From contig NZ_CP067100.1 of assembly GCF_016616235.1 (NCBI RefSeq), positions 2,229,001-2,293,000 of the forward strand: a stretch of 64,000 nt of DNA. The letters run 5' to 3'. The notes below the pieces were generated by a model. The model searched no databases and was not told the origin of the DNA. It saw only the letters and a program-made list of their open reading frames with translations. The translations under genes and the position numbers were made by a program. This DNA comes from Bradyrhizobium diazoefficiens. GTDB lineage: Bacteria; Pseudomonadota; Alphaproteobacteria; Rhizobiales; Xanthobacteraceae. Position 1 is the stretch's first letter; each line of letters begins with the position of its first letter. This document shows, one piece after another, positions 1 through 64,000 of this stretch.

Positions 1-645
1 GGCGAGGTGACCGCGAGCGGCGACATCGTCACCGCGGGCGCTGCTGCGCTTGACAAGCGCGTGGCGGAAGTGGCGGCCTCCGCCAGTATCGGCGGGCTCG
101 AATTTTATTTCGGCATTCCCGGCACCATCGGCGGCGCGCTGCGCATGAATGCGGGCGCCAATGGCGGCGAAACCAAGGACGTGCTGATCGAGGCGCGCGG
201 CGTCGGGCGCGACGGCACCAGGCACGTCTTCTCCAACGCCGACATGAAATTCGTCTATCGCAGCAGCGGCCTCGATCCCTCCATCATCTTCACCTCCGCG
301 CGCTTTCGCGGCGAGATCAGGGACACCGATGCGATCCGCGCGCGCATGGCGGAGGTGCAGAGCCATCGCGAGACCGCGCAGCCGATCCGCGAGAAGACCG
401 GCGGCTCGACCTTCAAGAATCCGTCCGGCCATTCCGCCTGGAAGCTGGTCGACGCCGCCGGCTGCCGCGGCTTGCGCGTCGGCGGCGCGCAGGTCTCGGA
501 GATGCACTGCAATTTCCTGATCAACACCGGCGATGCCACCGCGCACGACATCGAGACGCTGGGCGAGACCGTGCGCGAACGGGTGAAGGCGAATTCCGGA
601 ATCGAGCTACACTGGGAAATCAAGCGGATTGGAATTCCTATTTAA
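1..645 (+). CDS. murB: UDP-N-acetylmuramate dehydrogenase MurB (5' end cut by window edge)
   Basis: FAD-dependent enolpyruvyl-UDP-GlcNAc reductase, which makes UDP-MurNAc for peptidoglycan in the cytoplasm. The reading frame is open from base 1, so the N-terminal part of the protein is missing and about 214 residues are visible. The visible part has the FAD-domain stretch [16 protein letters not shown], the GGSTFKNP motif holding the catalytic serine (about base 403), and the C-terminal [19 protein letters not shown] block with the conserved glutamate. A GTG at base 7 is internal, not the start. It heads a division and cell-wall run that continues with ddl and fts genes, as usual in the dcw cluster. 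Identification is firm; only the truncation is a limit. Confidence 0.95.
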
Positions 646-647
646 CA

Positions 648-750
648 GTCATTCCGGGGCGATGCGTTAGCATCGAACTACGGTGCGCAGTCGCGCACCT
701 GAGAATCTCGAGATTCCGGGTCTGGTGCTTGCGCACCATCCCGGAATGAC
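648..750. repeat. palindromic intergenic repeat, family A copy 1
   Basis: About 103 bp between murB and ddl with perfect 10-bp inverted ends (GTCATTCCGG at 648-657, CCGGAATGAC at 741-750). Internally it has a GAATCTCGAGATTC palindrome and short GC hairpins. A second copy with the same order of blocks lies at 20207-20305. It looks like a short dispersed palindromic element that could fold as RNA; no coding capacity is seen. Confidence 0.8.
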
Positions 751-767
751 GAAATGCGAGGACACGA

Positions 768-1754
768 ATGCGCATCACCATCCTCTTTGGCGGCTCCAAC
801 CGCGAGCGTCTCGTCTCTGTGGCCTCGGCCCAGGCGCTGCATCAGGCGCTGCCCGAGGCCGATCTCTGGTGGTGGGACGTCGAGGACAAGGTGCATGTGG
901 TGCAGTCCAAGCAGCTGCTCGAACATGCCCGTCCGTTCGAGGACGAGTTCAAGCCGGGCACGCGAGGCATTCCGCTCGAGCAGGCGCTCGACCGGGCCAA
1001 GGCGGAGGACCGCGTGCTGGTGCTCGGCCTGCATGGCGGGCGCGCCGAGAACGGCGAGTTGCAGGTGATGTGCGAGGCGCGCGGCGTGCCGTTCACCGGC
1101 TCGGGCTCGGCCTCCTCGCATCTCGCCTTCGACAAGATCGCGGCCAAGCGCTTTGCCGCGCTCGGCGGCGTGACTCCGCCGGAAAACGTTGCGCTTGAGA
1201 ACATCGATGAAGCCCTCGCCGAGTACGGCAGGCTGATCGCCAAGCCGGCGCGCGACGGCTCGAGCTACGGGCTGATCTTCGTCAACGCCAGGCAGGACCT
1301 CGTCGCCGTCCGCAACGCGGCCAAGCACGAAGAGTATGTGATCGAGCCCTACATCGCCGGCATCGAAGCGACCTGCGGCGTGCTGGAGCGTACCGACGGG
1401 TCGATCATCTCGCTGCCGCCGATCGAGATCATTCCGGGCGAAGGCAATTTCGACTACGCCGCAAAATACCTTTTGAAGTCGACCCAGGAGATCTGCCCGG
1501 GCCGGTTCGCGCCCGAGATCACCGCCGCGCTGAAGGAGCAGGCGATGCTGGCGCATCGCGCGATGTCCTGCACCGGCTATTCCCGCTCGGACTTCATCGT
1601 CTCGGAGAAGGGCCTCGTCTACCTCGAAACCAACACGCTGCCCGGGCTGACCAAGTCCTCGCTCTATCCCAAGGCGCTGAAAGCCGAAGGCATCGCGTTC
1701 GTCGACTTCCTGCGCGGCCTGGTCGAGCTCGCCGGGCGGGGTGTGCGAAAATAA
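768..1754 (+). CDS. ddl: D-alanine--D-alanine ligase
   Basis: ATP-grasp ligase joining two D-alanines for the peptidoglycan stem peptide. The 328 residues match the family length. The N-terminus has FGGSNRERLVS, the counterpart of the GG-S-E-VS substrate motif. The middle has HGGRAENGELQ and the KPARDGSSYG ATP-binding block. The C-terminus has YLETNTLPGLTKSSLYP, matching the family's E-N-PGMT-S motif with the metal and substrate ligands. It lies in the dcw order between murB and ftsQ, separated from murB by a palindromic repeat. The sequence departs somewhat from the enterobacterial DdlB, but all core motifs are present. Confidence 0.93.
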   Translation: MRITILFGGSNRERLVSVASAQALHQALPEADLWWWDVEDKVHVVQSKQLLEHARPFEDEFKPGTRGIPLEQALDRAKAEDRVLVLGLHGGRAENGELQVMCEARGVPFTGSGSASSHLAFDKIAAKRFAALGGVTPPENVALENIDEALAEYGRLIAKPARDGSSYGLIFVNARQDLVAVRNAAKHEEYVIEPYIAGIEATCGVLERTDGSIISLPPIEIIPGEGNFDYAAKYLLKSTQEICPGRFAPEITAALKEQAMLAHRAMSCTGYSRSDFIVSEKGLVYLETNTLPGLTKSSLYPKALKAEGIAFVDFLRGLVELAGRGVRK

Positions 1755-2103
1755 TTAGGACTGGTTAACGGCGAAACGGCCGAAATGGCCCGGTTTGGGC
1801 TCCAAATCCGGTAAAATGCCGGATATCGCGGCATAAATGCCTCACACGCCTGCGCAAAAAGCATCCGGCGTTAACGAACTTTACCTTTTGTTTACCAGGA
1901 CATCCGAAGGTTAACGCTGGCGGCGCATATGGCGCTTTGGCTGCCGGCGCGTGAGCTGTCCTGGGTGATGTCACCTGCAGCGAACGCTTTGAACGGGAGA
2001 GGTTTCTTCTGCTGAAGACCAGCACCCGGCCCGGCAAGTCCGAGACGTCATGTTCGCCAGGACCCGCGCGATGTCGCGGGCTAACTGTTGACGAGCTCGT
2101 GCA
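1755..2103. promoter_or_regulatory. ddl-ftsQ intergenic region with three GTTAAC sites
   Basis: A 349-bp non-coding stretch, AT-richer than its surroundings. It holds three GTTAAC hexamers at 1764-1769, 1870-1875 and 1910-1915; the middle one continues as TTAA-N7-TACC. GTTAAC and TTAA-N7-TTAA are the half-site and full-site patterns of the cell-cycle regulator CtrA in alphaproteobacteria, which is known to control ftsQA in Caulobacter. This is therefore a plausible CtrA-responsive promoter region for ftsQAZ. The link is inferred from motif resemblance only. Confidence 0.5.
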
Positions 2104-3144
2104 ATGGATGGTGCAGGAAGCCTCACCCGATCGCTTTTGAGATCGCTGAGGCCCCAAGCTGACCTGAAGGCGGCCGCTGTCGGAGCGGTCGTGCTTCTGC
2201 GCGAGTGGGTCCAGGACAAACGCGCCGAGGCGCGCGCCGCCGCTCAGGACAAGATCAGGACCAAGGCCAAGGCCAAGACCAAGGCGAAGCCGGTCGTCGA
2301 GCGCGAGCCGCCGCCGCGCGTGGTCGCGCTGGTCGAGCGCTATCTGCCGCGCCGGGTCGGAATTACCATGACCGCGCTGCTGCTGCTCGGAAGCTGCGGC
2401 TTCGGCATCGTCAAAGGCGGCCATCTCCAGGATTTCATCGCGGCGGTCAGCGATGCCCGTAACGCGCTGGCCAATTCCGCCGGCTTCCGCATCACCTCGG
2501 TCGTGATCAACGGCCGCAAGCAGCTCACCCAGGACGAGATCCTCGCGGTCGGCGGCGTCAGCGGCCGCTCCTCGCTGCTGTTCCTCGACGCCGACGCCGT
2601 CCGCGAAAAACTCAAGGCCAATCCCTGGATCGCCGATGCGACCGTGCTGAAGCTCTATCCGGGCCGGCTGATGATCGACATCACCGAGCGCCAGGCCTTC
2701 GCGCTGTGGCAGGAGGCCGGCCGGCTCTCCGTCATCGCCGACGACGGCGCCGTGCTCGAACCCTATGTGTCGCGCCGCTTCCTGTCGCTGCCGCTCGTGG
2801 TCGGCAAGGGCGCCGAGACGCAGGCGCGCGATTTCCTGGCGCTGCTGGCGCGCTATCCGCAAGTGGATGCGGTGACCAAGGCTGCGATCTATGTCGGCGA
2901 GCGGCGCTGGAATTTGCGGCTCAAGGACGGCCTCGACATCCGCCTGCCCGAGCAGGACGTCGGCAATGCGCTGGCGATGCTGTCCCGGCTCGACAAGGAG
3001 GACAGGCTGTTCTCCCGCGACATCGTCGCCGTCGACATGCGCCTGCCCGATCGCCTGGTGGTGCAGCTGTCCGATGACGCCGCCAAGGCGCGCGAGGAGC
3101 AGTTCAAGGACAAGAAGAAGAAAAAGGCCGGGGACGCCGCATGA
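2104..3144 (+). CDS. ftsQ: cell division protein FtsQ
   Basis: Bitopic inner-membrane divisome protein that links FtsA/FtsZ to the septal synthesis machinery. The 346 residues comprise a long basic cytoplasmic tail (Lys/Ala/Arg rich near residues 38-63), one membrane helix at about 86-104, a POTRA-like domain from about 128 (FRITSVVINGRKQLTQDEIL) and the FtsQ/DivIB beta domain with DRLVVQLSDDAA near the end. The C-terminus is a KKKKK cluster. The stop overlaps the ftsA start as ATGA (3141-3144), suggesting translational coupling. The ATG at 2104 is chosen because the tail is typical of rhizobial FtsQ; an ATG four bases later is out of frame. Confidence 0.93.
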   Translation: MDGAGSLTRSLLRSLRPQADLKAAAVGAVVLLREWVQDKRAEARAAAQDKIRTKAKAKTKAKPVVEREPPPRVVALVERYLPRRVGITMTALLLLGSCGFGIVKGGHLQDFIAAVSDARNALANSAGFRITSVVINGRKQLTQDEILAVGGVSGRSSLLFLDADAVREKLKANPWIADATVLKLYPGRLMIDITERQAFALWQEAGRLSVIADDGAVLEPYVSRRFLSLPLVVGKGAETQARDFLALLARYPQVDAVTKAAIYVGERRWNLRLKDGLDIRLPEQDVGNALAMLSRLDKEDRLFSRDIVAVDMRLPDRLVVQLSDDAAKAREEQFKDKKKKKAGDAA

Positions 3145-4463
3145 CCGGTCTTGATCGCACCCAGACCCCGAAGACGCGCCCGATGCCGCACAAGCGCGGC
3201 GGCCTCGTCGCCTGCCTCGACATCGGCACCAGCAAGATCGCCTGCATGATCGCGCGGTTGAAGCCGTCGCCGCCGAGCGATGCGCTGCGCGGCCGCACCC
3301 ATGCGGTGGAATTGATCGGCTACAGCCAGATCCAGTCGCGCGGCATGAAGGCCGGCGCGGTGATCGACCTCGGCGAGTGCGAGCAGGCGGTGCGCCAGGC
3401 CGTCGGGCTCGCGGAGAAGATGGCCAAGGTGCGGGTCGAGTCCGTGCTGCTGTCGGTCTCCGGCGGCCGGCTTTCCGGCCAGCTGGTCGAAGCCGCCGCC
3501 GATATTCGCGGCGGCGCCGTGACGCCGGCCGATGTCAGCCGCGTCACCTCCACCGGCATGCGCCACGCCACCGGCGAGGGCCGCACCGTGCTGCACGCGC
3601 TGCCGGTCGGCTACACGCTCGACGGCGTCAAGGGCATCCGCGATCCCCGCGGCATGGTCGCCCACCAGTTCGGCGTCGACATGAACGTCGTCACCTGCGA
3701 CGCCACCGTGGCGCGGAACCTGATGCTGGCGGTGGAACGCTGCCACATCAACGTCGAAGCCATGGCGGCCAGCCCCTATGTGGCTGGTCTTTCCGTACTG
3801 ACCGACGACGAGGCCGATCTCGGCGCCGCCGTGGTCGAGATGGGCGCCGGCACCACCACGATCGCGGTCTATTCCGGTGGCCGTTTCGTGCATGCGGCCG
3901 GTTTTGCGGTCGGCGGGCAACACATCACGATGGATCTTGCCCGCGGACTGTCCGCGACCATTGCCGATGCCGAGCGAATCAAGACGTTATACGGCACCGT
4001 CATCACCGGTGGATCGGACTCGCGTGAGCTGATGTCTGTACCGACAGCCGGTGACGAGCAGGATCTGCCGCAGATCGTCTCCCGCGCCACCATCGCCAAC
4101 ATCGTCAAGCACCGTGCCGAGGAAGTCTTCGAAATGGTTCGGGACAAGCTGAAGGATTCGCCCTTCGCCGCAGAGCCCAACGGCCGCGTCGTGCTCTCGG
4201 GCGGCGCCTCGCAGCTCACCGGCCTCGTCGAACTCGGCACCCAGATTCTCGGCCGGCCCGTACGGATCGGACGTCCGCTCGGCTTCGGCCGGTTGCCCGT
4301 CGAGGCGAAGAACGCCGCGTTCGCGGTGCCGGCCGGACTCCTCGTCTACCCGCAATATGTTCACCACGAGCATGTCGAACCGCGGCATACGCGGCAGCAG
4401 GTCAAGACAGGGACCGGCGGCTATTTCGGAAAGGTCGGACGATGGCTACGCGAGGGATTCTAA
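3141..4463 (+). CDS. ftsA: cell division protein FtsA
   Basis: Actin-fold ATPase that tethers FtsZ filaments to the inner membrane and recruits later divisome proteins. The 440 residues contain the phosphate-1 loop (CLDIGTSKIACMIA, about 25-38), the SHS2/1C insertion after it, the phosphate-2 region (VVEMGAGTTTIAVYSGG) and the adenosine motif (VVLSGGASQLTGL). The C-terminus GYFGKVGRWLREGF is the amphipathic membrane-targeting helix. The start overlaps the ftsQ stop by four bases. ftsZ follows after 87 bp, completing the usual ftsQ-ftsA-ftsZ order. Confidence 0.95.
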   Translation: MTGLDRTQTPKTRPMPHKRGGLVACLDIGTSKIACMIARLKPSPPSDALRGRTHAVELIGYSQIQSRGMKAGAVIDLGECEQAVRQAVGLAEKMAKVRVESVLLSVSGGRLSGQLVEAAADIRGGAVTPADVSRVTSTGMRHATGEGRTVLHALPVGYTLDGVKGIRDPRGMVAHQFGVDMNVVTCDATVARNLMLAVERCHINVEAMAASPYVAGLSVLTDDEADLGAAVVEMGAGTTTIAVYSGGRFVHAAGFAVGGQHITMDLARGLSATIADAERIKTLYGTVITGGSDSRELMSVPTAGDEQDLPQIVSRATIANIVKHRAEEVFEMVRDKLKDSPFAAEPNGRVVLSGGASQLTGLVELGTQILGRPVRIGRPLGFGRLPVEAKNAAFAVPAGLLVYPQYVHHEHVEPRHTRQQVKTGTGGYFGKVGRWLREGF

Positions 4464-4550
4464 TGACTCCTTTCCGCAATTTCTCATTTTCACCAACTCC
4501 CGCGGCCGCCGGCCGGGGCGAACCCACACGCGCGTGATCGAGAGGCAAAC

Positions 4551-6338
4551 ATGACCATCAGCATCAACGTTCCTGATATTCACGAGTTGAAGCCCCGGAT
4601 CACCGTGTTCGGCGTCGGCGGCGCCGGTGGCAACGCCGTCAACAACATGATCACGGCGGGCCTCCAGGGCGTCGACTTCGTGGTCGCCAACACCGACGCG
4701 CAGGCGCTGACGATGTCGAAGGCGCAGCGCATCGTGCAGATGGGCACCGCGGTCACGCAAGGCCTCGGCGCAGGTTCGCAGCCGAATGTCGGCGCAGCCG
4801 CCGCTGAAGAGGTGATCGACGAGCTGCGCGACCATCTCTCGGGCGCCAACATGGTGTTCGTCACCGCCGGCATGGGCGGCGGCACCGGCACCGGTGCAGC
4901 TCCCGTGATCGCCAAGACCGCGCGCGACATGGGCATTCTGACCGTCGGGGTCGTGACCAAGCCGTTCCACTTCGAGGGCGGCCGCCGCATGCGCACCGCC
5001 GAAGCCGGTATCAACGAGCTGCACAAGGTCGTGGACACGCTGCTGATCATCCCGAACCAGAACCTGTTCCGGGTCGCCAACGAGAAGACCACCTTCGCCG
5101 ACGCCTTCGCGATGGCCGACCAGGTGCTCTACTCGGGCGTTGCCTGCATTACCGACCTGATGGTCAAGGAAGGCCTGATCAACCTCGACTTCGCCGACGT
5201 TCGCGCCGTGATGCGTGAGATGGGCAAGGCGATGATGGGCACCGGCGAAGCCTCCGGCGACAAGCGCGCGCTGACCGCCGCGGAAGCCGCGATCGCCAAC
5301 CCGCTGATCGACGATTCCTCGATGAAGGGCGCCAAGGGCCTTCTCATCTCCATCACCGGCGGCAAGGACCTCACGCTGTTCGAGGTGGATGAGGCCGCGA
5401 CCCGCATCCGCGAGGAAGTCGACCAGGATGCCAACATCATCGTCGGCGCCACTTTCGACGAAGCCCTCGACGGACTGATCCGCGTCTCGGTCGTTGCCAC
5501 CGGCATCGAGCAGGCCGCGATCGCCCGCAACAGCCAGGCGACCTCCGCGCCCGTTGCCAACCCGGCGCCGCAGGCGCAGGCGCAGGCGCCCGCCGCTCCG
5601 GCCGCCGCCGCCGAAAGCCGTCTTGCCGACCTGACCGCACGGCTTCGTGCCGACAACCAGCGCCTGGCCGAGCGTGCCCAGAAGCTGGAAACGCAGATTC
5701 CGGCTGCCGCACAGGCTTCCGCCGCGCCGCGTCCGAACGTCGAGCGTGCCGCGCTCGCCGCCATCGCGGCTGCCGTCTCGGACGTGCCGCAGGCGCCTGC
5801 GCCGCAGACCTATGGCGACGTCACGGTGCGCCCGATCGCGCAGAAGCCGACCCTGTTCCCGGAGCCTGAGCAGGCCCCGATCGCGATGCAGGAGCCGATG
5901 ACGCCCGAAAACTTCATCCCGCCGCAGGCCGAGCGTCCGGTCCGCGCACCGCGGATGCCGCGCCTCGACGAGCTGCCGATGCCGGCCCAGGCCGAGCTTC
6001 GGCAGGCCCGCGGCGAGGTCGAAGAAGAGACCCCGCAGAAGAGCCGCCTGTCGCTGCTCCAGCGCCTTGCCAATGTCGGCCTCGGCCGCCGCGATGAGGA
6101 AAGCGAGGCGCCGGTTGCCGCCCGCACCACTGGTCCGGCGATGCCGCCGCTGCCCGATCGCCGTCCGCAGAAGAGCGTAGCGCAGCAGATTACGGCGAGC
6201 GAGCCGGTATCGGAGTATGCCCGCCGTCCCGCGCCGCAGGGTCTGGACATGCATGGCCGCCCGGCACCTGTTGCGCCAACGCCACAGGGTGACGACCATC
6301 TTGATATCCCGGCCTTCCTGCGGCGGCAGGCGACCTGA
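4551..6338 (+). CDS. ftsZ: cell division protein FtsZ
   Basis: Tubulin-like GTPase forming the cytokinetic Z ring. The GTP-binding region has [13 protein letters not shown] (residues 21-33) and the tubulin signature [10 protein letters not shown] (about 109-118), followed by the T7 loop [11 protein letters not shown]. At 595 residues it is much longer than E. coli FtsZ. The extra length is a disordered Ala/Pro/Gln-rich linker from about residue 320. It ends in the conserved tail [15 protein letters not shown], which binds FtsA and other partners. Long linkers of this kind are usual in Rhizobiales. A clear intrinsic terminator follows at 6365-6402. Confidence 0.97.
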
Positions 6339-6364
6339 GAATTGTTACAATAAGGCAGACGAAA

Positions 6365-6402
6365 AAAGGTCCCGGCAACAAGCTTGCCGGGACCTTTCCT
6401 TT
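6365..6402 (+). terminator. rho-independent terminator after ftsZ
   Basis: A perfect 14-bp stem (AAAGGTCCCGGCAA at 6365-6378, TTGCCGGGACCTTT at 6384-6397) with a 5-base loop, followed by CCTTT. It starts 26 bases after the ftsZ stop and should end the ddl/fts transcript, leaving lpxC under its own promoter. Confidence 0.85.
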
Positions 6403-6701
6403 GGTCCCGTGCAGATCCGGATTGCTCGGCCAAACAACTGATTTTAAATCATTAATTACATATTTGGTGGTTCAGTAAAACTGCCGGCAACGACCCAAAA
6501 CCCTGGCGCAATTTGGTTAAGCCTTGGCGCGAATACGGCAGGTTTGGGGTAACAATCGGTAAAAAAGCGTGAGTTGGCGCTGTTTGGGGCTGTGACTATG
6601 GTCGGCCGTGACTTGGGGATACGCAGATTCGCAAGCGCCGGCACTGGCCGGCCAGGCGGGGCTCGTATAAGTCGCAATGGGTCGTAGTGGGGCGGTTCCT
6701 G
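6403..6701. promoter_or_regulatory. ftsZ-lpxC intergenic region
   Basis: About 300 bp without a gene after the ftsZ terminator. It includes an AT-rich patch (TTTTAAATCATTAATTA near 6442-6458), unusual in this GC-rich window, and then more ordinary sequence up to the lpxC ribosome site. It presumably contains the lpxC promoter, but no convincing -35/-10 pair was identified. Confidence 0.4.
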
Positions 6702-7664
6702 ATGAAATTTAGCCGGCAAACAACGCTTCGCGCGCAAGCCTCCGTGGCAGGCGTCGGCGTTCACTCCGGTCTTCCCGTCACTCTCACGCTTGGGCCTGCG
6801 CCTGTGGACGCGGGTTTTATTTTTGTCCGCACCGGGCTTGAGGGACGTGACCGCGAAGTTCAGGCGACCGCTGACCAGGTGATCGCGACCGATTTCGCCA
6901 CCGTTCTCGGCGATCGCAGCGGTCCTTTGGTGTCCACCGCCGAGCATGTGCTTGCTGCGCTGCGGGGTATGGGCGTTGACAACGCCACGATCGAGATCGA
7001 CGGCCCGGAAGTGCCGATCATGGACGGCAGCGCCGCGGCCTTCATTGCGGCGATCGACCAGGCCGGCATCGTCACCCAGCCGGCGCAGCGCCGTTTCATC
7101 CAGGTTTTGAAGCCGATCTCGGTCAAGATCGGCGACTCCTTCGGCGAGATCCGGCCCTATGCCAACGGGTTCCGCGCCGAGGTCGAGATCGACTTCACCA
7201 ACCCCGTCATCGGCCAGCAGAGCTACGCCTTTGAGCTGAGCCCGGAACGCTTCCGCCGCGAAGTCGGCCGCGCCCGCACCTTCGGCCTGATGTGCGATGT
7301 CGCCAGGCTGTGGAGCGCGGGCTACGCGCTCGGCGCCTCCTTCGACAACACCGTCGTGTTCGACGACGAGCGGCTGCTCAACACCGAGGGGCTGCGCTAC
7401 GCCGACGAATGCGCCCGTCACAAGGTGCTGGACGTGATCGGCGACCTCGCGCTGGCCGGCCTGCCGTTGCTCGGCGCCTACCGTTCCGTTCGTGGCGGCC
7501 ACAAGCTCAACCACGCTGTCCTGACCGCGCTGCTCGCCGACCGTACCGCCTGGCGGGTGGTCGAGGGCGAAGCGGCCCGCCGCACCACGCGTCCCGTGGG
7601 CGAAGTCGGCCGCGGTATCGTCGGCGGTCGGATCGCTGCGGCCTACGGGCCGGACGTGTCCTGA
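6702..7664 (+). CDS. lpxC: UDP-3-O-acyl-N-acetylglucosamine deacetylase LpxC
   Basis: Zinc deacetylase for the committed step of lipid A synthesis. The zinc-site motifs are present: STAEHVLAAL with the first histidine, and CARHKVLDVIGDLAL with the second histidine and the aspartate. The catalytic histidine lies in RGGHKLNHAVL. A GTG at 6687 would add five residues. The ATG at 6702 is preferred: it gives the usual MKFSRQTTL start and has a GGGGCGG site 10-15 bases upstream. The protein is 320 residues, close to family length. It is monocistronic, between the ftsZ terminator and bamD. Confidence 0.95.
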   Translation: MKFSRQTTLRAQASVAGVGVHSGLPVTLTLGPAPVDAGFIFVRTGLEGRDREVQATADQVIATDFATVLGDRSGPLVSTAEHVLAALRGMGVDNATIEIDGPEVPIMDGSAAAFIAAIDQAGIVTQPAQRRFIQVLKPISVKIGDSFGEIRPYANGFRAEVEIDFTNPVIGQQSYAFELSPERFRREVGRARTFGLMCDVARLWSAGYALGASFDNTVVFDDERLLNTEGLRYADECARHKVLDVIGDLALAGLPLLGAYRSVRGGHKLNHAVLTALLADRTAWRVVEGEAARRTTRPVGEVGRGIVGGRIAAAYGPDVS

Positions 7665-7909
7665 ACAGATCCGCTGCGGCAGAGTCGCGGCGGCCTTTTC
7701 CCCGGGAAACTCCTGGTAACCGGGATCCGCTAGCATTGCGGCAATTTCGCCTTAATCCGGGCGGAATGCCTGCCTATCGGATGGGTTAGCGATCGTTTTT
7801 CGGGTACACCTGCGTGGTCGCATGGCAGGCACCACGGTCACATTTCGCGCCCATGACGGAGTTCATGGGCTGGCGGGCACCGCATCACAGGGCGTCAGGT
7901 CTTAAATTC

Positions 7910-8797
7910 ATGTCGGCACAGCGTAAGACGCGCGGATATCTCTCGGTCTCGTCTGGCGCCCGTGGGCTGCTTCACGCCGCCACCTTCATCCTGCTCGCGC
8001 TGCCGCTGGCGGGCTGCGGCACCGGCTCGCTCTGGGACAAGTTCACCGCCAAGGACGACACCTTCGTCGAGGAGCCCGCCGACAAGATCTACAATGAGGG
8101 CCTGTACCTCATGAACGAGAAGAAGGACATGAAGGCGGCGAACAAGAAGTTCGAAGAAGTCGACCGCCAGCATCCTTATTCCGACTGGGCCCGCAAGTCG
8201 CTGCTGATGTCGGCCTACGCGTCCTACCAGGGCGGCGACTATGACGGTTGCATCGGCGCCGCCACCCGCTACGTCACGCTGCATCCCGGCAGCCCGGATG
8301 CGGCCTATGCGCAGTACCTGATCGCCGCCTCCCATTACGACCAGATTCCGGACATCAGCCGCGACCAGGCCCGCACCGAGAAGGCGATCGCGGCGCTGGA
8401 AGAGGTGGTGCGCAAATATCCGACGTCCGAATATGCGACCTCGGCCAAGGCCAAGATCGAGGGTGCGCGCGATCAGCTCGCCGGCAACGAAATGAATGTC
8501 GGCCGCTATTACGCGCAAAAGCGCGACTACACGGCGGCGATCAACCGCTACAAGACCGTCGTCACGCAGTATCAGACCACGCGCCATGTTGAGGAGGCGC
8601 TGTTCCGCCTGACCGAGGCCTATACGGCGATCGGCATTGTCGGCGAGGCGCAGACCGCGGCCGCCGTGCTCGGGCACAATTTTCCTGACAGCCGCTGGTA
8701 CAAGGACGCCTATAATCTTGTAAAATCCGGCGGTCTCGAACCGAGCGAGAATCAGGGGTCCTGGATGAGCAGGGCCTTCAAGAAGATAGGTCTTTAA
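7910..8797 (+). CDS. bamD: outer membrane assembly lipoprotein BamD (ComL)
   Basis: Outer-membrane lipoprotein of the BAM complex that folds beta-barrel proteins. With the start at 7910 the protein is 295 residues, with a signal sequence ending in the lipobox LAGC (residues about 34-37). Tetratricopeptide-type helices follow, including YNEGLYLMNEKKDMKAANKKF. The reading frame is open back to 7814, but those 32 residues lack signal-peptide character, so the later ATG is chosen. recN follows after 25 bp, an arrangement common in alphaproteobacteria. Confidence 0.92.
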   Translation: MSAQRKTRGYLSVSSGARGLLHAATFILLALPLAGCGTGSLWDKFTAKDDTFVEEPADKIYNEGLYLMNEKKDMKAANKKFEEVDRQHPYSDWARKSLLMSAYASYQGGDYDGCIGAATRYVTLHPGSPDAAYAQYLIAASHYDQIPDISRDQARTEKAIAALEEVVRKYPTSEYATSAKAKIEGARDQLAGNEMNVGRYYAQKRDYTAAINRYKTVVTQYQTTRHVEEALFRLTEAYTAIGIVGEAQTAAAVLGHNFPDSRWYKDAYNLVKSGGLEPSENQGSWMSRAFKKIGL

Positions 8798-8822
8798 GGT
8801 CTCGGCTGGGAAATCTGGTTCC

Positions 8823-10496
8823 ATGCTGGCGCGTCTGTCGATCCGTGACATCGTCCTGATCGAACGGCTCGATATCGAATTCGCCACCGGCCTTGCGGTT
8901 TTGACCGGCGAGACCGGTGCGGGCAAATCCATCCTGCTCGATGCCTTTGCACTGGCGCTCGGCGGCCGCGGCGATGCCGGCCTCGTGCGCCACGGCGTCG
9001 AGCAGGGGCAGGTCACCGCCGTATTCGATGTCCCCAAGAATCACCCCGCGGCAAAAATCCTGGCCGAGAACGGCCTGGAGGACACCGGGGAGATGATTCT
9101 TCGCCGGGTCCAGCTCGCCGACGGCCGCACCCGCGCCTTCATCAATGACCAGTCGATCAGCGTGCAGACGCTGAAGGCGGTCGGCGCCGCCCTGGTCGAG
9201 ATCCACGGCCAGCACGACGAGCGCGCGCTGGTCGATGCCGCCACCCACCGCCGCCTGCTCGATGCCTTTGCCGGCCTCGAGAAGGACGTCGCCGCCGTGG
9301 AAGCGCTGTGGGACGCGCGCCGCATCGCCAATACCGCCCTGGAAGAGCACCGCGCCGGCATGGAGCGCGCCGCGCGCGAGGCCGACTATCTGCGCCACGC
9401 CTCCGATGAATTGAAGCAGCTCGCGCCCAAAGACGGCGAGGAGACCGCGCTGGCCTCGCGCCGCACCACCATGATGCAGGGCGAGAAGATCGCCTCCGAT
9501 TTGCGCGAGGCGCAGGAGGCGGTCGGCGGCAACCATTCGCCGGTTGCGGCGCTATCGGCCGCGGTGCGCCGGCTCGAGCGCCGCGGCGTCAACTCGCCGG
9601 CGCTGGTCGAGCCCGCCGTGCGGGCGATCGACACCGCGATCAATGCGCTGGAGGAGGCCGACCAGCATCTCCAGGCCGCGCTTGCCGCGACCGATTTCGA
9701 TCCGGCTGAGCTCGAACGCATCGAGGAGCGGCTGTTCGCACTTCGCGCCGCCTCGCGCAAATATTCGACGCCGGTCGACGGTCTGGCTGCGCTGGCCGCC
9801 AAATACGCCGCCGATGTCGTGCTGATCGATGCCGGCGCCTCGCAGCTCAAGAAGCTGGAGCAGGCCGCGATCGAGGCCGATGGCCGCTATGCCGCTGCCG
9901 CCAAGAAACTGTCGCTGGCGCGGCAGAAGTCGGCCGAGAAGCTCAACAAGGCCGTCAATGCCGAGCTCGCCCCGCTCAAGCTCGAGCGCGCCAAATTCAT
10001 GACCCAGGTCGAGACCGACGAAGGAGCGCCGGGCCCACAAGGGTTCGATCGCGTCGAGTTCTGGGTGCAGACCAATCCGGGCACGCGGCCGGGGCCCCTG
10101 ATGAAAGTCGCCTCCGGCGGCGAGCTGTCGCGCTTCCTCCTGGCCCTCAAGGTCGTGCTGTCCGACCGCGGCTCGGCGCCGACGCTTGTCTTCGACGAAA
10201 TCGACACCGGCGTCGGCGGCGCGGTCGCGGACGCGATCGGTGGCCGGCTGGCGCGGCTCGCCGGCAAGGTGCAGGTGATGGCCGTGACCCACGCCCCGCA
10301 GGTCGCCGCCCGCGCCGACCAGCATTTGCTCATCTCCAAGGACGCCCTAGACAAGGGCAAGCGCGTCGCCACCCGCGTCAACGCGCTCGCCGCCGACCAC
10401 CGCCGCGAGGAAATCGCCCGCATGCTGGCGGGCGCGGAGATCACGGCCGAGGCGAGGGCGGCCGCGGAGAGACTGCTCAAGGCGGCAACGGCTTAG
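8823..10496 (+). CDS. recN: DNA repair protein RecN
   Basis: SMC-like ATPase that acts early in double-strand-break repair. The 557 residues have Walker A GETGAGKS (29-36), a central Ala/Glu-rich coiled-coil region of about 300 residues, the ABC-type signature ASGGELSRFLLALK, and Walker B TLVFDEIDTGVGG. The C-terminal block VMAVTHAPQVAARADQH is typical of the family. It is likely cotranscribed with bamD upstream. ligA follows after 69 bp. Confidence 0.95.
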   Translation: MLARLSIRDIVLIERLDIEFATGLAVLTGETGAGKSILLDAFALALGGRGDAGLVRHGVEQGQVTAVFDVPKNHPAAKILAENGLEDTGEMILRRVQLADGRTRAFINDQSISVQTLKAVGAALVEIHGQHDERALVDAATHRRLLDAFAGLEKDVAAVEALWDARRIANTALEEHRAGMERAAREADYLRHASDELKQLAPKDGEETALASRRTTMMQGEKIASDLREAQEAVGGNHSPVAALSAAVRRLERRGVNSPALVEPAVRAIDTAINALEEADQHLQAALAATDFDPAELERIEERLFALRAASRKYSTPVDGLAALAAKYAADVVLIDAGASQLKKLEQAAIEADGRYAAAAKKLSLARQKSAEKLNKAVNAELAPLKLERAKFMTQVETDEGAPGPQGFDRVEFWVQTNPGTRPGPLMKVASGGELSRFLLALKVVLSDRGSAPTLVFDEIDTGVGGAVADAIGGRLARLAGKVQVMAVTHAPQVAARADQHLLISKDALDKGKRVATRVNALAADHRREEIARMLAGAEITAEARAAAERLLKAATA

Positions 10497-10553
10497 GCTT
10501 CTGCGTCCGGGCGCCAAACCCAACTCACCTTTGCCCTCGCGCAGCGTCTGTAA

Positions 10554-12719
<2,166 letters not shown>

Positions 12720-12748
12720 GGTCCCGCCTGTGCGCCACTCACTCCGCT

Positions 12749-12847
12749 GTCATCGTCCGGCTTGACCGGGTGATCCAGTACTCCGAGACGACTATAGTTC
12801 ATTGAAAGCCGCGGCGTACTGGATCCCCCGCTTTCGTGGAGGATGAC
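12749..12847. repeat. palindromic intergenic repeat, family B copy 1
   Basis: About 99 bp beginning GTCATCGTCC and ending GAGGATGAC, with inner inverted arms GATCCAGTA and TACTGGATC. It lies between the convergent ligA and MFS genes. A second copy with the same ends and the same GATCCAGTACGCCG core is at 14317-14416. Confidence 0.75.
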
Positions 12848-12883
12848 ACCGAGCGTACCGTGACAGCCGTCGCGCGGCGACGG

Positions 12884-14161
12884 CTACATCATCCCGCTCT
12901 CTTCCTCCTCGGCCTGCTCGATCAGCGTCTCGCTCACCAGGATCTCGTGGCGGGGGACGACGAAGATCATCATGCAGGCGCAGAGCAGCGAGATCGCCAG
13001 CACTGCCGACGTCAGTGGCAGCGTCGTGGCGGAATGGCCACCGAGATAGGCGCCGAATTGCGACATCAGCGCGCCGATGCCCTGCTGGAGGAAGCCCATC
13101 GCGCCCGAGGCGGTGCCGGCGGCTTCAGGGCGGATGCTGATGGCGCCGGCCGCGGAATTCGCCATCACGAAGGCATTGCCGGCCATCACGATCATCTGGG
13201 TGCCGAACAGCCAGGCGGGCGCCTCGTTCGAGCCGGTAAAACTCCAGACCAGGTTCAGTAGGCTGCCGCAGAGCTGCAACGCCAGCCCGAACCAGATCAG
13301 CTTCTCCAGCGAATGCCTGGGTGCAAAGCGTACGCAGAGCAGATTGCCGACGAGATAGGCAAAGCCGGTCGTTGCGAACCAGGCGCCGTATTCGGCGCTG
13401 GTCCGGCCCATCTGCGTCACCACGATGTATGGACCGCCGCCGGCAAAGGTGAAGATGATCTGCGAAGCCAGCACCTGACACATCACGTAACCGACGAAGG
13501 CGCGGTTGCGGATGAGAATGCCGACGTCGCCGCGGAAGCCGCTGCCGGCGGCGCGGGTGCGGCGCGTCTCCGGCAGCGCGATCGCGATGCCGACAGCGAC
13601 GATGATCGCGCCGACGGTGATGGCGTAAAAGATCGCGCGCCAGCCGAACGCGGTCTCGATCAGGCCGCCGGTCAGCGGCGACACCATCTGTCCGATCATC
13701 AGCGCTGCGACCACGAGGCTGATCATCGAGGCGACGCGATCGCGCTCATAGATGTCGCGGATAATGGCGCGGCTCACCACCATGCCGGCGGCGCCGCCGA
13801 GTGCTTGGAAGAAGCGCGCGGCGATCAGCTGCGGCAGGGTCTGCGCGAAGATGCAGGCGACGCTCGCCGCGACCATTAGCGTGAGGCCGCAGAGGAGCAC
13901 CGGGCGCCGCCCGAACCTGTCCGACAGCGGCCCCATCATCAGCTGCGACAGCGCGATGCCGACCATGTAGAACGACACCGTCATCTGCGCGACCGAGATG
14001 TCGCTGCCGAACGTCGTCGCCAGCACCGGCAGCGCCGGGACCAGCATGTAGAGTGAGATCGGGGCAATCCCGGTCATGACGACCAGGAGCAGCAACACCA
14101 CGCGCGAGGTCGCGAGGTTCTTCATCGCCGCTTCCGGCGGTTTGCTGATCATGCCGTGCAT
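12884..14161 (-). CDS. MFS multidrug efflux transporter, Bcr/CflA type
   Basis: Twelve-helix inner-membrane proton antiporter, probably exporting drugs or small metabolites. It shows the MFS motif A variant GPLSDRFGRRPVLL between helices 2 and 3, and the Bcr/CflA-like start MTGIAPISLYMLVPALP. The reading frame opens at 14212, but 14161 is chosen because GAGACGGA lies just upstream; 14152 is also possible. The protein is about 425 residues, normal for the family, and ends in an acidic tail (EQAEEEESGMM). Palindromic repeats flank it on both sides. The substrate cannot be told from sequence. Confidence 0.85.
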   Translation of the reverse strand: MHGMISKPPEAAMKNLATSRVVLLLLVVMTGIAPISLYMLVPALPVLATTFGSDISVAQMTVSFYMVGIALSQLMMGPLSDRFGRRPVLLCGLTLMVAASVACIFAQTLPQLIAARFFQALGGAAGMVVSRAIIRDIYERDRVASMISLVVAALMIGQMVSPLTGGLIETAFGWRAIFYAITVGAIIVAVGIAIALPETRRTRAAGSGFRGDVGILIRNRAFVGYVMCQVLASQIIFTFAGGGPYIVVTQMGRTSAEYGAWFATTGFAYLVGNLLCVRFAPRHSLEKLIWFGLALQLCGSLLNLVWSFTGSNEAPAWLFGTQMIVMAGNAFVMANSAAGAISIRPEAAGTASGAMGFLQQGIGALMSQFGAYLGGHSATTLPLTSAVLAISLLCACMMIFVVPRHEILVSETLIEQAEEEESGMM

Positions 14162-14316
14162 GCGCGTCCGTCTCGTTCGAATTTCGAATCGGACTGTAGC
14201 GTGCTCGCACAAGACGGATATCGGTGTTTCGGAATGCAGCTATACGGATTCCGGGACTGTGATGATTGCAGCGCGATGATGGCCGATTGGGCGCTCGCTT
14301 CATTCCGCAAAACGGC

Positions 14317-14416
14317 GTCATCGCCCGCGAAGGCGGGCGATCCAGTACGCCGCGGCCGCTCCGCATACGTATTCTGCCTCCGGAATACTTGATTGCCCGC
14401 CTTCGCGGGGAATGAC
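14317..14416. repeat. palindromic intergenic repeat, family B copy 2
   Basis: About 100 bp from GTCATCGCCC to GGGAATGAC, with the hairpin CGCCCGCGAAGGCGGGCG at its left end and GCCCGCCTTCGCGGG at its right end. It matches the copy at 12749-12847 in ends and core. It lies between the start of the efflux gene and the 3' end of the aminopeptidase gene. Confidence 0.75.
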
Positions 14417-14479
14417 GGCGATATGTGGAGAAGCAGCATTGCGCTAATCGCGTAGGGCCATGCATCGCCCGGCCCGCGC

Positions 14480-16309
14480 TTACGCCGTCAGCTCCGCCGT
14501 CGCCTGGTCGAGCCACGCCTTCGTCGCCTCATCCAGCCCCTCGCGCACAGCGGCCCGGACGCGCGCGTGGTAGGCGTTGAGCCAGTCGAGCTCGTCGCGG
14601 CTCAGCATCGCCGTGTCGATCAGCCGGCGGTCGATCGGCGCCAGGGTCAGCGTCTCGAACGCGTTCATCGGCTTCTCGGCGCCCTTGATGTCGGCGGCGA
14701 CCACCAGCTCGAGATTCTCGATGCGGATGCCGAAGCCGTCGGTCTTGTAATAGCCGGGCTCGTTGGACAGGATCATGCCGCGCTTCAGCGGCGTGGTGCC
14801 GAGCTTCGAGATCCGCGCCGGTCCTTCGTGGACGCTGAGATAGCTGCCGACGCCATGGCCGGTGCCGTGCTCGAAATCGATGCCGGCGGCCCAGAGATAT
14901 TGCCGCGCCAGCGTGTCGAGTTGCGCACCGCTGGTGCCGTCCGGGAAGATCGCGCGCGCGATTGCAATGTGGCCGCGCAGCACGCGGGTGAAGCGGTCGC
15001 GCATCTCGGCCGTCGGTTCGCCCACCGCCATGGTGCGGGTGACGTCGGTGGTGCCGTCTTCATATTGCGCGCCGGAATCGATCAGCAGGAGGTCGCCGGG
15101 CGCGATGCGCCGGTTGCTCTTGCGGGTGACGCGGTAATGCACGATGGCGCCGTTCGGGCCGGTGCCGGAGATGGTCGGGAACGACACATCTTTCAGCGCA
15201 CCGGTCTCGCGGCGGAACGTCTCCAGCGCCTCGACGGCGTCGATCTCGGTGAGCTTGCCGCTTGGCGCCTCGCGGTCGATCCATGCGAGGAAGCGGGCCA
15301 GCGCCACGGCGTCGCGGACATGAGCCGTCTTGGTGCCGGTGATCTCGGTCGCGTTCTTGACCGCCTTGAGCAGCGCGACCGGATCGTTGCCGCGCACCGG
15401 CTTGCCGCCGGCGCCCGCGATCAATCGGCTCAGCGCGTCGGCCGCCGTGGCATTGTCGAGCGCGATCGCGGCGCCGCTTCCAGCCAGCGCCATCAGCGTC
15501 GGAGCCATCGCATCGGGCTCGCGCACGTCGGCGGACTGCTCGAGATGGTCGCGCGTCAGGTTCGAGAGCTTGCGGCGATCGATGAAGATGGTGGGACGGC
15601 CGTCCTTCGGCACCACTGCATAGGACAGCGGCAGCGGCGTGTGCGCGACGTCGGCGCCGCGGATGTTGAAGGTCCAGGCGACGGCATGGCTGTCGGACAG
15701 CACCAGCGCGTCGACGCCGAGCTTGTCGATCTCGCTCCTGATCTGCGCAATTTTCGCGGCTTCGGCAACACCGGCATGTTGCAGGCCGTGCACCGCGACC
15801 GGGGCGAGCGGCGGCTGCGGCCGGTCGTGCCAGATCGCATCGACCGGATTGCTGTCGACGGCGACCAACTCGGCGCCGGCCTTAGTGCAGGCAGCAGCGA
15901 GGCGTTCGGCTGCCGCAGAAGTGTGCAGCCACGGATCAAATCCTAGGCGGTCGCCCGCCTTCAGATGCGCCGATAGCCAACTTTCCGGCGGCGGATCGAT
16001 CAGCGATTCCACCGCCCAGGCCTTGGCGTCGACCTGCTTGGCGGCCTGGATGGTGTAGCGCCCATCGACGAACACTGCGGCCTCCTGCGTCAGCACCACG
16101 GCCAAGCCTGCCGAGCCGGTAAAGCCGGTCAGCCAGGCCAGCCGTTCTTCCGACGGGGGCACATATTCGTTCTGCTGCTGGTCGGCCCGGGGAACGACGA
16201 AGCCGGTCAGCTTGCGGCGGGCGAGCTCTTCGCGGAGCGCGGCGAGGCGCGCCGTCAACGCGACGCCGGCCTCGGGCTCCTCGAATGTCTGGAAATGCGC
16301 TTCGAACAT
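14480..16309 (-). CDS. pepP: Xaa-Pro aminopeptidase (aminopeptidase P family, M24)
   Basis: Cytoplasmic metallopeptidase removing N-terminal residues that precede proline. At 609 residues it is the long, three-domain type. It has two creatinase-like N-terminal domains and a C-terminal pita-bread domain. Metal ligands are recognisable: the aspartates in LLIDSGAQYEDGTTDVTRT, the histidine in HGTGHGVGSYLSVHEGP, and the glutamates in SNEPGYY and GIRIENLELV. The gene is transcribed away from the small protein at 16495. The pepP symbol follows the family; another M24 subfamily name would describe the same enzyme. Confidence 0.9.
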   Translation of the reverse strand: MFEAHFQTFEEPEAGVALTARLAALREELARRKLTGFVVPRADQQQNEYVPPSEERLAWLTGFTGSAGLAVVLTQEAAVFVDGRYTIQAAKQVDAKAWAVESLIDPPPESWLSAHLKAGDRLGFDPWLHTSAAAERLAAACTKAGAELVAVDSNPVDAIWHDRPQPPLAPVAVHGLQHAGVAEAAKIAQIRSEIDKLGVDALVLSDSHAVAWTFNIRGADVAHTPLPLSYAVVPKDGRPTIFIDRRKLSNLTRDHLEQSADVREPDAMAPTLMALAGSGAAIALDNATAADALSRLIAGAGGKPVRGNDPVALLKAVKNATEITGTKTAHVRDAVALARFLAWIDREAPSGKLTEIDAVEALETFRRETGALKDVSFPTISGTGPNGAIVHYRVTRKSNRRIAPGDLLLIDSGAQYEDGTTDVTRTMAVGEPTAEMRDRFTRVLRGHIAIARAIFPDGTSGAQLDTLARQYLWAAGIDFEHGTGHGVGSYLSVHEGPARISKLGTTPLKRGMILSNEPGYYKTDGFGIRIENLELVVAADIKGAEKPMNAFETLTLAPIDRRLIDTAMLSRDELDWLNAYHARVRAAVREGLDEATKAWLDQATAELTA

Positions 16310-16494
16310 GCGCTCAATCTAGGACCATGGGGATCGCTCCGCAATCCGGACGCATTTGCGTCGCATCTGGCATGGAGTGTGCTTGAAATATTCCATTCGA
16401 ATTGAGTGGAGTTGGGGGATGCGGCAGTTGCGCTTCGTCCGGAGAACAGGGACATTCGAGCAGGTGGTTCATCGCAGCGGCGAGGGGACACACG

Positions 16495-16674
16495 ATGCCA
16501 GCGTTCATGTTTGAGAAGATTTCGCCGCCGGTCCGCCGCGCTCCGGCCGCATCGAGCCCGAAGAAGCCGCGCGGCCTCATCAGCCAGATGATCGACCGTT
16601 TCGCCGAACGTCGCGCCCGGCGCGTCTTGCAGGGCGAGCGCGCGATGCGGCAGGACGAGAAGCGGGCGGAGTAG
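16495..16674 (+). CDS. small basic hypothetical protein (59 aa)
   Basis: Not recognised by function. It starts MPAFMFEKISPPVRR and has a Pro/Lys-rich N-terminal half followed by an Arg-rich helix (IDRFAERRARRVLQGERAMR). No signal peptide or membrane segment is seen. The start is supported by GAGGGGA nine bases upstream. The stop codon TAG is contributed by the end of a palindromic element (16671-16805), so the last codons may have been set by the insertion. It is divergent from pepP and convergent with prmA. Confidence 0.6.
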   Translation: MPAFMFEKISPPVRRAPAASSPKKPRGLISQMIDRFAERRARRVLQGERAMRQDEKRAE

Positions 16675-16805
16675 GGCGGAGTCTCGTGGGCAAAGGCGCG
16701 AAGCGCCGTGCCCACGATGCTTTCCGAATTCGCGGCCGGAATGGTGGGCAGGCTTCCGCCGTCTCTCTTTGAGCTATGGCGGACAAGTCGCTTTGCGCGC
16801 CCTAC
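16671..16805. repeat. palindromic element supplying both stop codons of convergent genes
   Basis: About 135 bp with perfect 8-bp inverted ends, GTAGGGCG at 16671-16678 and CGCCCTAC at 16798-16805. Inside is a hairpin with arms CGTGGGCA (16685-16692) and TGCCCACG (16709-16716) around AGGCGC-GAA-GCGCC. The TAG in the left end is the stop of the 59-aa gene. The reverse complement of the right end gives the TAG stop of prmA. Confidence 0.8.
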
Positions 16806-17689
16806 GAAAGCTTCCGCAGCAGCAGACTGCTCCACCCCTCGATCCGCAGATGCCTGAGCGGCGCGAGGCCGCGTGCGCGATAGGCGGCGATCACGGCGGG
16901 AGCCTGGTGGGTGAGCAGGCCGGAGAGGATGACGCGGGCGCCAGGCGCGAGGTGCCGCGCCATCGGACCCGCCAATTGCCTGAGCGGGTTGGCAAGAATG
17001 TTGGCCAGCACCAGGTCGAACGGGCCGCATCTGGCGAAATCGGGCGCGGCGAAGCCGGTGGCACGGATCACCCGGACGCAGGTGCCGACGTCGTTCAGGT
17101 CAGCGTTCTCGGCCGCCACCCGCACCGAGGGCGGGTCGATGTCGGAGGCCAGCACGGCACGATGCAGCGCCTTCGCCGCCGCGATGGCGAGCACGCCGGT
17201 CCCGGTGCCAAGGTCGAGCAGGCTCCGCGGCCGGGAACTCTTGAGGACATGGTCAAGCAACAGTAAACAGCCGCGGGTGGTGCCGTGGTGGCCGGTGCCG
17301 AAGGCGAGCGCCGCCTCGATCTCGATCTTGAGCTTGTTCGGCGCGACGCGGTCGCGGTCGTGGCTGCCGTGCACGACGAAGCGTCCGGCCGGCACCGGGA
17401 CGAGATCTTCCAGGCTCGCCTTGACCCAGTCCTTGGCCTCGACGGTATCGAAGGCAAGGGTCGCGGCAATGCCAGTTCCTGCCGCGTTTGCAACGAGTTC
17501 GCGCAACAATTCCTGGTCCGGCGCCTCGGCGAAATGCAGCGTGACGTCCCATTGTCCGTCCGGCCGCTCGAACGCCGCGACGGCGGCATCGCCCTCGAAG
17601 AACACCTCGGTGAGCACGTCGACGACGTGTCGCGCCGCGGCCTCGTCGGGAAGCGAAAAGCTGGCACGGTGGGTGGGGGAAGGCTGCAT
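16802..17689 (-). CDS. prmA: ribosomal protein L11 methyltransferase PrmA
   Basis: SAM-dependent methyltransferase that modifies ribosomal protein L11. The 295 residues include an N-terminal L11-binding domain and the Rossmann SAM-binding motif SLLDLGTGTGVLAIAAAK, preceded by LAFGTGHHGTTRGCL, which is diagnostic for PrmA. The NPL-type block is LVLANILANPL. A TTG at 17710 would add seven residues; the ATG at 17689 is chosen because it gives the usual start. The TAG stop lies inside the terminal inverted repeat of the element at 16671-16805. Confidence 0.94.
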   Translation of the reverse strand: MQPSPTHRASFSLPDEAAARHVVDVLTEVFFEGDAAVAAFERPDGQWDVTLHFAEAPDQELLRELVANAAGTGIAATLAFDTVEAKDWVKASLEDLVPVPAGRFVVHGSHDRDRVAPNKLKIEIEAALAFGTGHHGTTRGCLLLLDHVLKSSRPRSLLDLGTGTGVLAIAAAKALHRAVLASDIDPPSVRVAAENADLNDVGTCVRVIRATGFAAPDFARCGPFDLVLANILANPLRQLAGPMARHLAPGARVILSGLLTHQAPAVIAAYRARGLAPLRHLRIEGWSSLLLRKLS

Positions 17690-17842
17690 CCTGGGGTTCC
17701 GTGGGTTCAATTTCTGGAACTTTCGTTCTCAATTTTCGTACAACTTGCGCTGCGCCGATTAACCTGACCTCAGGTTGTGGTCCGTAGATTTGCGGATGTT
17801 GGGGCTGACCAACACAGCTTGAAATGGAAATGGAGGCGAGTC

Positions 17843-18007
17843 TTGAAGCGCATGGTTTTGAAGTTCTGGTCCGATGAGTCCGGCGCGACCGCGATCGAAT
17901 ACGGCCTGATCGCGGCTGGTATCGCGTTGGCGATCATCACGGTGGTGAACAGCCTGGGCAGCACGATGAACGACAAGTTCGGTTCGATTAGCAGCTCCTT
18001 GAAGTAA
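17843..18007 (+). CDS. Flp/Fap type IVb pilin, TTG start
   Basis: Small pilin of the tad/Flp type, 54 residues. It carries the short basic leader, the prepilin-peptidase-like site before ATAIEYGLIAAGIALAIITVV, and the single hydrophobic helix. The start is read as TTG at 17843 (protein MKRMVLKFW) because GGAGG at 17832-17836 is six bases upstream. The next ATG (17852) would be 15 bases away, too far. No cpaB/C/E/F or tadB/C genes are nearby, so it is an orphan pilin here; the assembly genes would have to lie elsewhere. Confidence 0.85.
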   Translation: MKRMVLKFWSDESGATAIEYGLIAAGIALAIITVVNSLGSTMNDKFGSISSSLK

Positions 18008-18263
18008 TTTCCGCCTCCCATTCCCAGCGGGGGCACCTTTCTTCATAGACAGCAGTTTCGACGACCGCCCGCACGGGGAATTGCCCCTGGCGGGCGAAGT
18101 CGTTTTGGGGGCGGTTCTCACAGGAAAGCCACAGCTTGTCCCGTGGTTTTCCCAACGCTGTCCACCGCCTTATCCCGCCGTCCGTCCCCCGGTTTTCCAG
18201 CGCCTTTTCAACCGGGTTTGCCCGACTGCCAACAAGCGGCGCCGCTGCCCTCTCCATAGTGTC

Positions 18264-18497
18264 TCAGTTCGAAATTTCACGGTCCCTGCGATCAGGAAAG
18301 GACTCGTAGGCCGTAACCATCCGGCTCACACAATCATCAAAATCTTTCCCTTTGGCGTCGGGATATAGTCCTTTGCACGTGCTCCAAGCGTCTCTGAAAT
18401 GAGCGCTAAACTTCGGGTCAGGCTTGTTAGCTGTCAGCTTCAAAGCGAAGATGGCACCAAATATCAGCACCGCGGCGGCGATCGCGACTCGTTTCAT
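18264..18497 (-). CDS. small secreted or membrane-anchored hypothetical protein (77 aa)
   Basis: Function unknown. It has an N-terminal hydrophobic segment (VAIAAAVLIFGAIFALKL, about residues 4-21) that could be a signal peptide or anchor. A short hydrophilic domain with two cysteines (WSTCKGLYPD, DDCVSRM) follows. A strong GGGAGGGG site lies about eight bases before the ATG, which is why it is accepted as real. It stands alone, convergent with the Flp pilin. Confidence 0.65.
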   Translation of the reverse strand: MKRVAIAAAVLIFGAIFALKLTANKPDPKFSAHFRDAWSTCKGLYPDAKGKDFDDCVSRMVTAYESFPDRRDREISN

Positions 18498-18572
18498 TGC
18501 TGCGCCCCTCCCTTGCCAAGCACTGAGACACTACCGCCCTCTCACAGCTTTGTCCCCGGCCCATCCACAGAC

Positions 18573-20183
18573 CTATCCACGGCTTCCGAACAGCGAGCGG
18601 TGATCCCGCAGGATCGCCTGCGCCGCGTTATGGCCGGGGGCGCCGGTGACGCCGCCGCCGGGATGGGCGCCGGAGCCGCAGTGGTAGAGGCCCTTGAGGG
18701 GCCCGCGGTAATCGGCGTGACCCAGCATCGGCCGGGCCGAGAACAACTGGTTCAAGCTCAGCGCGCCGTGGAAGATGTCGCCGCCGAGCAGGCCGAACTG
18801 CCGTTCGAGGTCGAGCGGCGAGAGGATCTGGCGGCCGAGCACGCTGGCCGCAAAGCCCGGCGCGTATTTATCCACCGTTGCGATCATGAGATCGGCGACC
18901 TCGTCGCGATGGTCGTCCCAGGATTTGCCGTCGGGAAGCTCCGGCGCGACGTGCTGGCAGAACAGGCTCGCGACGTGCTGGCCTTCGGGCGCCAGCGTGT
19001 CGTCGAGCGTCGAGGGAATCAGCATCTCCACCACAGGCTCTCGGCTCCACCCCCGCGCGCGCGCATCGAGATAAGCGCGATCCATGTAGGCAAGGCTCGG
19101 CGCGATGATGATGCCGGAGCTGAGATGATCGCCTTCGCCTGATAGCGCCGTGAAGGAGGGCAGACGGTCCAGTGCCACGTTCATGCGGAAGGTGCCGGAG
19201 CCGTTCTTCCAGTGCCTGATGCGGGCGAGGAAATCGGCGGGCAGGGCATCGGCTGCGATCAGCCGCGTATAGAGCAGCTTTGGATTGACGTTGGCTGCGA
19301 CATACTTTGCGCGGATGGCGGTGCCGTTCTCCAGCACCACGCCGACGGCGCGGTCGCGCTCGATGATGATTTCGCGCACGCCGGCATCAAGGTCGATCGC
19401 GACACCGCGGCTCTGCGCGGCGCGGGCCATCGCCTGCGTGATCGCACCCATGCCGCCGATGGCGTGGCCCCAGACGCCCTTCTTGCCGTTCACCTCGCCG
19501 AAGGCGTGATGCAGCATCACATAGGCGGAGCCGGCGGCGTAGGGGCTGGCGTAATTGCCGACGATGGCGTCGAAGCCGAACAGCGCCCTGACGAGATCAT
19601 GCTCGAACCGCTCGTCCAGCATCTCGCCGGCCGAGCGGGTGAAGAGATCGAGCAGGCTGCGGCTTTGCTCCAGCGTGAGCCCGCGCAGGATGTTGGCGCT
19701 CTGGAGCGCGTTCACGGCCTCGCGGATCGCAGCCGGGCCGAAACCATCGAGCAGGTTCGGCGGCGCGCGCAGCACGAACTGCCGGAGCACGTCGGCGATG
19801 TCTTCCAGCTCGCGCGAGAAATCATCGAGCGCGGCCGCATCATGCGCGCTGAGCCGCGCGACCGAATCCTTCGTCCGTCCCTCGCCGGTGAGGAGATACT
19901 TGCCATCGGACGCGGGCAGGAAATTCTGCGCGCGCCGCTCGACGATTCGCAGGCCCTGCTCGGCGAGACCGAGGTCGCGGATCACCTGCGGATTGAGCAG
20001 GCTCACGGTGTAGGCGGCGACCGAATTGCGGAAGCCCGGATGAAACTCCTCGGTGACCGCGGCGCCGCCGACCACCTTGCGGCGCTCGACGACGCGCACG
20101 CGCAGGCCCGCACTGGCGAGATAGGCCGCGCAAGTGAGGCCGTTATGGCCAGCGCCGATGATGACGACGTCGGTTTCGGTCAT
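18573..20183 (-). CDS. FAD-dependent oxidoreductase, phytoene-desaturase/PYROXD2-like
   Basis: NAD(P)/FAD-binding amine-oxidase-type flavoprotein of 536 residues. The N-terminal dinucleotide-binding motif is VVIIGAGHNGLTCAAYL (6-22). The GG motif VVGGAAVTEEFHPGF follows, and the C-terminal FAD-closing block is GLYHCGSGAHPGGGVTGAPG. This layout fits CrtI-like desaturases and the PYROXD2 group rather than true carotenoid enzymes, since no crt genes are nearby. Its substrate is unknown. It is transcribed away from the membrane/spermidine-synthase-like gene at 20423, with a family A repeat between them. Confidence 0.8.
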   Translation of the reverse strand: MTETDVVIIGAGHNGLTCAAYLASAGLRVRVVERRKVVGGAAVTEEFHPGFRNSVAAYTVSLLNPQVIRDLGLAEQGLRIVERRAQNFLPASDGKYLLTGEGRTKDSVARLSAHDAAALDDFSRELEDIADVLRQFVLRAPPNLLDGFGPAAIREAVNALQSANILRGLTLEQSRSLLDLFTRSAGEMLDERFEHDLVRALFGFDAIVGNYASPYAAGSAYVMLHHAFGEVNGKKGVWGHAIGGMGAITQAMARAAQSRGVAIDLDAGVREIIIERDRAVGVVLENGTAIRAKYVAANVNPKLLYTRLIAADALPADFLARIRHWKNGSGTFRMNVALDRLPSFTALSGEGDHLSSGIIIAPSLAYMDRAYLDARARGWSREPVVEMLIPSTLDDTLAPEGQHVASLFCQHVAPELPDGKSWDDHRDEVADLMIATVDKYAPGFAASVLGRQILSPLDLERQFGLLGGDIFHGALSLNQLFSARPMLGHADYRGPLKGLYHCGSGAHPGGGVTGAPGHNAAQAILRDHRSLFGSRG

Positions 20184-20206
20184 GAGAATTCGTGGCCCAG
20201 TCTACC

Positions 20207-20305
20207 GTCATTCCGGGGTTCGCGAAGCGAGAACTACGGTGCGTGCTTCCGCACCGGAGAATCTCGAGGTTCCGGGTTCGATGCCTTGCATCGCCCCGGA
20301 ACGAC
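20207..20305. repeat. palindromic intergenic repeat, family A copy 2
   Basis: About 99 bp with ends GTCATTCCGGGG and CCCCGGAACGAC. The inner blocks AACTACGGTGCG and GAATCTCGAG are shared with the copy at 648-750. It lies in the divergent gap between the FAD oxidoreductase and the fused membrane protein, where it could overlap both promoters. Confidence 0.8.
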
Positions 20306-20422
20306 ATCTGTATATCAAGCATTCCCCACCGCAACATCACGCGCCTCTTTATTGCCCGTTCAGGCGCCGTGTGCTCCATTGCGCCCGTCCGGCGCCCGCC
20401 GGGGGTTTGAGCCGGAGCTTCC

Positions 20423-22702
20423 ATGGATTCGATCCTGCAACCCGCCGCCACGGAGCAGCCGTCGTCATCGCGCAACCGGCTGCTGCTGACGGTCTACACT
20501 GCCGCGATCTTCGTCAGCGCATTGCTGCTGTTCTCGGTGCAGCCGCTGTTCACCAAGATGGTGCTGCCGCGGCTCGGCGGCTCGCCGGCGGTGTGGTCGG
20601 TGGCGATGGTGTTCTTCCAGTCGCTGCTGCTCGCCGGCTACGCCTATGCGCATCTGTTGATGCAGGTGAGAAACCGCATCGTTCCCGTCGTGGTGCATCT
20701 GGTGCTGCTGGTCGCGGCTTTCGCCACCCTGCCGCTCGGCATCGCCTCCGCCTATGGCGAGCCGCCGGCGTCGGGCTATGCGGTCTGGCTGCTCGGCCTG
20801 TTCGTGGTCTCGATCGGCCTGCCGTTCTTCGCGCTCGCCGCCAACAATCCGCTGCTGCAGGCCTGGTTCGTCCGCACCGGCCATCCCGCCGGGCACGATC
20901 CTTACTTTCTCTATGCCTCCTCCAACATCGGCAGCTTCCTTGCGCTATTGTCCTATCCCTTCCTGCTCGAGCCGATGTTCACGCTGCACACGCAGAACCG
21001 GCTCTGGACCGGCGGCTATGGCGTTCTGATCCTCCTGATCGCCGCCTGTGGCGTGCTGCTGCTGCGCTCGCCGAAGCTGCCCGTGGTCGATGCGCAAACC
21101 GAGGAGATGAACGCGCCGGCGCCAAGTCTCCTGACGCGGCTGCGCTGGATTTTCCTCGCCGCCGTGCCGTCCGGCCTGCTCATCGCGGTCACCGCGCACA
21201 TCTCGACCGACGTCGCGGCGGCGCCGCTGCTCTGGGTGCTGCCGCTGTCGCTCTATCTGCTCACCTGGGTGGTGGTGTTCCAGTCGCGGCCGCTATTGCC
21301 GCACAAATGGATGCTGATGCTCCAGCCGGTGGCGATCGCCGGCGTCATCGTCCTGCTCGCTTTCGGCGGCGAGCAGAACCTGCTGCTGACCCTGGGCGCT
21401 CACCAGCTCTGCTTCTTCGTCATCGCCATGGCCTGCCATGGCGAACTGGCGCGGACCCGGCCGGCCGCCAAATATCTCACCGGCTTCTATGTCGCACTGT
21501 CGTTCGGCGGCATGGTCGGCGGCCTCTTTGCCGGCCTCGTTGCTCCCTTCACATTCTCGTGGATCGCCGAATATCCGATCCTGGTTGCGCTTGCCGCGCT
21601 GTGCCGGCCGCCGGCCAGCGAGCGTCTCGCCGGTGTCGTCAAATGGTACTGGCTGGTGCTCGCCGCGCTCGCGGTCGCGCTCGTCGTGCCATCCACCACC
21701 ACGGGCGGTCTTTCGACCTGGCTCGAGGATCATCGCGTCTGGGTCGCCGGGGCCGTCGGCGTGCTCGCCGCACTGCTCGCGCTGACGTTCAACGCCGGCC
21801 GCTGGAAGATCTTCGCCACCGTCGCGCTCGCGCTGGCGTTGATCCGCATCTATCCCGCGGACGAAGGCCGCGTCACGACGGTGCGCAGCTTCTTCGGCGT
21901 GCACAAGATCGTGGTGACGCCCGGCGGCCATTTCCACGTGCTGATGCACGGCACCACCATTCACGGCGCCGAGCGCTTCCTCAACGATGACGGCACGCCG
22001 GTCACCGGCCGGCCCGAGCTGATCACCTATTATCACAAGGACGGTGGCATCGGTCAGGCCGTCACCGCGATGCGCGAGCGCAAGGGCGGTCCGCTGAAGG
22101 TTGCCGCAATCGGCGTCGGCTCGGGCACGCTCACTTGCGCCGCCGAGCCCGGCGAGGACTGGAAATTCTTCGAGATCGACCAGTCCATGGTCGACGCCGC
22201 AAGCGACCCGAAGAACTTCCGCTACATCTCGAGCTGCATGCCGGACCTGAAGCCTGTGATCGGTGATGCGCGTCTCACCTTCGCCAGGGAGCCGGACGGC
22301 GCCTATGACCTCATCATCGTCGATGCCTATTCGTCGGATGCGATCCCGATCCACCTCGCGACCGAAGAGGCGATGAAGATCTACAAGGATAAGCTCGCTC
22401 CACACGGCGCGGTGGTGATGCACGTCTCCAACCGGCATCTCGATCTCGAGCCCGTCGTGGTCGGCATCGCCGATGCCAATGATTTGAAGAGCTGGGTCTA
22501 CAACGAGGATTCGGGGCGCGATTCCGACTACATCTTCTCGACTGACGTCGTCATCTCCGCGCGCGATGCTGCCGACGTCGGCAGCATCGCGTCCTCCAAG
22601 CAATGGGAGGAAACCGAAGCCGACGACAGGGTGCGGGTCTGGACCGACGACTATTCCAACATTCTGGGCGCGCTGTACCGGCGGCTAAGGGACGGGGAGT
22701 GA
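20423..22702 (+). CDS. fused membrane-transporter-like/spermidine-synthase-like protein
   Basis: A 759-residue two-part protein. Residues 20 to about 480 hold many hydrophobic helices in an MFS-like arrangement, starting AAIFVSALLLFSVQPLFTKM, a segment typical of this fused family. The C-terminal part resembles the Rossmann domain of spermidine synthases: VAAIGVGSGTLTCAAEPG, then FFEIDQSMVDAA, then DLIIVDAYSSDAIPIHL, whose DAYSSDAIP resembles the catalytic loop. Whether it makes a polyamine is unknown; the fusion suggests a membrane-coupled aminopropyl or methyl transfer. No speD or other polyamine gene is adjacent. Confidence 0.8.
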   Translation: MDSILQPAATEQPSSSRNRLLLTVYTAAIFVSALLLFSVQPLFTKMVLPRLGGSPAVWSVAMVFFQSLLLAGYAYAHLLMQVRNRIVPVVVHLVLLVAAFATLPLGIASAYGEPPASGYAVWLLGLFVVSIGLPFFALAANNPLLQAWFVRTGHPAGHDPYFLYASSNIGSFLALLSYPFLLEPMFTLHTQNRLWTGGYGVLILLIAACGVLLLRSPKLPVVDAQTEEMNAPAPSLLTRLRWIFLAAVPSGLLIAVTAHISTDVAAAPLLWVLPLSLYLLTWVVVFQSRPLLPHKWMLMLQPVAIAGVIVLLAFGGEQNLLLTLGAHQLCFFVIAMACHGELARTRPAAKYLTGFYVALSFGGMVGGLFAGLVAPFTFSWIAEYPILVALAALCRPPASERLAGVVKWYWLVLAALAVALVVPSTTTGGLSTWLEDHRVWVAGAVGVLAALLALTFNAGRWKIFATVALALALIRIYPADEGRVTTVRSFFGVHKIVVTPGGHFHVLMHGTTIHGAERFLNDDGTPVTGRPELITYYHKDGGIGQAVTAMRERKGGPLKVAAIGVGSGTLTCAAEPGEDWKFFEIDQSMVDAASDPKNFRYISSCMPDLKPVIGDARLTFAREPDGAYDLIIVDAYSSDAIPIHLATEEAMKIYKDKLAPHGAVVMHVSNRHLDLEPVVVGIADANDLKSWVYNEDSGRDSDYIFSTDVVISARDAADVGSIASSKQWEETEADDRVRVWTDDYSNILGALYRRLRDGE

Positions 22703-22724
22703 GCTTCGCGCCACAAAGGGACTC

Positions 22725-22845
22725 GTGCCCCGGACGCAGCGCAGCGCTTCTTTAGCGGTGCGCTGCGTCCGGGGCCCCACGCTGCGGCTTTCTGGGTCCC
22801 GGCTCTGCGTCGCGTCATTTCATGCCGCGCCGTGTCCGGGACAGG
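22725..22845. repeat. palindromic intergenic repeat with long hairpin
   Basis: Contains a perfect hairpin with 16-bp arms (CCCCGGACGCAGCGCA at 22728-22743, TGCGCTGCGTCCGGGG at 22759-22774) and a 15-base loop. A second part, GGTCCCGG ... GTCCGGGAC, follows. It sits between convergent genes and could end transcription from either side, although no T-run follows the stem. Confidence 0.75.
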
Positions 22846-22863
22846 AGAGTTACGAATGAGCGC

Positions 22864-23721
22864 TCAACGCTCAGGCGCCGCGGCCGCCAACTGGTCGATG
22901 GTGGGCCGCGACTTTGCCAGGCGCGGCAGGTTGAACGGGCTGTCGTCCTCGCCGAGCTCGTTGAGGAAGTCGTGCACCGCGCCTTCGATGAAGCCCTTGA
23001 CCTGGTCCGAGCCGCGGTCACTGAGATCGTTATGCTGGAATTCGGTCTTCACCACCTGAATGCCGGCCTTGGCGCAGGTCTCGTCATCAGGGACGACGCC
23101 TGGATCGGGCTTGAACTGCGGATCCTTCGAGCGGAAGGACAGGATCTTGATCCTGCCGTCGATGACGAAGGGCACGCGCAGATTGTCGAGCGTGACGACC
23201 TTCTTCACCAGCTCCGGATGGAGCTTGGCGAAGTACATCGAGACGTCGCCGCCGTTCGAATGGCCGACCAGAGTGAGGTGGCGGTAATCCGCATTCGGGT
23301 AGAGCTGCTTGAGCCGGTCGATCGTGAACAGGATGTTGGCGATGCCGCGGTTGTATTGCGAGCGGCGGCCGACATATTCCTCGCCGGCCTTCGTCACCAT
23401 GGGATCGTCGGTCGAAAGATCGTGCTGGATGCTGGCGACCAGATAGCCGCGCGCGGCGAATGTGTTGGTGAGGAACGAGTACTCGGTATGCTTGACCGTG
23501 TTGCCGTGGCTGAGGATCACCACCGGCAGCTCGATCATTTCGGCGATCGACTGGATCTCGCGGTCGCGGCGCACCGAGATTTCGACGGTCACGTCGCGGC
23601 CATCGCGCAGGATGTCGGCCATCTCGACAGTCTTGTGGCGGATCACCCATTTGCCGGCAACGAAATAGAAGAAGCCCATCAGCGCCGCGGCTGAGGCGAA
23701 AACGGCAATGCCTCGCTTCAT
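22864..23721 (-). CDS. secreted or membrane-anchored alpha/beta hydrolase
   Basis: Lipase/esterase-like serine hydrolase of 285 residues. An N-terminal hydrophobic segment (GIAVFASAAALMGFFYFVAG) anchors or exports it. The fold markers are PVVILSHGNTVKHTEY, forming the oxyanion region, and LVGHSNGGDVSMYFA with the nucleophile elbow GHSNG. The acid and histidine positions are less certain; HDFLNELG near the end may hold the histidine. It is single, and the palindromic repeat at 22725-22845 lies just past its 3' end. The substrate is unknown. Confidence 0.75.
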   Translation of the reverse strand: MKRGIAVFASAAALMGFFYFVAGKWVIRHKTVEMADILRDGRDVTVEISVRRDREIQSIAEMIELPVVILSHGNTVKHTEYSFLTNTFAARGYLVASIQHDLSTDDPMVTKAGEEYVGRRSQYNRGIANILFTIDRLKQLYPNADYRHLTLVGHSNGGDVSMYFAKLHPELVKKVVTLDNLRVPFVIDGRIKILSFRSKDPQFKPDPGVVPDDETCAKAGIQVVKTEFQHNDLSDRGSDQVKGFIEGAVHDFLNELGEDDSPFNLPRLAKSRPTIDQLAAAAPER

Positions 23722-23994
23722 GGTACTCTCCGCATCTGGCGTTCAAATCGCGGCGGACGAGGGGCGAGGGTGGGCCGGTCTTGATGTCGAGTGCACCACA
23801 AGATCCCAGCCCCGCCGTCCTTGCTCTATGAATGGTGCGGACGGTATTGCCGGGTTTTTACAGCGGAATGACCGACCGTCCGCCGGAGCGGCCAGGTGGC
23901 TCGATTCTCTCGCAAAAGTGAGGGAATGGTCGACGGAGGATCTCGGCGCGACCGGCCTTGATTGCGCGAACGGCCACGCCGGGTTCAATTCGCG

Positions 23995-24828
23995 TCAGTT
24001 CTGGTAGTAATAGCCGCGCGGCTGATAAACTTGCCGCGGCTGCGGCTGATAATAACCGCCCTGCTGGCCATAGGCCGGGTCGTAGGTCGGCTGCGGTTGC
24101 GGCAGCTGCTGGTAGGCCTGGGCCCCATAGGGGCGGGTGATCGGGCGCGGTGCCGGATAGCGCGCGCCGGTGTCGCTGCCATCGGCCGGATAGATGTAAT
24201 TGTCGTCCTGCGGCATGTAGCGGCGGGCGGGCTGCGCCGGCGGCGCCAGGTTCACGGGATCGCCAGTGGTGGCGTACTGTTCTTCAGCAGGCTCCTGCGG
24301 GGCGCGAGCGATTGCGGTGTTGGCGCGGCCGCGCGGATTGCGCGCCAGCGCGACCTGCGCCGAGCCGGTCAGCGTCACCGTGGTGTTGAGCACGCCCTGT
24401 TGCTGCACCAGCGCGTAGAGCGTCGAGGCGTTCTGGCGCGACAGCCGCACGCAGCCATGCGAGGCAGGCGTGCCCAGTCGACCGACCGAGTCGGTGCCGT
24501 GGATGGCGTGGCCGATCTTGGTGAAGAAGATCGAATGCGGCATCGGCGCGTCGTCGAATTCCTTCGAGAAGTGATCCTCTTCCATGCGGAAGGCGCGGAA
24601 GCTGCCGTTCGGCGTCTCGCGTGAGGGGATGCCGGTCGACACCGGCCAGTGATAGCGGGTCACGCCGTCGACGACGACAGTCATCTGCTGATTGTCCTTG
24701 TCGATGGTGATGTCGACCTTGGCCTGCGCGGTGCCCGCGCTCAAAAGCATCAGGGAAGTGAACGCGATTAAAAATGAACGCATCCGAGGGAAACGCATCT
24801 GAGGGAAACGCATGTGAGGAAAACGCAT
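23995..24828 (-). CDS. L,D-transpeptidase (YkuD domain), secreted
   Basis: Periplasmic enzyme that forms 3-3 cross-links in peptidoglycan or attaches proteins to it. The catalytic YkuD motif is complete: HAIHGTDSVGRLGTPASHGCVRL spans the conserved His and Cys, with SHGCVRL holding the nucleophile. A signal peptide ends near SAGTAQA. The C-terminal third is a low-complexity Pro/Gln/Tyr tail ending QPRGYYYQN. The frame extends to a GTG at 24855. 24828 is chosen because CAGGA lies just before it, but the leader is encoded by a 15-bp tandem repeat offering four in-frame ATGs. Confidence 0.88.
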   Translation of the reverse strand: MRFPHMRFPQMRFPRMRSFLIAFTSLMLLSAGTAQAKVDITIDKDNQQMTVVVDGVTRYHWPVSTGIPSRETPNGSFRAFRMEEDHFSKEFDDAPMPHSIFFTKIGHAIHGTDSVGRLGTPASHGCVRLSRQNASTLYALVQQQGVLNTTVTLTGSAQVALARNPRGRANTAIARAPQEPAEEQYATTGDPVNLAPPAQPARRYMPQDDNYIYPADGSDTGARYPAPRPITRPYGAQAYQQLPQPQPTYDPAYGQQGGYYQPQPRQVYQPRGYYYQN

Positions 24829-24836
24829 CTGAGTCC
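24777..24836. repeat. tandem 15-bp repeat over the L,D-transpeptidase start
   Basis: Four 15-bp units with consensus AACGCATCTGAGGGA at 24777, 24792, 24807 and 24822. On the minus strand they encode repeated MRFP(H/Q/R) residues, so each unit carries an ATG in frame. Copy-number change would alter the leader length in steps of five residues without breaking the frame. Confidence 0.85.
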
Positions 24837-25154
24837 TGGCCTCCGGCCTGTTCACGCTAGGCGCCGCGGCTCTCCGTCCCCGGCATGCACTATGCCTGCA
24901 ATCCGGCTTTCGTTCCAGCGGCCTGCCCGCCCATCGTTAACGCGATGCCTGATGTAAGCAAGGCCGCTTGGTGCCGCCCCGGCTTCGGCGGTGCTGACAT
25001 TTTCGCGAGCGCATATATGCGTTTGCAACGCCGACAATTCGTCACAAAGGCGCAACCATTTGGCCGCTTCGCGCGTTGATCGTGGCCACCTCGACGGGCG
25101 GCGCCCGCCGTCTCACGCCCGTTTATTTCCCTTGTTATTTCCCTGGGACCGAAG
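24837..25154. other. intergenic region, no gene seen
   Basis: A gap of about 318 bp between the divergent L,D-transpeptidase and glycine-zipper genes. It should hold both promoters. No clear operator, repeat or small gene with a ribosome site was found. Confidence 0.4.
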
Positions 25155-25475
25155 ATGAACAAAGCCCGTATCGCCGCCGTGCCATCGGCCGGCCTGCCCG
25201 TCCGCCTGCTGTTTGCAGCCGCCGCCGTCCTGCTCGCGCTATTGGCGCTGCCGCAGGCCGGCCATGCCCAGGGCATCGTGCGCGGTGCCCAGGAGGGCTC
25301 CTATGAAGGCAACCGGATCGCCGGCCCGGTGGGCGGCGCGGTCGGAGGCGTCGTCGGTGCCGGCGTCGGCGGCGCTGTCGGCGCCGTCGAGGGCGTGCTC
25401 GGCATTCCCCATCGTCATTACCGTCACTGCCGCGGGTACTATGACGGATATCACCGCTTCCATTGCTATCGGTGA
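25155..25475 (+). CDS. secreted glycine-zipper protein (106 aa)
   Basis: Signal peptide of about 38 residues ([21 protein letters not shown], cleavage after AHA-like GHAQ). A glycine-zipper segment follows ([17 protein letters not shown]), which can insert in or associate with membranes. The C-terminus is a His/Tyr/Arg-rich tail ending HCYR. Such proteins are often outer-membrane or periplasmic and of unknown role. It is divergent from the L,D-transpeptidase and convergent with the ABC exporter operon. No specific function can be given. Confidence 0.75.
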
Positions 25476-25486
25476 CGTCGCTGCCG

Positions 25487-26244
25487 TCAATTCTTCAGCC
25501 GATATCCGGTGCGGAAAATCCACCAGATGATGGCGAGGCAGATCACCAGGAACGCCGTGGTCATGCCGATGCTGACGGACACGCTGACGTCGGCGATCTC
25601 GTAGAAGCTCCAGCGGAAGCCGGAGATCAGATAGACCACCGGGTTGAGCAGCGCCACCGTGCGCCAGGTCGGCGGCAGCATGTCGATGGAATAGAAGCTG
25701 CCGCCGAGGAAGGTCAGCGGCGTCACTAGCAGCATCGGGATCATCTGCAGCTTCTCGAAGCCGTCGGCCCAGATGCCGATGATGAAGCCGAACAGGCTGA
25801 ACGTCACCGCCGTCAGCACCAGGAAGGTCAGCATCCAGACCGGATGGTGGATGTGCAGCGGCACAAACAATCCGGCGGTGGCGAGGATGATCAGGCCGAG
25901 GATGATCGACTTGGTCGCGGCGGCGCCGACATAGCCGAGCACGATCTCGAAATAGGAAATCGGCGCCGACAGGATCTCGTAGATCGTGCCGGTGAATTTC
26001 GGGAAATAGATGCCGAACGAGGCGTTGGCGATGCTCTGCGTCAGCACCGAGAGCATGATCAGACCCGGCACGATGAAGGTGCCATAGCTGACGCCTTCGA
26101 CCTGGCTGATGCGCGAGCCGATCGCGGCGCCGAACACCACGAAATAGAGCGAGGTCGAAACCACCGGCGAGACGATGCTTTGCAGCAGCGTGCGCCAGGT
26201 ACGTGCCATTTCGAACAGATAGATGGCGCGGATGGCGCGGTGAT

Positions 26245-26248
<4 letters not shown>
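25487..26248 (-). CDS. ABC-2 type exporter permease, YadH-like
   Basis: Inner-membrane subunit of an ABC exporter, 253 residues with six predicted helices. The block [18 protein letters not shown] and the ending [18 protein letters not shown] closely resemble E. coli YadH and NodJ-type permeases. The gene follows the ATPase gene with a four-base overlap (26245-26248), so the two are translationally coupled. The exported substrate is unknown; no substrate-synthesis genes are adjacent. Confidence 0.88.
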
Positions 26249-27168
<920 letters not shown>

Positions 27169-27456
27169 GGTGGCCGCAGAGCTGAGGGGGCAAAAGCTGG
27201 GGAGGGCAGGCTGGAACCGTCCGGGAGGCGGTCAGCGGAGCCCTGAAATAGGAATGCTCTTGCCCACCCGCAATTGTCCGGAGAAAAATGGCCTCAAAAC
27301 CGGCGCTTCGGTGGCAGGTTTCGGGCAAGTGTTGCGCGATGGTCACGGGCTGTGGCTAAGATTGCCGCTCACGCGCCTCTTTGTTGCGTCTGCGAGCAGG
27401 CCGTGGCTACGATTCCGGCCAATCGCGAAGCGTATTGTCCCCAGGGAAAAACATCG

Positions 27457-28182
27457 ATGAGACCGAACGGCCGTCACACCGCCGGCACCAGCCAATTGTC
27501 CGCCCTCCGCGTGTGGGCGATGGGCCTGCTCCTGCTGTCAGCTGTTGCCATCAGTCCGGCCCCGGTCAGGGCCGCGCCGAGCCAGGCCGCGACCGCAACA
27601 ACGCATGTCTATCTGCTGCGCGGCGTGCTCAACATCTTCTCGCTCGGCCTCGACACGATCGGCGCCCGCCTCCAGGCCCAGGGCATCCCGGTGACGGTCG
27701 CCAACTTCGTGTCCTGGTCCTCGCTCGCCGATGAAGCTGCGACCGCCTACAAGGCCGGCCGCCTCAAGACCATCATCCTGGTCGGCCATTCCTCCGGCGC
27801 GACTGCGCTGCCGGACATGATCGCCAAGCTCAACCAGCTCGGCGTTCCCGTGAAGCTCGCGATCGGCCTCGATTCCGTGTTCAAGACCAAGCTCTCGACC
27901 GGCGCCGAGCGCTACATCAACATCTACATCGGCGACGGTCCCGGCGAGCCGGTGCGGGCCGCGGCCGGCCTGCGCGGCAGGCTCGACAATGTCGACGTGC
28001 GCGGCAGCGGACTCGGCCACATCTCCATCGATAAGAACGAGGCGATCCAGCGCCGCGTCATCGCCGAGATCGACGCCGCGATTGCGCGCTCGCGTGCACC
28101 GGCAGCCCCGGTCGCCGAGCCCGGCGCGCCCGCAGGGCCGCGGCCGGCGCGTTCGGCGGCGGCGGTACCGGCAAGGAATTAG
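27457..28182 (+). CDS. secreted GHSSG hydrolase-like protein, paralogue of the 37041 gene
   Basis: A 241-residue secreted protein, counted from the ATG at 27457. That start has CCAGGGA about ten bases upstream; the frame opens at 27274. A signal peptide ends near PVRAAPS. The domain starts HVYLLRGVLNIFSLGLDTIG, and its nucleophile-elbow-like motif is ILVGHSSGATALPDM. Further blocks are YINIYIGDGPGEPV and LGHISIDKNEAIQRRV. The same blocks recur in the protein at 37041 (YLFRG, LIGHSMGG, FINIFL, SHINIEK), so the two are paralogues. The enzymatic activity is unknown; a lipase-like alpha/beta fold is inferred. Confidence 0.7.
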   Translation: MRPNGRHTAGTSQLSALRVWAMGLLLLSAVAISPAPVRAAPSQAATATTHVYLLRGVLNIFSLGLDTIGARLQAQGIPVTVANFVSWSSLADEAATAYKAGRLKTIILVGHSSGATALPDMIAKLNQLGVPVKLAIGLDSVFKTKLSTGAERYINIYIGDGPGEPVRAAAGLRGRLDNVDVRGSGLGHISIDKNEAIQRRVIAEIDAAIARSRAPAAPVAEPGAPAGPRPARSAAAVPARN

Positions 28183-28186
28183 CCCC

Positions 28187-28595
28187 TTACCGTCCATTGG
28201 GTGGAGGATCGCGCGCCACCATCGACGGCAGCTCGCGCGACAGAGCGATCAGGCCCTCGAGGTCGAGACCGGTCTCGATCCCGGTTTGCTGAGAGGTTGA
28301 CGAGATCCTCGGTGCACACATTGCCCGAGGAGCCTGGTGCAAATGGATAGCCGCCAAGCCCGCCGAGTGCTGCATCGAAGCGCAACGCGCCGGCATCGAA
28401 GGCGGCCATGACATTCACCAGCCCAAGTCCGCGCGTGTTGTGAAAATGCAGCGTCAGCGCGTCGCTTGAGACGATGCCAAGCAGGTGTGACCCGCTGACT
28501 AGCGAGGCGCGGGTTGTCCATGCCCGCGGTGTCGGCGAGCGTGATGCTTCGCGCGCCGAGGTGCAGATAAGTTTCGACAATTCGAGCCACTTTCC
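28187..28595 (-). pseudogene. hydroxymethylglutaryl-CoA lyase remnant (frameshifted, 5' end lost)
   Basis: Three minus-strand frames together rebuild the C-terminal half of an HMG-CoA lyase-type enzyme. One frame gives RIVETYLHLGARSITLADTA, the next LHFHNTRGLGLVNVMAAF through FAPGSSGNVCTEDLV, and the third TGIETGLDLEGLIALSREL to the stop at 28187. At least two frameshifts separate these parts, and the N-terminal half including the catalytic start region is absent. The upstream boundary abuts a CoA-transferase fragment, suggesting a deletion fused two neighbouring genes. It is not expected to give an active enzyme. Confidence 0.8.
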
Positions 28596-28837
28596 GTCGC
28601 GAGCCCATCGGAAGATTTGAGATCGAGCGCGACCGACTTCTTGTCGCGCTATTGCAGATACCGCCACAGCGACGTGCCCTGATGCAGCTTGCGCCATTTG
28701 CGCAAGGGATCGCCCTGGCCCGGCTGCTCGATCTTGACGATGTCGGCGCCGCACTCAGCCATCAGCCGCGCCGCAACGGATGCGGCAATCAACGTTCCGA
28801 GCTCGAGCACGTAGATGTCGGCGAGCGGACCTTTCAT
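28596..28837 (-). pseudogene. CaiB/BaiF family III CoA-transferase remnant (5' fragment)
   Basis: The fragment begins with a normal start and the family N-terminus GPLADIYVLELGTLIAAS, then GADIVKIEQPGQGDPLRKW. After residue 62 the frame meets TAG (28649-28651). Reading through it continues the family pattern (RDKKSVALDLKSSDG) before sequence similarity switches to HMG-CoA lyase near 28596. So it is truncated to about 80 of roughly 400 residues and carries an internal stop. With the lyase fragment it marks a decayed acyl-CoA catabolic operon. Confidence 0.8.
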
Positions 28838-28869
28838 CTCTGACGGTCTCCTCCGATGACTGATTGGAA

Positions 28870-28910
28870 AAATCTCCTATAGAAGATTTCTCTTTCATAA
28901 TAGAAAATCC
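28870..28910. promoter_or_regulatory. operator-like repeats between the CoA-transferase remnant and the autotransporter
   Basis: An AT-rich patch in a GC-rich region. It contains ATAGAAGAT (28879-28887) and ATAGAAAAT (28900-28908), whose starts are 21 bp apart, about two helical turns. An inverted pair AAATCT/AGATTT lies at 28870-28875 and 28884-28889. It is in the divergent gap, so it may have regulated both operons. The regulator is unknown; the XRE-cupin gene at 33747 is a candidate only by proximity. Confidence 0.5.
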
Positions 28911-28982
28911 GTGCTAGCCTTCCCGGCAACAAAGGCGCGAAAGACGCCGCTCAGGGACGAAACGCAAAACGGGGAGGTCACC

Positions 28983-30917
28983 GTGCGACTGAAGTCAGCG
29001 GTACCGGCCGCAGCATTGCTGCTGGCCGCGGGAATGCCTGTTGCCGGCGCGCAGGCGCAGCAATCGGGGACGATCTACGGATTTGGCGACAGTCTGCTCG
29101 ACGTATCGCGCAATTGTCCGATCGCGTTTCCACAATCGGCGCCGTACGGCGCCTGCGGCAATGGCCGCGGCTCGCTGCAATGGCTGTCGATGCTGACCAG
29201 CTACAGTTTCAACAAGGCCAACGACTATGCCTACAACGGCGTCGGCAACGGCGTCTTTCCGGCCTTCAACGGTGGCCCGACGGTGGCCCAGCAGATCGTC
29301 GAATTCACCAGCGCTGGTCGAACTTTTCAAGCGAACGACGTGATCGTGGTCGGCGGCATGCCGAACAATTGGGCCGCAATGTTCCTCGGAATTCCTGATC
29401 CGAACGGAGCGCCGTACACGCCGCAGACCTTGTCTGCAGCAACGCTGTCCCAGCAATACAACAACTTTGCGCAGCTCATCAAAGCCGGTGGGCATAATTT
29501 CATTGCCGAGAACATGTTCAGTTCGGCGACCTACAACTGGTACAATCTCGGCGGATTCTATCCGTTTGGGCCGCCCTACAATCAGATTCCCGATCTGCCG
29601 GTGGCTCGTCAGTTCTTCGGCCTCGTCAACGATAATCTCGCGGCGACGCTCGCGCCGCTGGCGCGGCCCGGAGTCCGTATTCACGTCGTCGATCTCGCCG
29701 CGATCTACACCAAAGCCTACACCGATCCAGCGAGCCTCGGCTTCAAGACCGGCACCGCTTGCGTGTTCGATCCAGGTTGTCTCGCAGCCTCCAAGGACGT
29801 GCAGAACCAGCACTTCATGTTCGACCTGCATCCGACCGATGCCGGTTATGCCGTGATTGCGCGCTACGAGGCCAATCTTCTCGCGGCGCAAGACGGGCTG
29901 GCTGCGCAGGGCGACATCGGGCAGATCGCGGCACAGAACTTCTCGAACTCGATGTTCTCGCGGCTCGATGCCTATCGCGCCAGCGATCCGCGCGTGACGG
30001 GGATGGCGTCGCAGGCCTATGCCTCGATGGATCGGCCGGCCATGAGCACCAAGGCGCCGCCGACGCGCGTCGCTTCCGAATTGCCGCTCTCGGTCTATCT
30101 CGCGGCCGCCTATGGCAGCGGCAGCCGCGGCGATCGCTTCAGCGCCGATGGCAACGGTCTCGGCTTCGACTATACGCTCGCGGGCGGCACCTTCGGCGCC
30201 GACTACAAGGTCGATCCCAACATCCGCGTCGGCGGTGCGCTCAACTACACCAATCCCGTCGCCAATCTGAACTGCGGTGGCGGGCACCTCAACGTCGACA
30301 GCTATCAGATCGGCGGCTTTGCATCCTTCACCTACCCGCATCTGCTCACCGATGTGGTCGCGACCTACGGCCGTCATTCCTACCGGATCGACCGGCCGGG
30401 CGTCGTCGACACGATCCGCGGCAGCACCACCGGCGACACGTTCACGGCGGGGTTCAAGTCGGCCTATTTGTTCGACGTCGGCAGCTTGAGGGTCGGCCCG
30501 CTGGCCGGTCTCGTCTACGACTATACCAATGTGAATCCCTATACCGAGACCGGCGATCCGATCCTGACCCAGGCAGTCTCCCGCCAGACGCTGCAGGGGC
30601 TGACGGGCAGCGCCGGCGTGCAATTCCGCATGCCCGTCATGGTGGCGACGCGCGCGGTCAATTCCTTCCTCAACGTGACCGCCGAGCACGACTTCCTCGG
30701 TGGCGCCCGCACGCTGCTCTCGGCGGAAACGGTCGCGCTCGCGCTGCCGATCTACACCGTGGTGCCCGGCAATCCCGATCGCACCTATGGCAAGGCGGTG
30801 GGCGGCCTCAGCACGGCGCTCACGGGCAATGTCAACGCCATGCTGACCGCGGCCGGCACGTTTGGAAACAGCAATCCGCAATTCGCCGTCCAGGGCGCCG
30901 TCAGAATAGCGTTCTGA
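28983..30917 (+). CDS. GDSL esterase/lipase autotransporter
   Basis: Outer-membrane autotransporter esterase like Pseudomonas EstA, 644 residues. A signal peptide ends near AGAQAQQ. The GDSL passenger has block I GFGDSLLD and the catalytic DLHPTDAGY block with the Asp and His. The C-terminal third is a beta-barrel that starts near LPLSVYLAAAYGSGSRGD and ends in phenylalanine (VRIAF), as required for outer-membrane insertion. GTG at 28983 is chosen as start because GGGGAGG lies six bases upstream; the frame opens at 28911. It is probably the first gene of an operon with the binding protein and aldehyde dehydrogenase. Confidence 0.88.
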   Translation: MRLKSAVPAAALLLAAGMPVAGAQAQQSGTIYGFGDSLLDVSRNCPIAFPQSAPYGACGNGRGSLQWLSMLTSYSFNKANDYAYNGVGNGVFPAFNGGPTVAQQIVEFTSAGRTFQANDVIVVGGMPNNWAAMFLGIPDPNGAPYTPQTLSAATLSQQYNNFAQLIKAGGHNFIAENMFSSATYNWYNLGGFYPFGPPYNQIPDLPVARQFFGLVNDNLAATLAPLARPGVRIHVVDLAAIYTKAYTDPASLGFKTGTACVFDPGCLAASKDVQNQHFMFDLHPTDAGYAVIARYEANLLAAQDGLAAQGDIGQIAAQNFSNSMFSRLDAYRASDPRVTGMASQAYASMDRPAMSTKAPPTRVASELPLSVYLAAAYGSGSRGDRFSADGNGLGFDYTLAGGTFGADYKVDPNIRVGGALNYTNPVANLNCGGGHLNVDSYQIGGFASFTYPHLLTDVVATYGRHSYRIDRPGVVDTIRGSTTGDTFTAGFKSAYLFDVGSLRVGPLAGLVYDYTNVNPYTETGDPILTQAVSRQTLQGLTGSAGVQFRMPVMVATRAVNSFLNVTAEHDFLGGARTLLSAETVALALPIYTVVPGNPDRTYGKAVGGLSTALTGNVNAMLTAAGTFGNSNPQFAVQGAVRIAF

Positions 30918-30954
30918 CCGCCATGAGAACGAACAATCACATCAGGAGGGAAAC

Positions 30955-32160
30955 ATGACCGTGTCACTGCTTCGCGCTGCCTCGCTCGCCATGCTGTTCG
31001 CTGCCGCGCCCGTGGCCGTCTCCGCCGAGGACGCACCGTTCCGGATCGGCGTGATCGACGACATGTCGGGCGTCTATTCCGGCAATGGCGGACCCGGTAC
31101 GGTGCTCGCCACGAAAATGGCGGTCGAGGATTTCGGCGGCAAGGTGCTGGGGCGGCCGATCGAGGTCATTTCCGCCGATCACCAGAGCAAACCCGACATC
31201 GGCGCCGCGCTGGCGCGTCAGTACATCGAGCAGCAGGGCGTCAGCGCCATCATTCCAGGCGGCGCAAGCTCGGTCGGCCTCGCCGTGCAGGCGATGGCGC
31301 GATCGCTGAAGAAGACCACGCTGGTCAGTGGCGGCTATGCAGCCAATTTCAGCGGCGACGGCTGCTCGCCCTATGGCACGCAATGGGCGCCATCCACGAG
31401 CGAGCTCTCCAAGACCATCGCCAAGGGCATCGTCGAGGCCGGCGGCAAGAAATGGTTCTTCATCGTTGCCGACTATGTGTTCGGCAAGAATCTCGCGGCC
31501 GACGCCGGCGAGACCGTGAAGGCGTCGGGCGGCCAGGTCGTCGGACAAGTGCTGCATCCCCTGAACGTCACTGATCTGGCGTCGCAGCTGCTGGCGGCAC
31601 AGGGCTCCGGCGCCGACGTGATCGGGCTTGCCAATGCCGGGCCCGATCTCGTGCTTGCGATCAAGCAGGCCAGGGAGTTCGGCGTCAGCGCCAAGCTTGC
31701 GACCATGCTGGTGTTCGAGAACAACGTCACCGCGCTCGGGCTCTCCACCGCACAGGGCCTGCGGCTTGCCGCCTCATTCTACTGGGATCTGAACGATGAG
31801 ACGCGCGCCTGGTCGAAGCGCTTCATGGCCCGCAGCGGCAACGCGGTCCCGACCATGGGTCATGTGCTCGCCTATCTCGCCACCACCCACTACCTCAAGG
31901 CAGTCGCGGCCGTTGGCTCCGACGATGCCGCGCAGGTGCAGGCGAAAATGCTGCAGCTGCCGATCGAGGGCAATCTGATCCAGCATGCGCATATCCAGCC
32001 GAACGGCCGCGTCGTCTCCGACATGCACATCTTCGAGGTGAAGAGCCCGCAGGACTCGAAGAGCCCGGCGGATCTCTACAAGCTGGTCGCGACGCTGCCG
32101 GGAGACGGGTTGTTCGTGCCGGCCGAGAAGAGTGGGTGTCCGTACCTCGCCGTGAGGTAA
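30955..32160 (+). CDS. periplasmic substrate-binding protein, LivJ-like (branched-chain amino acid ABC type)
   Basis: Ligand-binding protein of 401 residues with a signal peptide ending AVAVSA-type (VAVSAED). The mature protein starts FRIGVIDDMSGVYSGNGGPG, the usual opening of LivJ/amide-binding type-1 proteins. In Rhizobiales these often bind aromatic acids, amides or short acids. A strong AGGAGGG site lies upstream and the gap to the autotransporter is 37 bp. No permease or ATPase is encoded here, so it would have to use a transporter from elsewhere. Substrate unknown. Confidence 0.87.
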   Translation: MTVSLLRAASLAMLFAAAPVAVSAEDAPFRIGVIDDMSGVYSGNGGPGTVLATKMAVEDFGGKVLGRPIEVISADHQSKPDIGAALARQYIEQQGVSAIIPGGASSVGLAVQAMARSLKKTTLVSGGYAANFSGDGCSPYGTQWAPSTSELSKTIAKGIVEAGGKKWFFIVADYVFGKNLAADAGETVKASGGQVVGQVLHPLNVTDLASQLLAAQGSGADVIGLANAGPDLVLAIKQAREFGVSAKLATMLVFENNVTALGLSTAQGLRLAASFYWDLNDETRAWSKRFMARSGNAVPTMGHVLAYLATTHYLKAVAAVGSDDAAQVQAKMLQLPIEGNLIQHAHIQPNGRVVSDMHIFEVKSPQDSKSPADLYKLVATLPGDGLFVPAEKSGCPYLAVR

Positions 32161-32189
32161 CGGGCGCCGTTTGCAATTGAGGTGTTGTC

Positions 32190-33737
32190 ATGACTGCGGA
32201 AGGATCGATGCACACGATGTCGCCTGATGGCACGGCGCAGGCAAATGCCCCGGATCAGCTCCAGGCCTTCCGGATGTACATCGACGGCGAATGGTGCGAG
32301 TCGGCCTCCGGGCGCTGGCTGGAGACCAAGAATCCCTATACGGGCAAAGCTTGGGCCGTCATTCCCAGGGGCAATGCTGACGATGTCGACAGGGCGGTGC
32401 AGGCGGCCAACCGCGCCTTTGTCGGCGGTCCCTGGGCGACCATGCATCCGAGCGACCGCGGTTTGCTGCTGCACCGGGTTGGCGACCTGATCGCGGCGAA
32501 TGCGGAGCGGCTGGCCGAGCTGGAGGTGCGCGACAACGGCAAGCTCAAGGTCGAGATGCTCGGCCAGATGAAATATCTGCCGCGCTGGTTTCAGTACTAT
32601 GGCGGGCTTGCCGACAAGATCGAAGGCCGCATGCCGCCGACCGACAAGAAGGGCATGCTGCACTACGTGTCCTACGAGCCGATCGGCGTCGTCGGCGCAA
32701 TCACGCCATGGAATTCGCCGCTGCTCCTGACGGTGTGGAAGATCGCGCCGGCGCTCGCCGCCGGCAATACGCTCGTGATCAAGCCGTCCGAATTTGCATC
32801 CACGTCCCTCCTGGCGCTGGTCGAGCTGTTCGAACAGGCCGGCTTTCCCAAGGGCGTCATCAATGTCGTCACCGGTCTCGGCGCCGAGACCGGCGAGCCG
32901 CTGGTCGAGCATCCCTTCGTCGACCGGATCGCCTTCACCGGCGGCAATCTCGCCGGCCGGAAGATCTACGAGGCGGCGGCGCGGCAGTTCAAGCGGGTCT
33001 CGCTCGAGCTCGGCGGCAAGTCGCCGAACATCGTGTTCGGCGATGCCGGCATCGAGGACGCCGTCAAGGGCGTCATCTCCGGCATCTTCGCCGCAAGCGG
33101 CCAGACTTGCATGGCGGGCTCGCGGCTGCTGTTGCATTCGTCGATTCACGACACGTTCCTGGCGCGCCTCGTCGAAGTGACGAGGGCGGCCCGCCTTGGC
33201 GATCCCAACAGCCCCGAGACGGATGTCGGGCCGGTCGCAACCGAGCAGCAGCTCCAGAAGGTCCTGGACTACATCACGCTTGCCAAGGCGGAGGGGGCTC
33301 GCTGCATCCTCGGCGGTCGTCGCGCTTCCGGGGGCGATTGCGGCGACGGCTGGTTCGTCGAACCGACGATCTTCGCCGATGTCACCAACGGCATGCGGAT
33401 CGCGCGCGAAGAGGTGTTCGGCCCGATCCTGAGCGTCATCAAATTCGATACCGATGACGAGGCCATCGCACTCGCCAACGACACGCCGTTCGGTCTCGCC
33501 GCGGGACTCTGGACCACCGATCTCGCGCGCGCGATGACGCTGCCGAAGCGGCTGCGCGCGGGCACGGTATGGGTCAATGCGTACCGGGTCGTGAGCTATC
33601 TGTCGCCGTTCGGCGGCTTCAAGGAATCCGGCATCGGACGGGAGAACGGCATTGAGGCGATTTACGAATATCTGGAAGCGAAGAGCGTCTTCATCAATCC
33701 CAAACCGTCGATCTCCAATCCATTCACCTTGCAATGA
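32190..33737 (+). CDS. NAD(P)-dependent aldehyde dehydrogenase
   Basis: Cytoplasmic ALDH superfamily enzyme of 515 residues that oxidises an aldehyde to an acid. The catalytic cysteine is in ASGQTCMAGSR (about C306) and the general base glutamate in LELGGKSPN (about E272). The coenzyme block GVVGAITPWNSPLLL and the C-terminal NPFGG-like SYLSPFGGFKESGIGREN are present. It follows the binding-protein gene after 29 bp with GAGGTG before the ATG. Together with the esterase and the binding protein it suggests uptake and oxidation of an alcohol or aldehyde moiety released from an ester; that is inference. Confidence 0.92.
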   Translation: MTAEGSMHTMSPDGTAQANAPDQLQAFRMYIDGEWCESASGRWLETKNPYTGKAWAVIPRGNADDVDRAVQAANRAFVGGPWATMHPSDRGLLLHRVGDLIAANAERLAELEVRDNGKLKVEMLGQMKYLPRWFQYYGGLADKIEGRMPPTDKKGMLHYVSYEPIGVVGAITPWNSPLLLTVWKIAPALAAGNTLVIKPSEFASTSLLALVELFEQAGFPKGVINVVTGLGAETGEPLVEHPFVDRIAFTGGNLAGRKIYEAAARQFKRVSLELGGKSPNIVFGDAGIEDAVKGVISGIFAASGQTCMAGSRLLLHSSIHDTFLARLVEVTRAARLGDPNSPETDVGPVATEQQLQKVLDYITLAKAEGARCILGGRRASGGDCGDGWFVEPTIFADVTNGMRIAREEVFGPILSVIKFDTDDEAIALANDTPFGLAAGLWTTDLARAMTLPKRLRAGTVWVNAYRVVSYLSPFGGFKESGIGRENGIEAIYEYLEAKSVFINPKPSISNPFTLQ

Positions 33738-33746
33738 CGCCGCTGG

Positions 33747-34436
33747 CTAGGAGCGGCGCCGACGAATGACCAGATAGTAGGCGCAGGGCGTCCTGCCCGC
33801 ATTGATGAAGCGATAGGAATCGCGGACGTCGAAATAGAAGGAGTCGCCGGTCTCGAGCACGTAGTTGGCTTCGCCGGTCTGCACCGTCAGCTGCCCCTCA
33901 TGCACCACGAGATATTTCTCGGTTGGCACCTTGTAGGGCGGCAACTCGCCGGAGGATTCTCCCGGCGGAATCCGGTGGAGCAGAAACTCCAAATCGTTGT
34001 CCAGATGCGTCGGCGACAGATTGTGTCGCTCGAACCCGGTCTCGGCATCCCGGAACGCGAGGCGGTTCGCCTTGCGAATGACGGACACCTGAGCAGGATC
34101 CGGCTCTGCGCCCATCAAGGCCGACATCGAGACGTTGAGCCCTTTGGCAATCCGCACGATGATCGCGAGCGTCGGGCTCTTCTCGCCGCGCTCGACCTTG
34201 GACAGCATGGCGCGGCTGACGCCGGACTGGCTGGCAAACTCCTCGAGCGTCAGGCCGGCTTGCGTCCGCAGCCGTTTCACCCGGCTGCCAACCTCAATGA
34301 CCAGCGCGTCGTCACTTGCGCGGCTGGGCCGCGTCTGTCGCTTGCCTTTCGTTCCCGTCTTGCCTGGGGCGGCGACTTCGTTCGCAGACGGGTCGGAGGC
34401 GCGCTTTGGTCGATGCGTTGGCGATCTGTCATGCAT
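33747..34436 (-). CDS. XRE-family transcriptional regulator with C-terminal cupin
   Basis: A 229-residue repressor-type protein. A basic N-terminal tail is followed by a helix-turn-helix (VKRLRTQAGLTLEEFASQSG, then VSRAMLSKVERGEKSPTL) at about residues 52-85, and a cupin sensor domain near the end (GDSFYFDVRDSYRFINAG). HTH-cupin proteins usually sense a small metabolite and control nearby catabolic genes. It is convergent with the aldehyde dehydrogenase gene, with only nine bases between the stops, so a role in controlling the 28983-33737 operon is plausible but unproven. Confidence 0.9.
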   Translation of the reverse strand: MHDRSPTHRPKRASDPSANEVAAPGKTGTKGKRQTRPSRASDDALVIEVGSRVKRLRTQAGLTLEEFASQSGVSRAMLSKVERGEKSPTLAIIVRIAKGLNVSMSALMGAEPDPAQVSVIRKANRLAFRDAETGFERHNLSPTHLDNDLEFLLHRIPPGESSGELPPYKVPTEKYLVVHEGQLTVQTGEANYVLETGDSFYFDVRDSYRFINAGRTPCAYYLVIRRRRS

Positions 34437-34654
34437 TCAGAAAATTTGCGGCTCGAGACATTGTGGGGCCATAGTCTCAGAACTTCGCGCAGGTCTCAAG
34501 GTCGGTAGTGCCCCGGCTTGGGTGGAAACCACCGCTCAGCGAGGCTGAGCAGCGCAGCTTGCTGGATTTGTTGAACCGGATTCTGCCGTTCTAGACTGCG
34601 GTACCGCTACGTCGGGCTCGCTGCGGCGATCGCAGCAGAGGCAACCCGTGTCCG

Positions 34655-35263
34655 CTATGCCCTGTCATCGACGGATCCGGCTTCTTCCGCCCCCGGAGCC
34701 TCCGGCTTCAGGTAAACGATCAGGCAGCAGCAGCACATCACGAGCCCCGCGACCGGGAAGCGCAAGGCGACCACGGCCGCGAACGCGAAGACGACAAGCG
34801 TCAGAATCGCGCGGATGCGCATGATCCTGCGCTCCCGTGGCGGGACCTCGCTGACAGGCGCGCGTCCGACCAGATCCCAGATCAGCGCGACATAGGTCGC
34901 GTTCACCAGGAAGAACACCGCGGCGTAGAACGCAACCGGCTGCGGTGCGAGCTCGCTCACCGCCATCCAGGCGGTGGAAAGCGGCAGCAGCGACACCGAG
35001 AACAGATGCGCGAAATTGAACCACATCAGCCGCGGCGTCGCTTCGCTGGCATAGCGCATCAGGTGGTGATGGTTGGCCCAGACGATCGCGATGAAGACGT
35101 AGCTCACCGCATAGGAGAGCCAGGTCGGCCACAGCGCCAGCAATGCCGTGATGGTCGGGATTTCGGGCGGCCGAAGCTCCAGCACCAGCACCGTGATCAG
35201 GACGGCGAATACGCCGTCGGAGAATGCGCTGAGCCGTTCCGGAGTCCGTCTCGCATGGGCCAT
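34655..35263 (-). CDS. TMEM175-like potassium channel protein (DUF1211)
   Basis: Inner-membrane protein of 202 residues with about six helices. The diagnostic motif of bacterial TMEM175 channels, RLSAFSDGVFAVLITVLVLEL, is at residues 10-30. HHHLMRY follows the second helix, also typical. In bacteria these proteins are thought to be K+-selective leak channels. The last helix is Cys-rich (VMCCCCLIVYL). It lies behind the hydrolase gene on the same strand with a 13-base gap, so the two may be cotranscribed. Confidence 0.85.
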   Translation of the reverse strand: MAHARRTPERLSAFSDGVFAVLITVLVLELRPPEIPTITALLALWPTWLSYAVSYVFIAIVWANHHHLMRYASEATPRLMWFNFAHLFSVSLLPLSTAWMAVSELAPQPVAFYAAVFFLVNATYVALIWDLVGRAPVSEVPPRERRIMRIRAILTLVVFAFAAVVALRFPVAGLVMCCCCLIVYLKPEAPGAEEAGSVDDRA

Positions 35264-35276
35264 GGCCGCCGCTCCA

Positions 35277-36161
35277 TCACACCGATTTCACCTCGAGCTT
35301 GCCGAGGAAATCGCGGATGCTGTCCGCGATCTCCCGCGCATGCGTCTCCAGCGCGAAATGGCCGGTGTCGAAAAACTGGACCACCGCGTTGGGATTGTCG
35401 CGCTTGAACGCTTCGGCGCCGGGCGGGATGAAGAATGGATCGTTCCTGCCCCAGACCGCCAGGAACGGCGGCTTGTGGTTACGGAAATAGCTCTGGAATG
35501 CCGGATACAGCGCGACATTGCTCTTGTAGTCGCCGAACAGGTCGAGCTGCACCTCATCGGAACCTGGGCGTGCGAGATAAAAGTTGTCGAGGTTCTGGCC
35601 GTCCGGCGACACCAGGACCGGATCGGGGACACCATGGGTGTATTGCCAGCGCGTGGCCTCCGGCGTGAGGAAGCCGCGCAGCGCCTCGCGGTTGGCGGGC
35701 GAGGGGTCCTGCCAATAGGCCTTGATCGGAGTCCAGCCATCGCTGAGGCCGTCCTCATAGGCGTTGCCGTTCTGCGAGATGAGTGCGGTGATCCGCTCGG
35801 GATGACGCAGCGCCAGCCGGAAGCCGGTCGGCGCGCCGTAGTCGAAGACGTAGACGGCGAAGCGGTCGAAGCCGATCACTTCGGTGAAGCGATCGATCAC
35901 CTGCGCGATATTGTCGAAGGTGTAGCGAAAGGTGTGGCGCGCCGGCATATCGGACTGGCCGAAGCCCGGAAGATCGGGCGCGATGATGTGGAATTTCTCC
36001 GCGAGCAGCGGGATCAGATCGCGGAACATATGGCTTGCGCTCGGGAAGCCGTGCAGCAACAGGAGCTTTGGTGCGCTCTTGGGGCCCGCCTCACGATAGA
36101 ACACCTTGAAGCCGTCGACGTCGGCGGTGCGATAGGTGATCGAGGACATGGCTGTCTCCAT
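35277..36161 (-). CDS. alpha/beta hydrolase with Asp nucleophile (epoxide hydrolase/dehalogenase-like)
   Basis: A 294-residue cytoplasmic hydrolase. The oxyanion motif is LLLHGFPSASHMFRDL. The elbow reads VYVFDYGAPTGFRLAL, with aspartate where lipases have serine, as in epoxide hydrolases and haloalkane dehalogenases. The catalytic histidine is in DTGHFALETHA near the C-terminus. It is divergent from the CGNR regulator at 36292, and two 31-bp inverted repeats lie between them, suggesting direct control. Exact substrate unknown. Confidence 0.85.
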   Translation of the reverse strand: METAMSSITYRTADVDGFKVFYREAGPKSAPKLLLLHGFPSASHMFRDLIPLLAEKFHIIAPDLPGFGQSDMPARHTFRYTFDNIAQVIDRFTEVIGFDRFAVYVFDYGAPTGFRLALRHPERITALISQNGNAYEDGLSDGWTPIKAYWQDPSPANREALRGFLTPEATRWQYTHGVPDPVLVSPDGQNLDNFYLARPGSDEVQLDLFGDYKSNVALYPAFQSYFRNHKPPFLAVWGRNDPFFIPPGAEAFKRDNPNAVVQFFDTGHFALETHAREIADSIRDFLGKLEVKSV

Positions 36162-36170
36162 TGTTTTATG

Positions 36171-36243
36171 GTAACCGTCTATATGGCTAGATACAGGTTA
36201 CGTACCTCCTCCGTAACTTGTCAACTCGCATTTTAGTGGTTAC
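36171..36243. promoter_or_regulatory. two GTAAC-N21-GTTAC operators in the divergent hydrolase/CGNR gap
   Basis: Two inverted repeats of identical architecture: GTAAC at 36171-36175 with GTTAC at 36197-36201, and GTAAC at 36213-36217 with GTTAC at 36239-36243. Each spans 31 bp. Their starts are 42 bp apart, about four helical turns. They fill the 130-bp gap between the hydrolase and regulator genes, as expected of an autoregulated divergent promoter. Confidence 0.7.
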
Positions 36244-36291
36244 TAAGGTCGTGCCTGATCCAGACTGCCGAAGACCCTTCAGAGACCGCGC

Positions 36292-36912
36292 ATGGACCGC
36301 CCGCCCGCTATGTTCATCGCCGACGCACTCGGCCTCGATTTTCTCAACTCTGTCGCGACGCCAGTCGATACGCCCATCGATTGGCTCGACGATGGCGATG
36401 GCCTGCTCGACTGGCTAGCGCAGGCCAAGCTGGTGCCCATCGCGGAGCTGGACGCGCTGAAGGCGCGCGCAAAGCCGGGCGAGCTCGATAAGGTCGCAGG
36501 TGAGGCGCGCGCGTTGCGCGAATGGTTCAGGGGATTTGTTCGCGAGCATGCGGGCCGGCCGCTTGGCCCGACCGCGCTGCAGGAACTCGGTCCGCTGAAC
36601 AACCTCCTGGAGCAGGACGAATTGTTCAGCCGGATCGAGCCGCGATACGACAATGGCCATCATGGCCTCGCGCTGCGGATGACGCGGCGCTGGCAATCAT
36701 CCCAATCCTTGCTGCTGCCCATCGGCGAGGCGATGGCGAAGTTCGTCTGCGAGGAAGACTTTTCCGACGTGAAGGCGTGCGAGGGTCATCACTGCACGAT
36801 GCTGTTCGCCGACCACACCCGCAGGCGCGCGCGGCGATGGTGCACGATGGCGATTTGCGGCAACCGGGCCAAGCAGGCGGCGCACCGCAGCCGGCTCAAG
36901 AACAGGCCGTGA
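36292..36912 (+). CDS. CGNR zinc-finger (ABATE-domain) transcriptional regulator
   Basis: A 206-residue putative regulator. The N-terminal ABATE-type ligand domain begins FIADALGLDFLNSVATPVD. The C-terminal zinc finger contains CEGHHCTMLFADHTRRRARRW followed by the defining CGNRAKQAAHRSR. Cysteines in CEGHHC and CTMAIC are the likely zinc ligands. It starts 130 bp from the divergent hydrolase gene. Proteins of this family usually sit next to the gene they control, so it probably regulates the hydrolase through the repeats at 36171-36243. Confidence 0.88.
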   Translation: MDRPPAMFIADALGLDFLNSVATPVDTPIDWLDDGDGLLDWLAQAKLVPIAELDALKARAKPGELDKVAGEARALREWFRGFVREHAGRPLGPTALQELGPLNNLLEQDELFSRIEPRYDNGHHGLALRMTRRWQSSQSLLLPIGEAMAKFVCEEDFSDVKACEGHHCTMLFADHTRRRARRWCTMAICGNRAKQAAHRSRLKNRP

Positions 36913-37040
36913 CAGCGACCAGCAGGGCTGGCAAATGCTGTGGGCCAGTCACCGCCCAATTCCGTGCCCCAAAATCCACCCAATCGGCGGTCACTAAGCC
37001 CCGTGGAGGCTTGTAATACCGTGGTGGGACTACTGACCTG

Positions 37041-37985
37041 ATGATCGATTTGAGGCGAGTTGTCGTGCTGGCAGCGTTTGCGCTGCTCGCCTTGAATCCG
37101 GTGATGGCCGCGGCATCTCCGGCCAAGTCGAAGCCGGCAGCGACCCCCGCCGTGCCCGTCGCACCGCCGCCCCCGCCGTTCGAGCCGCTAGCGCCGCCGA
37201 AAATCTACCTGTTCCGCGGCGCCATGGGTCCGATCTTCTCGACCGGCATGGACCGGCTGGGCGAGAAGCTGACCAAGGCCGGTTTCTCCGCCGATGTTTA
37301 TGAATTCACCATCTGCCGGTTCATCGGTAACCGCGCCATCGCCAGCTACAAGGAAGAGCCGGCGCCGATCGTGCTGATCGGCCATTCCATGGGCGGGCTG
37401 TGCTCGATCGTCATCTCCGAGATGGCGGCCAAGGAGAACATCCCAATCAGCCTCGTGATCGCCATCGACCCTGCGCATGCGACCGGCGACGTGCCGCTCA
37501 ATGTCGAGCGCTTCATCAACATCTTCCTCTCCGACAGCGTGCTCGGCGGCGGCGATGTCGTGGCCGTGCCCGGCTATCGCGGCCATTATGCGAGCTACGA
37601 TCTGAAGGAAAACAGCCGCGTCTCGCACATCAACATCGAGAAGTCGGACGACATCCATCGCCAGATCGTCGAGATGGTGACGCAGCTGCCGCGCATTCCG
37701 CCGCAGACCCAGGCCGATGCCGTGCCGCTGCGCTATCTCGTGCCCGGCGATACGCTGGTCGAATTATGGGATAGCGGCGTGCGGGTGCCGGTGCGCCGCG
37801 GCGACACCATGGAGAGCATCGCCGCGGCCAATCGCGTGCCGCTGTGGACGCTCGCGCAGAGCAACTCGCTCGCAGAGGACGCGCCGCTCACCCCCGGCCA
37901 GACCATCATCGTTCCGCGCCATCTGACGCCGCCTCCGCCGGCCGCGGCAATGGCGACGCCGCCTCCGCCGGCTGGGCGGAAATAG
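37041..37985 (+). CDS. secreted GHSMG hydrolase-like protein with C-terminal LysM domain
   Basis: A 314-residue exported protein. A signal peptide (LAAFALLALNPVMAAAS) and a Pro/Ala-rich linker lead into a domain with IYLFRGAMGPIFSTGMD and a nucleophile-elbow-like VLIGHSMGGLCSIVI. FINIFLSDSVLGGG and SHINIEKSDDIHRQI follow, all shared with the 27457 protein. The C-terminus has a LysM module (VRRGDTMESIAAANRV ... LTPGQTIIVP), which binds peptidoglycan, and a Pro-rich end. So it is a wall-bound version of its paralogue. Catalytic activity is inferred, not shown; the neighbouring tartrate genes seem unrelated. Confidence 0.75.
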   Translation: MIDLRRVVVLAAFALLALNPVMAAASPAKSKPAATPAVPVAPPPPPFEPLAPPKIYLFRGAMGPIFSTGMDRLGEKLTKAGFSADVYEFTICRFIGNRAIASYKEEPAPIVLIGHSMGGLCSIVISEMAAKENIPISLVIAIDPAHATGDVPLNVERFINIFLSDSVLGGGDVVAVPGYRGHYASYDLKENSRVSHINIEKSDDIHRQIVEMVTQLPRIPPQTQADAVPLRYLVPGDTLVELWDSGVRVPVRRGDTMESIAAANRVPLWTLAQSNSLAEDAPLTPGQTIIVPRHLTPPPPAAAMATPPPPAGRK

Positions 37986-37990
37986 GGCGT

Positions 37991-39064
37991 TCACACATTC
38001 GACCCGTGGATCGCGTCGATCACGGCGTCGGTGACCTCCTTCGTCGTCGCCTTGCCGCCGACATCGGGCGTGAGCACGCCGGCGGCGCAGACGCGCTCGA
38101 CGGCAGCCATCAGCCGTGATGCCGCATCCTTCTCGCCAAGATGCTCGAGCATCTGCGCGCCGGTCCAGAAGGTCGCGACCGGGTTGGCGATGCCCTTGCC
38201 GGTGATGTCGAAGGCCGAGCCGTGGATCGGCTCGAACATCGAGGGGAAGCGACGCTGCGGATCGATGTTGCCGGTCGGCGCCACGCCGAGGCTGCCGGCG
38301 AGCGCGCCGGCGAGGTCGGAGAGGATGTCGGCGTGGAGGTTGGTCGCCACGATGGTATCGAGGCTTTTCGGATGCAGCGTCATGCGCACCGTCATGGCGT
38401 CGACCAGCATCTTGTCCCAGCTCACGTCGGGGAATTCGGTCGCGACTTCGGCTGCGATCTCGTCCCACATCACCATGCCGTGGCGCTGCGCGTTCGACTT
38501 GGTGACGACGGTCAGGAATTTGCGCGGCCGCGACTGCGCGAGCTGGAATGCGTACCGCATGATGCGGGTGACGCCGACGCGGGTGAACACCGCGACCTCG
38601 GTGCCGACCTCTTCCGGCAGGCCCTTGTGCGCACGGCCGCCCATGCCGGCATATTCGCCTTCCGAATTCTCGCGCACGATCACCCAGTCGAGATCGCCGA
38701 CGCCGACATTGCGCAGCGGCGAGGCGACGCCCGGCAGGATCTTGGTCGGGCGCACATTGGCGTATTGGTCAAAGCCCTGGCAGATCGGCAGGCGCAGACC
38801 CCACAGCGTGATGTGGTCGGGCACGTCAGGAGCGCCGACGGCGCCGAAATAGATCGCGTCGAACTTCTTCAGCTCAGTGAGGCCGTCGGCCGGCATCATC
38901 ACGCCATGCTTCTTGTAATAGTCCGAGCCCCAGTCGAACGTCTTGACGTTGAAGGCGAGGTCGCCGCTGCGTTTTGCCAGCGCCTCCAGCACGCGCACAC
39001 CGGCGGAGATCACCTCGGGGCCGATGCCGTCGGCGGGAATGGCTGCGATCGAGTGCGTGCGCAT
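37991..39064 (-). CDS. ttuC: tartrate dehydrogenase/decarboxylase (isopropylmalate-dehydrogenase family)
   Basis: NAD-dependent beta-decarboxylating dehydrogenase acting on tartrate or D-malate, 357 residues. Motifs include IPADGIGPEVISAG at the N-terminus, the substrate-loop region LRLPICQGFDQYANVRP and VRENSEGEYAGMGG, the metal-site segment DAMTVRMTLHPKSLD with SDLAGALAGSLG, and GSAFDITGKGIANP. LPICQGFD rather than the LeuB pattern points to the TtuC/DmlA subgroup. The frame is open upstream to 39856, but homology starts at the ATG at 39064. It is 20 bp behind the MFS gene and likely cotranscribed with it. Confidence 0.88.
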   Translation of the reverse strand: MRTHSIAAIPADGIGPEVISAGVRVLEALAKRSGDLAFNVKTFDWGSDYYKKHGVMMPADGLTELKKFDAIYFGAVGAPDVPDHITLWGLRLPICQGFDQYANVRPTKILPGVASPLRNVGVGDLDWVIVRENSEGEYAGMGGRAHKGLPEEVGTEVAVFTRVGVTRIMRYAFQLAQSRPRKFLTVVTKSNAQRHGMVMWDEIAAEVATEFPDVSWDKMLVDAMTVRMTLHPKSLDTIVATNLHADILSDLAGALAGSLGVAPTGNIDPQRRFPSMFEPIHGSAFDITGKGIANPVATFWTGAQMLEHLGEKDAASRLMAAVERVCAAGVLTPDVGGKATTKEVTDAVIDAIHGSNV

Positions 39065-39084
39065 GAAAGGCTCCGTTTGCGAGA

Positions 39085-40395
39085 TCAGTGGGATTGCGGG
39101 ACGGGTTCGGCGGGCGCGGTCTGCGCGCGCGACAATAGCAGGGTCAGGACCGCCGAGAGAACGAGCAGGCCGCTGACGAAATAGAGACCGCCGACGAAGC
39201 TGCCGGTCTGGTCCTTGATCCAGCCGATCACGGCAGGACCGACGAAGCCGCCGAGATTGCCGATCGAGTTGATGGAGGCGATACCGGCGGCAGCAGCGGG
39301 GCCGGACAGGAACAGCGTCGGCATGCTCCACAGCGGTGGCTTTGCGGAGGAGATGCCGATGTTGACCAGCGTCAGCGCGACCAGCACGGCGACGACGCCG
39401 GCCGCTAGGCCTGCATAGGCGAGACCTGCGGCAGCGATCAGGCAGGCCCATACGACGTGCCAGGTGCGCTCGCCGCTGCGGTCCGAATGCCGCGCCCACA
39501 GGATCATGGCGACGACGGCGGCGGTCGCCGGAAGCGCATTGAGGAAGCCGACCTGGAGCGAGGACAGGCCGAACTGCTTGATGATCTGCGGTGCCCAGAC
39601 GCCGAGCGTGTAGAGGCCGGCCGAGGTGCCGAAATAGATCAGCGCCAGCGCCAGCACGCGTGGATCGGCGAGCCCGCGCCAGATGCTGTGGCTCGCGGTT
39701 GCGGCCTTGCTGGTGGTCTCTGCGTTCATGGCCTCGACCAGCCAGCGACGTTCGTCCTCTGCAAGCCATTTTGCCTTCTCGGGACGATCGGTCAGAAAGC
39801 CCAGCACGACGAAGCCGAGCAGTACGGCGGGCAGCGCTTCGAGCACGAACAACCATTGCCAGCCCTTGAAGCCGAGCAGGCCGTCCATCTCCAGCAGTGC
39901 GCCCGAGACCGGCGAGCCCAGCACGGTCGAGAGCGGCGCGGCCGCCATGAACAATGCGGTCACCGCGGCGCGCTGGCGCGCCGGGAACCAGTAGGAGAGA
40001 TAGAGGATGATGCCGGGGAAAAAGCCGGCTTCGGCGACGCCGAGCAGAAAGCGCAGGATGTAGAAGCTGGTCGCGCCCTGCACGAACGCCATCGCGGCGG
40101 AGACAAGGCCCCAGGTGATCATCACCCGCGCGATCCAGATCCGTGCGCCGATCTTGTGCAGGATGATGTTGGAGGGCACCTCGAACAGGAAATAGCCCCA
40201 GAAGAAGATGCCGGCGCCGAAGCCATAGACCGCGGGCGAGAGGCCGATGTCCTTGTTCATCGTCAGCGAGGCGAAGCCGATATTGACGCGGTCGATGAAG
40301 GCCACGAAGTAGAGCAGCATGATGAAGGGAACGATGCGCCAGGTGATCTTGCGCAGCACGCGCGTCTCAATCTCGCTCGCCACCCTGGCCTCCAT
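39085..40395 (-). CDS. MFS transporter of the anion:cation symporter group (tartrate transporter-like)
   Basis: Twelve-helix inner-membrane carrier of 436 residues. The N-terminus MLLYFVAFIDRVNIGFASL and the block FFWGYFLFEVPSNIILHKIGAR are characteristic of the ACS family that carries tartrate, phthalate or similar organic acids. GVAEAGFFPGIILYLSYWFP is the family motif between helices 4 and 5. It lies directly upstream of the tartrate dehydrogenase gene and divergent from a LysR gene with a LysR-type site between them, so uptake of tartrate or a related diacid is the best guess. Confidence 0.88.
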   Translation of the reverse strand: MEARVASEIETRVLRKITWRIVPFIMLLYFVAFIDRVNIGFASLTMNKDIGLSPAVYGFGAGIFFWGYFLFEVPSNIILHKIGARIWIARVMITWGLVSAAMAFVQGATSFYILRFLLGVAEAGFFPGIILYLSYWFPARQRAAVTALFMAAAPLSTVLGSPVSGALLEMDGLLGFKGWQWLFVLEALPAVLLGFVVLGFLTDRPEKAKWLAEDERRWLVEAMNAETTSKAATASHSIWRGLADPRVLALALIYFGTSAGLYTLGVWAPQIIKQFGLSSLQVGFLNALPATAAVVAMILWARHSDRSGERTWHVVWACLIAAAGLAYAGLAAGVVAVLVALTLVNIGISSAKPPLWSMPTLFLSGPAAAAGIASINSIGNLGGFVGPAVIGWIKDQTGSFVGGLYFVSGLLVLSAVLTLLLSRAQTAPAEPVPQSH

Positions 40396-40493
40396 AAATT
40401 CCGGTTTGTTGTTGTGTCGGCGGCCCCCCCCAAGAGATCGAAGCCGACAGCAAGCCTAGGCGGAGGCGGGAGGCATACTCAATTGGCGCTGGT

Positions 40494-40514
40494 TTATACA
40501 AAAAAATGATATAA
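40494..40514. promoter_or_regulatory. LysR-type operator, TTATA-N11-TATAA
   Basis: A perfect inverted repeat TTATA (40494-40498), 11-base spacer, TATAA (40510-40514). It satisfies the T-N11-A rule for LysR-type regulators and lies 30 bases before the LysR start in the 149-bp gap to the MFS gene. It is the natural binding site for the divergently encoded regulator. Confidence 0.75.
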
Positions 40515-40544
40515 TCCTGGGCTGGCGGGACGAGAGGATCGTGA

Positions 40545-41462
40545 ATGGAATTGCATCAGTTGCGATGCTTCGTGGCGGCGGCCGAGCAATTGCATTTCGG
40601 CCATGCGGCGCAGCAGCTGCAAATGCTGCCTTCGGCGCTCGGGCGCCAGATCCGGTTGCTGGAGGACGATCTGGGCACGCGGCTGTTCGCGCGCACGACG
40701 CGCGCCGTGTCCCTTACCGAGGACGGCACCACGCTGCTCCGCGATGCCCGTGCCATCCTCGCCAAGGTCGAGGCGGTCGAGAAAACCTTGCGCAACGGCT
40801 CGCGTGCAGGCGCCGCCCGGCGGCTCCGGGTCGGCGCCATCGACAGTGCGGCAGCGGGCCTGTTGCCGCCGCTGCTGCGCGATTTCCGCGCCAGGCATCC
40901 CGACATCGCGGTGCAGCTCCTCGAGGACAAGACCGTCCGGCTGCTGCCGAAGATTTTGACCGGCGCGCTCGATCTGGCCTTCGTCCGGCCGCCTGACCGC
41001 ATGGACAAGCGGCTCGAATTCCGCGATCTGCTCCAGGAGACCGCGATCGTGGCGTTCCCGCAGCGGCATGCGCTGGCCGCGCGCAAGTCGATCGCGCTGG
41101 CGGATATCGCCGGCGAAGCGATGCTGGTCCCGGATCGCCGCTCGCGGCCGCACAGCCACGACCTCACCATCAAACTGTTCGAACAGGCCGGCCTGACGCC
41201 GCGCATCGTGCAGGTCGCCGACGAGAAGCAGACCATCATCAACCTGGTGGCAACGAAGCTCGGGGTTGCCATCGTGCCGCGCTGGACCACGCGAATGGCA
41301 GCCACTGGTGTGCGCTTCGTGCCGCTGCGGCCAAAGCAGAGCGGCCCGGTCGGTCGCCTGCCACTGGCCGCCGCCTGGCTGCGCGGCTCGCGCGATCCGA
41401 GCCGTGATGCCATGCTGGCGGTGCTGGAGGCGCGCCTGCGCAGCTATGCGCGGGAGGCGTGA
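40545..41462 (+). CDS. LysR-family transcriptional regulator
   Basis: A 305-residue LTTR. The winged helix-turn-helix is at the N-terminus (MELHQLRCFVAAAEQLHFGH, then LPSALGRQIRLLEDDLGTRLF), followed by the usual effector domain with LLPPLLRDFRARHPDIAVQL. It is divergent from the organic-acid transporter and tartrate dehydrogenase operon and very likely activates it in response to the substrate, acting at the 40494-40514 site and repressing itself. The aspartate-dehydrogenase-like gene follows 37 bp later on the same strand. Confidence 0.92.
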   Translation: MELHQLRCFVAAAEQLHFGHAAQQLQMLPSALGRQIRLLEDDLGTRLFARTTRAVSLTEDGTTLLRDARAILAKVEAVEKTLRNGSRAGAARRLRVGAIDSAAAGLLPPLLRDFRARHPDIAVQLLEDKTVRLLPKILTGALDLAFVRPPDRMDKRLEFRDLLQETAIVAFPQRHALAARKSIALADIAGEAMLVPDRRSRPHSHDLTIKLFEQAGLTPRIVQVADEKQTIINLVATKLGVAIVPRWTTRMAATGVRFVPLRPKQSGPVGRLPLAAAWLRGSRDPSRDAMLAVLEARLRSYAREA

Positions 41463-41499
41463 GCGGTTATGACCTAAGCTCGGATGAGAGGTGAGCGGG

Positions 41500-42324
41500 A
41501 TGACTGAACAAAAAGTTTCGAACGAGTTGCGCGTTGCCATTGCGGGCCTTGGCTCGATCGGCAGCAAGATCGCGACCGCGCTCGATCAGGGCATCGAGGG
41601 GCTGGCGCTTTCTGCCGTTGCTGTCCGCGATCCCGCCAAGCATCAAACTTTCCTGAGCGGCCTGAGCCGCCCGCCGCAAATCATGCCGATCGACCGGCTC
41701 GGCGAGGCCGCCGACATCGTGGTCGAGTGCGCGCCGAGCAGCCAGTTGCGCGCGATCGTCGAGCCCGCGGTGAAGCGCGGCAAGGCCGCGGTCGTGGTCA
41801 GCGTCGGCGGGCTGCTCGATAATTTCGATCTGGTCGATCTCGCCCGCGCCCATGGCGGGCGCATCCTGGTGCCGACCGGCGCGCTGATCGGGCTCGACGC
41901 CGTCAACGCCGCCGCAATCGGCACCATTCATTCGGTGAAGATGGTGACGCGCAAGCCGGTCGACGGGCTGCAGGGCGCGCCGTTCATTGTCGAGAACAAG
42001 ATCGACATCGACAATCTGCGCGAGCCGCTAAAACTGTTCGAGGGTAGCGCGCGTGAAGCCGCGAAAGGCTTTCCGGCCAATCTCAACGTCGCGGTGGCGC
42101 TGTCGCTCGCGGGCGTCGGACCGGATCGCACCTCCGTGCAGATCTGGGCCGACCCGAGCGTGACGCGCAACGTTCACCGCATCGAGGTCGAGGCGGACTC
42201 CGCGCGCTTTTCGATGTCGATCGAGAACATCCCGTCCGAAAATCCCAAGACGGGCCTGATCACCGCACTGTCCGTGATCGCGCTGTTGCGCAAGCAGCGC
42301 GCCACGTTGTGTGTGGGGACGTAG
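41500..42324 (+). CDS. L-aspartate dehydrogenase-like protein (NadX family)
   Basis: NAD(P)-binding oxidoreductase of 274 residues. The Rossmann motif is VAIAGLGSIGSKIATAL (about 13-29) and the DUF108 C-terminal part reads KGFPANLNVAVALSLAG and WADPSVTRNVHRIEVEA. TGALIGLDAVNAA is the conserved central block. NadX enzymes convert aspartate to iminoaspartate for NAD synthesis, or run the reverse amination. No nadA/C genes are nearby, so a catabolic role with the adjacent organic-acid operon is possible. GTG at 41491 is rejected in favour of the ATG at 41500, which has GAGAGG eight bases upstream. Confidence 0.85.
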   Translation: MTEQKVSNELRVAIAGLGSIGSKIATALDQGIEGLALSAVAVRDPAKHQTFLSGLSRPPQIMPIDRLGEAADIVVECAPSSQLRAIVEPAVKRGKAAVVVSVGGLLDNFDLVDLARAHGGRILVPTGALIGLDAVNAAAIGTIHSVKMVTRKPVDGLQGAPFIVENKIDIDNLREPLKLFEGSAREAAKGFPANLNVAVALSLAGVGPDRTSVQIWADPSVTRNVHRIEVEADSARFSMSIENIPSENPKTGLITALSVIALLRKQRATLCVGT

Positions 42325-42327
42325 TTC

Positions 42328-43632
42328 TTAGGCCCCCGTCACGCGCCAGATCACATTGCCCACGTCGTCGGCCATCAGCAGCGACGTCTTGTCGGGGCCG
42401 ATCACGACGCCGACCGGGCGGCCGTAGGATTCCTTCTCGTCGGGCGCGAGGAAGCCCGACAGGATGTCGCGCGCCGGACCGGACGGCTTGCCGTTCTCGA
42501 ACGGAACGAACACCAGCTTGTAGCCGGACAGCTTGCTGCGATTCCACGAGCCGTGCTGGCCGATCGCCATGCCGTCGGGAAAGCCGGGCAGGGTGCCGGC
42601 AGGCATCCAGCACAGGCCGAGCGAAGCGGTGTGGCCGCCGAGCGCGTAGTCGGGTGTCAGCGCCTTGGCGACCATCGCGGGGTCCTGCGGCACGCGGTCG
42701 TCCACCGTCTTGCCCCAGTAGCAATAGGGCCAGCCGTAGAAGCCGCCGTCGCGCACCGAGGTGAGATAGTCCGGCGGCGTCTCGTCGCCGAGTCCGTCGC
42801 GCTCGTTGACGACGGTCCAGAGCACGCCGGTCGTCGGCTCCCAGGCAAGGCCAACGGGATTGCGCAGCCCGGCGCCGAAGATGCGATGCGTGCCGGCGGC
42901 GAGATCGAGCTCGTAGACCGCGGCGCGGCCTTCCTCGACCTCCATGCCCATCTCGGCGATGTTGCTGAGCGAGCCGACGCCGGCATACAGTTTTTTGCCG
43001 TCGGGGCTGGCCAGAAGACTGCGGGTCCAGTGCCCGCCCGGCTTGAATGTCGTGAGCCGCTTGCCCGGCGCGGTGATGCGGTCGGCATTGGCGACGTAGG
43101 GAAACGCCATCACGCCGTCGGTATTGCCGACGTAGAACGTGTCGCCGACCAGCGCCATGCCGAACGGCTGGTTGAGGTTCTCCATGAAGGCGCCGCGAAC
43201 TTCGGCAACGCCGTCGCCATCCTTGTCGCGCAGCAGCGTGATCCGGTTGGCGGACACGCCGAGCGCCGCGGCGCGGCGCATCGTCGCCTGCATCGCGTAG
43301 TGAAACACGGTGCGCGGGGGACCTGCGACCTGGGTCGCTTCCGCGATCAGCACGTCGCCATTGGGCAGCACCTCGATCCAGCGTGGATGATCGAGGCCGG
43401 TCGCGAATGCATTCACCTTGAGCCCGGGCGCCGCGGTCGGCTTCTGCCCTTCGCTCCAGCCGCGCGCGGTCGGCATCTTCAAGGTCGGGATCGCGCCTTG
43501 CGGCTTCGCTTGCGGGATGGCCGGGGTCTGGCCCCAGGCCGGTGCGGGCTCGGTGCCTGACAGTTTTCGCCATTGCAGCGCGATGCCGCCGAGGAACGCG
43601 ACGAACTGCGCGAAGATGCTGGAAAAGGTCAT
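42328..43632 (-). CDS. sorbosone dehydrogenase-like PQQ-type beta-propeller protein
   Basis: A 434-residue exported protein with an N-terminal hydrophobic anchor (FAQFVAFLGGIALQW). The soluble glucose/sorbosone dehydrogenase signature parts are GLDHPRWIEVLPNGDVLIAE, then NLNQPFGMALVGDTFYVGNT, GLRNPVGLAWEPTTGVLW and WNRSKLSGYKLVF. The family uses pyrroloquinoline quinone and oxidises sugars or their aldehydes in the periplasm. The frame opens at 43662; 43632 is chosen with GGGGGCG upstream. It is convergent with the NadX-like gene, only three bases between stops. Confidence 0.85.
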   Translation of the reverse strand: MTFSSIFAQFVAFLGGIALQWRKLSGTEPAPAWGQTPAIPQAKPQGAIPTLKMPTARGWSEGQKPTAAPGLKVNAFATGLDHPRWIEVLPNGDVLIAEATQVAGPPRTVFHYAMQATMRRAAALGVSANRITLLRDKDGDGVAEVRGAFMENLNQPFGMALVGDTFYVGNTDGVMAFPYVANADRITAPGKRLTTFKPGGHWTRSLLASPDGKKLYAGVGSLSNIAEMGMEVEEGRAAVYELDLAAGTHRIFGAGLRNPVGLAWEPTTGVLWTVVNERDGLGDETPPDYLTSVRDGGFYGWPYCYWGKTVDDRVPQDPAMVAKALTPDYALGGHTASLGLCWMPAGTLPGFPDGMAIGQHGSWNRSKLSGYKLVFVPFENGKPSGPARDILSGFLAPDEKESYGRPVGVVIGPDKTSLLMADDVGNVIWRVTGA

Positions 43633-43751
43633 GACACGCCCCCGGTTTGCGCGCGCATCCAACTGGCTGACGAGGCGGACGTCAACCTGTGCGGTGCACG
43701 GCGAGGGTCTATTCCGCTGGAATGGCAGCCGGCCAAAATTGCATGGAGAGG

Positions 43752-43961
43752 TCAGCGGCCGATCTGCCGCTCCAGACGCCGCGCCGCGCGAAAATCATCG
43801 AGGTGATGGACGTTCGGCGCGAGCGCAGCTTCCCTCGAGAGCAGATGATACACCCGCGCCACGGTGCGCTGTTTTTGCTTGGATCGTCCCGGCGGCAGCG
43901 CCCGCGCCTTGCGCACGGCGGCGATCGCGTGTTCGCGGAAATAATCGTAGGCGTCGGACAT
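43752..43961 (-). CDS. small basic hypothetical protein (69 aa)
   Basis: Function unknown. It starts MSDAYDYFREHAIAAVRKA and is rich in Arg and Lys, with HLLSREAALAPNVHHLDDF in the second half. No signal or membrane segment is seen, and the protein is probably helical. The upstream frame reaches 44075, but the ATG at 43961 gives the natural small protein; its ribosome site is weak. It lies between the ICMT-like gene and the sorbosone-dehydrogenase-like gene on the same strand. Confidence 0.55.
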   Translation of the reverse strand: MSDAYDYFREHAIAAVRKARALPPGRSKQKQRTVARVYHLLSREAALAPNVHHLDDFRAARRLERQIGR

Positions 43962-44085
43962 GCTCGATGCTCTGCGGTCAATTGCAGGTATCGGAGCGTA
44001 ACGGACGAGCGGAGGGGCGGTTCCTTGGCCGAATGTTCCGAGCCGCGCCCATGTCTCACCGTCATCCGCGCGCAATGGCGAGGAA

Positions 44086-44712
44086 TCACCGCGGCGACAG
44101 GAACGGAATGATCATCGGCACGCGGCGGCAATAGGCGCCGTAGGCGTCCTCGCCGAGCTCCTTGGACAGGAACACCTCTTCCATCCGACCCTTCTGCCAC
44201 ATGCCGAGCGAGATCAGGATGGCGCCGAGGATCGCGCTGACCGTGCCGACCGCGATGCCGGTCGCCAGCATGCCCGCGATCAGGCCGGTGTAGATCGGAT
44301 GACGCACGATGCCGTACGGGCCGGTGTCGACGACGCGGTGGTCTTCCTTGTGGGTGATGGTGTTCGACCAGAACTTGCCGAGATGCAGCCGGCCCCACCA
44401 GGTGAAGGAGATTCCGGCGAGCACGATCAGCGCGACGATGTAGACGCCGGTATTGCTGAACACCCAGAGCGGCTTCTCGCCGAGCACTTCCGCGGTCCAC
44501 GGCGTGAACAGGATGCCGCCGACCAGGATCGGGATGCGGTAGCGGCCGGACTCCAGCGTCAGCACCTGCTTCTGGGTGCGGCCCTGCCAGAACGAGGCAC
44601 CGACCCAGCTGGCGAGCCAGGCGAGCCAGATCAGGGCGAGCAGTTGCGTCGGCCAGGTGGTGGTCCAGCCGCCCCAGGCGACAGAGAGAAGCTTGCTGAA
44701 ATCGAAGGACAT
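44086..44712 (-). CDS. isoprenylcysteine carboxyl methyltransferase-like membrane protein
   Basis: A 208-residue inner-membrane protein with about five helices. The conserved C-terminal core is TGPYGIVRHPIYTGLIAG, followed by EEVFLSKELGEDAYGAYCRRV, matching the ICMT/PEMT-like SAM-dependent methyltransferase family. Bacterial members methylate lipids or isoprenoid or other membrane substrates and not prenylated proteins. It is the last gene of a tight three-gene unit (27 bp after the epimerase). The substrate is not known. Confidence 0.82.
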   Translation of the reverse strand: MSFDFSKLLSVAWGGWTTTWPTQLLALIWLAWLASWVGASFWQGRTQKQVLTLESGRYRIPILVGGILFTPWTAEVLGEKPLWVFSNTGVYIVALIVLAGISFTWWGRLHLGKFWSNTITHKEDHRVVDTGPYGIVRHPIYTGLIAGMLATGIAVGTVSAILGAILISLGMWQKGRMEEVFLSKELGEDAYGAYCRRVPMIIPFLSPR

Positions 44713-44739
44713 GAAGGTTCTTTGCGTTAGGCGGCGGCT

Positions 44740-45771
44740 TCAGCCCGCGCGCGAGGACAGCGCGTGATGCTCGATGGCGCCGGAGGGCTGCGCGCCGCCA
44801 CGGGCGAGCAGATGGGTGATGGTTTCGCGCAGCACCGGCTCGATCGGGCGCGGCGAATAGCCGAGCTCATTGCGGGCCTTGCCGATCGAAAGATCGCTCG
44901 CGGCGAGTGCGATGCGCACGCCCTCCGCGGTGCCGTTGGGCGGCCGGCGCGTGACGTGATCGGAGATGTATTCGAGCATGATTGCGGAGAGCTCGGCGAT
45001 CCTGCCGGGTACGACGACCGGAAACTGCCGGCGGCCGCTCATCGCCGACATCATCCGCAGGATGCGGCCGAGCGGGACGCAGTCGCCGCCGAGGATATAG
45101 CGCTGGCCGATGCGGCCGCGCTCCATGGTCAGCACGAGCCCCATCGCGACGTCGCGGACGTCGACCAGGTTGACCAGGAAGTTGAGATGCGGCTGCACCT
45201 TCTTCTGGAGGAAGTACCAGAGCATCGCGGTCGGCGGCGTCAGATTGTGGTCGGCAGCGCCAATCGGCATGGTCGGCGTGCCGATGACGACCGGAAAGCC
45301 GCTGGCTGCAGCCTTCGCGGCGTGATATTCGGCCAGCGCCTTCGACCGCGTATAGGCGCCGGGCATCGCATCGGCCGGCTGCAGCGCCTCTTCGGCGGCG
45401 ACGCCGTTGAGATTGGAATAGGGGAACAGGATCGATTCCGTCGAGCAATGCAGAAAGCGCGAGACGCCGCGCTTCATTGCGGCGGCGAGCACCACCTCCG
45501 TGCCTCGGCAATTGACATCGTGAAAGTCTTGCTTGTTGGCGACCCACATGCCGGGCAGGCCGGCGAGGTGATAGACCTGATCAGCGCCCGCAACGGCAGC
45601 ATCGACCGCGGCGCCGTCCAGCACCGAGCCATGGACATGTTCGACGTCCGCATTCGCAGCAGCCGGCGGGCGGACATCGAGCACACGTACCCGCTGCCCA
45701 CGGGCGCGGAGCGCTTCGACGAGATGATGTCCGATGAAGCCGCTGCCACCGGTAACCAGGACGAGAGCCAT
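44740..45771 (-). CDS. NAD-dependent epimerase/dehydratase (extended SDR)
   Basis: A 343-residue short-chain dehydrogenase of the extended type. The NAD-binding motif is VLVTGGSGFIGHHLVEAL (3-20), the active-site pair is in GAYTRSKALAEYHAAK (YxxxK), and HCSTESILFPYSN precedes it. The later blocks VNLVDVRDVAMG and QRYILGGD fit the sterol/hopanoid or dihydroflavonol-type epimerase group. The frame runs on to 46263, but that part is out of register with the Mpo1 gene and not homologous. It sits between the Mpo1-like and ICMT-like genes with 27-29 bp gaps. Confidence 0.85.
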   Translation of the reverse strand: MALVLVTGGSGFIGHHLVEALRARGQRVRVLDVRPPAAANADVEHVHGSVLDGAAVDAAVAGADQVYHLAGLPGMWVANKQDFHDVNCRGTEVVLAAAMKRGVSRFLHCSTESILFPYSNLNGVAAEEALQPADAMPGAYTRSKALAEYHAAKAAASGFPVVIGTPTMPIGAADHNLTPPTAMLWYFLQKKVQPHLNFLVNLVDVRDVAMGLVLTMERGRIGQRYILGGDCVPLGRILRMMSAMSGRRQFPVVVPGRIAELSAIMLEYISDHVTRRPPNGTAEGVRIALAASDLSIGKARNELGYSPRPIEPVLRETITHLLARGGAQPSGAIEHHALSSRAG

Positions 45772-45800
45772 GAAGAGAGTTTGCTGTTCCGCTTCTGGAG

Positions 45801-46337
45801 CTATCGGGTTGAAAGGGAATTGGCCGGAAGAGGCGCCAGAATCGCGGCAAGGTCGCGACGGAAGCCCAATGCGATGAATAATTTTGCCATGACGAACATC
45901 GGTCCAAGCAGGAAATGCGCGGGGTGGTCGACCATCGAGGGCTGCCGTTCCTCGAACACCCGGTGGCCGACGATCTGGGCCGCGACGCCGAACCCGATCA
46001 GCACCGCGAAAATCGTCCACATCGCGAGGATGGAGACCTGATTGCCGATCGCGGTTGCGACCAAAACCAGCACGATCATCGTCGCGAAGATCCCAAGCCC
46101 GATTCCGGCGTCCAGCATCAGCCAGTAGACCAGCACCGGCAGTGCCAGAATCACGGCGAGGCTGATCTCGATCCCGAACACGGAGACATGCACGAGGGTC
46201 AGCGGCAGCACGGCGCCGGTGAACAGCAGGAGGATACCGACCACGTGCATCGCACAGTTCCAAGGATCGCGATGATATTCAACGTAATCGGCCAGTTGGC
46301 GTTGAAAATGGCCAGCCATCTCGGTCTCATGCAGCAT
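45801..46337 (-). CDS. Mpo1-like protein (DUF962), putative membrane fatty-acid dioxygenase
   Basis: A 178-residue protein with about four helices. The histidine motifs typical of the Mpo1/YGL010w family are present: VEYHRDPWNCAMHVVGI near residue 20 and IVGHRVFEERQPSMVDH near residue 125. Yeast Mpo1 is an Fe(II)-dependent dioxygenase that shortens 2-hydroxy fatty acids. The gene is the first of three co-oriented close genes, so a role in lipid alpha-oxidation or modification with the epimerase and methyltransferase is a working hypothesis. The start at 46337 is uncertain; 46319 is an alternative. Confidence 0.8.
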   Translation of the reverse strand: MLHETEMAGHFQRQLADYVEYHRDPWNCAMHVVGILLLFTGAVLPLTLVHVSVFGIEISLAVILALPVLVYWLMLDAGIGLGIFATMIVLVLVATAIGNQVSILAMWTIFAVLIGFGVAAQIVGHRVFEERQPSMVDHPAHFLLGPMFVMAKLFIALGFRRDLAAILAPLPANSLSTR

Positions 46338-46491
46338 GGGGTCTGGGAAGGTCGAAAAAGCCTATAGCACCGGATAGGGCAGTGCACAAACTGGCGCTAT
46401 TGTCGCGCAAGACCGGGCGGTCGCGCTGTGAGACAGGTCACAAAACGGACGAGACTTCAATGGGTTCCGTCAGGCGCCGAGGCGCGCATGC

Positions 46492-47154
46492 TCAGCGCTT
46501 CCTGGCGGGCTTTTTCGCCGCAGGCGCAGGTGCTGCAGCCGGGCGCGCTGGCGTCTCGTCGGGCACCTTTGCAAGGGTCAGGATTTGCAGCTGGCCGTTC
46601 ACGGCGGAGGTCGGCTTGGCCCGGTCGAGCATCTGCTCCTCGCCGAGGCCGATCGGATGCAGCCGCTTGGTCGAGATCTTGAACGTGTTCACCAGCACGT
46701 CGCGGATCGCGTCAGCGCGACGCTGGCTCAGGATCGCGTTGGCCTCGCGCGTCTTGGTGTTGGTCTCGACGTGGCCGACGATCAGGAAGGTGTAGGGCAG
46801 CAGCGAGGAATGAACCAGCGCATCGGCGATGCGTCCGACGGTCTGGTAGGACGCCGGCTGAATGATCGGCGTGTCGGCGTCGAACTGGATCTGCGCGTTG
46901 AAGGCGGGCAGCCTGGCGAGATCGGGCGCGATCAGCGGCCGGTTCACCGGACCGGGATCGTTCTTGATCCTGGCCTTGGCGCGCTCCATCACCTGCTGCT
47001 TCAGCGCCGGGAGATCGACCTCCGGGGCCTCTTCGAAATGGTTGAGCTTGGCGACGATGTCGTCGCGGGTCGGCGCCGCCGCCGTCTGCGCAGCGGCTGC
47101 GCCCGCGAGCAGGACAAGCCCAAGCGTGATGGCAATTCCGGACGCGCGCATCAT
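46492..47154 (-). CDS. OmpA-family peptidoglycan-associated protein
   Basis: A 220-residue exported protein. A signal peptide ends AGAAAAQTA. The C-terminal half contains the OmpA-like motif region FLIVGHVETNTKTREANAIL and SQRRADAIRDVL, which in this family binds diaminopimelate in peptidoglycan. A Pro/Ala/Lys-rich tail (KKPARKR) follows. The ATG at 47154 overlaps the TGA of the Cys-rich gene upstream (ATGA), so the two are coupled. The upstream frame extension to 47436 belongs to that other gene's antiframe and is rejected. Confidence 0.82.
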   Translation of the reverse strand: MMRASGIAITLGLVLLAGAAAAQTAAAPTRDDIVAKLNHFEEAPEVDLPALKQQVMERAKARIKNDPGPVNRPLIAPDLARLPAFNAQIQFDADTPIIQPASYQTVGRIADALVHSSLLPYTFLIVGHVETNTKTREANAILSQRRADAIRDVLVNTFKISTKRLHPIGLGEEQMLDRAKPTSAVNGQLQILTLAKVPDETPARPAAAPAPAAKKPARKR

Positions 47155-47567
47155 CGATACCCCGCGTCGTCGACGGCCTTCAGGCAATTGTTGCTGATGC
47201 CCTTGGGCGTCGAGACCAGGCAGGGGACCGACTTGCTGGTCTCCTTGGTCGAGCCGCCGCAGACCTTGACGATCTCGCGCTGGCAGGCGTTCGCCACCGA
47301 GATGCGCGCGGCGATGCGCTTCTGGATGGCGTCGAAGGCGCCGAGATAGTCGCTCGCGCATTGCGGCGACAGCACGTCGCGGTTGCGCGACAGGCATTCC
47401 TTGAGGCGGGTCGAGTCCGGGTTGACGCCGCGGCAATTGGCGACGATTTCCGCCCCGCAGCTTTTGGCCAGCAGCCCGATCGAATCGCCAAAGCTCATGG
47501 TCTCCGCCGCCGCAAGCGACGGCATAACCAATGCCAGCACGATCGATGTGATGGAGCCCCGGACCAT
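47151..47567 (-). CDS. secreted cysteine-rich protein (GLG1-type repeat)
   Basis: A 138-residue exported protein. A signal peptide ends LAAAETMS. Eight or so spaced cysteines follow (KSCGAEIVANCRGV, LKECLSRN, SPQCASDYL, NACQREIVKVCGGS, VPCLVS, NNCLKAV), resembling the Cys-rich GLG1 pattern found in some bacterial periplasmic proteins. The ATG at 47567 is preferred over a TTG at 47603 because it gives a clean signal peptide. It is translationally coupled to the OmpA-like gene. Function unknown. Confidence 0.75.
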   Translation of the reverse strand: MVRGSITSIVLALVMPSLAAAETMSFGDSIGLLAKSCGAEIVANCRGVNPDSTRLKECLSRNRDVLSPQCASDYLGAFDAIQKRIAARISVANACQREIVKVCGGSTKETSKSVPCLVSTPKGISNNCLKAVDDAGYR

Positions 47568-47655
47568 GAGGTTATCTGATACGGGGAAGTTTGCGATGGT
47601 CAAGGGGCGTTCGGACCGGAACAGTCGAAGGCCCGGCGCGTGCGGCCAACCGTCC

Positions 47656-47946
47656 TCACCCCGTCGCGTCGGCGAGGGGCGGCCATTCGATCAGGACGGC
47701 CGTATGGTTCCTGAGATCGTCGGCAAACTCCGGATCGGCCTTGAGATCGTCCAGCGTCCGCGGCGGCGGAAGCTGGCGGCCGTCCTCGGCGAGGTCCTTG
47801 GCGTAGAGCGCGAGTGCCTCGGGGGCATTCTCCAGCGCCTCGTCGATATCGTCGCCGCCGGAGATGCAGCCGGGGAGATCGGGGAACCACAGGCCCACGG
47901 CCCCTTCCGGGCCGCCGTCCTCGATGATGGCGACGTAGTGAGGCAT
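47656..47946 (-). CDS. HicB-like antitoxin domain protein, no HicA partner seen
   Basis: A 96-residue protein with the HicB-type degenerate RNase H fold: MPHYVAIIEDGG, then VGLWFPDLPGCISGGDDIDEAL, then ENAPEALALYAKDL. HicB neutralises the HicA mRNA nuclease, but no small HicA-like gene lies next to it. The gene starts eight bases after the uvrD stop, with GTGAGGCC before its ATG, so it is probably cotranscribed with uvrD. It may be an orphan antitoxin or a HicB-like regulator. Confidence 0.8.
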   Translation of the reverse strand: MPHYVAIIEDGGPEGAVGLWFPDLPGCISGGDDIDEALENAPEALALYAKDLAEDGRQLPPPRTLDDLKADPEFADDLRNHTAVLIEWPPLADATG

Positions 47947-47953
47947 GTCGGCC

Positions 47954-50596
47954 TCACGCCCGCTGCACAAAGCTGTCCACGACCTTCTTCTCGCCGGCCT
48001 TGTCGAAGGCGATGGTGAGCTTGTTGCCGTCGATCTTGGTGACGCGGCCGTAGCCGAATTTCTGGTGGAAGACGCGGTCTTCGAGCGAGAATTCGGACGT
48101 CGTGCCGGTGGATTTGGCGACCAGCTCGCCCTCGATCGTCATCGGCCCACGCCGGCGCGAGGAGAAGCTGCCGAAATCGGGGCCGGCCGATGAGGCGGAC
48201 GAGAACGTCGCGGCCTCTTCCTCGAAGCCGCCGTGGCTGCCGCCGCCATTGCGGCCGCCGCCGCGGTTGCGGTTGGCCTGGGCGCGCTGCCAGCCCGGCG
48301 TCGAATAGCTGGAGCCGAACGCTTCCATGTCGTCGAAGCGCGAGGCGCCGTAGCCGCCGGTGCCGCCCCAGGCCGAGCCACCCTTGGATTCCGTGATCTC
48401 GACGTTGGCCGCCGGCAATTCGTCGAGGAAGCGCGACGGGATCGTGGTCGACCAGGTGCCGTGGATGCGGCGGTTGGTGGCGAAATAGATCATGGCGCGG
48501 CGGCGGGCGCGGGTGAGGCCGACATGGCCGAGCCGGCGCTCTTCTTCGAGACCGGCGCGGCCCTGTTCGTCCAGCGTGCGCTGGCTCGGGAACAGGCCTT
48601 CCTCCCAGCCCGGCAGGAACACGTTGTCGAATTCGAGGCCCTTGGCCGAGTGCAGCGTCATCAGCGACACCGCGTCGTCCTCGGCGCCGCCCTCGCGGTC
48701 CATCACCAGCGAGATGTGCTCCAAAAACCCCTGCAGGTTCTCGAACTCCTCCATCGAGCGCACCAGCTCCTTGAGGTTCTCCAGCCGGCCCGCGGCGTCC
48801 GCCGAGCGGTCCTTCTGCCACATCTCGGTATAGCCGCTCTCGTCGAGCACGATCTGGGCGAGATCGGTATGGGAGGTGACCTCGCGCTGGGCGCGCCAGC
48901 GGTCGAACTGGGCGACGACGTCGCGCAAGGATCCGCGCGCCTTCGGCTTCAGCTCGTCGGTCTCGACCACGGCGCGCGCCGCCTCGAACAGCGGAATGCG
49001 GCGGTTGCGGGCGTGGTCGTGCAGCATCTGCACGGTGGCATCGCCGAGGCCGCGCTTGGGCACGTTGACGATGCGCTCGAAGGCGAGATCGTCGGCCGGC
49101 GAATTGATGACGCGCAGGTAAGCCAGCGCATCGCGGATCTCGGCGCGCTCATAGAAGCGCGGGCCGCCGATGACGCGATAGGGCAGGCCGAGCGTGACGA
49201 AACGGTCTTCGAACTCGCGCATCTGATAGGAGGCGCGCACGAGAATGGCGATCTCGTTCAGCTTCTCGCCCTGGCGCTGCAGCTGCTCGATCTCCTCGCC
49301 GATGCCGCGGGCTTCCTCTTCCGAATCCCAGGAGCCCGTGACCGTGACTTTCTCGCCGTCCTGGTCCTCGGTGCGCAGCGTCTTGCCGAGCCGGCCTTCA
49401 TTATGCGCGATCAGATGCGAGGCGGCGGCGAGGATGTGGCCGGTGGAGCGGTAGTTGCGCTCGAGCCGGATCACCTTGGCGCCGGGAAAATCGTGCTCGA
49501 AGCGCAGGATGTTGTCGACCTCGGCCCCGCGCCAGCCATAGATCGATTGGTCGTCGTCGCCGACGCAGCAGATGTTTTTGACGTGGGCTTTCTGCTCCCT
49601 CGCCCCGCTTGCGGGGTCGCGACGAGCTTCGCTCGCGCTGAGAGGGTCGGGGTGAGGGGGACTCTCCACGAGTTCGGTGCTCGGAGAGTCCCCCTCACCC
49701 GCCGCGCTCTGGCCCGCAATTGCGCTGCCGAGCGCGTCGGCCTCTCCCCGCAGGCGGGGAGAGGCGAAGGAAGGAGACGCCGGCGCCTGCGACAGCAGCC
49801 GCAGCCACAGATATTGCGCGACGTTGGTGTCCTGATATTCGTCGACCAGGATGAATTTGAAGCGCTGCTGGTACTGCCGCAAAATATCCGGGTGCTCGCG
49901 GAAGATGCGGATGTTCTCCAGCAGCAGATCGCCGAAATCGGCGGCGTTCAAAATCTTCAGCCGCTCCTGGTAGCTCGCATAGAGCTTGCCGCCCTTGCCG
50001 TTGGCGAAGACGGCGGCTTCACCTGATGGCACCTGCGACGGCGTCAGGCCACGGTTCTTCCAGCCGTCGATCAGGCCGGCCAGCATGCGCGCCGGCCAGC
50101 GCTTGTCGTCGATGTTCTCGGCCTGGAGCAACTGCTTCAGCAGCCGGACCTGGTCGTCAACATCGAGCACGGTGAAGTTCGACTTGAGCTGCGCCAGCTC
50201 GGCGTGGAAGCGCAGGATGCGGCCGCCGATGGAGTGGAAGGTGCCGAGCCACGGCATGCCTTCGACCGCGTGGCCGAGCATCTGGCCGAGCCGGTGCTTC
50301 ATCTCGCGCGCGGCCTTATTGGTGAAGGTCACCGACAGGATCTCGGCGGGACGGGCGCGGCCCTGGCTCAGGATATGGGCGATGCGCGTGGTCAGCACGC
50401 GCGTCTTGCCGGTGCCGGCGCCGGCCAGCACCAGCACCGGGCCGTCCAGCGTCTCCACCGCCTCGCGCTGCTCCGGATTGAGACCGGAGAGATATTTCGG
50501 GCCCACCGAGGCGCGCGCACGCGCGGCGATGCCGCCGGCGGCGGGCTGGTGGTCGGGAACGCTGGTGATCTTGCTCGGCTTGGTCATGCGAATCAT
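47954..50596 (-). CDS. uvrD: ATP-dependent DNA helicase UvrD/PcrA, with in-frame repeat insertion
   Basis: Superfamily 1A helicase for mismatch and excision repair, 880 residues. Motif I is LAGAGTGKTRVLT, motif II ILVDEYQDTN, motif III ICCVGDDDQSIYGWRG, and later motifs include LTRARRRAMIYFATN. Between motifs II and III the protein carries about 63 extra residues (ASPSFASPRLRGEADALG to DPASGAREQ, bases 49597-49785). Those bases are a palindromic repeat, and E. coli UvrD has only a few residues at that place. A Gly/Asn/Arg-rich linker precedes the C-terminal domain. Start 50596 is favoured by GGGG upstream; 50587 is possible. Confidence 0.93.
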   Translation of the reverse strand: MIRMTKPSKITSVPDHQPAAGGIAARARASVGPKYLSGLNPEQREAVETLDGPVLVLAGAGTGKTRVLTTRIAHILSQGRARPAEILSVTFTNKAAREMKHRLGQMLGHAVEGMPWLGTFHSIGGRILRFHAELAQLKSNFTVLDVDDQVRLLKQLLQAENIDDKRWPARMLAGLIDGWKNRGLTPSQVPSGEAAVFANGKGGKLYASYQERLKILNAADFGDLLLENIRIFREHPDILRQYQQRFKFILVDEYQDTNVAQYLWLRLLSQAPASPSFASPRLRGEADALGSAIAGQSAAGEGDSPSTELVESPPHPDPLSASEARRDPASGAREQKAHVKNICCVGDDDQSIYGWRGAEVDNILRFEHDFPGAKVIRLERNYRSTGHILAAASHLIAHNEGRLGKTLRTEDQDGEKVTVTGSWDSEEEARGIGEEIEQLQRQGEKLNEIAILVRASYQMREFEDRFVTLGLPYRVIGGPRFYERAEIRDALAYLRVINSPADDLAFERIVNVPKRGLGDATVQMLHDHARNRRIPLFEAARAVVETDELKPKARGSLRDVVAQFDRWRAQREVTSHTDLAQIVLDESGYTEMWQKDRSADAAGRLENLKELVRSMEEFENLQGFLEHISLVMDREGGAEDDAVSLMTLHSAKGLEFDNVFLPGWEEGLFPSQRTLDEQGRAGLEEERRLGHVGLTRARRRAMIYFATNRRIHGTWSTTIPSRFLDELPAANVEITESKGGSAWGGTGGYGASRFDDMEAFGSSYSTPGWQRAQANRNRGGGRNGGGSHGGFEEEAATFSSASSAGPDFGSFSSRRRGPMTIEGELVAKSTGTTSEFSLEDRVFHQKFGYGRVTKIDGNKLTIAFDKAGEKKVVDSFVQRA
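49597..49775. repeat. palindromic repeat element inside the uvrD coding sequence
   Basis: About 180 bp of nested inverted repeats: CCCCGC-TT-GCGGGG at the left, then arms GTGAGGGGGACTCTCC (49652-49667) and GGAGAGTCCCCCTCAC (49683-49698) with a 15-base loop, then CCTCTCCCCGC (49741-49751) and GCGGGGAGAGG (49754-49764). Its right end resembles the intergenic element split by the IS at 55228. Open in the uvrD frame throughout. Confidence 0.85.
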
Positions 50597-50834
50597 TTGG
50601 CCCCACGATGGCACCGCGGGGTGACGGGAGGGAGCCTTCTTAACAGGGATTGCTGCCTATATGGGGCGGCGGGGCGGGTTTTCCACGTACGCGGCAGGCC
50701 GATTTGTTCCCGGAAGCCGCGTTAATTCCGTCCGGCGTATTCCGGAACCTTCGTTTCCGCGTCGAGATTGTCTCGACAGGTGGCGCGGCCAGGCCGCGCT
50801 AGATGCAGACAGACATCAAGACGAGGGTTTGACC

Positions 50835-51008
50835 ATGCTAGGCTGGGTTGTGACGTTTCTGGTTATCGCGCTGATCGCGGGTATCCTTGGTTTTGGCGGC
50901 ATCGCCGGCGCTTCGGTCGAGATCGCCAAGATCATCTTCTTCATCGCGGTCGTTCTGTTCCTGGTCTCGGCCGTGGTCGGATTGGCGCGCGGGCGCAACA
51001 GAATATAG
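50835..51008 (+). CDS. small membrane protein, DUF1328/YtjA-like (57 aa)
   Basis: A 57-residue membrane peptide with two hydrophobic helices: [20 protein letters not shown] and [18 protein letters not shown]. It ends in a basic GRNRI. The pattern [20 protein letters not shown] is the DUF1328 signature. Such genes are often stress-induced in proteobacteria; function is unknown. The start is supported by CGAGGG eight bases upstream. It stands alone after the uvrD promoter region, and a family C repeat follows it at 51017. Confidence 0.85.
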
Positions 51009-51016
51009 CGCCGTTA

Positions 51017-51121
51017 TCCTCATGATGAGGAGCGCGGAACGCGCGTCTCGAACCACGAAGGCCCGACTGTCGCCTGACATCCTTCGAGACGCCCGCTTCG
51101 CGAGCTCCTCAGGACGAGGGG
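51017..51121. repeat. palindromic intergenic repeat, family C copy 1
   Basis: About 105 bp from TCCTCATGATGAGGAGCGCG to CCTCAGGACGAGGGG, with GCGTCTCGAA and CCTTCGAGACGC as complementary inner blocks. It lies between the DUF1328 gene and the convergent thioesterase gene. A longer relative is at 62388-62521. Confidence 0.75.
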
Positions 51122-51139
51122 TTAGAGAGGGCCGCTGAG

Positions 51140-51646
51140 CTACCGCTTCGAGGGCATCGCCACGTTCCGGCCGATGCCCACGGGCCGCGGCACGGCACTG
51201 TGAGCCTTGACCACGCTGGCGATGCGTTCGCGAATATCCGGCGGAAACGCTGCCACCTTGCGCGAGCCCATATCGATGTGGAGCGACATGTTCTCCGAGG
51301 TCGCCGACAGCCAACCCTCGGCGGCGTGCCGCAGCTCCTCGAACGTGTGCAGCCTTTTGTCGTCGGCCTCCAGCAGCCAGACCGACACCTGCACGGGATC
51401 GCCGAGATGGATCTCGCGCAGATAGCGCACATGGCATTCGGCGGTGAAGGTCGAGCCGCCTCGCTCCTTCATATAAGTGGGCCCGATCCCGAGCTGCAGC
51501 CACATCTGGTCGATCGCGCGGTCGAACATCACGTTGTAATAGGCCATGTTGAGATGGCCGTTATAGTCGATCCATTGCGGCTCGATCTGCATGATCGAAG
51601 AGCGGAACGGCTCGGCCTTGGGCGCTGAAGCGGCGGTGTCCGACAT
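51140..51646 (-). CDS. hotdog-fold thioesterase (4HBT type)
   Basis: A 168-residue single hotdog-domain thioesterase, probably hydrolysing acyl-CoA. The family active-site stretch is QWIDYNGHLNMAYYNVMFD, whose aspartate is the expected catalytic residue. The rest has FTAECHVRYLREIHLGDPV and WLSATSENMSLHIDMG. It is divergent from the FAD oxidase at 51732. The true acyl substrate is unknown; carnitine-dehydrogenase-associated thioesterases and other 4HBT members share this sequence type. Confidence 0.82.
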   Translation of the reverse strand: MSDTAASAPKAEPFRSSIMQIEPQWIDYNGHLNMAYYNVMFDRAIDQMWLQLGIGPTYMKERGGSTFTAECHVRYLREIHLGDPVQVSVWLLEADDKRLHTFEELRHAAEGWLSATSENMSLHIDMGSRKVAAFPPDIRERIASVVKAHSAVPRPVGIGRNVAMPSKR

Positions 51647-51731
51647 GTGTCCTTCCAGCTATGCGTCCGGTCGCTTGACTTAACCGGCTTTATGTCCTTT
51701 GCCACGGTTTCTTCTGTCGGGAGGAAAGTCC

Positions 51732-53156
51732 GTGGGCACGACCATCACCAATAATCCGCCGAGGCCGGCGCCGAAAGCCCTCGCGAGCGCATTGGAGCAG
51801 CTTGCCGCCCGCTTCGGCAACCGCCTCATCACCTCGCAGGCCGTCCGCGAGCAGCACGGCCATACCACCACATGGATTCCCAACCAGCCGCCGGATGGCG
51901 TGGTGATGGCGCAGGAGACCGCCGACATCCAGGACGTGGTGCGGATCTGCGCCAAGAACCGCGTGCCTGTGATTGCCTTCGGCACCGGCACCTCGCTGGA
52001 GGGGCAGGTCAACGCACCCGCCGGCGGCATCTCGATCGACTTGCGTGACATGAACAAGGTGCTCGCGGTGCATGCCGAGGACCTCGACTGCGTGATCCAA
52101 CCCGGCGTCACCCGCAAGGCGCTCAACGAGCACCTGCGCGACCAGGGCCTGTTCTTCCCGATCGATCCCGGCGCCGACGCCTCGCTCGGCGGCATGGCCT
52201 CGACGCGCGCCTCCGGCACCAACGCGGTGCGCTACGGCACCATGCGCGACAGCGTGCTGGCGCTGAAGGTGGTGCGCGGCGACGGCGAGATCATCACGAC
52301 CGGCACGCGCGCCAAGAAATCATCCGCGGGCTACGACCTGACGCATCTGTTCATCGGCGCTGAAGGCACGCTCGGCATCATTTCCGAGCTGACCATTCGC
52401 CTGCGCGGCATCCCCGAGACGATCGCCGCCGGCGCGGTGTCGTTCGAGACCGTCCACGGGGCATGTCAGGCCGTGATCCTGGCGATCCAGACCGGCATTC
52501 CAGTGGCGCGCATCGAGCTGCTCAACGCTGCACAGGTGAAGGCCTGCAACGCTTATTCGAAGCTGACGCTGCCGGAGACGCCGCTGCTGCTGATGGAATT
52601 CCACGGCAGCGAGATCGAGGTCGCCGAGCAGTCCAAGGCGTTCGGCGAGATCGCCAGGGATTGCGGCGGCGGCGATTTCTCCTGGACCACCAAGCCCGAG
52701 GATCGCACCAAGCTGTGGCAGGCGCGGCACGATGCCTACTGGTCGGTCAAGGCGCTGCGCCCTGGTGATAGCATCGGCGTGGTTGCGACCGACGTCTGCG
52801 TGCCGATCTCGCGCCTTGCCGATTGCGTCGGCGAGACCGAGGAAGACCTCAAGCGTCTCAATCTGTTGTCGCCGATCGTCGGCCATGTCGGCGACGGCAA
52901 TTTCCACTGCTCGCTGGTCTGCGACACCAGCGATGCCGACGAGATGGCGCGCGGCGAGGAGTTCATGCATCGCCTGGTCGAGCGCGCGCAGGCCATGGAC
53001 GGCACCTGCACCGGCGAGCACGGCATCGGCCAGGGCAAGCAGAAATATCTGAAGGCGGAGCTCGGCTCCGAGGCGATCGAGGCGATGCGCGCGCTGAAGC
53101 AGGCGCTCGATCCGCTCAATATCCTCAACCCCGGCAAGATCGTGCCGGAGGGCTAA
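51732..53156 (+). CDS. FAD-binding oxidase, D-lactate dehydrogenase (cytochrome)/GlcD type
   Basis: Membrane-linked flavoprotein of 474 residues that probably oxidises D-lactate or a related 2-hydroxyacid. The FAD-binding PCMH domain includes VIAFGTGTSLEGQVNAPAGG and FPIDPGADASLGGMASTRAS. The C-terminal domain has GHVGDGNFHC and GTCTGEHGIGQGK, which hold metal and substrate ligands. The layout matches LDHD/Dld2 rather than true GlcD. A TTG at 51699 opens the frame; the GTG at 51732 is chosen because GGGAGG lies about eight bases upstream. Confidence 0.9.
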   Translation: MGTTITNNPPRPAPKALASALEQLAARFGNRLITSQAVREQHGHTTTWIPNQPPDGVVMAQETADIQDVVRICAKNRVPVIAFGTGTSLEGQVNAPAGGISIDLRDMNKVLAVHAEDLDCVIQPGVTRKALNEHLRDQGLFFPIDPGADASLGGMASTRASGTNAVRYGTMRDSVLALKVVRGDGEIITTGTRAKKSSAGYDLTHLFIGAEGTLGIISELTIRLRGIPETIAAGAVSFETVHGACQAVILAIQTGIPVARIELLNAAQVKACNAYSKLTLPETPLLLMEFHGSEIEVAEQSKAFGEIARDCGGGDFSWTTKPEDRTKLWQARHDAYWSVKALRPGDSIGVVATDVCVPISRLADCVGETEEDLKRLNLLSPIVGHVGDGNFHCSLVCDTSDADEMARGEEFMHRLVERAQAMDGTCTGEHGIGQGKQKYLKAELGSEAIEAMRALKQALDPLNILNPGKIVPEG

Positions 53157-53262
53157 CGCGCGGCTTGCTGCGTCGCGGCTGCGGGAACTTTTGGCAATCA
53201 GGCCGGTTCCAATTCCCGTCGATTCCGATGCCTTTAATGGCGCGGCTCTGCGGGAGGATGCC

Positions 53263-54600
53263 ATGTTGCGACCGGTCATTGGAATTGCCGCGATGGCGCT
53301 TGCCTGCGTGCTGACGGGCGCGGCTCTGGGCAAGGGCGGACACGGTGGCGGCCATGGCGGTGGACATGGTGGCGGTGGACATGGTGGCGGCCACCATGGC
53401 GGCGGGCATCATGGTGGTGGGCATTACGGTGGCGGCCATTTTGGCGGTCATGGCTTCGGCCACGCCCATGGCGGCTCGCATCGTGGCGGGGTCCGCTTTG
53501 CGACAGCGGCTCGACATGGCGGTCCGAACTTCGGTCAGATCCGCAATGCGGCGGTCCGGCCTGCGCATTTCCGCAACGCGCTCAATCTGCATTCCAGCGC
53601 CTTCCGCAACGGCCGTCTGATCGGCAATCCGGCGGCGCGCGCCCAGATCGCGGCGGCCGCCGCACTCGCCGGCTGGCATGGCGCCAGCAGCGGATGGTGG
53701 CAGCATGCAGGCGGCGGTTATGGCTGGGTCGGACCGCTGTTCTGGCCGTTCGCCTACAACGATCTCTATGACTACACGATCTGGGGCGACGGTCTCGGCT
53801 TCTGGGGCTATGGCTATCCGGACATCTATGCCGGCATCTTCGGGCCCTATGGCTATGATGGTCTGGCGGCCTATCTGCCGCAGCGACCGCAGGGACGCCG
53901 GCATGCGCGCGGTGTTGCACTGGATCAGCTTTGCGGCAGCGATCGCCGCGAAATCGTCGGCCTGCCGATCGACCAGATCGCCGCCGCGGTGCAGCCGGGC
54001 GAGGCGCAAGGCGCAAGCCTCGACGAGCTCGGCAACGCGTCGATCCAGGCGGCGGAGCTGATCCGCGCCTCCTGCCCGTCACAGGTCGCAGCGACCGCGC
54101 CCGGTCGTCTGATGGCGATGCAGCAGCGCATCGAGGCGATGGAGAAAGCCGTCGATCTCGTTCACCCCGCACTGGACAAATTCTACGGCTCGCTCACCGA
54201 CGAACAGAAGGCGCGCTTCAATGCGCTGGCCGAGGATCAGCGTCGTGCGACGGCCTCCAGCAACGCCGCGGGATCGCTGGTGCAGAATTGCCATGCGCCG
54301 GCTGCGCTCGATTGGCCGGGCACCGAGATCGAGGCGAGGCTTCACCCCAACGACACCCAGCGCGCCGCGCTGCAGGTGCTTCAGGACACCAGCGCCAAGG
54401 TCAGCGCATCGCTCAAGGCCGCGTGCCAGCCGAGCGACGTGATGACGCCGCCGGCGCGGATGGCCGCGGTGCGCAAGCGGCTCGATGTGATGCTCGACGG
54501 CGTCAAGTCGGTTCGCGCGGCGCTGGAGGATTTCTACGGCACGCTGAATGACGAGCAGAAGGCGCAGTTCGAGGCGATCGGACCGCGTCGGACGTCCTGA
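53263..54600 (+). CDS. secreted Gly/His-rich protein with two LTxxQ-like helical repeats
   Basis: A 445-residue exported protein. A signal peptide (VIGIAAMALACVLTGAALG) is followed by a low-complexity Gly/His tract at about residues 24-70 (repeats of GGHGGG and GHHGGG), which could bind metal. An aromatic segment (WHGASSGWWQHAGGGYGWV) follows, then two similar helical units of about 100 residues. These end FYGSLTDEQKARFNAL and FYGTLNDEQKAQFEAI, like the LTxxQ motif of Spy/CpxP chaperones. ATG 53263 is chosen with GGGAGG five bases before. Role probably periplasmic stress or metal handling; unproven. Confidence 0.75.
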   Translation: MLRPVIGIAAMALACVLTGAALGKGGHGGGHGGGHGGGGHGGGHHGGGHHGGGHYGGGHFGGHGFGHAHGGSHRGGVRFATAARHGGPNFGQIRNAAVRPAHFRNALNLHSSAFRNGRLIGNPAARAQIAAAAALAGWHGASSGWWQHAGGGYGWVGPLFWPFAYNDLYDYTIWGDGLGFWGYGYPDIYAGIFGPYGYDGLAAYLPQRPQGRRHARGVALDQLCGSDRREIVGLPIDQIAAAVQPGEAQGASLDELGNASIQAAELIRASCPSQVAATAPGRLMAMQQRIEAMEKAVDLVHPALDKFYGSLTDEQKARFNALAEDQRRATASSNAAGSLVQNCHAPAALDWPGTEIEARLHPNDTQRAALQVLQDTSAKVSASLKAACQPSDVMTPPARMAAVRKRLDVMLDGVKSVRAALEDFYGTLNDEQKAQFEAIGPRRTS

Positions 54601-54724
54601 TTGCGTCTCGCGAAGCAATGATGGGGCGGAAAAATCGCCTCGCCGATCGCGACGGGGCTCTCTATGATAAGCGCGCCTGAAGCGCGGCGATACGGCGGCT
54701 GGAAGACCGCGGGTGGGTGGGGCG

Positions 54725-55087
54725 ATGAAGTGGTTCGCGAAGCGGAAGCCGGCGGAGATCTGGGACGAGACCATCGAATGGCCGCTCGGCGACATCGAAG
54801 CTGCCGAGCGCATCCGCGCGATCTGTGAGGTCGCGGCCGCGAGTGCCGCAGGTTCCGCGCGCGACGACAAGCGCGACAGCGAGCGCTACGAGCGCGCGGC
54901 CAAGGCCGCAATGGAAATCGCGATGAAGATCTCGGACGATCTGATGCGAGATGACGCGGTCCGCCGCATCGTCGATCTCTGCATGAAGGCGGGCGACCTC
55001 AAGACCGCACAGATCCTGTTTCGCGCGATCCATGCGGCCTGGATCCGTGAAACGGTGCAGCGGGATCATCCGGCGCTCGTTTCATGA
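54725..55087 (+). CDS. hypothetical helical protein (120 aa)
   Basis: Not recognised. It starts MKWFAKRKPAEIWDETIEW and is mostly helical, Ala/Arg/Glu/Asp-rich (AAKAAMEIAMKISDDLMRDD, then RRIVDLCMKAGDLKTAQILF). No signal peptide or membrane helix is seen. The first ATG in frame, with a GGGTGGGG stretch before it, is taken as start; the GTG twelve bases upstream is also in frame. The palindromic repeat split by the IS lies just downstream. Confidence 0.65.
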   Translation: MKWFAKRKPAEIWDETIEWPLGDIEAAERIRAICEVAAASAAGSARDDKRDSERYERAAKAAMEIAMKISDDLMRDDAVRRIVDLCMKAGDLKTAQILFRAIHAAWIRETVQRDHPALVS

Positions 55088-55106
55088 AGCCCGATTGTCA
55101 CCACGA

Positions 55107-55227
55107 GGGAGGTGCGCTCCCTCCCCCGCGCGCGGGGGAGGGCTGGGGAGAGGGTGCTTCCGCGGTTGGACTCCCGAAGAGGAGAGAGCCCTCACCCGCG
55201 CCTTCGGCGCGACCTCTCCCGCAAGCG
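55107..55227. repeat. palindromic repeat, family D, left part (split by the IS)
   Basis: Starts CTCCCTCCCCCGCGCGCGG with its complement GGGGGAGGG, followed by GCGCCTTCGGCGC and CCTCTCCCGCAAGCG. The right part continues at 56430-56465. Without the IS and one copy of CGCAAGCG, the junction becomes a perfect hairpin CCTCTCCCGC-AA-GCGGGAGAGG. It is related to the element inside uvrD. Confidence 0.8.
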
Positions 55228-56429
55228 AGAGCTTTGCTTAATTGGATGTGCGGGGGTAGTTCCTGCTGCCGGGCTTTTTTTGCGCAGCATCTGACGGCGC
55301 ACGGCATGGAACGGTTGCGTTTTGGTGGCCGACGGATGGCTTCGGGCGACGACGGTCATGCTGCAGCTCCCACAGCAGACAGCACCGCCCATCGTTTGAG
55401 ATTCATGGCGAGGCAGATCAGGCGCAGATGCGTCTGGTTGCGCGCCAGGCCCAGATAGCGGGCGCGCGCCCAGCGGTAGCCGCCCTTGAGGCGGGCGAAG
55501 ACCTGCTCGACCGGCGCGCGCCGCTTTCCCACAGCGTCGTTGAAGCGCTTCTGCCGCTCGGTCAGCGGATGATGCTTGTTGGGGCGGAACATCAGCCGCG
55601 GCTTGATGCCTCGCGCACGAAGGCCGCTGCGGCGCTCGTGCTTGTCATAGGCCTGGTCGGCATACACCGCCTTCTCATCACCGCAGATCAACTCGTCGGC
55701 GGGCACCGTGTCGTTGACCGCAGCATCGGTCAGCTTGCTGCGGCGGATGATCGCCGAGCCCTGGTCGATGCCCACATGTGCCTTGTAGCCGAAGTATCGT
55801 TTGCCGCCCTTCTTGGTCCAGCGCGCGTCAGGATCGCGCTTGCTGTTGACCAGTTTGCTCGGCGCCAGGCCGTCCGGGCCGGGCGGTTGCGGATCCTCTG
55901 GCGGCTTCGGCGGCTTCACCGCCGCCGGAATCAGACTCGCGTCGATCAGCGTGCCCCGCCGCACCACCAGCCCATGCGCCTCAATCTGGCGCAAGATCTC
56001 ACTGAACAGCGTCTCGTCCAGGCCGGCCCGCTGCAAAGCCTCCCGGAAGCGCCAGATCGTTGCATGGTCGGGGGTCTCGTCGCCCAGCACAAAGCCGCAG
56101 AAATCGCGGAACGAGGCCCGATCATCAAGCGCCTCTTCAAGCTCCGGATCGGACAGCCCGTACCATTGCTGCAGCAGCAGCGCCTTGAACATCACCAGCC
56201 GTGGATAGGCCGGCGCGCCCCGCTCCGGTTCCGGCAGGCCGCCCAGCACGCGCTCCACTGCCTCCCAATCCACCAGTTCGCCAATCCGCCTCAGCACCGG
56301 GCTCCCTTTTCCTCGCCGCGACACCAGCGCGTCCGCGAAGCTCGGTTGTCCAACCTGACGATATGCCATCCCAGCCCCTTTCCCCTCAAGCCAGAGAGAA
56401 TCCCAGACTCGTGCTTTATGCAAAGCTCT
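55228..56429. mobile_element. IS5-family insertion sequence, 1202 bp
   Basis: The ends are AGAGCTTTGC (55228-55237) and its exact complement GCAAAGCTCT (56420-56429). The match extends to 13 of 14 bases (AGAGCTTTGC then TTAA or ATAA). The element is flanked by CGCAAGCG on both sides (55220-55227 and 56430-56437), which looks like an 8-bp target duplication. It contains one transposase gene. Eight bases is longer than the usual 2-4 bp of IS5 elements, so the exact family or duplication length is open. Confidence 0.85.
55356..56369 (-). CDS. IS5-family transposase
   Basis: A 337-residue DDE transposase. The N-terminal helical region includes GELVDWEAVERVLGGLPE and LLLQQWYGLSDPELEEAL, typical of IS5. 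The catalytic triad is likely the Asp in TLIDASLIPAAVK, the Asp in AVYADQAYDKHERR, and the Glu in RRAPVEQVFARLKGGYR, which carries the family Y-R-E-like spacing. The frame is open to 56726, but homology starts at the ATG at 56369, 60 bp inside the right end. The gene appears intact, with no frameshift or internal stop. Confidence 0.93.
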   Translation of the reverse strand: MAYRQVGQPSFADALVSRRGKGSPVLRRIGELVDWEAVERVLGGLPEPERGAPAYPRLVMFKALLLQQWYGLSDPELEEALDDRASFRDFCGFVLGDETPDHATIWRFREALQRAGLDETLFSEILRQIEAHGLVVRRGTLIDASLIPAAVKPPKPPEDPQPPGPDGLAPSKLVNSKRDPDARWTKKGGKRYFGYKAHVGIDQGSAIIRRSKLTDAAVNDTVPADELICGDEKAVYADQAYDKHERRSGLRARGIKPRLMFRPNKHHPLTERQKRFNDAVGKRRAPVEQVFARLKGGYRWARARYLGLARNQTHLRLICLAMNLKRWAVLSAVGAAA

Positions 56430-56465
56430 CGCAAGCGGGAGAGGTTGAGGAGCCCGCGGCTCGAC
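56430..56465. repeat. palindromic repeat, family D, right part
   Basis: Continues the element of 55107-55227: CGCAAGCGGGAGAGG followed by TTGAGGAGCCCGCGGCTCGACG. The first eight bases repeat the last eight of the left part. It lies just before the caspase-like gene's 3' end. Confidence 0.75.
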
Positions 56466-56514
56466 GGGTCCAGCTGAGAGCCACGCTCTTATTTCCCCAC
56501 CGCGCGAAGGCGTC

Positions 56515-58026
56515 TCAGTACCGGCCGCGGTCGTTGTGATAATCGCCGCCGCGGCCGCCGCCCATGCCCATACCGATGCCGATCCCAATGCCGATGCCCT
56601 GCATGATGGCGGCGGGTGGCGGGCCGCGATCCGGCGGCGGGGCGCGCTCGTAGACCACTTCGTCGGGGGGCGGCCGGCGCTTTGGCGGGGTCTCCACGAC
56701 CTTGCGCTTCGGCGGCGTGTCGTCAACCTTGCGCTTTGGCGACGTGTCCTCGACGCGCTTCTTGATCACGGGCGCGACCGCCGGGTTGATTGGCGAAGCC
56801 GGAGCCTGTGGCGTCGAGCACGGGCAGGTCGGCGCCAATGCGACGGCGACCGGGGCTGGGGTCGCAGCCGCTGCAACCGGCAAGGCATAATTGCGGTTCT
56901 GCACGCGAAGCAGCAGCCGGCGCGCGGTGGCGGCGAGGTCGCTGTTGTCCCAGTTGGCGAGGTAAGCCTCGAACGAGGCGCGGGTGTTGATCGAGACCGC
57001 GCGCTCCCAGGCCAGCATCTGGCGCCGCCGCTCCAGGATCGTGCGCAGGCGCGGCGTGTAGGACGCCTGCGTGAACAGCTCGACATAGGCCTGATACGCC
57101 GGCACGGTGTCGTCGGCGATCACGAGCTCATAGGCGACTTTGGCGTCCTTGCCCTGCAGATCCTTGCGCCAGTCCTCGACGCTGCGCGTGCCGCTGGCGA
57201 GCGCCATCGCGCCTGCGCCCGGAAGCGCGGGCTGGCCGCTGCTGCTCTCACCGCCAAAGAACTTGAAGTCGGTCGTCAGCGAGGAGCTTTCCCAGGGGAT
57301 CTGCCGTCCGTCGGTCGACTGCGCCACCGCGACGCGGATGCGCTTGAACACTTCCTCGATCGGCACATTGGGTTGCTTGGCGATGGTCAGCGCGGCCGTG
57401 GTGTAGGGGCTGTCGATGCCGTTGCCGTCCTCGGCTTCGGCGCCGGGCGAGGTCGAATAGGAAATGAACGAGCCGGGCGCGCCGGCCTTGGTGTCGACGA
57501 TCGCGAGCCCGTGGCCCGCGCCGCTGAGCGCCGGGAACGGATTGTTGCGGCAGGCGTCCAGCATGAAGATGCGCGCCCGGGTCGGCAGCGCGCCGAGCGT
57601 GTTGAGCAGGTCGTTGAGCCGCACGCCCTGGAGCGGAATGTCGGCCTCGCGCTTGGGATCGAGATCGACCGGCACCAGATAATTCTCGCCGTCGATCTGG
57701 AGGCCGTGGCCGGCATAGAACACCAGCGCGACGGTGTCGGCGCCGCTGGCGCTGACCTGGCCCGCGAAATCCGAGATCGCCGCGCGCATCTCGTTCTGCC
57801 CGAGATTGGCCGCCGTGGTGACGGTGAAGCCGGCATTGCCGAGCAGCTCCGTCATGCCCTTGGCGTCGTTGGCGGCGTTGGGCAGTTCCGGCACGGTGCG
57901 GTAGGCGGACTGGCCGATCACCAGCGCGAGCCGCGCCTCGGCGGCCGCGTCCGTCGGCGTCATCAGTTGCGTGAATGCAAGAAGACCGGATGCAAGAAGC
58001 AAATTGCAAAGGACTGGACGGCGCAT
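56515..58026 (-). CDS. secreted metacaspase-like peptidase (caspase family C14)
   Basis: A 503-residue exported protein. A signal peptide ends near TPTDAAAEA. The caspase-fold domain has ALVFYAGHGLQIDGENYLVP with His107 and IFMLDACRNNPFPAL with Cys159, the expected catalytic dyad, preceded by ALVIGQSAYRTVPELPNAAN. The C-terminal half is a helical region followed by repeats PKRKVDDTPPKRKV and a Gly/Met tract (GIGIGIGIGMGMGGGRGG). Rhizobial metacaspases of this type are often secreted and of unknown substrate. The AGGTGA ribosome site is repeated 30 bp further upstream. Confidence 0.88.
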   Translation of the reverse strand: MRRPVLCNLLLASGLLAFTQLMTPTDAAAEARLALVIGQSAYRTVPELPNAANDAKGMTELLGNAGFTVTTAANLGQNEMRAAISDFAGQVSASGADTVALVFYAGHGLQIDGENYLVPVDLDPKREADIPLQGVRLNDLLNTLGALPTRARIFMLDACRNNPFPALSGAGHGLAIVDTKAGAPGSFISYSTSPGAEAEDGNGIDSPYTTAALTIAKQPNVPIEEVFKRIRVAVAQSTDGRQIPWESSSLTTDFKFFGGESSSGQPALPGAGAMALASGTRSVEDWRKDLQGKDAKVAYELVIADDTVPAYQAYVELFTQASYTPRLRTILERRRQMLAWERAVSINTRASFEAYLANWDNSDLAATARRLLLRVQNRNYALPVAAAATPAPVAVALAPTCPCSTPQAPASPINPAVAPVIKKRVEDTSPKRKVDDTPPKRKVVETPPKRRPPPDEVVYERAPPPDRGPPPAAIMQGIGIGIGIGMGMGGGRGGDYHNDRGRY

Positions 58027-58445
58027 GATGTCACCTCCATCGGCAATGCGCGCGATGATGTCACCTTTTCTACGTCGGCGCCACGACGCCGTATGTGCGC
58101 TGGATCACGTCGGGTGTGCGGCAAAATGGGGCAGGGCGTCTGCCCGAGCCAGCGGAGTATCGGTCTCGCGCCATCCATGTGAATCGCGCATTGATCCATG
58201 CGCCAATTGGATCGATCCTCGCCGATGCGCGAAAGCGCTTGCTCGCACGTCGCGCGCACCCTGGCGATAATCCGGGCGAAACCTGGTCGTTTCGCTGCGC
58301 GTCCGCGCTGCCGATAGGTGTGAAGCGCCGCTTTGCGAGGTCCGGGCGCAACCCTTGCCTGCCCCGCCGCTTTGGCCATACAGTCCGCGCAAAGGCTGTG
58401 GCAACGACCGCAGCCGCAAACAAGAATATCGGGAGAAACCGCATC
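58027..58445. other. intergenic region between divergent caspase and TRAP genes
   Basis: A 419-bp gap that should contain both promoters. Near the caspase end ATGATGTCACCT occurs twice (58025-58036 and 58055-58066), a 30-bp-spaced duplication of the ribosome-site region. The rest shows no clear hairpin, operator or gene. No coding frame in it has a plausible start and ribosome site. Confidence 0.5.
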
Positions 58446-59477
58446 ATGACCATCGTGCCAGTGAACCGTCGCGCGTTCATCACGTCATCCGCGGTGGTCA
58501 CCGCCGGCCTCGTGCTCTCTCCCGCGATCATCGGCCGCGCCGAAGCTGCGACGCTGAAGCTGAAATGCTCCTCCTCGCTGCCGAACGATCCCAAATACGC
58601 CAACGGCCGCGTCTACTACGACAACCTGGTCAAGAATCTGAAGGGCAACGGTCTCGGCGAGCAGGTCGAGGTCGCGTTCTTCCCGGACAACCAGCTCGGA
58701 CAGGAAATCGACGTCATCAATTCGGTGAAGCTCGGCGTCATCGACCTGATGGTGTCGGGCTCCTCGATCTCGGCCAATCTGGTGCCGCTGGTCGGCACCT
58801 TCGACCTCGGCTTCCTGTTCTCGAGCTTCCCGCAGCAGACCAAGGCGTTCGATTCCGGCGCCGCCAAGCCGATCGAGGACGCGCTGCTCAAGGGCGGCAA
58901 CATCCGCATCATCGCCTGGGCCTATAATTTCGGCTCGCGCAGCGTGCTGGCGAGAAAGCCGGTGAAGACGCCGGAGGATCTCGCCGGGCTCAAGATCCGC
59001 ACCCTGCCAAACCCCGTTATCACCGAATGCCTGCGCCTGATGGGCGCCGCCGCGACGCCGCTGGCATTCGGCGAAATCTACACGGCGCTGCAGGCCGGCG
59101 TGCTCGATGGCCTCGAGCACGATCCGCCGACCATCCTGGCCAGCAAGTTCTTCGAGACCGCAAAATTCTACGCGCTGACGCAGCACAATTTCTCGCCGCT
59201 CGCGATCTATTTCAGCGACATGACCTACAACCGCATGGACCCGAAGCTGCGCGAGGGCTTTCTCGATGCCGCGAAGAAGGCCGCGGCCGATACCCGCAGC
59301 CACGGGCTCGCAGTCGAGAAGGAGGCGCTGGCGGCCTTGACCGAGAAGGGCGTGACGGTCGCCGAATGCGACCGCGAGGCCTTCAAGAAGCGCGTCGCGC
59401 CGCAGATCGAGAACTTCATCAAGGCGCGGCCGGAGTCGAAGCCGGTCATCGACATGATCCGCGCGACGCAAGCCTGA
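58446..59477 (+). CDS. TRAP transporter substrate-binding protein DctP-like
   Basis: Periplasmic binding protein of 343 residues. The N-terminus VPVNRRAFITSSAVVTAG carries a twin-arginine-type signal ending GRAEA. The mature part has LKCSSSLPNDPKYANGRV, and the DctP signature region KIRTLPNPVITECLRLMGA with TPLAFGEIYTALQAGVLDG, including the arginine that holds the substrate carboxylate. A GGGAGA site precedes the ATG. It is first in a three-gene operon with the permease (15 bp later) and a hydroxyacid dehydrogenase. Substrate probably a 2-hydroxy or 2-keto acid. Confidence 0.9.
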   Translation: MTIVPVNRRAFITSSAVVTAGLVLSPAIIGRAEAATLKLKCSSSLPNDPKYANGRVYYDNLVKNLKGNGLGEQVEVAFFPDNQLGQEIDVINSVKLGVIDLMVSGSSISANLVPLVGTFDLGFLFSSFPQQTKAFDSGAAKPIEDALLKGGNIRIIAWAYNFGSRSVLARKPVKTPEDLAGLKIRTLPNPVITECLRLMGAAATPLAFGEIYTALQAGVLDGLEHDPPTILASKFFETAKFYALTQHNFSPLAIYFSDMTYNRMDPKLREGFLDAAKKAAADTRSHGLAVEKEALAALTEKGVTVAECDREAFKKRVAPQIENFIKARPESKPVIDMIRATQA

Positions 59478-59492
59478 GATGGCCGGTCTGAG

Positions 59493-61352
59493 ATGGCAAT
59501 GACAGCCGCCGTGCCCGTCTCGGGCGGCCGCCACGGGAGCATCGCGCTTTTGCTGCGCGTCAGCGATGCGATCGCGGCCATTCTGCTCGCCGCCGATCTC
59601 GTCGTGGTCTGCGCCTCCGTGCTGCTGCGCTTCTGCTTCAATGCGCCGGTCGAATGGTCCGACGACGTCGCGCGCGGCCTGATGGTCGGCTCGGCCTTCT
59701 TCGGCGCGGCGAGCGCGCTCGCGCGCGGGGAAAATGTCGGCGTGTCCTTCTTTCGCGATCTCCTGCCGCTGCGGCTGCGCACGCTGGTCGATGCGGCCAG
59801 CGCCCTGCTGATCGTGCTGATCTCCGGCTATGTCGCCTGGAACGCGACCAAGCTCGGCTCGCTCACGGCAGGCCAGACCACCGGCTCCGGCCTGCCGCTG
59901 GAGCTCACCTTCTACCCGATGGGAATCGGCGCGCTGTTCATGACGGTGTTCGCGATCGATCATCTCTGCGCAAGGCCGCTCCCCGACATCGTCAGGGGAC
60001 TCGTCGCGATCGTCATCATCACCGGCCTCTATCTCGGCTGGGATTATCTCTCCCCCTCCTCGGTGCCGTCGGCGGGCACGCTGATGCTGATCGGCTTCTT
60101 CGCCACTTTGTTTGGCGGCTTGCCGATCGGCTTCGCGCTGGCGCTGGCCGCGCTGATCTTCATCTGGGTCGAGGGCGCGCTGCCCGGCGTCATCTTCGCC
60201 CAGCAGATGGCGCGCGGCATCGATAATTTCGTGCTGCTCGCGATCCCCTTCTTCATTCTGGTCGGCTACCTCATGGAAGCCAACGGCATGTCGGTGCGCC
60301 TGATCGAGCTGTTGCAGCGTGGGGTCGGGCGGATGCGCGGCGGCCTCAACGTCGTGATGGTGGCCTCGATGGTGCTGTTCTCCGGCATATCGGGGTCGAA
60401 GATGGCCGACGTTGCCGCGGTCGGCTCCGTGCTGATCCCGGCGGCGCGCCGCTCCAAGCAGAACCCCGGCGGCGCGGTGGCGCTGCTTGCGGCATCCGCG
60501 GTGATGGCGGAAACCATTCCGCCCTGCATCAACCTCATCATTCTCGGCTTCGTCGCAAACCTGTCGATCGGCGGCCTGTTCATGGCCGGACTGTTGCCGG
60601 CCGCGCTGATGGCGCTGGTGCTGATCGGGGTCTCCATCATCTTCGGCAAGCCGCCGGCGGACGCCGAGGACGTCGCGCCGCAGGCGCCGGTGTCGGGCCT
60701 GTGGAGCGGCGCGATCGCCGCGTTCGGCCTGATCTTCATGATCTTCTTCGGCTTCAAGAGCGGCTTTGCCACGGCCACCGAAATCTCCGCCTTTGCCGTC
60801 GCCTACGCGCTCGTCGTCGGCAGCCTCGTGTTCCGCGAGCTCGGCTTGAGATCGGCCGCGCACAGTTTCGTCCAGGCGGCAACGCGCGCCGGGCTCGTGC
60901 TGTTCATCGTCGCCGCCGCGCAGTCGCTGGCGTTCACGCTGACCTTGCAGCAGGTGCCGCATGCGGTCGGCGATTTCATGCTCGGCCTCTCGAAGACGTC
61001 GGGCGTCTGGCTCTTCATCCTGCTCGCCATCGGCGTGTTGATCGTGATGGGCTCGGTGCTGGAAGGCGCCGCCGCGCTGATCATCTTCGGGCCGCTGCTG
61101 CTGCCGGTCGCGGTGCAGCTCGGCGTCGATCCCCTGCATTTCGGCGTGGTGCTGGTCATCGCCATGGGCATCGGCCTGTTCGCGCCGCCGCTCGGGCTCG
61201 GGCTTTACGGCGCCTGCCTGATCGGCAACGTGCCGATCGAGCAGACGGTGAAGCCGATCATGGGCTATCTCGGCCTCTTGTTCCTCTGCCTGCTCGTCAT
61301 CGCCTTCGTGCCATGGCTCTCGACGGCGCTGCCGCGGGCGTTCGGTTACTGA
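59493..61352 (+). CDS. fused TRAP transporter permease DctQM
   Basis: A 619-residue inner-membrane protein in which the small (DctQ) and large (DctM) subunits are one chain. Residues 1 to about 185 form the four-helix DctQ-like part (VLLRFCFNAPVEWSDDVAR). The remainder is DctM with GTLMLIGFFATLFGGLPIG, then AIPFFILVGYLMEANGMS, FSGISGSKMADVAAVGSV and AETIPPCINLIIL. It uses a Na+ gradient with the DctP-like protein. The hydroxyacid dehydrogenase gene starts 12 bp after its stop. Confidence 0.92.
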   Translation: MAMTAAVPVSGGRHGSIALLLRVSDAIAAILLAADLVVVCASVLLRFCFNAPVEWSDDVARGLMVGSAFFGAASALARGENVGVSFFRDLLPLRLRTLVDAASALLIVLISGYVAWNATKLGSLTAGQTTGSGLPLELTFYPMGIGALFMTVFAIDHLCARPLPDIVRGLVAIVIITGLYLGWDYLSPSSVPSAGTLMLIGFFATLFGGLPIGFALALAALIFIWVEGALPGVIFAQQMARGIDNFVLLAIPFFILVGYLMEANGMSVRLIELLQRGVGRMRGGLNVVMVASMVLFSGISGSKMADVAAVGSVLIPAARRSKQNPGGAVALLAASAVMAETIPPCINLIILGFVANLSIGGLFMAGLLPAALMALVLIGVSIIFGKPPADAEDVAPQAPVSGLWSGAIAAFGLIFMIFFGFKSGFATATEISAFAVAYALVVGSLVFRELGLRSAAHSFVQAATRAGLVLFIVAAAQSLAFTLTLQQVPHAVGDFMLGLSKTSGVWLFILLAIGVLIVMGSVLEGAAALIIFGPLLLPVAVQLGVDPLHFGVVLVIAMGIGLFAPPLGLGLYGACLIGNVPIEQTVKPIMGYLGLLFLCLLVIAFVPWLSTALPRAFGY

Positions 61353-61364
61353 CGGAGTCTTGTC

Positions 61365-62342
61365 GTGAAGGTCCTGCTCGCCCATACGCCGGAGATGCGC
61401 CGCAATTATTACGGCGATCGCAGCCTGAACGGCCTGCGCGCAATCGCGGACGTGATCCTGCACGAGGGCGATCAGGTACTCGATTCGGCGAGCCTCGTGA
61501 ATGCGGCGAAGGATGCCGACATCATCGTCGCCGATCGCATGACCGAGGGACGCGGCGAGATCTTTGCGCAGCTGCCGCGCCTCTCCGCCTTCGTCCGCTG
61601 CGCCGTCGACATCCGCAACGTCGATGTCGATGCGGCCTCGCAAGCCGGCGTGCTCGTGACCCGTGCCGGTCCGGGCTTCGTGCAGGCGGTCGCCGAGCTC
61701 GCGCTCGGCTTCATGGTCGATCTCTCCCGCGGCGTGTCGCGGGCGACGGCCGACTACCACGCCGGCCGCAAGGTGGAGGCGCGGATGGGCCGCCAGCTCG
61801 CCGGCAGCCGGATCGGCATCATCGGCTATGGCAGCATCGGGCGCTACCTTGCTCAAGTGGCAAAAGTGCTGCGCATGGAGGTGCTGGTCGCCGATCCCTT
61901 CGCCGATGTCGGCGACCCCGCGATCCGGCACGTCAATCTCGACGAACTGCTGGCCGCGTCGGACTACGTCGTCTGCCTCGCCATTGCCAACGAGCAGACC
62001 GAAAACCTGATCGGAGAAGCGGCGTTGGCGCGCATGCAGAAGCACGCCGTCTTCATCAATCTCTCCCGCGGCAATCTCGTCGACGAGGCCGCGCTTGCGA
62101 AGGCGCTGCTGGAGAACCGCATCGCCGGCGCCGCGATGGATGTCGGCCGCGCGCCGGACCAGATGCCGACGCCGGAACTGGCGAAACTGCCAAACGTCAT
62201 CGCCACTCCGCATGTGGGCGGTCTGACGCCACAGGCGATCGAATATCAGTCGCTCGAAACCGTGCGGCAGGTCGAAGCCATCATCAAGGGCGAGGTCCCG
62301 CATGGCGCCGTCAACGCCGAGCGCTGGACGCGGCGGCCCTAA
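61365..62342 (+). CDS. D-2-hydroxyacid dehydrogenase, NAD-dependent
   Basis: A 325-residue enzyme of the D-isomer-specific 2-hydroxyacid dehydrogenase family. The NAD-binding motif is SRIGIIGYGSIGRYLAQVA, the catalytic Arg region is VFINLSRGNLVDEAAL, and the His region is NVIATPHVGGLTPQAI. It starts with GTG, with GGAG upstream, directly behind the TRAP permease, so it probably acts on the imported acid. Glyoxylate/hydroxypyruvate reductase or phosphoglycerate-dehydrogenase-like activity are alternatives. Confidence 0.88.
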   Translation: MKVLLAHTPEMRRNYYGDRSLNGLRAIADVILHEGDQVLDSASLVNAAKDADIIVADRMTEGRGEIFAQLPRLSAFVRCAVDIRNVDVDAASQAGVLVTRAGPGFVQAVAELALGFMVDLSRGVSRATADYHAGRKVEARMGRQLAGSRIGIIGYGSIGRYLAQVAKVLRMEVLVADPFADVGDPAIRHVNLDELLAASDYVVCLAIANEQTENLIGEAALARMQKHAVFINLSRGNLVDEAALAKALLENRIAGAAMDVGRAPDQMPTPELAKLPNVIATPHVGGLTPQAIEYQSLETVRQVEAIIKGEVPHGAVNAERWTRRP

Positions 62343-62387
62343 AGCCGGTCCACCGCCCTGAACGTCCCGACGCAGCCTGAGCGCGCG

Positions 62388-62521
62388 CCTCGTCCTTCGA
62401 GGCGACCGCATCGCGGTCTCCTCAGGATGAGGCTCAGCGGCACCTGTGCCTTTTGAAACTGCTGCCGCGCACTCCGTCCTCATCCCGAGGAGCCCGCGAA
62501 GCGGACGTGTCGAAGGATGGC
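62388..62521. repeat. palindromic intergenic repeat, family C copy 2
   Basis: About 134 bp from CCTCGTCCTTCGAGGCGACC to GTGTCGAAGGATGGC, with inner complementary parts TCCTCAGGATGAGGC and CCTCATCCCGAGGAGCC. It is longer than the copy at 51017-51121 and lies between the hydroxyacid dehydrogenase and MFS genes. Confidence 0.75.
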
Positions 62522-62646
62522 CAAAACAAAGGCCGCCTGCCACGCTCCTTTTGTCGCGAATGCCCCCTCAAACGTGCATGCGCGAAAATCGCTTGACCCA
62601 AACAGCCCCGGATGATCGGTAAGATGGTCCAGGGGTGAAACATACG

Positions 62647-63948
62647 ATGCGGCTTCCGTTCTTCTACGGCTGGGTCATGGTCGCCGTGACCTTCGTCACC
62701 ATGGCCATCGGCGTCAACGCGCGCACCGCGTTCTCGCTGTTCTTTCCGCCCATCATCTCCGAGTTCGGCTGGGAGCGCGGCGTCACCGCGGGCGCGTTCT
62801 CCTTCGGCTTCGTGGCTTCCGGCGTGGCGAGCCCGCTGATCGGCCGGCTGATGGACCGCGCCGGTCCCCGCGCGGTGATGGAGCTCGGCGTCGCGCTCAT
62901 GGGCGGAGGCATGCTGCTCGCCCCGCTCACCAGCCAGCCCTGGCATCTCTACGTCACGCTCGGCGTCATGGTGGGCGCCGGCAGCGTCTGCCTCGGCTAT
63001 TCCGGCCAGTCGCTGTTCCTGCCGAACTGGTTCATCCGCACGCGCGGCTTCGCCATCGGCATCGCCTTTGCCGGCGTCGGCCTCGGCTCGGTGACACTGC
63101 TGCCCTGGGTGCAGCATATGATCGAGCAGACCGGCTGGCGTACCGCCTGCACCGCGATGGGCCTGCTCATCTTGCTCGTGCTGGCGCCGATCAATCTGCT
63201 GCTGCGCAAGCGTCCCGAGGACATTGGCCTGCAGCCGGACGGCGATGCCGCTCCGGCCGCGGGCGCGGCGCCACCGGTCTCCAACGTCGTCGATCCCGTC
63301 TGGGTCGGCACCGAGTGGACGCTCGCCCGTGCAGTTGCGACCGCGCGCTTCTGGTGGATCGCGCTCGGTTATTTCTGCGGCCTGTACATCTGGTACGCGG
63401 TGCAGGTGCACCAGACCAAATTCCTGCTCGACATCGGCTTCAGCCCGGGTGTCGCCGTGTGGGCACTGGGCATCGTCAGCCTGCTCGGCATTCCCGGCCA
63501 GATATGGCTCGGCCATGTCTCCGACCGAATCGGGCGGGAATGGGTCTGGGCAATCAGCTGCGCCGGCTTTGCGATCTGTTTTGCGGCGCTGATGGCGCTG
63601 AAGTTCCAGCCATCGCTGTGGCTGGTCTACCTCATGGTGTTCACGCAAGGCGCCCTCGGTTACGGCCTCACCTCGATCATGGGCGCGGTGGTGTTCGAGA
63701 TATTTCAGGGCAAGCACCAGGGCAGCATTTTCGGCACGATCATGCTCGCAGCGCTGGCGGGCGGGGCGGCCGGCCCATGGCTCACGGGGTTTCTCTATGA
63801 CCGCACCGGCGATTACACGCTCGCCTTTGGCATCGCGATCGTGGTGAGCGGATTATCGGCGTTCGCGATCTGGCAGGCCGCGCCGCGCAAGGTGCGAGCC
63901 GTGGCCGGCCGGCTGCACAAGCTCCGGGCGGAAATCCGCGCTGAATAG
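62647..63948 (+). CDS. MFS transporter, monocarboxylate/oxalate-formate-like
   Basis: A 433-residue inner-membrane carrier with twelve helices. The N-terminus RLPFFYGWVMVAVTFVTMAI and the motif PLIGRLMDRAGPRAVMELG resemble OFA/monocarboxylate-type MFS members. The middle has GIAFAGVGLGSVTLLPWVQH. A GTG at 62635 would add four residues, but the ATG at 62647 has AGGGGTGA ten bases before it. Being behind the TRAP/hydroxyacid-dehydrogenase operon it may carry a related organic acid; that is inference. Confidence 0.85.
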   Translation: MRLPFFYGWVMVAVTFVTMAIGVNARTAFSLFFPPIISEFGWERGVTAGAFSFGFVASGVASPLIGRLMDRAGPRAVMELGVALMGGGMLLAPLTSQPWHLYVTLGVMVGAGSVCLGYSGQSLFLPNWFIRTRGFAIGIAFAGVGLGSVTLLPWVQHMIEQTGWRTACTAMGLLILLVLAPINLLLRKRPEDIGLQPDGDAAPAAGAAPPVSNVVDPVWVGTEWTLARAVATARFWWIALGYFCGLYIWYAVQVHQTKFLLDIGFSPGVAVWALGIVSLLGIPGQIWLGHVSDRIGREWVWAISCAGFAICFAALMALKFQPSLWLVYLMVFTQGALGYGLTSIMGAVVFEIFQGKHQGSIFGTIMLAALAGGAAGPWLTGFLYDRTGDYTLAFGIAIVVSGLSAFAIWQAAPRKVRAVAGRLHKLRAEIRAE

Positions 63949-64000
63949 GTTCCGTGCACATCAAGATATCCTCGCGGTTTTCGCCGAACGTTAAGCATGT

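Follow-up and report, generated by a model that had tools for sequence, protein, structure and literature searches.

In-frame palindromic repeats of several types occupy one loop of a PcrA/UvrD-type helicase in Bradyrhizobium and related bacteria

In Bradyrhizobium and its relatives, a loop between helicase motifs II and III of a PcrA/UvrD-type helicase is built from palindromic repeats. In the window, a stretch of 64,000 nucleotides from the B. diazoefficiens genome (a single contig of 7.67 Mb), the repeat belongs to a type named here F1 and would be translated as a disordered-looking segment between the two motifs. The same site holds repeats of different types in related genomes, their frames are open, their constraint is relaxed, their turnover is fast, and a second gene offers a parallel. 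The reading that we favor, with a probability of roughly two in three, is that of a permissive loop in which cassettes decay, are swapped between strains and are replaced, with open reading frames as the filter.

The helicase gene (47954..50614, minus strand, 886 codons) was identified with Pfam (UvrD-helicase, 9.7e-84; UvrD_C, 1.2e-68) and phmmer, and has what marks a PcrA/UvrD helicase: both UvrD helicase domains, N- and C-terminal, along with motifs II and III. It falls short of the NCBIfam equivalog cut-offs, the best being PcrA with 752.9 bits against 911.2 required. The DEYQDTN codons, which we take to be motif II, lie close upstream of the insert (49823..49843, minus strand), and the GDDDQSIYGWRGA codons, presumably motif III, lie close downstream (49523..49561, minus strand). 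The motif II pattern was also matched exactly at a second genomic place (G000:C1:3374012-3374032, minus strand). With its linkers, the insert comprises 70 codons between ...LRLLSQ and NICCVGDDDQ (49577..49786, minus strand). In phmmer alignments to the solved structures 3lfu and 2is1, residues up to 275 and from 348 of the window protein correspond to residues 237 and 243 of E. coli UvrD, leaving 72 residues where E. coli has 5. The sequence-only reading had placed about 63 extra residues at this short E. coli turn, in an uninterrupted uvrD frame; the extra residues are real and the frame is open without a stop. An AlphaFold model of the protein (mean pLDDT 50) shows residues 276-346 without secondary structure, and the composition of the inserts (P 15%, S 13% and A 14%, with W and Y at 0.1% and C at 0.0%) is what would be expected of a disordered loop. 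That the protein retains this peptide, in a surface-exposed and harmless loop, is our inference.

The F1 repeat proper covers approximately 49598..49764, with outer arms at 49598-49616 and 49746-49764 (19 bp, 89% matched) that enclose most of the remaining repeat. Hairpin B (49650..49700) has perfect 18-bp arms at 49650-49667 and 49683-49700 around a 15-nt loop, and hairpin A (49740..49765) has perfect 12-bp arms at 49740-49751 and 49754-49765. The hairpins had been described from the letters with perfect arms of 16 and 11 bp; they exist, but their perfect arms are actually 18 and 12 bp. The insert folds far better than chance, like REP-like elements, both as RNA (z -6.3) and as DNA (z -5.8), and in neither test did any of 200 shuffles do as well. 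An Rfam search of 49300-50100 gave 10 matches, none of which reached the gathering score, and a known structured RNA family was rejected as the identity of the insert. In stem A, 96% of the cells are paired, but this covariation is weak evidence because the main double change (21 G-C, 62 A-T) may reflect two old subfamilies.

As in REP-like elements, many matches to the insert were found in the genome: at least 58 rows at E<=1e-3, uvrD itself included, which come from 40 scored candidates; some rows overlap, so that rows are not equal to copies. The proposal of a palindromic interspersed repeat lying in frame within uvrD was right, and the suggested genome search located the element elsewhere. 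An element of the same type had also been proposed at 55107/56430; alignment does not bear this out (score 25, with a shuffle maximum of 34), although the insertion sequence there is flanked by arms of the same CTCTCCCGC kind of hairpin. Other repeats of the window are F4-type palindromes at 51078-51120, roughly 460 bases outside uvrD on its 5' side, and at 62475-62520, and half of an F2-type repeat at 20263-20305.

The window also encodes a DDE transposase (55356-56369, minus strand; Pfam DDE_Tnp_1 with DUF772), which has 8 genome copies (L472-L480). In 8/8 copies, the insertion sequence, whose ends read GAGAGCTTTGC...GCAAAGCTCTC, occupies the loop of a CCCGCNNGC hairpin repeat, an arrangement similar to the use of REPs as insertion-sequence targets described in PMC1525189, a paper whose main text does not include Bradyrhizobium. 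The loop of hairpin A (49740-49765) resembles the hairpin loop that this resident element occupies elsewhere, so uvrD could be a target of it.

The closest relative of the insert within its own genome (83% over 134 bases) lies inside a fused ABC ATPase gene. In the same comparison of copies, 23 of the 86 same-type uvrD inserts from other species align better to the window insert than any of 29 own-genome copies, so the window copy was probably not derived straight from its own genome, and a freshly inserted copy of that origin is unsupported.

To describe the loop across taxa, uvrD was matched in 195/195 genomes of the genus, 197/198 of the family (47 genera) and 150/150 of the order. Spans between motifs II and III were taken from 283 loci, which, after removal of 43 duplicates, represent 240 distinct genes. 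Both motifs were required in one frame, a procedure that misses frameshifted genes; L284, with a run of N and a broken frame, was the only such case seen, and neither it nor L277, whose stretch stops short of the insert, gave a span. A recognisable repeat was present in 195 of the 240 genes, other linkers of 14-82 residues in 19, and short turns of 3-10 residues in 26. The 214 non-short inserts range from 14 to 103 residues (median 56.5).

In the first 110 genus genomes, the better-matching of the 195 searched, every insert has at least 45 residues, and none of the 43 rows from named records is short. The case had been regarded as unusual, which it is, but with long inserts in all 110 genus genomes it is not a lone, recent hit. 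Within the family (code f1; 172 rows from 32 genera), 12 rows are of the "other" class and the six short rows belong to genera g13, g14, g23, g35 and g41. Long inserts are found in 27 of the 32 family genera read (47 searched), 24 of which have at least one recognised repeat, and single genera can hold several types, as g28 does with F1, F3 and F4. Outside this family, the order contributes 25 rows, 20 of them short; long inserts there are restricted to f22 (three rows, one genus) and f15 (one, of 31 residues), with one of 14 residues in f40. Elsewhere in the Alphaproteobacteria, sampled as 60 of the 177 genomes that matched motif II (193 searched; 53 family codes), a three-residue turn was found in 58/60 genes (57 by script and L397 by eye) and five or six residues in the other two, indicating that the turn is nearly fixed elsewhere and that the enlarged loop is confined to few lineages. 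Comparison across genomes, the kind of check that the sequence-only reading had called for, showed variation in length, sequence and repeat type, and a uniform loop conserved throughout the Rhizobiales is rejected.

On a protein tree built from 89 flanks, the loop must switch 7 times between the short and the long state; well-supported branches force only 2 of these switches. In this tree, g14, g23 and g41 branch together, and g13 and g35 are placed within long-loop groups on weak branches. A peptide like GYDLADTF or GVSLEDTW recurs in inserts L162, L255, L263, L266 and L276, from several genera; it may belong to another repeat or represent a conserved segment of the loop that is older.

Six repeat types were distinguished by loose peptide patterns made for this analysis, so that some labels may be wrong: F1 was assigned to 87 genes, F2 to 64, F3 to 21, F4 to 11, F5 to 4, F6 to 2, and two types to 6. 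At least two of the last, L158 and L209, are probably single-type inserts with a double pattern match. Several "other" inserts (e.g. L239, L275 and L300) resemble repeat remnants by eye. Sampled alignments between types scored near shuffles for most combinations, and within-type medians were 87-165, with only 35 for F5. Short stretches are common to F2, F3 and F6, with median scores of 24.5-32 where shuffles give 18-19, and scores above shuffles were also obtained for F4 with F6 (29) and F1 with F5 (26). Because of these short shared stretches and the looseness of F5, we count at least three groups and not six, the alignments suggesting F1/F5, F2/F3/F6 and F4 as unrelated sets. In other species, most F2 and F3 inserts start with CGTCATT and finish with AATGACG or GATGACG, and by eye they fit the CGTC REPs, defined in PMC3733652 by CGTC at one end, a stem of 8-9 bp with AT pairs first and a loop of 4-5 nt. 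F1, with stems of 12 and 18 bp, does not fit that description by eye.

Types change between close relatives. Of 174 near pairs carrying F1-F3 (flank divergence of 5% or less), 96 combine two different types, the closest of them being 2.35% apart, and two g28 genomes, L153 and L156, hold F1 and F4 respectively although their flanking protein sequences are identical. Changes were counted on a tree of 220 uvrD flanks with the insert removed (20 of the 240 were dropped for short flanks), a quick tree in which 87 of 217 inner branches are below 80. With each label set against the rest, F1, F2, F3 and F4 require 57, 40, 19 and 10 changes, compared with 69.6, 56.5, 19.3 and 10.8 for shuffled labels, so the fit to the tree is weak for F1 and F2 and undetectable for F3 and F4. 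Branches with SH-aLRT of at least 95 force 22, 17, 10 and 6 of these changes. Same-type neighbours, too, differ in their sub-units. In a clade sharing the left linker APSRPG.PLSAIIPG, the right side is F1 in some members and F2 in others, indicating that the right part of the cassette changes while the left linker persists. Between genera, nearly identical F3 cores are joined to differing linkers, which suggests that F3 entered the loop separately in different genera.

Several observations bear on the proposal that each type entered once or a few times, and that the Bradyrhizobium patchwork results from homologous recombination of uvrD alleles between species and not from new insertions. The F1, F2 and F3 inserts of Bradyrhizobium have linkers common to their own type, the window insert is nearer to the uvrD inserts of other species than to its own genome's copies, and the full F3 cassette was matched only in uvrD in 11/11 F3-carrying genomes (among the best 27 candidates per genome). 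Among 86 genes, the agreement in type between nearest neighbours peaks in the 150 bp that directly follow the insert, at 0.70, where shuffling gives 0.49 on average. On the other hand, discordant near pairs show little extra divergence beside the insert (upstream, over the first 100 bp, 5.6% against 4.5%; downstream, 2.6% against 2.2%), and the different types found between genera are left unexplained. Partial F3 matches had a median of at least 27 in F3-carrying genomes, compared with 10 and 10 (p 0.008), the groups being made of related species. We consider the odds of this proposal to be about even. It is compatible with the permissive loop, of which it is a component: the agreement over 150 bp, the F3 cassette restricted to uvrD and the closer foreign inserts indicate that part of the turnover is likely to be exchange between strains.

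All 283 uvrD spans are open and a multiple of three in length. The uvrD frame is open in 183/183 F1-F4 inserts, above the most open other frame, which is open in 71/87 F1, 46/64 F2, 13/21 F3 and 9/11 F4 inserts. Among the F1 copies of the window genome, 22 of the 29 examined align over at least 90 bases, and of these, 20 have frame-shifting gaps and 13 have stops in the homologous frame; the clean copies are one within the ABC ATPase gene and one short alignment. These data bear on whether the insert is removed or skipped, by splicing or translational bypass, leaving a normal protein. The strong hairpins predicted in the mRNA speak for such a process, but a skipped segment would be free to lose its frame, contrary to the open frames in every span, and we regard skipping as very improbable.

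Constraint on the translated inserts is relaxed, with pN/pS of 0.66 for F1 (39 disjoint pairs), 0.57 for F2 (30), 0.49 for F3 (8) and 0.57 for F4, the last from one pair; the flanks, with similar pS, have values of 0.046-0.067 (0.046-0.062 for F1-F3). Hairpin excess, defined as a fold better than z -2 compared with peptide-preserving synonymous resampling, was found in 70/87 F1, 28/64 F2, 6/21 F3 and 8/11 F4 inserts, and in 1/212 control stretches. It was absent from all of the "other" inserts that could be folded (0/18), indicating that the hairpin is dispensable for keeping the linker, which can outlive it. Silent-site diversity in F1 was 0.113 and 0.04 in the stems (six and four sites), 0.209 in the remainder of the insert and 0.234 in the flanks; in F3, from few sites, it was 0.095 in the core, 0.194 in the linkers and 0.202 in the flanks. 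Over all sites, the F3 linkers are far more diverse (0.394) than the upstream flank (0.116) or the core (0.086). The silent sites of repeat cores thus vary less than those of the helicase, which means that the cores are subject to more than decay. Any of four causes could be responsible: young age, conversion, template switching and DNA-level selection.

These lower silent-site values, and the insert pN/pS below 1, count against the permissive loop. They would be accounted for if the insert were a selected module, that is, if the cell needed a long disordered segment or an mRNA or DNA hairpin at this position, any type serving and empty alleles being disfavoured. The uniformly long inserts of the window genus (115 rows of at least 45 residues) and of the named records (43 of at least 38) agree with this. 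However, sequences differ and lengths range from 22 to 103 residues within the family, the 18 "other" inserts lack the hairpin excess, three residues suffice in nearly all other Alphaproteobacteria sampled, and the short genera g13 and g35, on their weak branches, may be reversions to the short state. Such a module seems unlikely to us. A related speculation, which we rate a shade higher though still doubtful, is that the helicase core has a cartridge slot, where selection maintains some disordered segment whatever its sequence; palindromic repeats would be traded as interchangeable protein parts, with arms re-perfected by template switching or conversion.

The second host gene encodes the fused ABC ATPase mentioned above (G000:C1:7465498-7467495; L442, L002:634-2631), in which an in-frame F1 copy separates the second ABC domain from the oligo_HPY region. 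The ABC linker could be read at 25 of 30 loci, its own included, and its contents, sorted by eye, were F1 in 7, another repeat in 11 (peptide SVMAGLDPAIH...VKPGGDE), a plain linker in 5 and a remnant in 2, a turnover that matches what a permissive linker predicts. Further host genes were sought at 30 F1 loci (L001-L030; the frame had to extend 30 residues or more on either side of the repeat) and 66 F2/F3/F4 loci (L316-L381, which partly overlap; here the frame had to reach 120 residues, with 40 on either side). The frame spans the repeat at 16/30 and 29/66 of these loci, respectively, and 30 such frames were examined with Pfam. The idea of repeats inside many genes of the window genome was rejected, since in this limited test, which is blind to genes without Pfam domains, no gene split by an F1-F4 copy had Pfam domains on both sides except uvrD and the ABC ATPase. 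In NUDIX, methyltransferase and GST frames, the repeat sits ahead of the first domain and may be 5' non-coding.

The place within uvrD is identical in all rows, as it would be if mobile repeats recognised a DNA sequence at this point of the gene, and the insertion habits of such repeats are little known. However, the linkers adjoining the repeat differ between lineages, genes outside the family with the same conserved protein flanks remain empty, and the ABC linker is a second host without an evident shared sequence by eye. A site-specific target therefore appears improbable.

Under the permissive-loop reading, in-frame insertion, either a single early event or a few events, would have opened the three-residue turn, and from then on the enlarged loop would have been nearly neutral ground. 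Cassettes of six sequence types would have entered it at various times and then decayed, shortened or been exchanged between strains, such exchange being a main route of turnover, while purifying selection on the remaining helicase would have weeded out frame-breaking outcomes. In this reading, the way in which cassettes enter, the number of loop openings and the share of exchange relative to fresh insertion are suppositions.

Palindromic elements of Rickettsia are tolerated in frame in protein genes, one family hitting many of them; they are the subject of Ogata et al. (2000 and 2002) and of Claverie and Ogata (2003), works cited in PMC6649704 and PMC3733652. The uvrD insert is likewise an open in-frame palindromic insertion in a conserved gene. 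Unlike the Rickettsia elements, several types share one site in free-living bacteria, and two host genes appeared in our limited search of the window genome. The nematomorph mitochondrial palindromes, as presented in PMC6649704, are also long coding inverted repeats with arms apparently kept matched, but they are scattered over mitochondrial genes and are not dispersed repeats at one site.

The nearest precedent is PMC3733652 (2013), which reports intragenic GTAG/CGTC REPs, short palindromic repeats in frame inside repair genes, with the UvrD/REP helicase among those named, and two Xanthomonas recB genes with different REPs at about the same site. The UvrD cases of that paper may include Bradyrhizobium. 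In-frame REPs in repair genes, UvrD included, were thus already known; the cases compared here are from single species, with other genes of the category hit at different sites. Notable here are several types at one site with natural controls: 24 genera, six types and turnover between close species, together with open-frame, pN/pS and outgroup tests that go beyond those cases. Our literature search, mostly outside subscription journals, found nothing on repeat exchange at one uvrD site.

For annotators, the finding is a warning that this UvrD segment is repeat-derived, and the loop is a hypervariable marker within a conserved gene. It also amounts to a natural replicate experiment, in which six types have come to fill the same helicase loop, whether inserted or exchanged, across many related species, while intact outgroups and a second gene serve for comparison. 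Whether coding REPs in repair genes are neutral or useful was a question raised in 2013 in PMC3733652, and their status as neutral passengers or useful parts becomes directly testable. In Bradyrhizobium and its relatives, one UvrD loop is built from a hairpin repeat of a kind normally scattered between genes, a case that shows how such repeat DNA can become part of an important protein.
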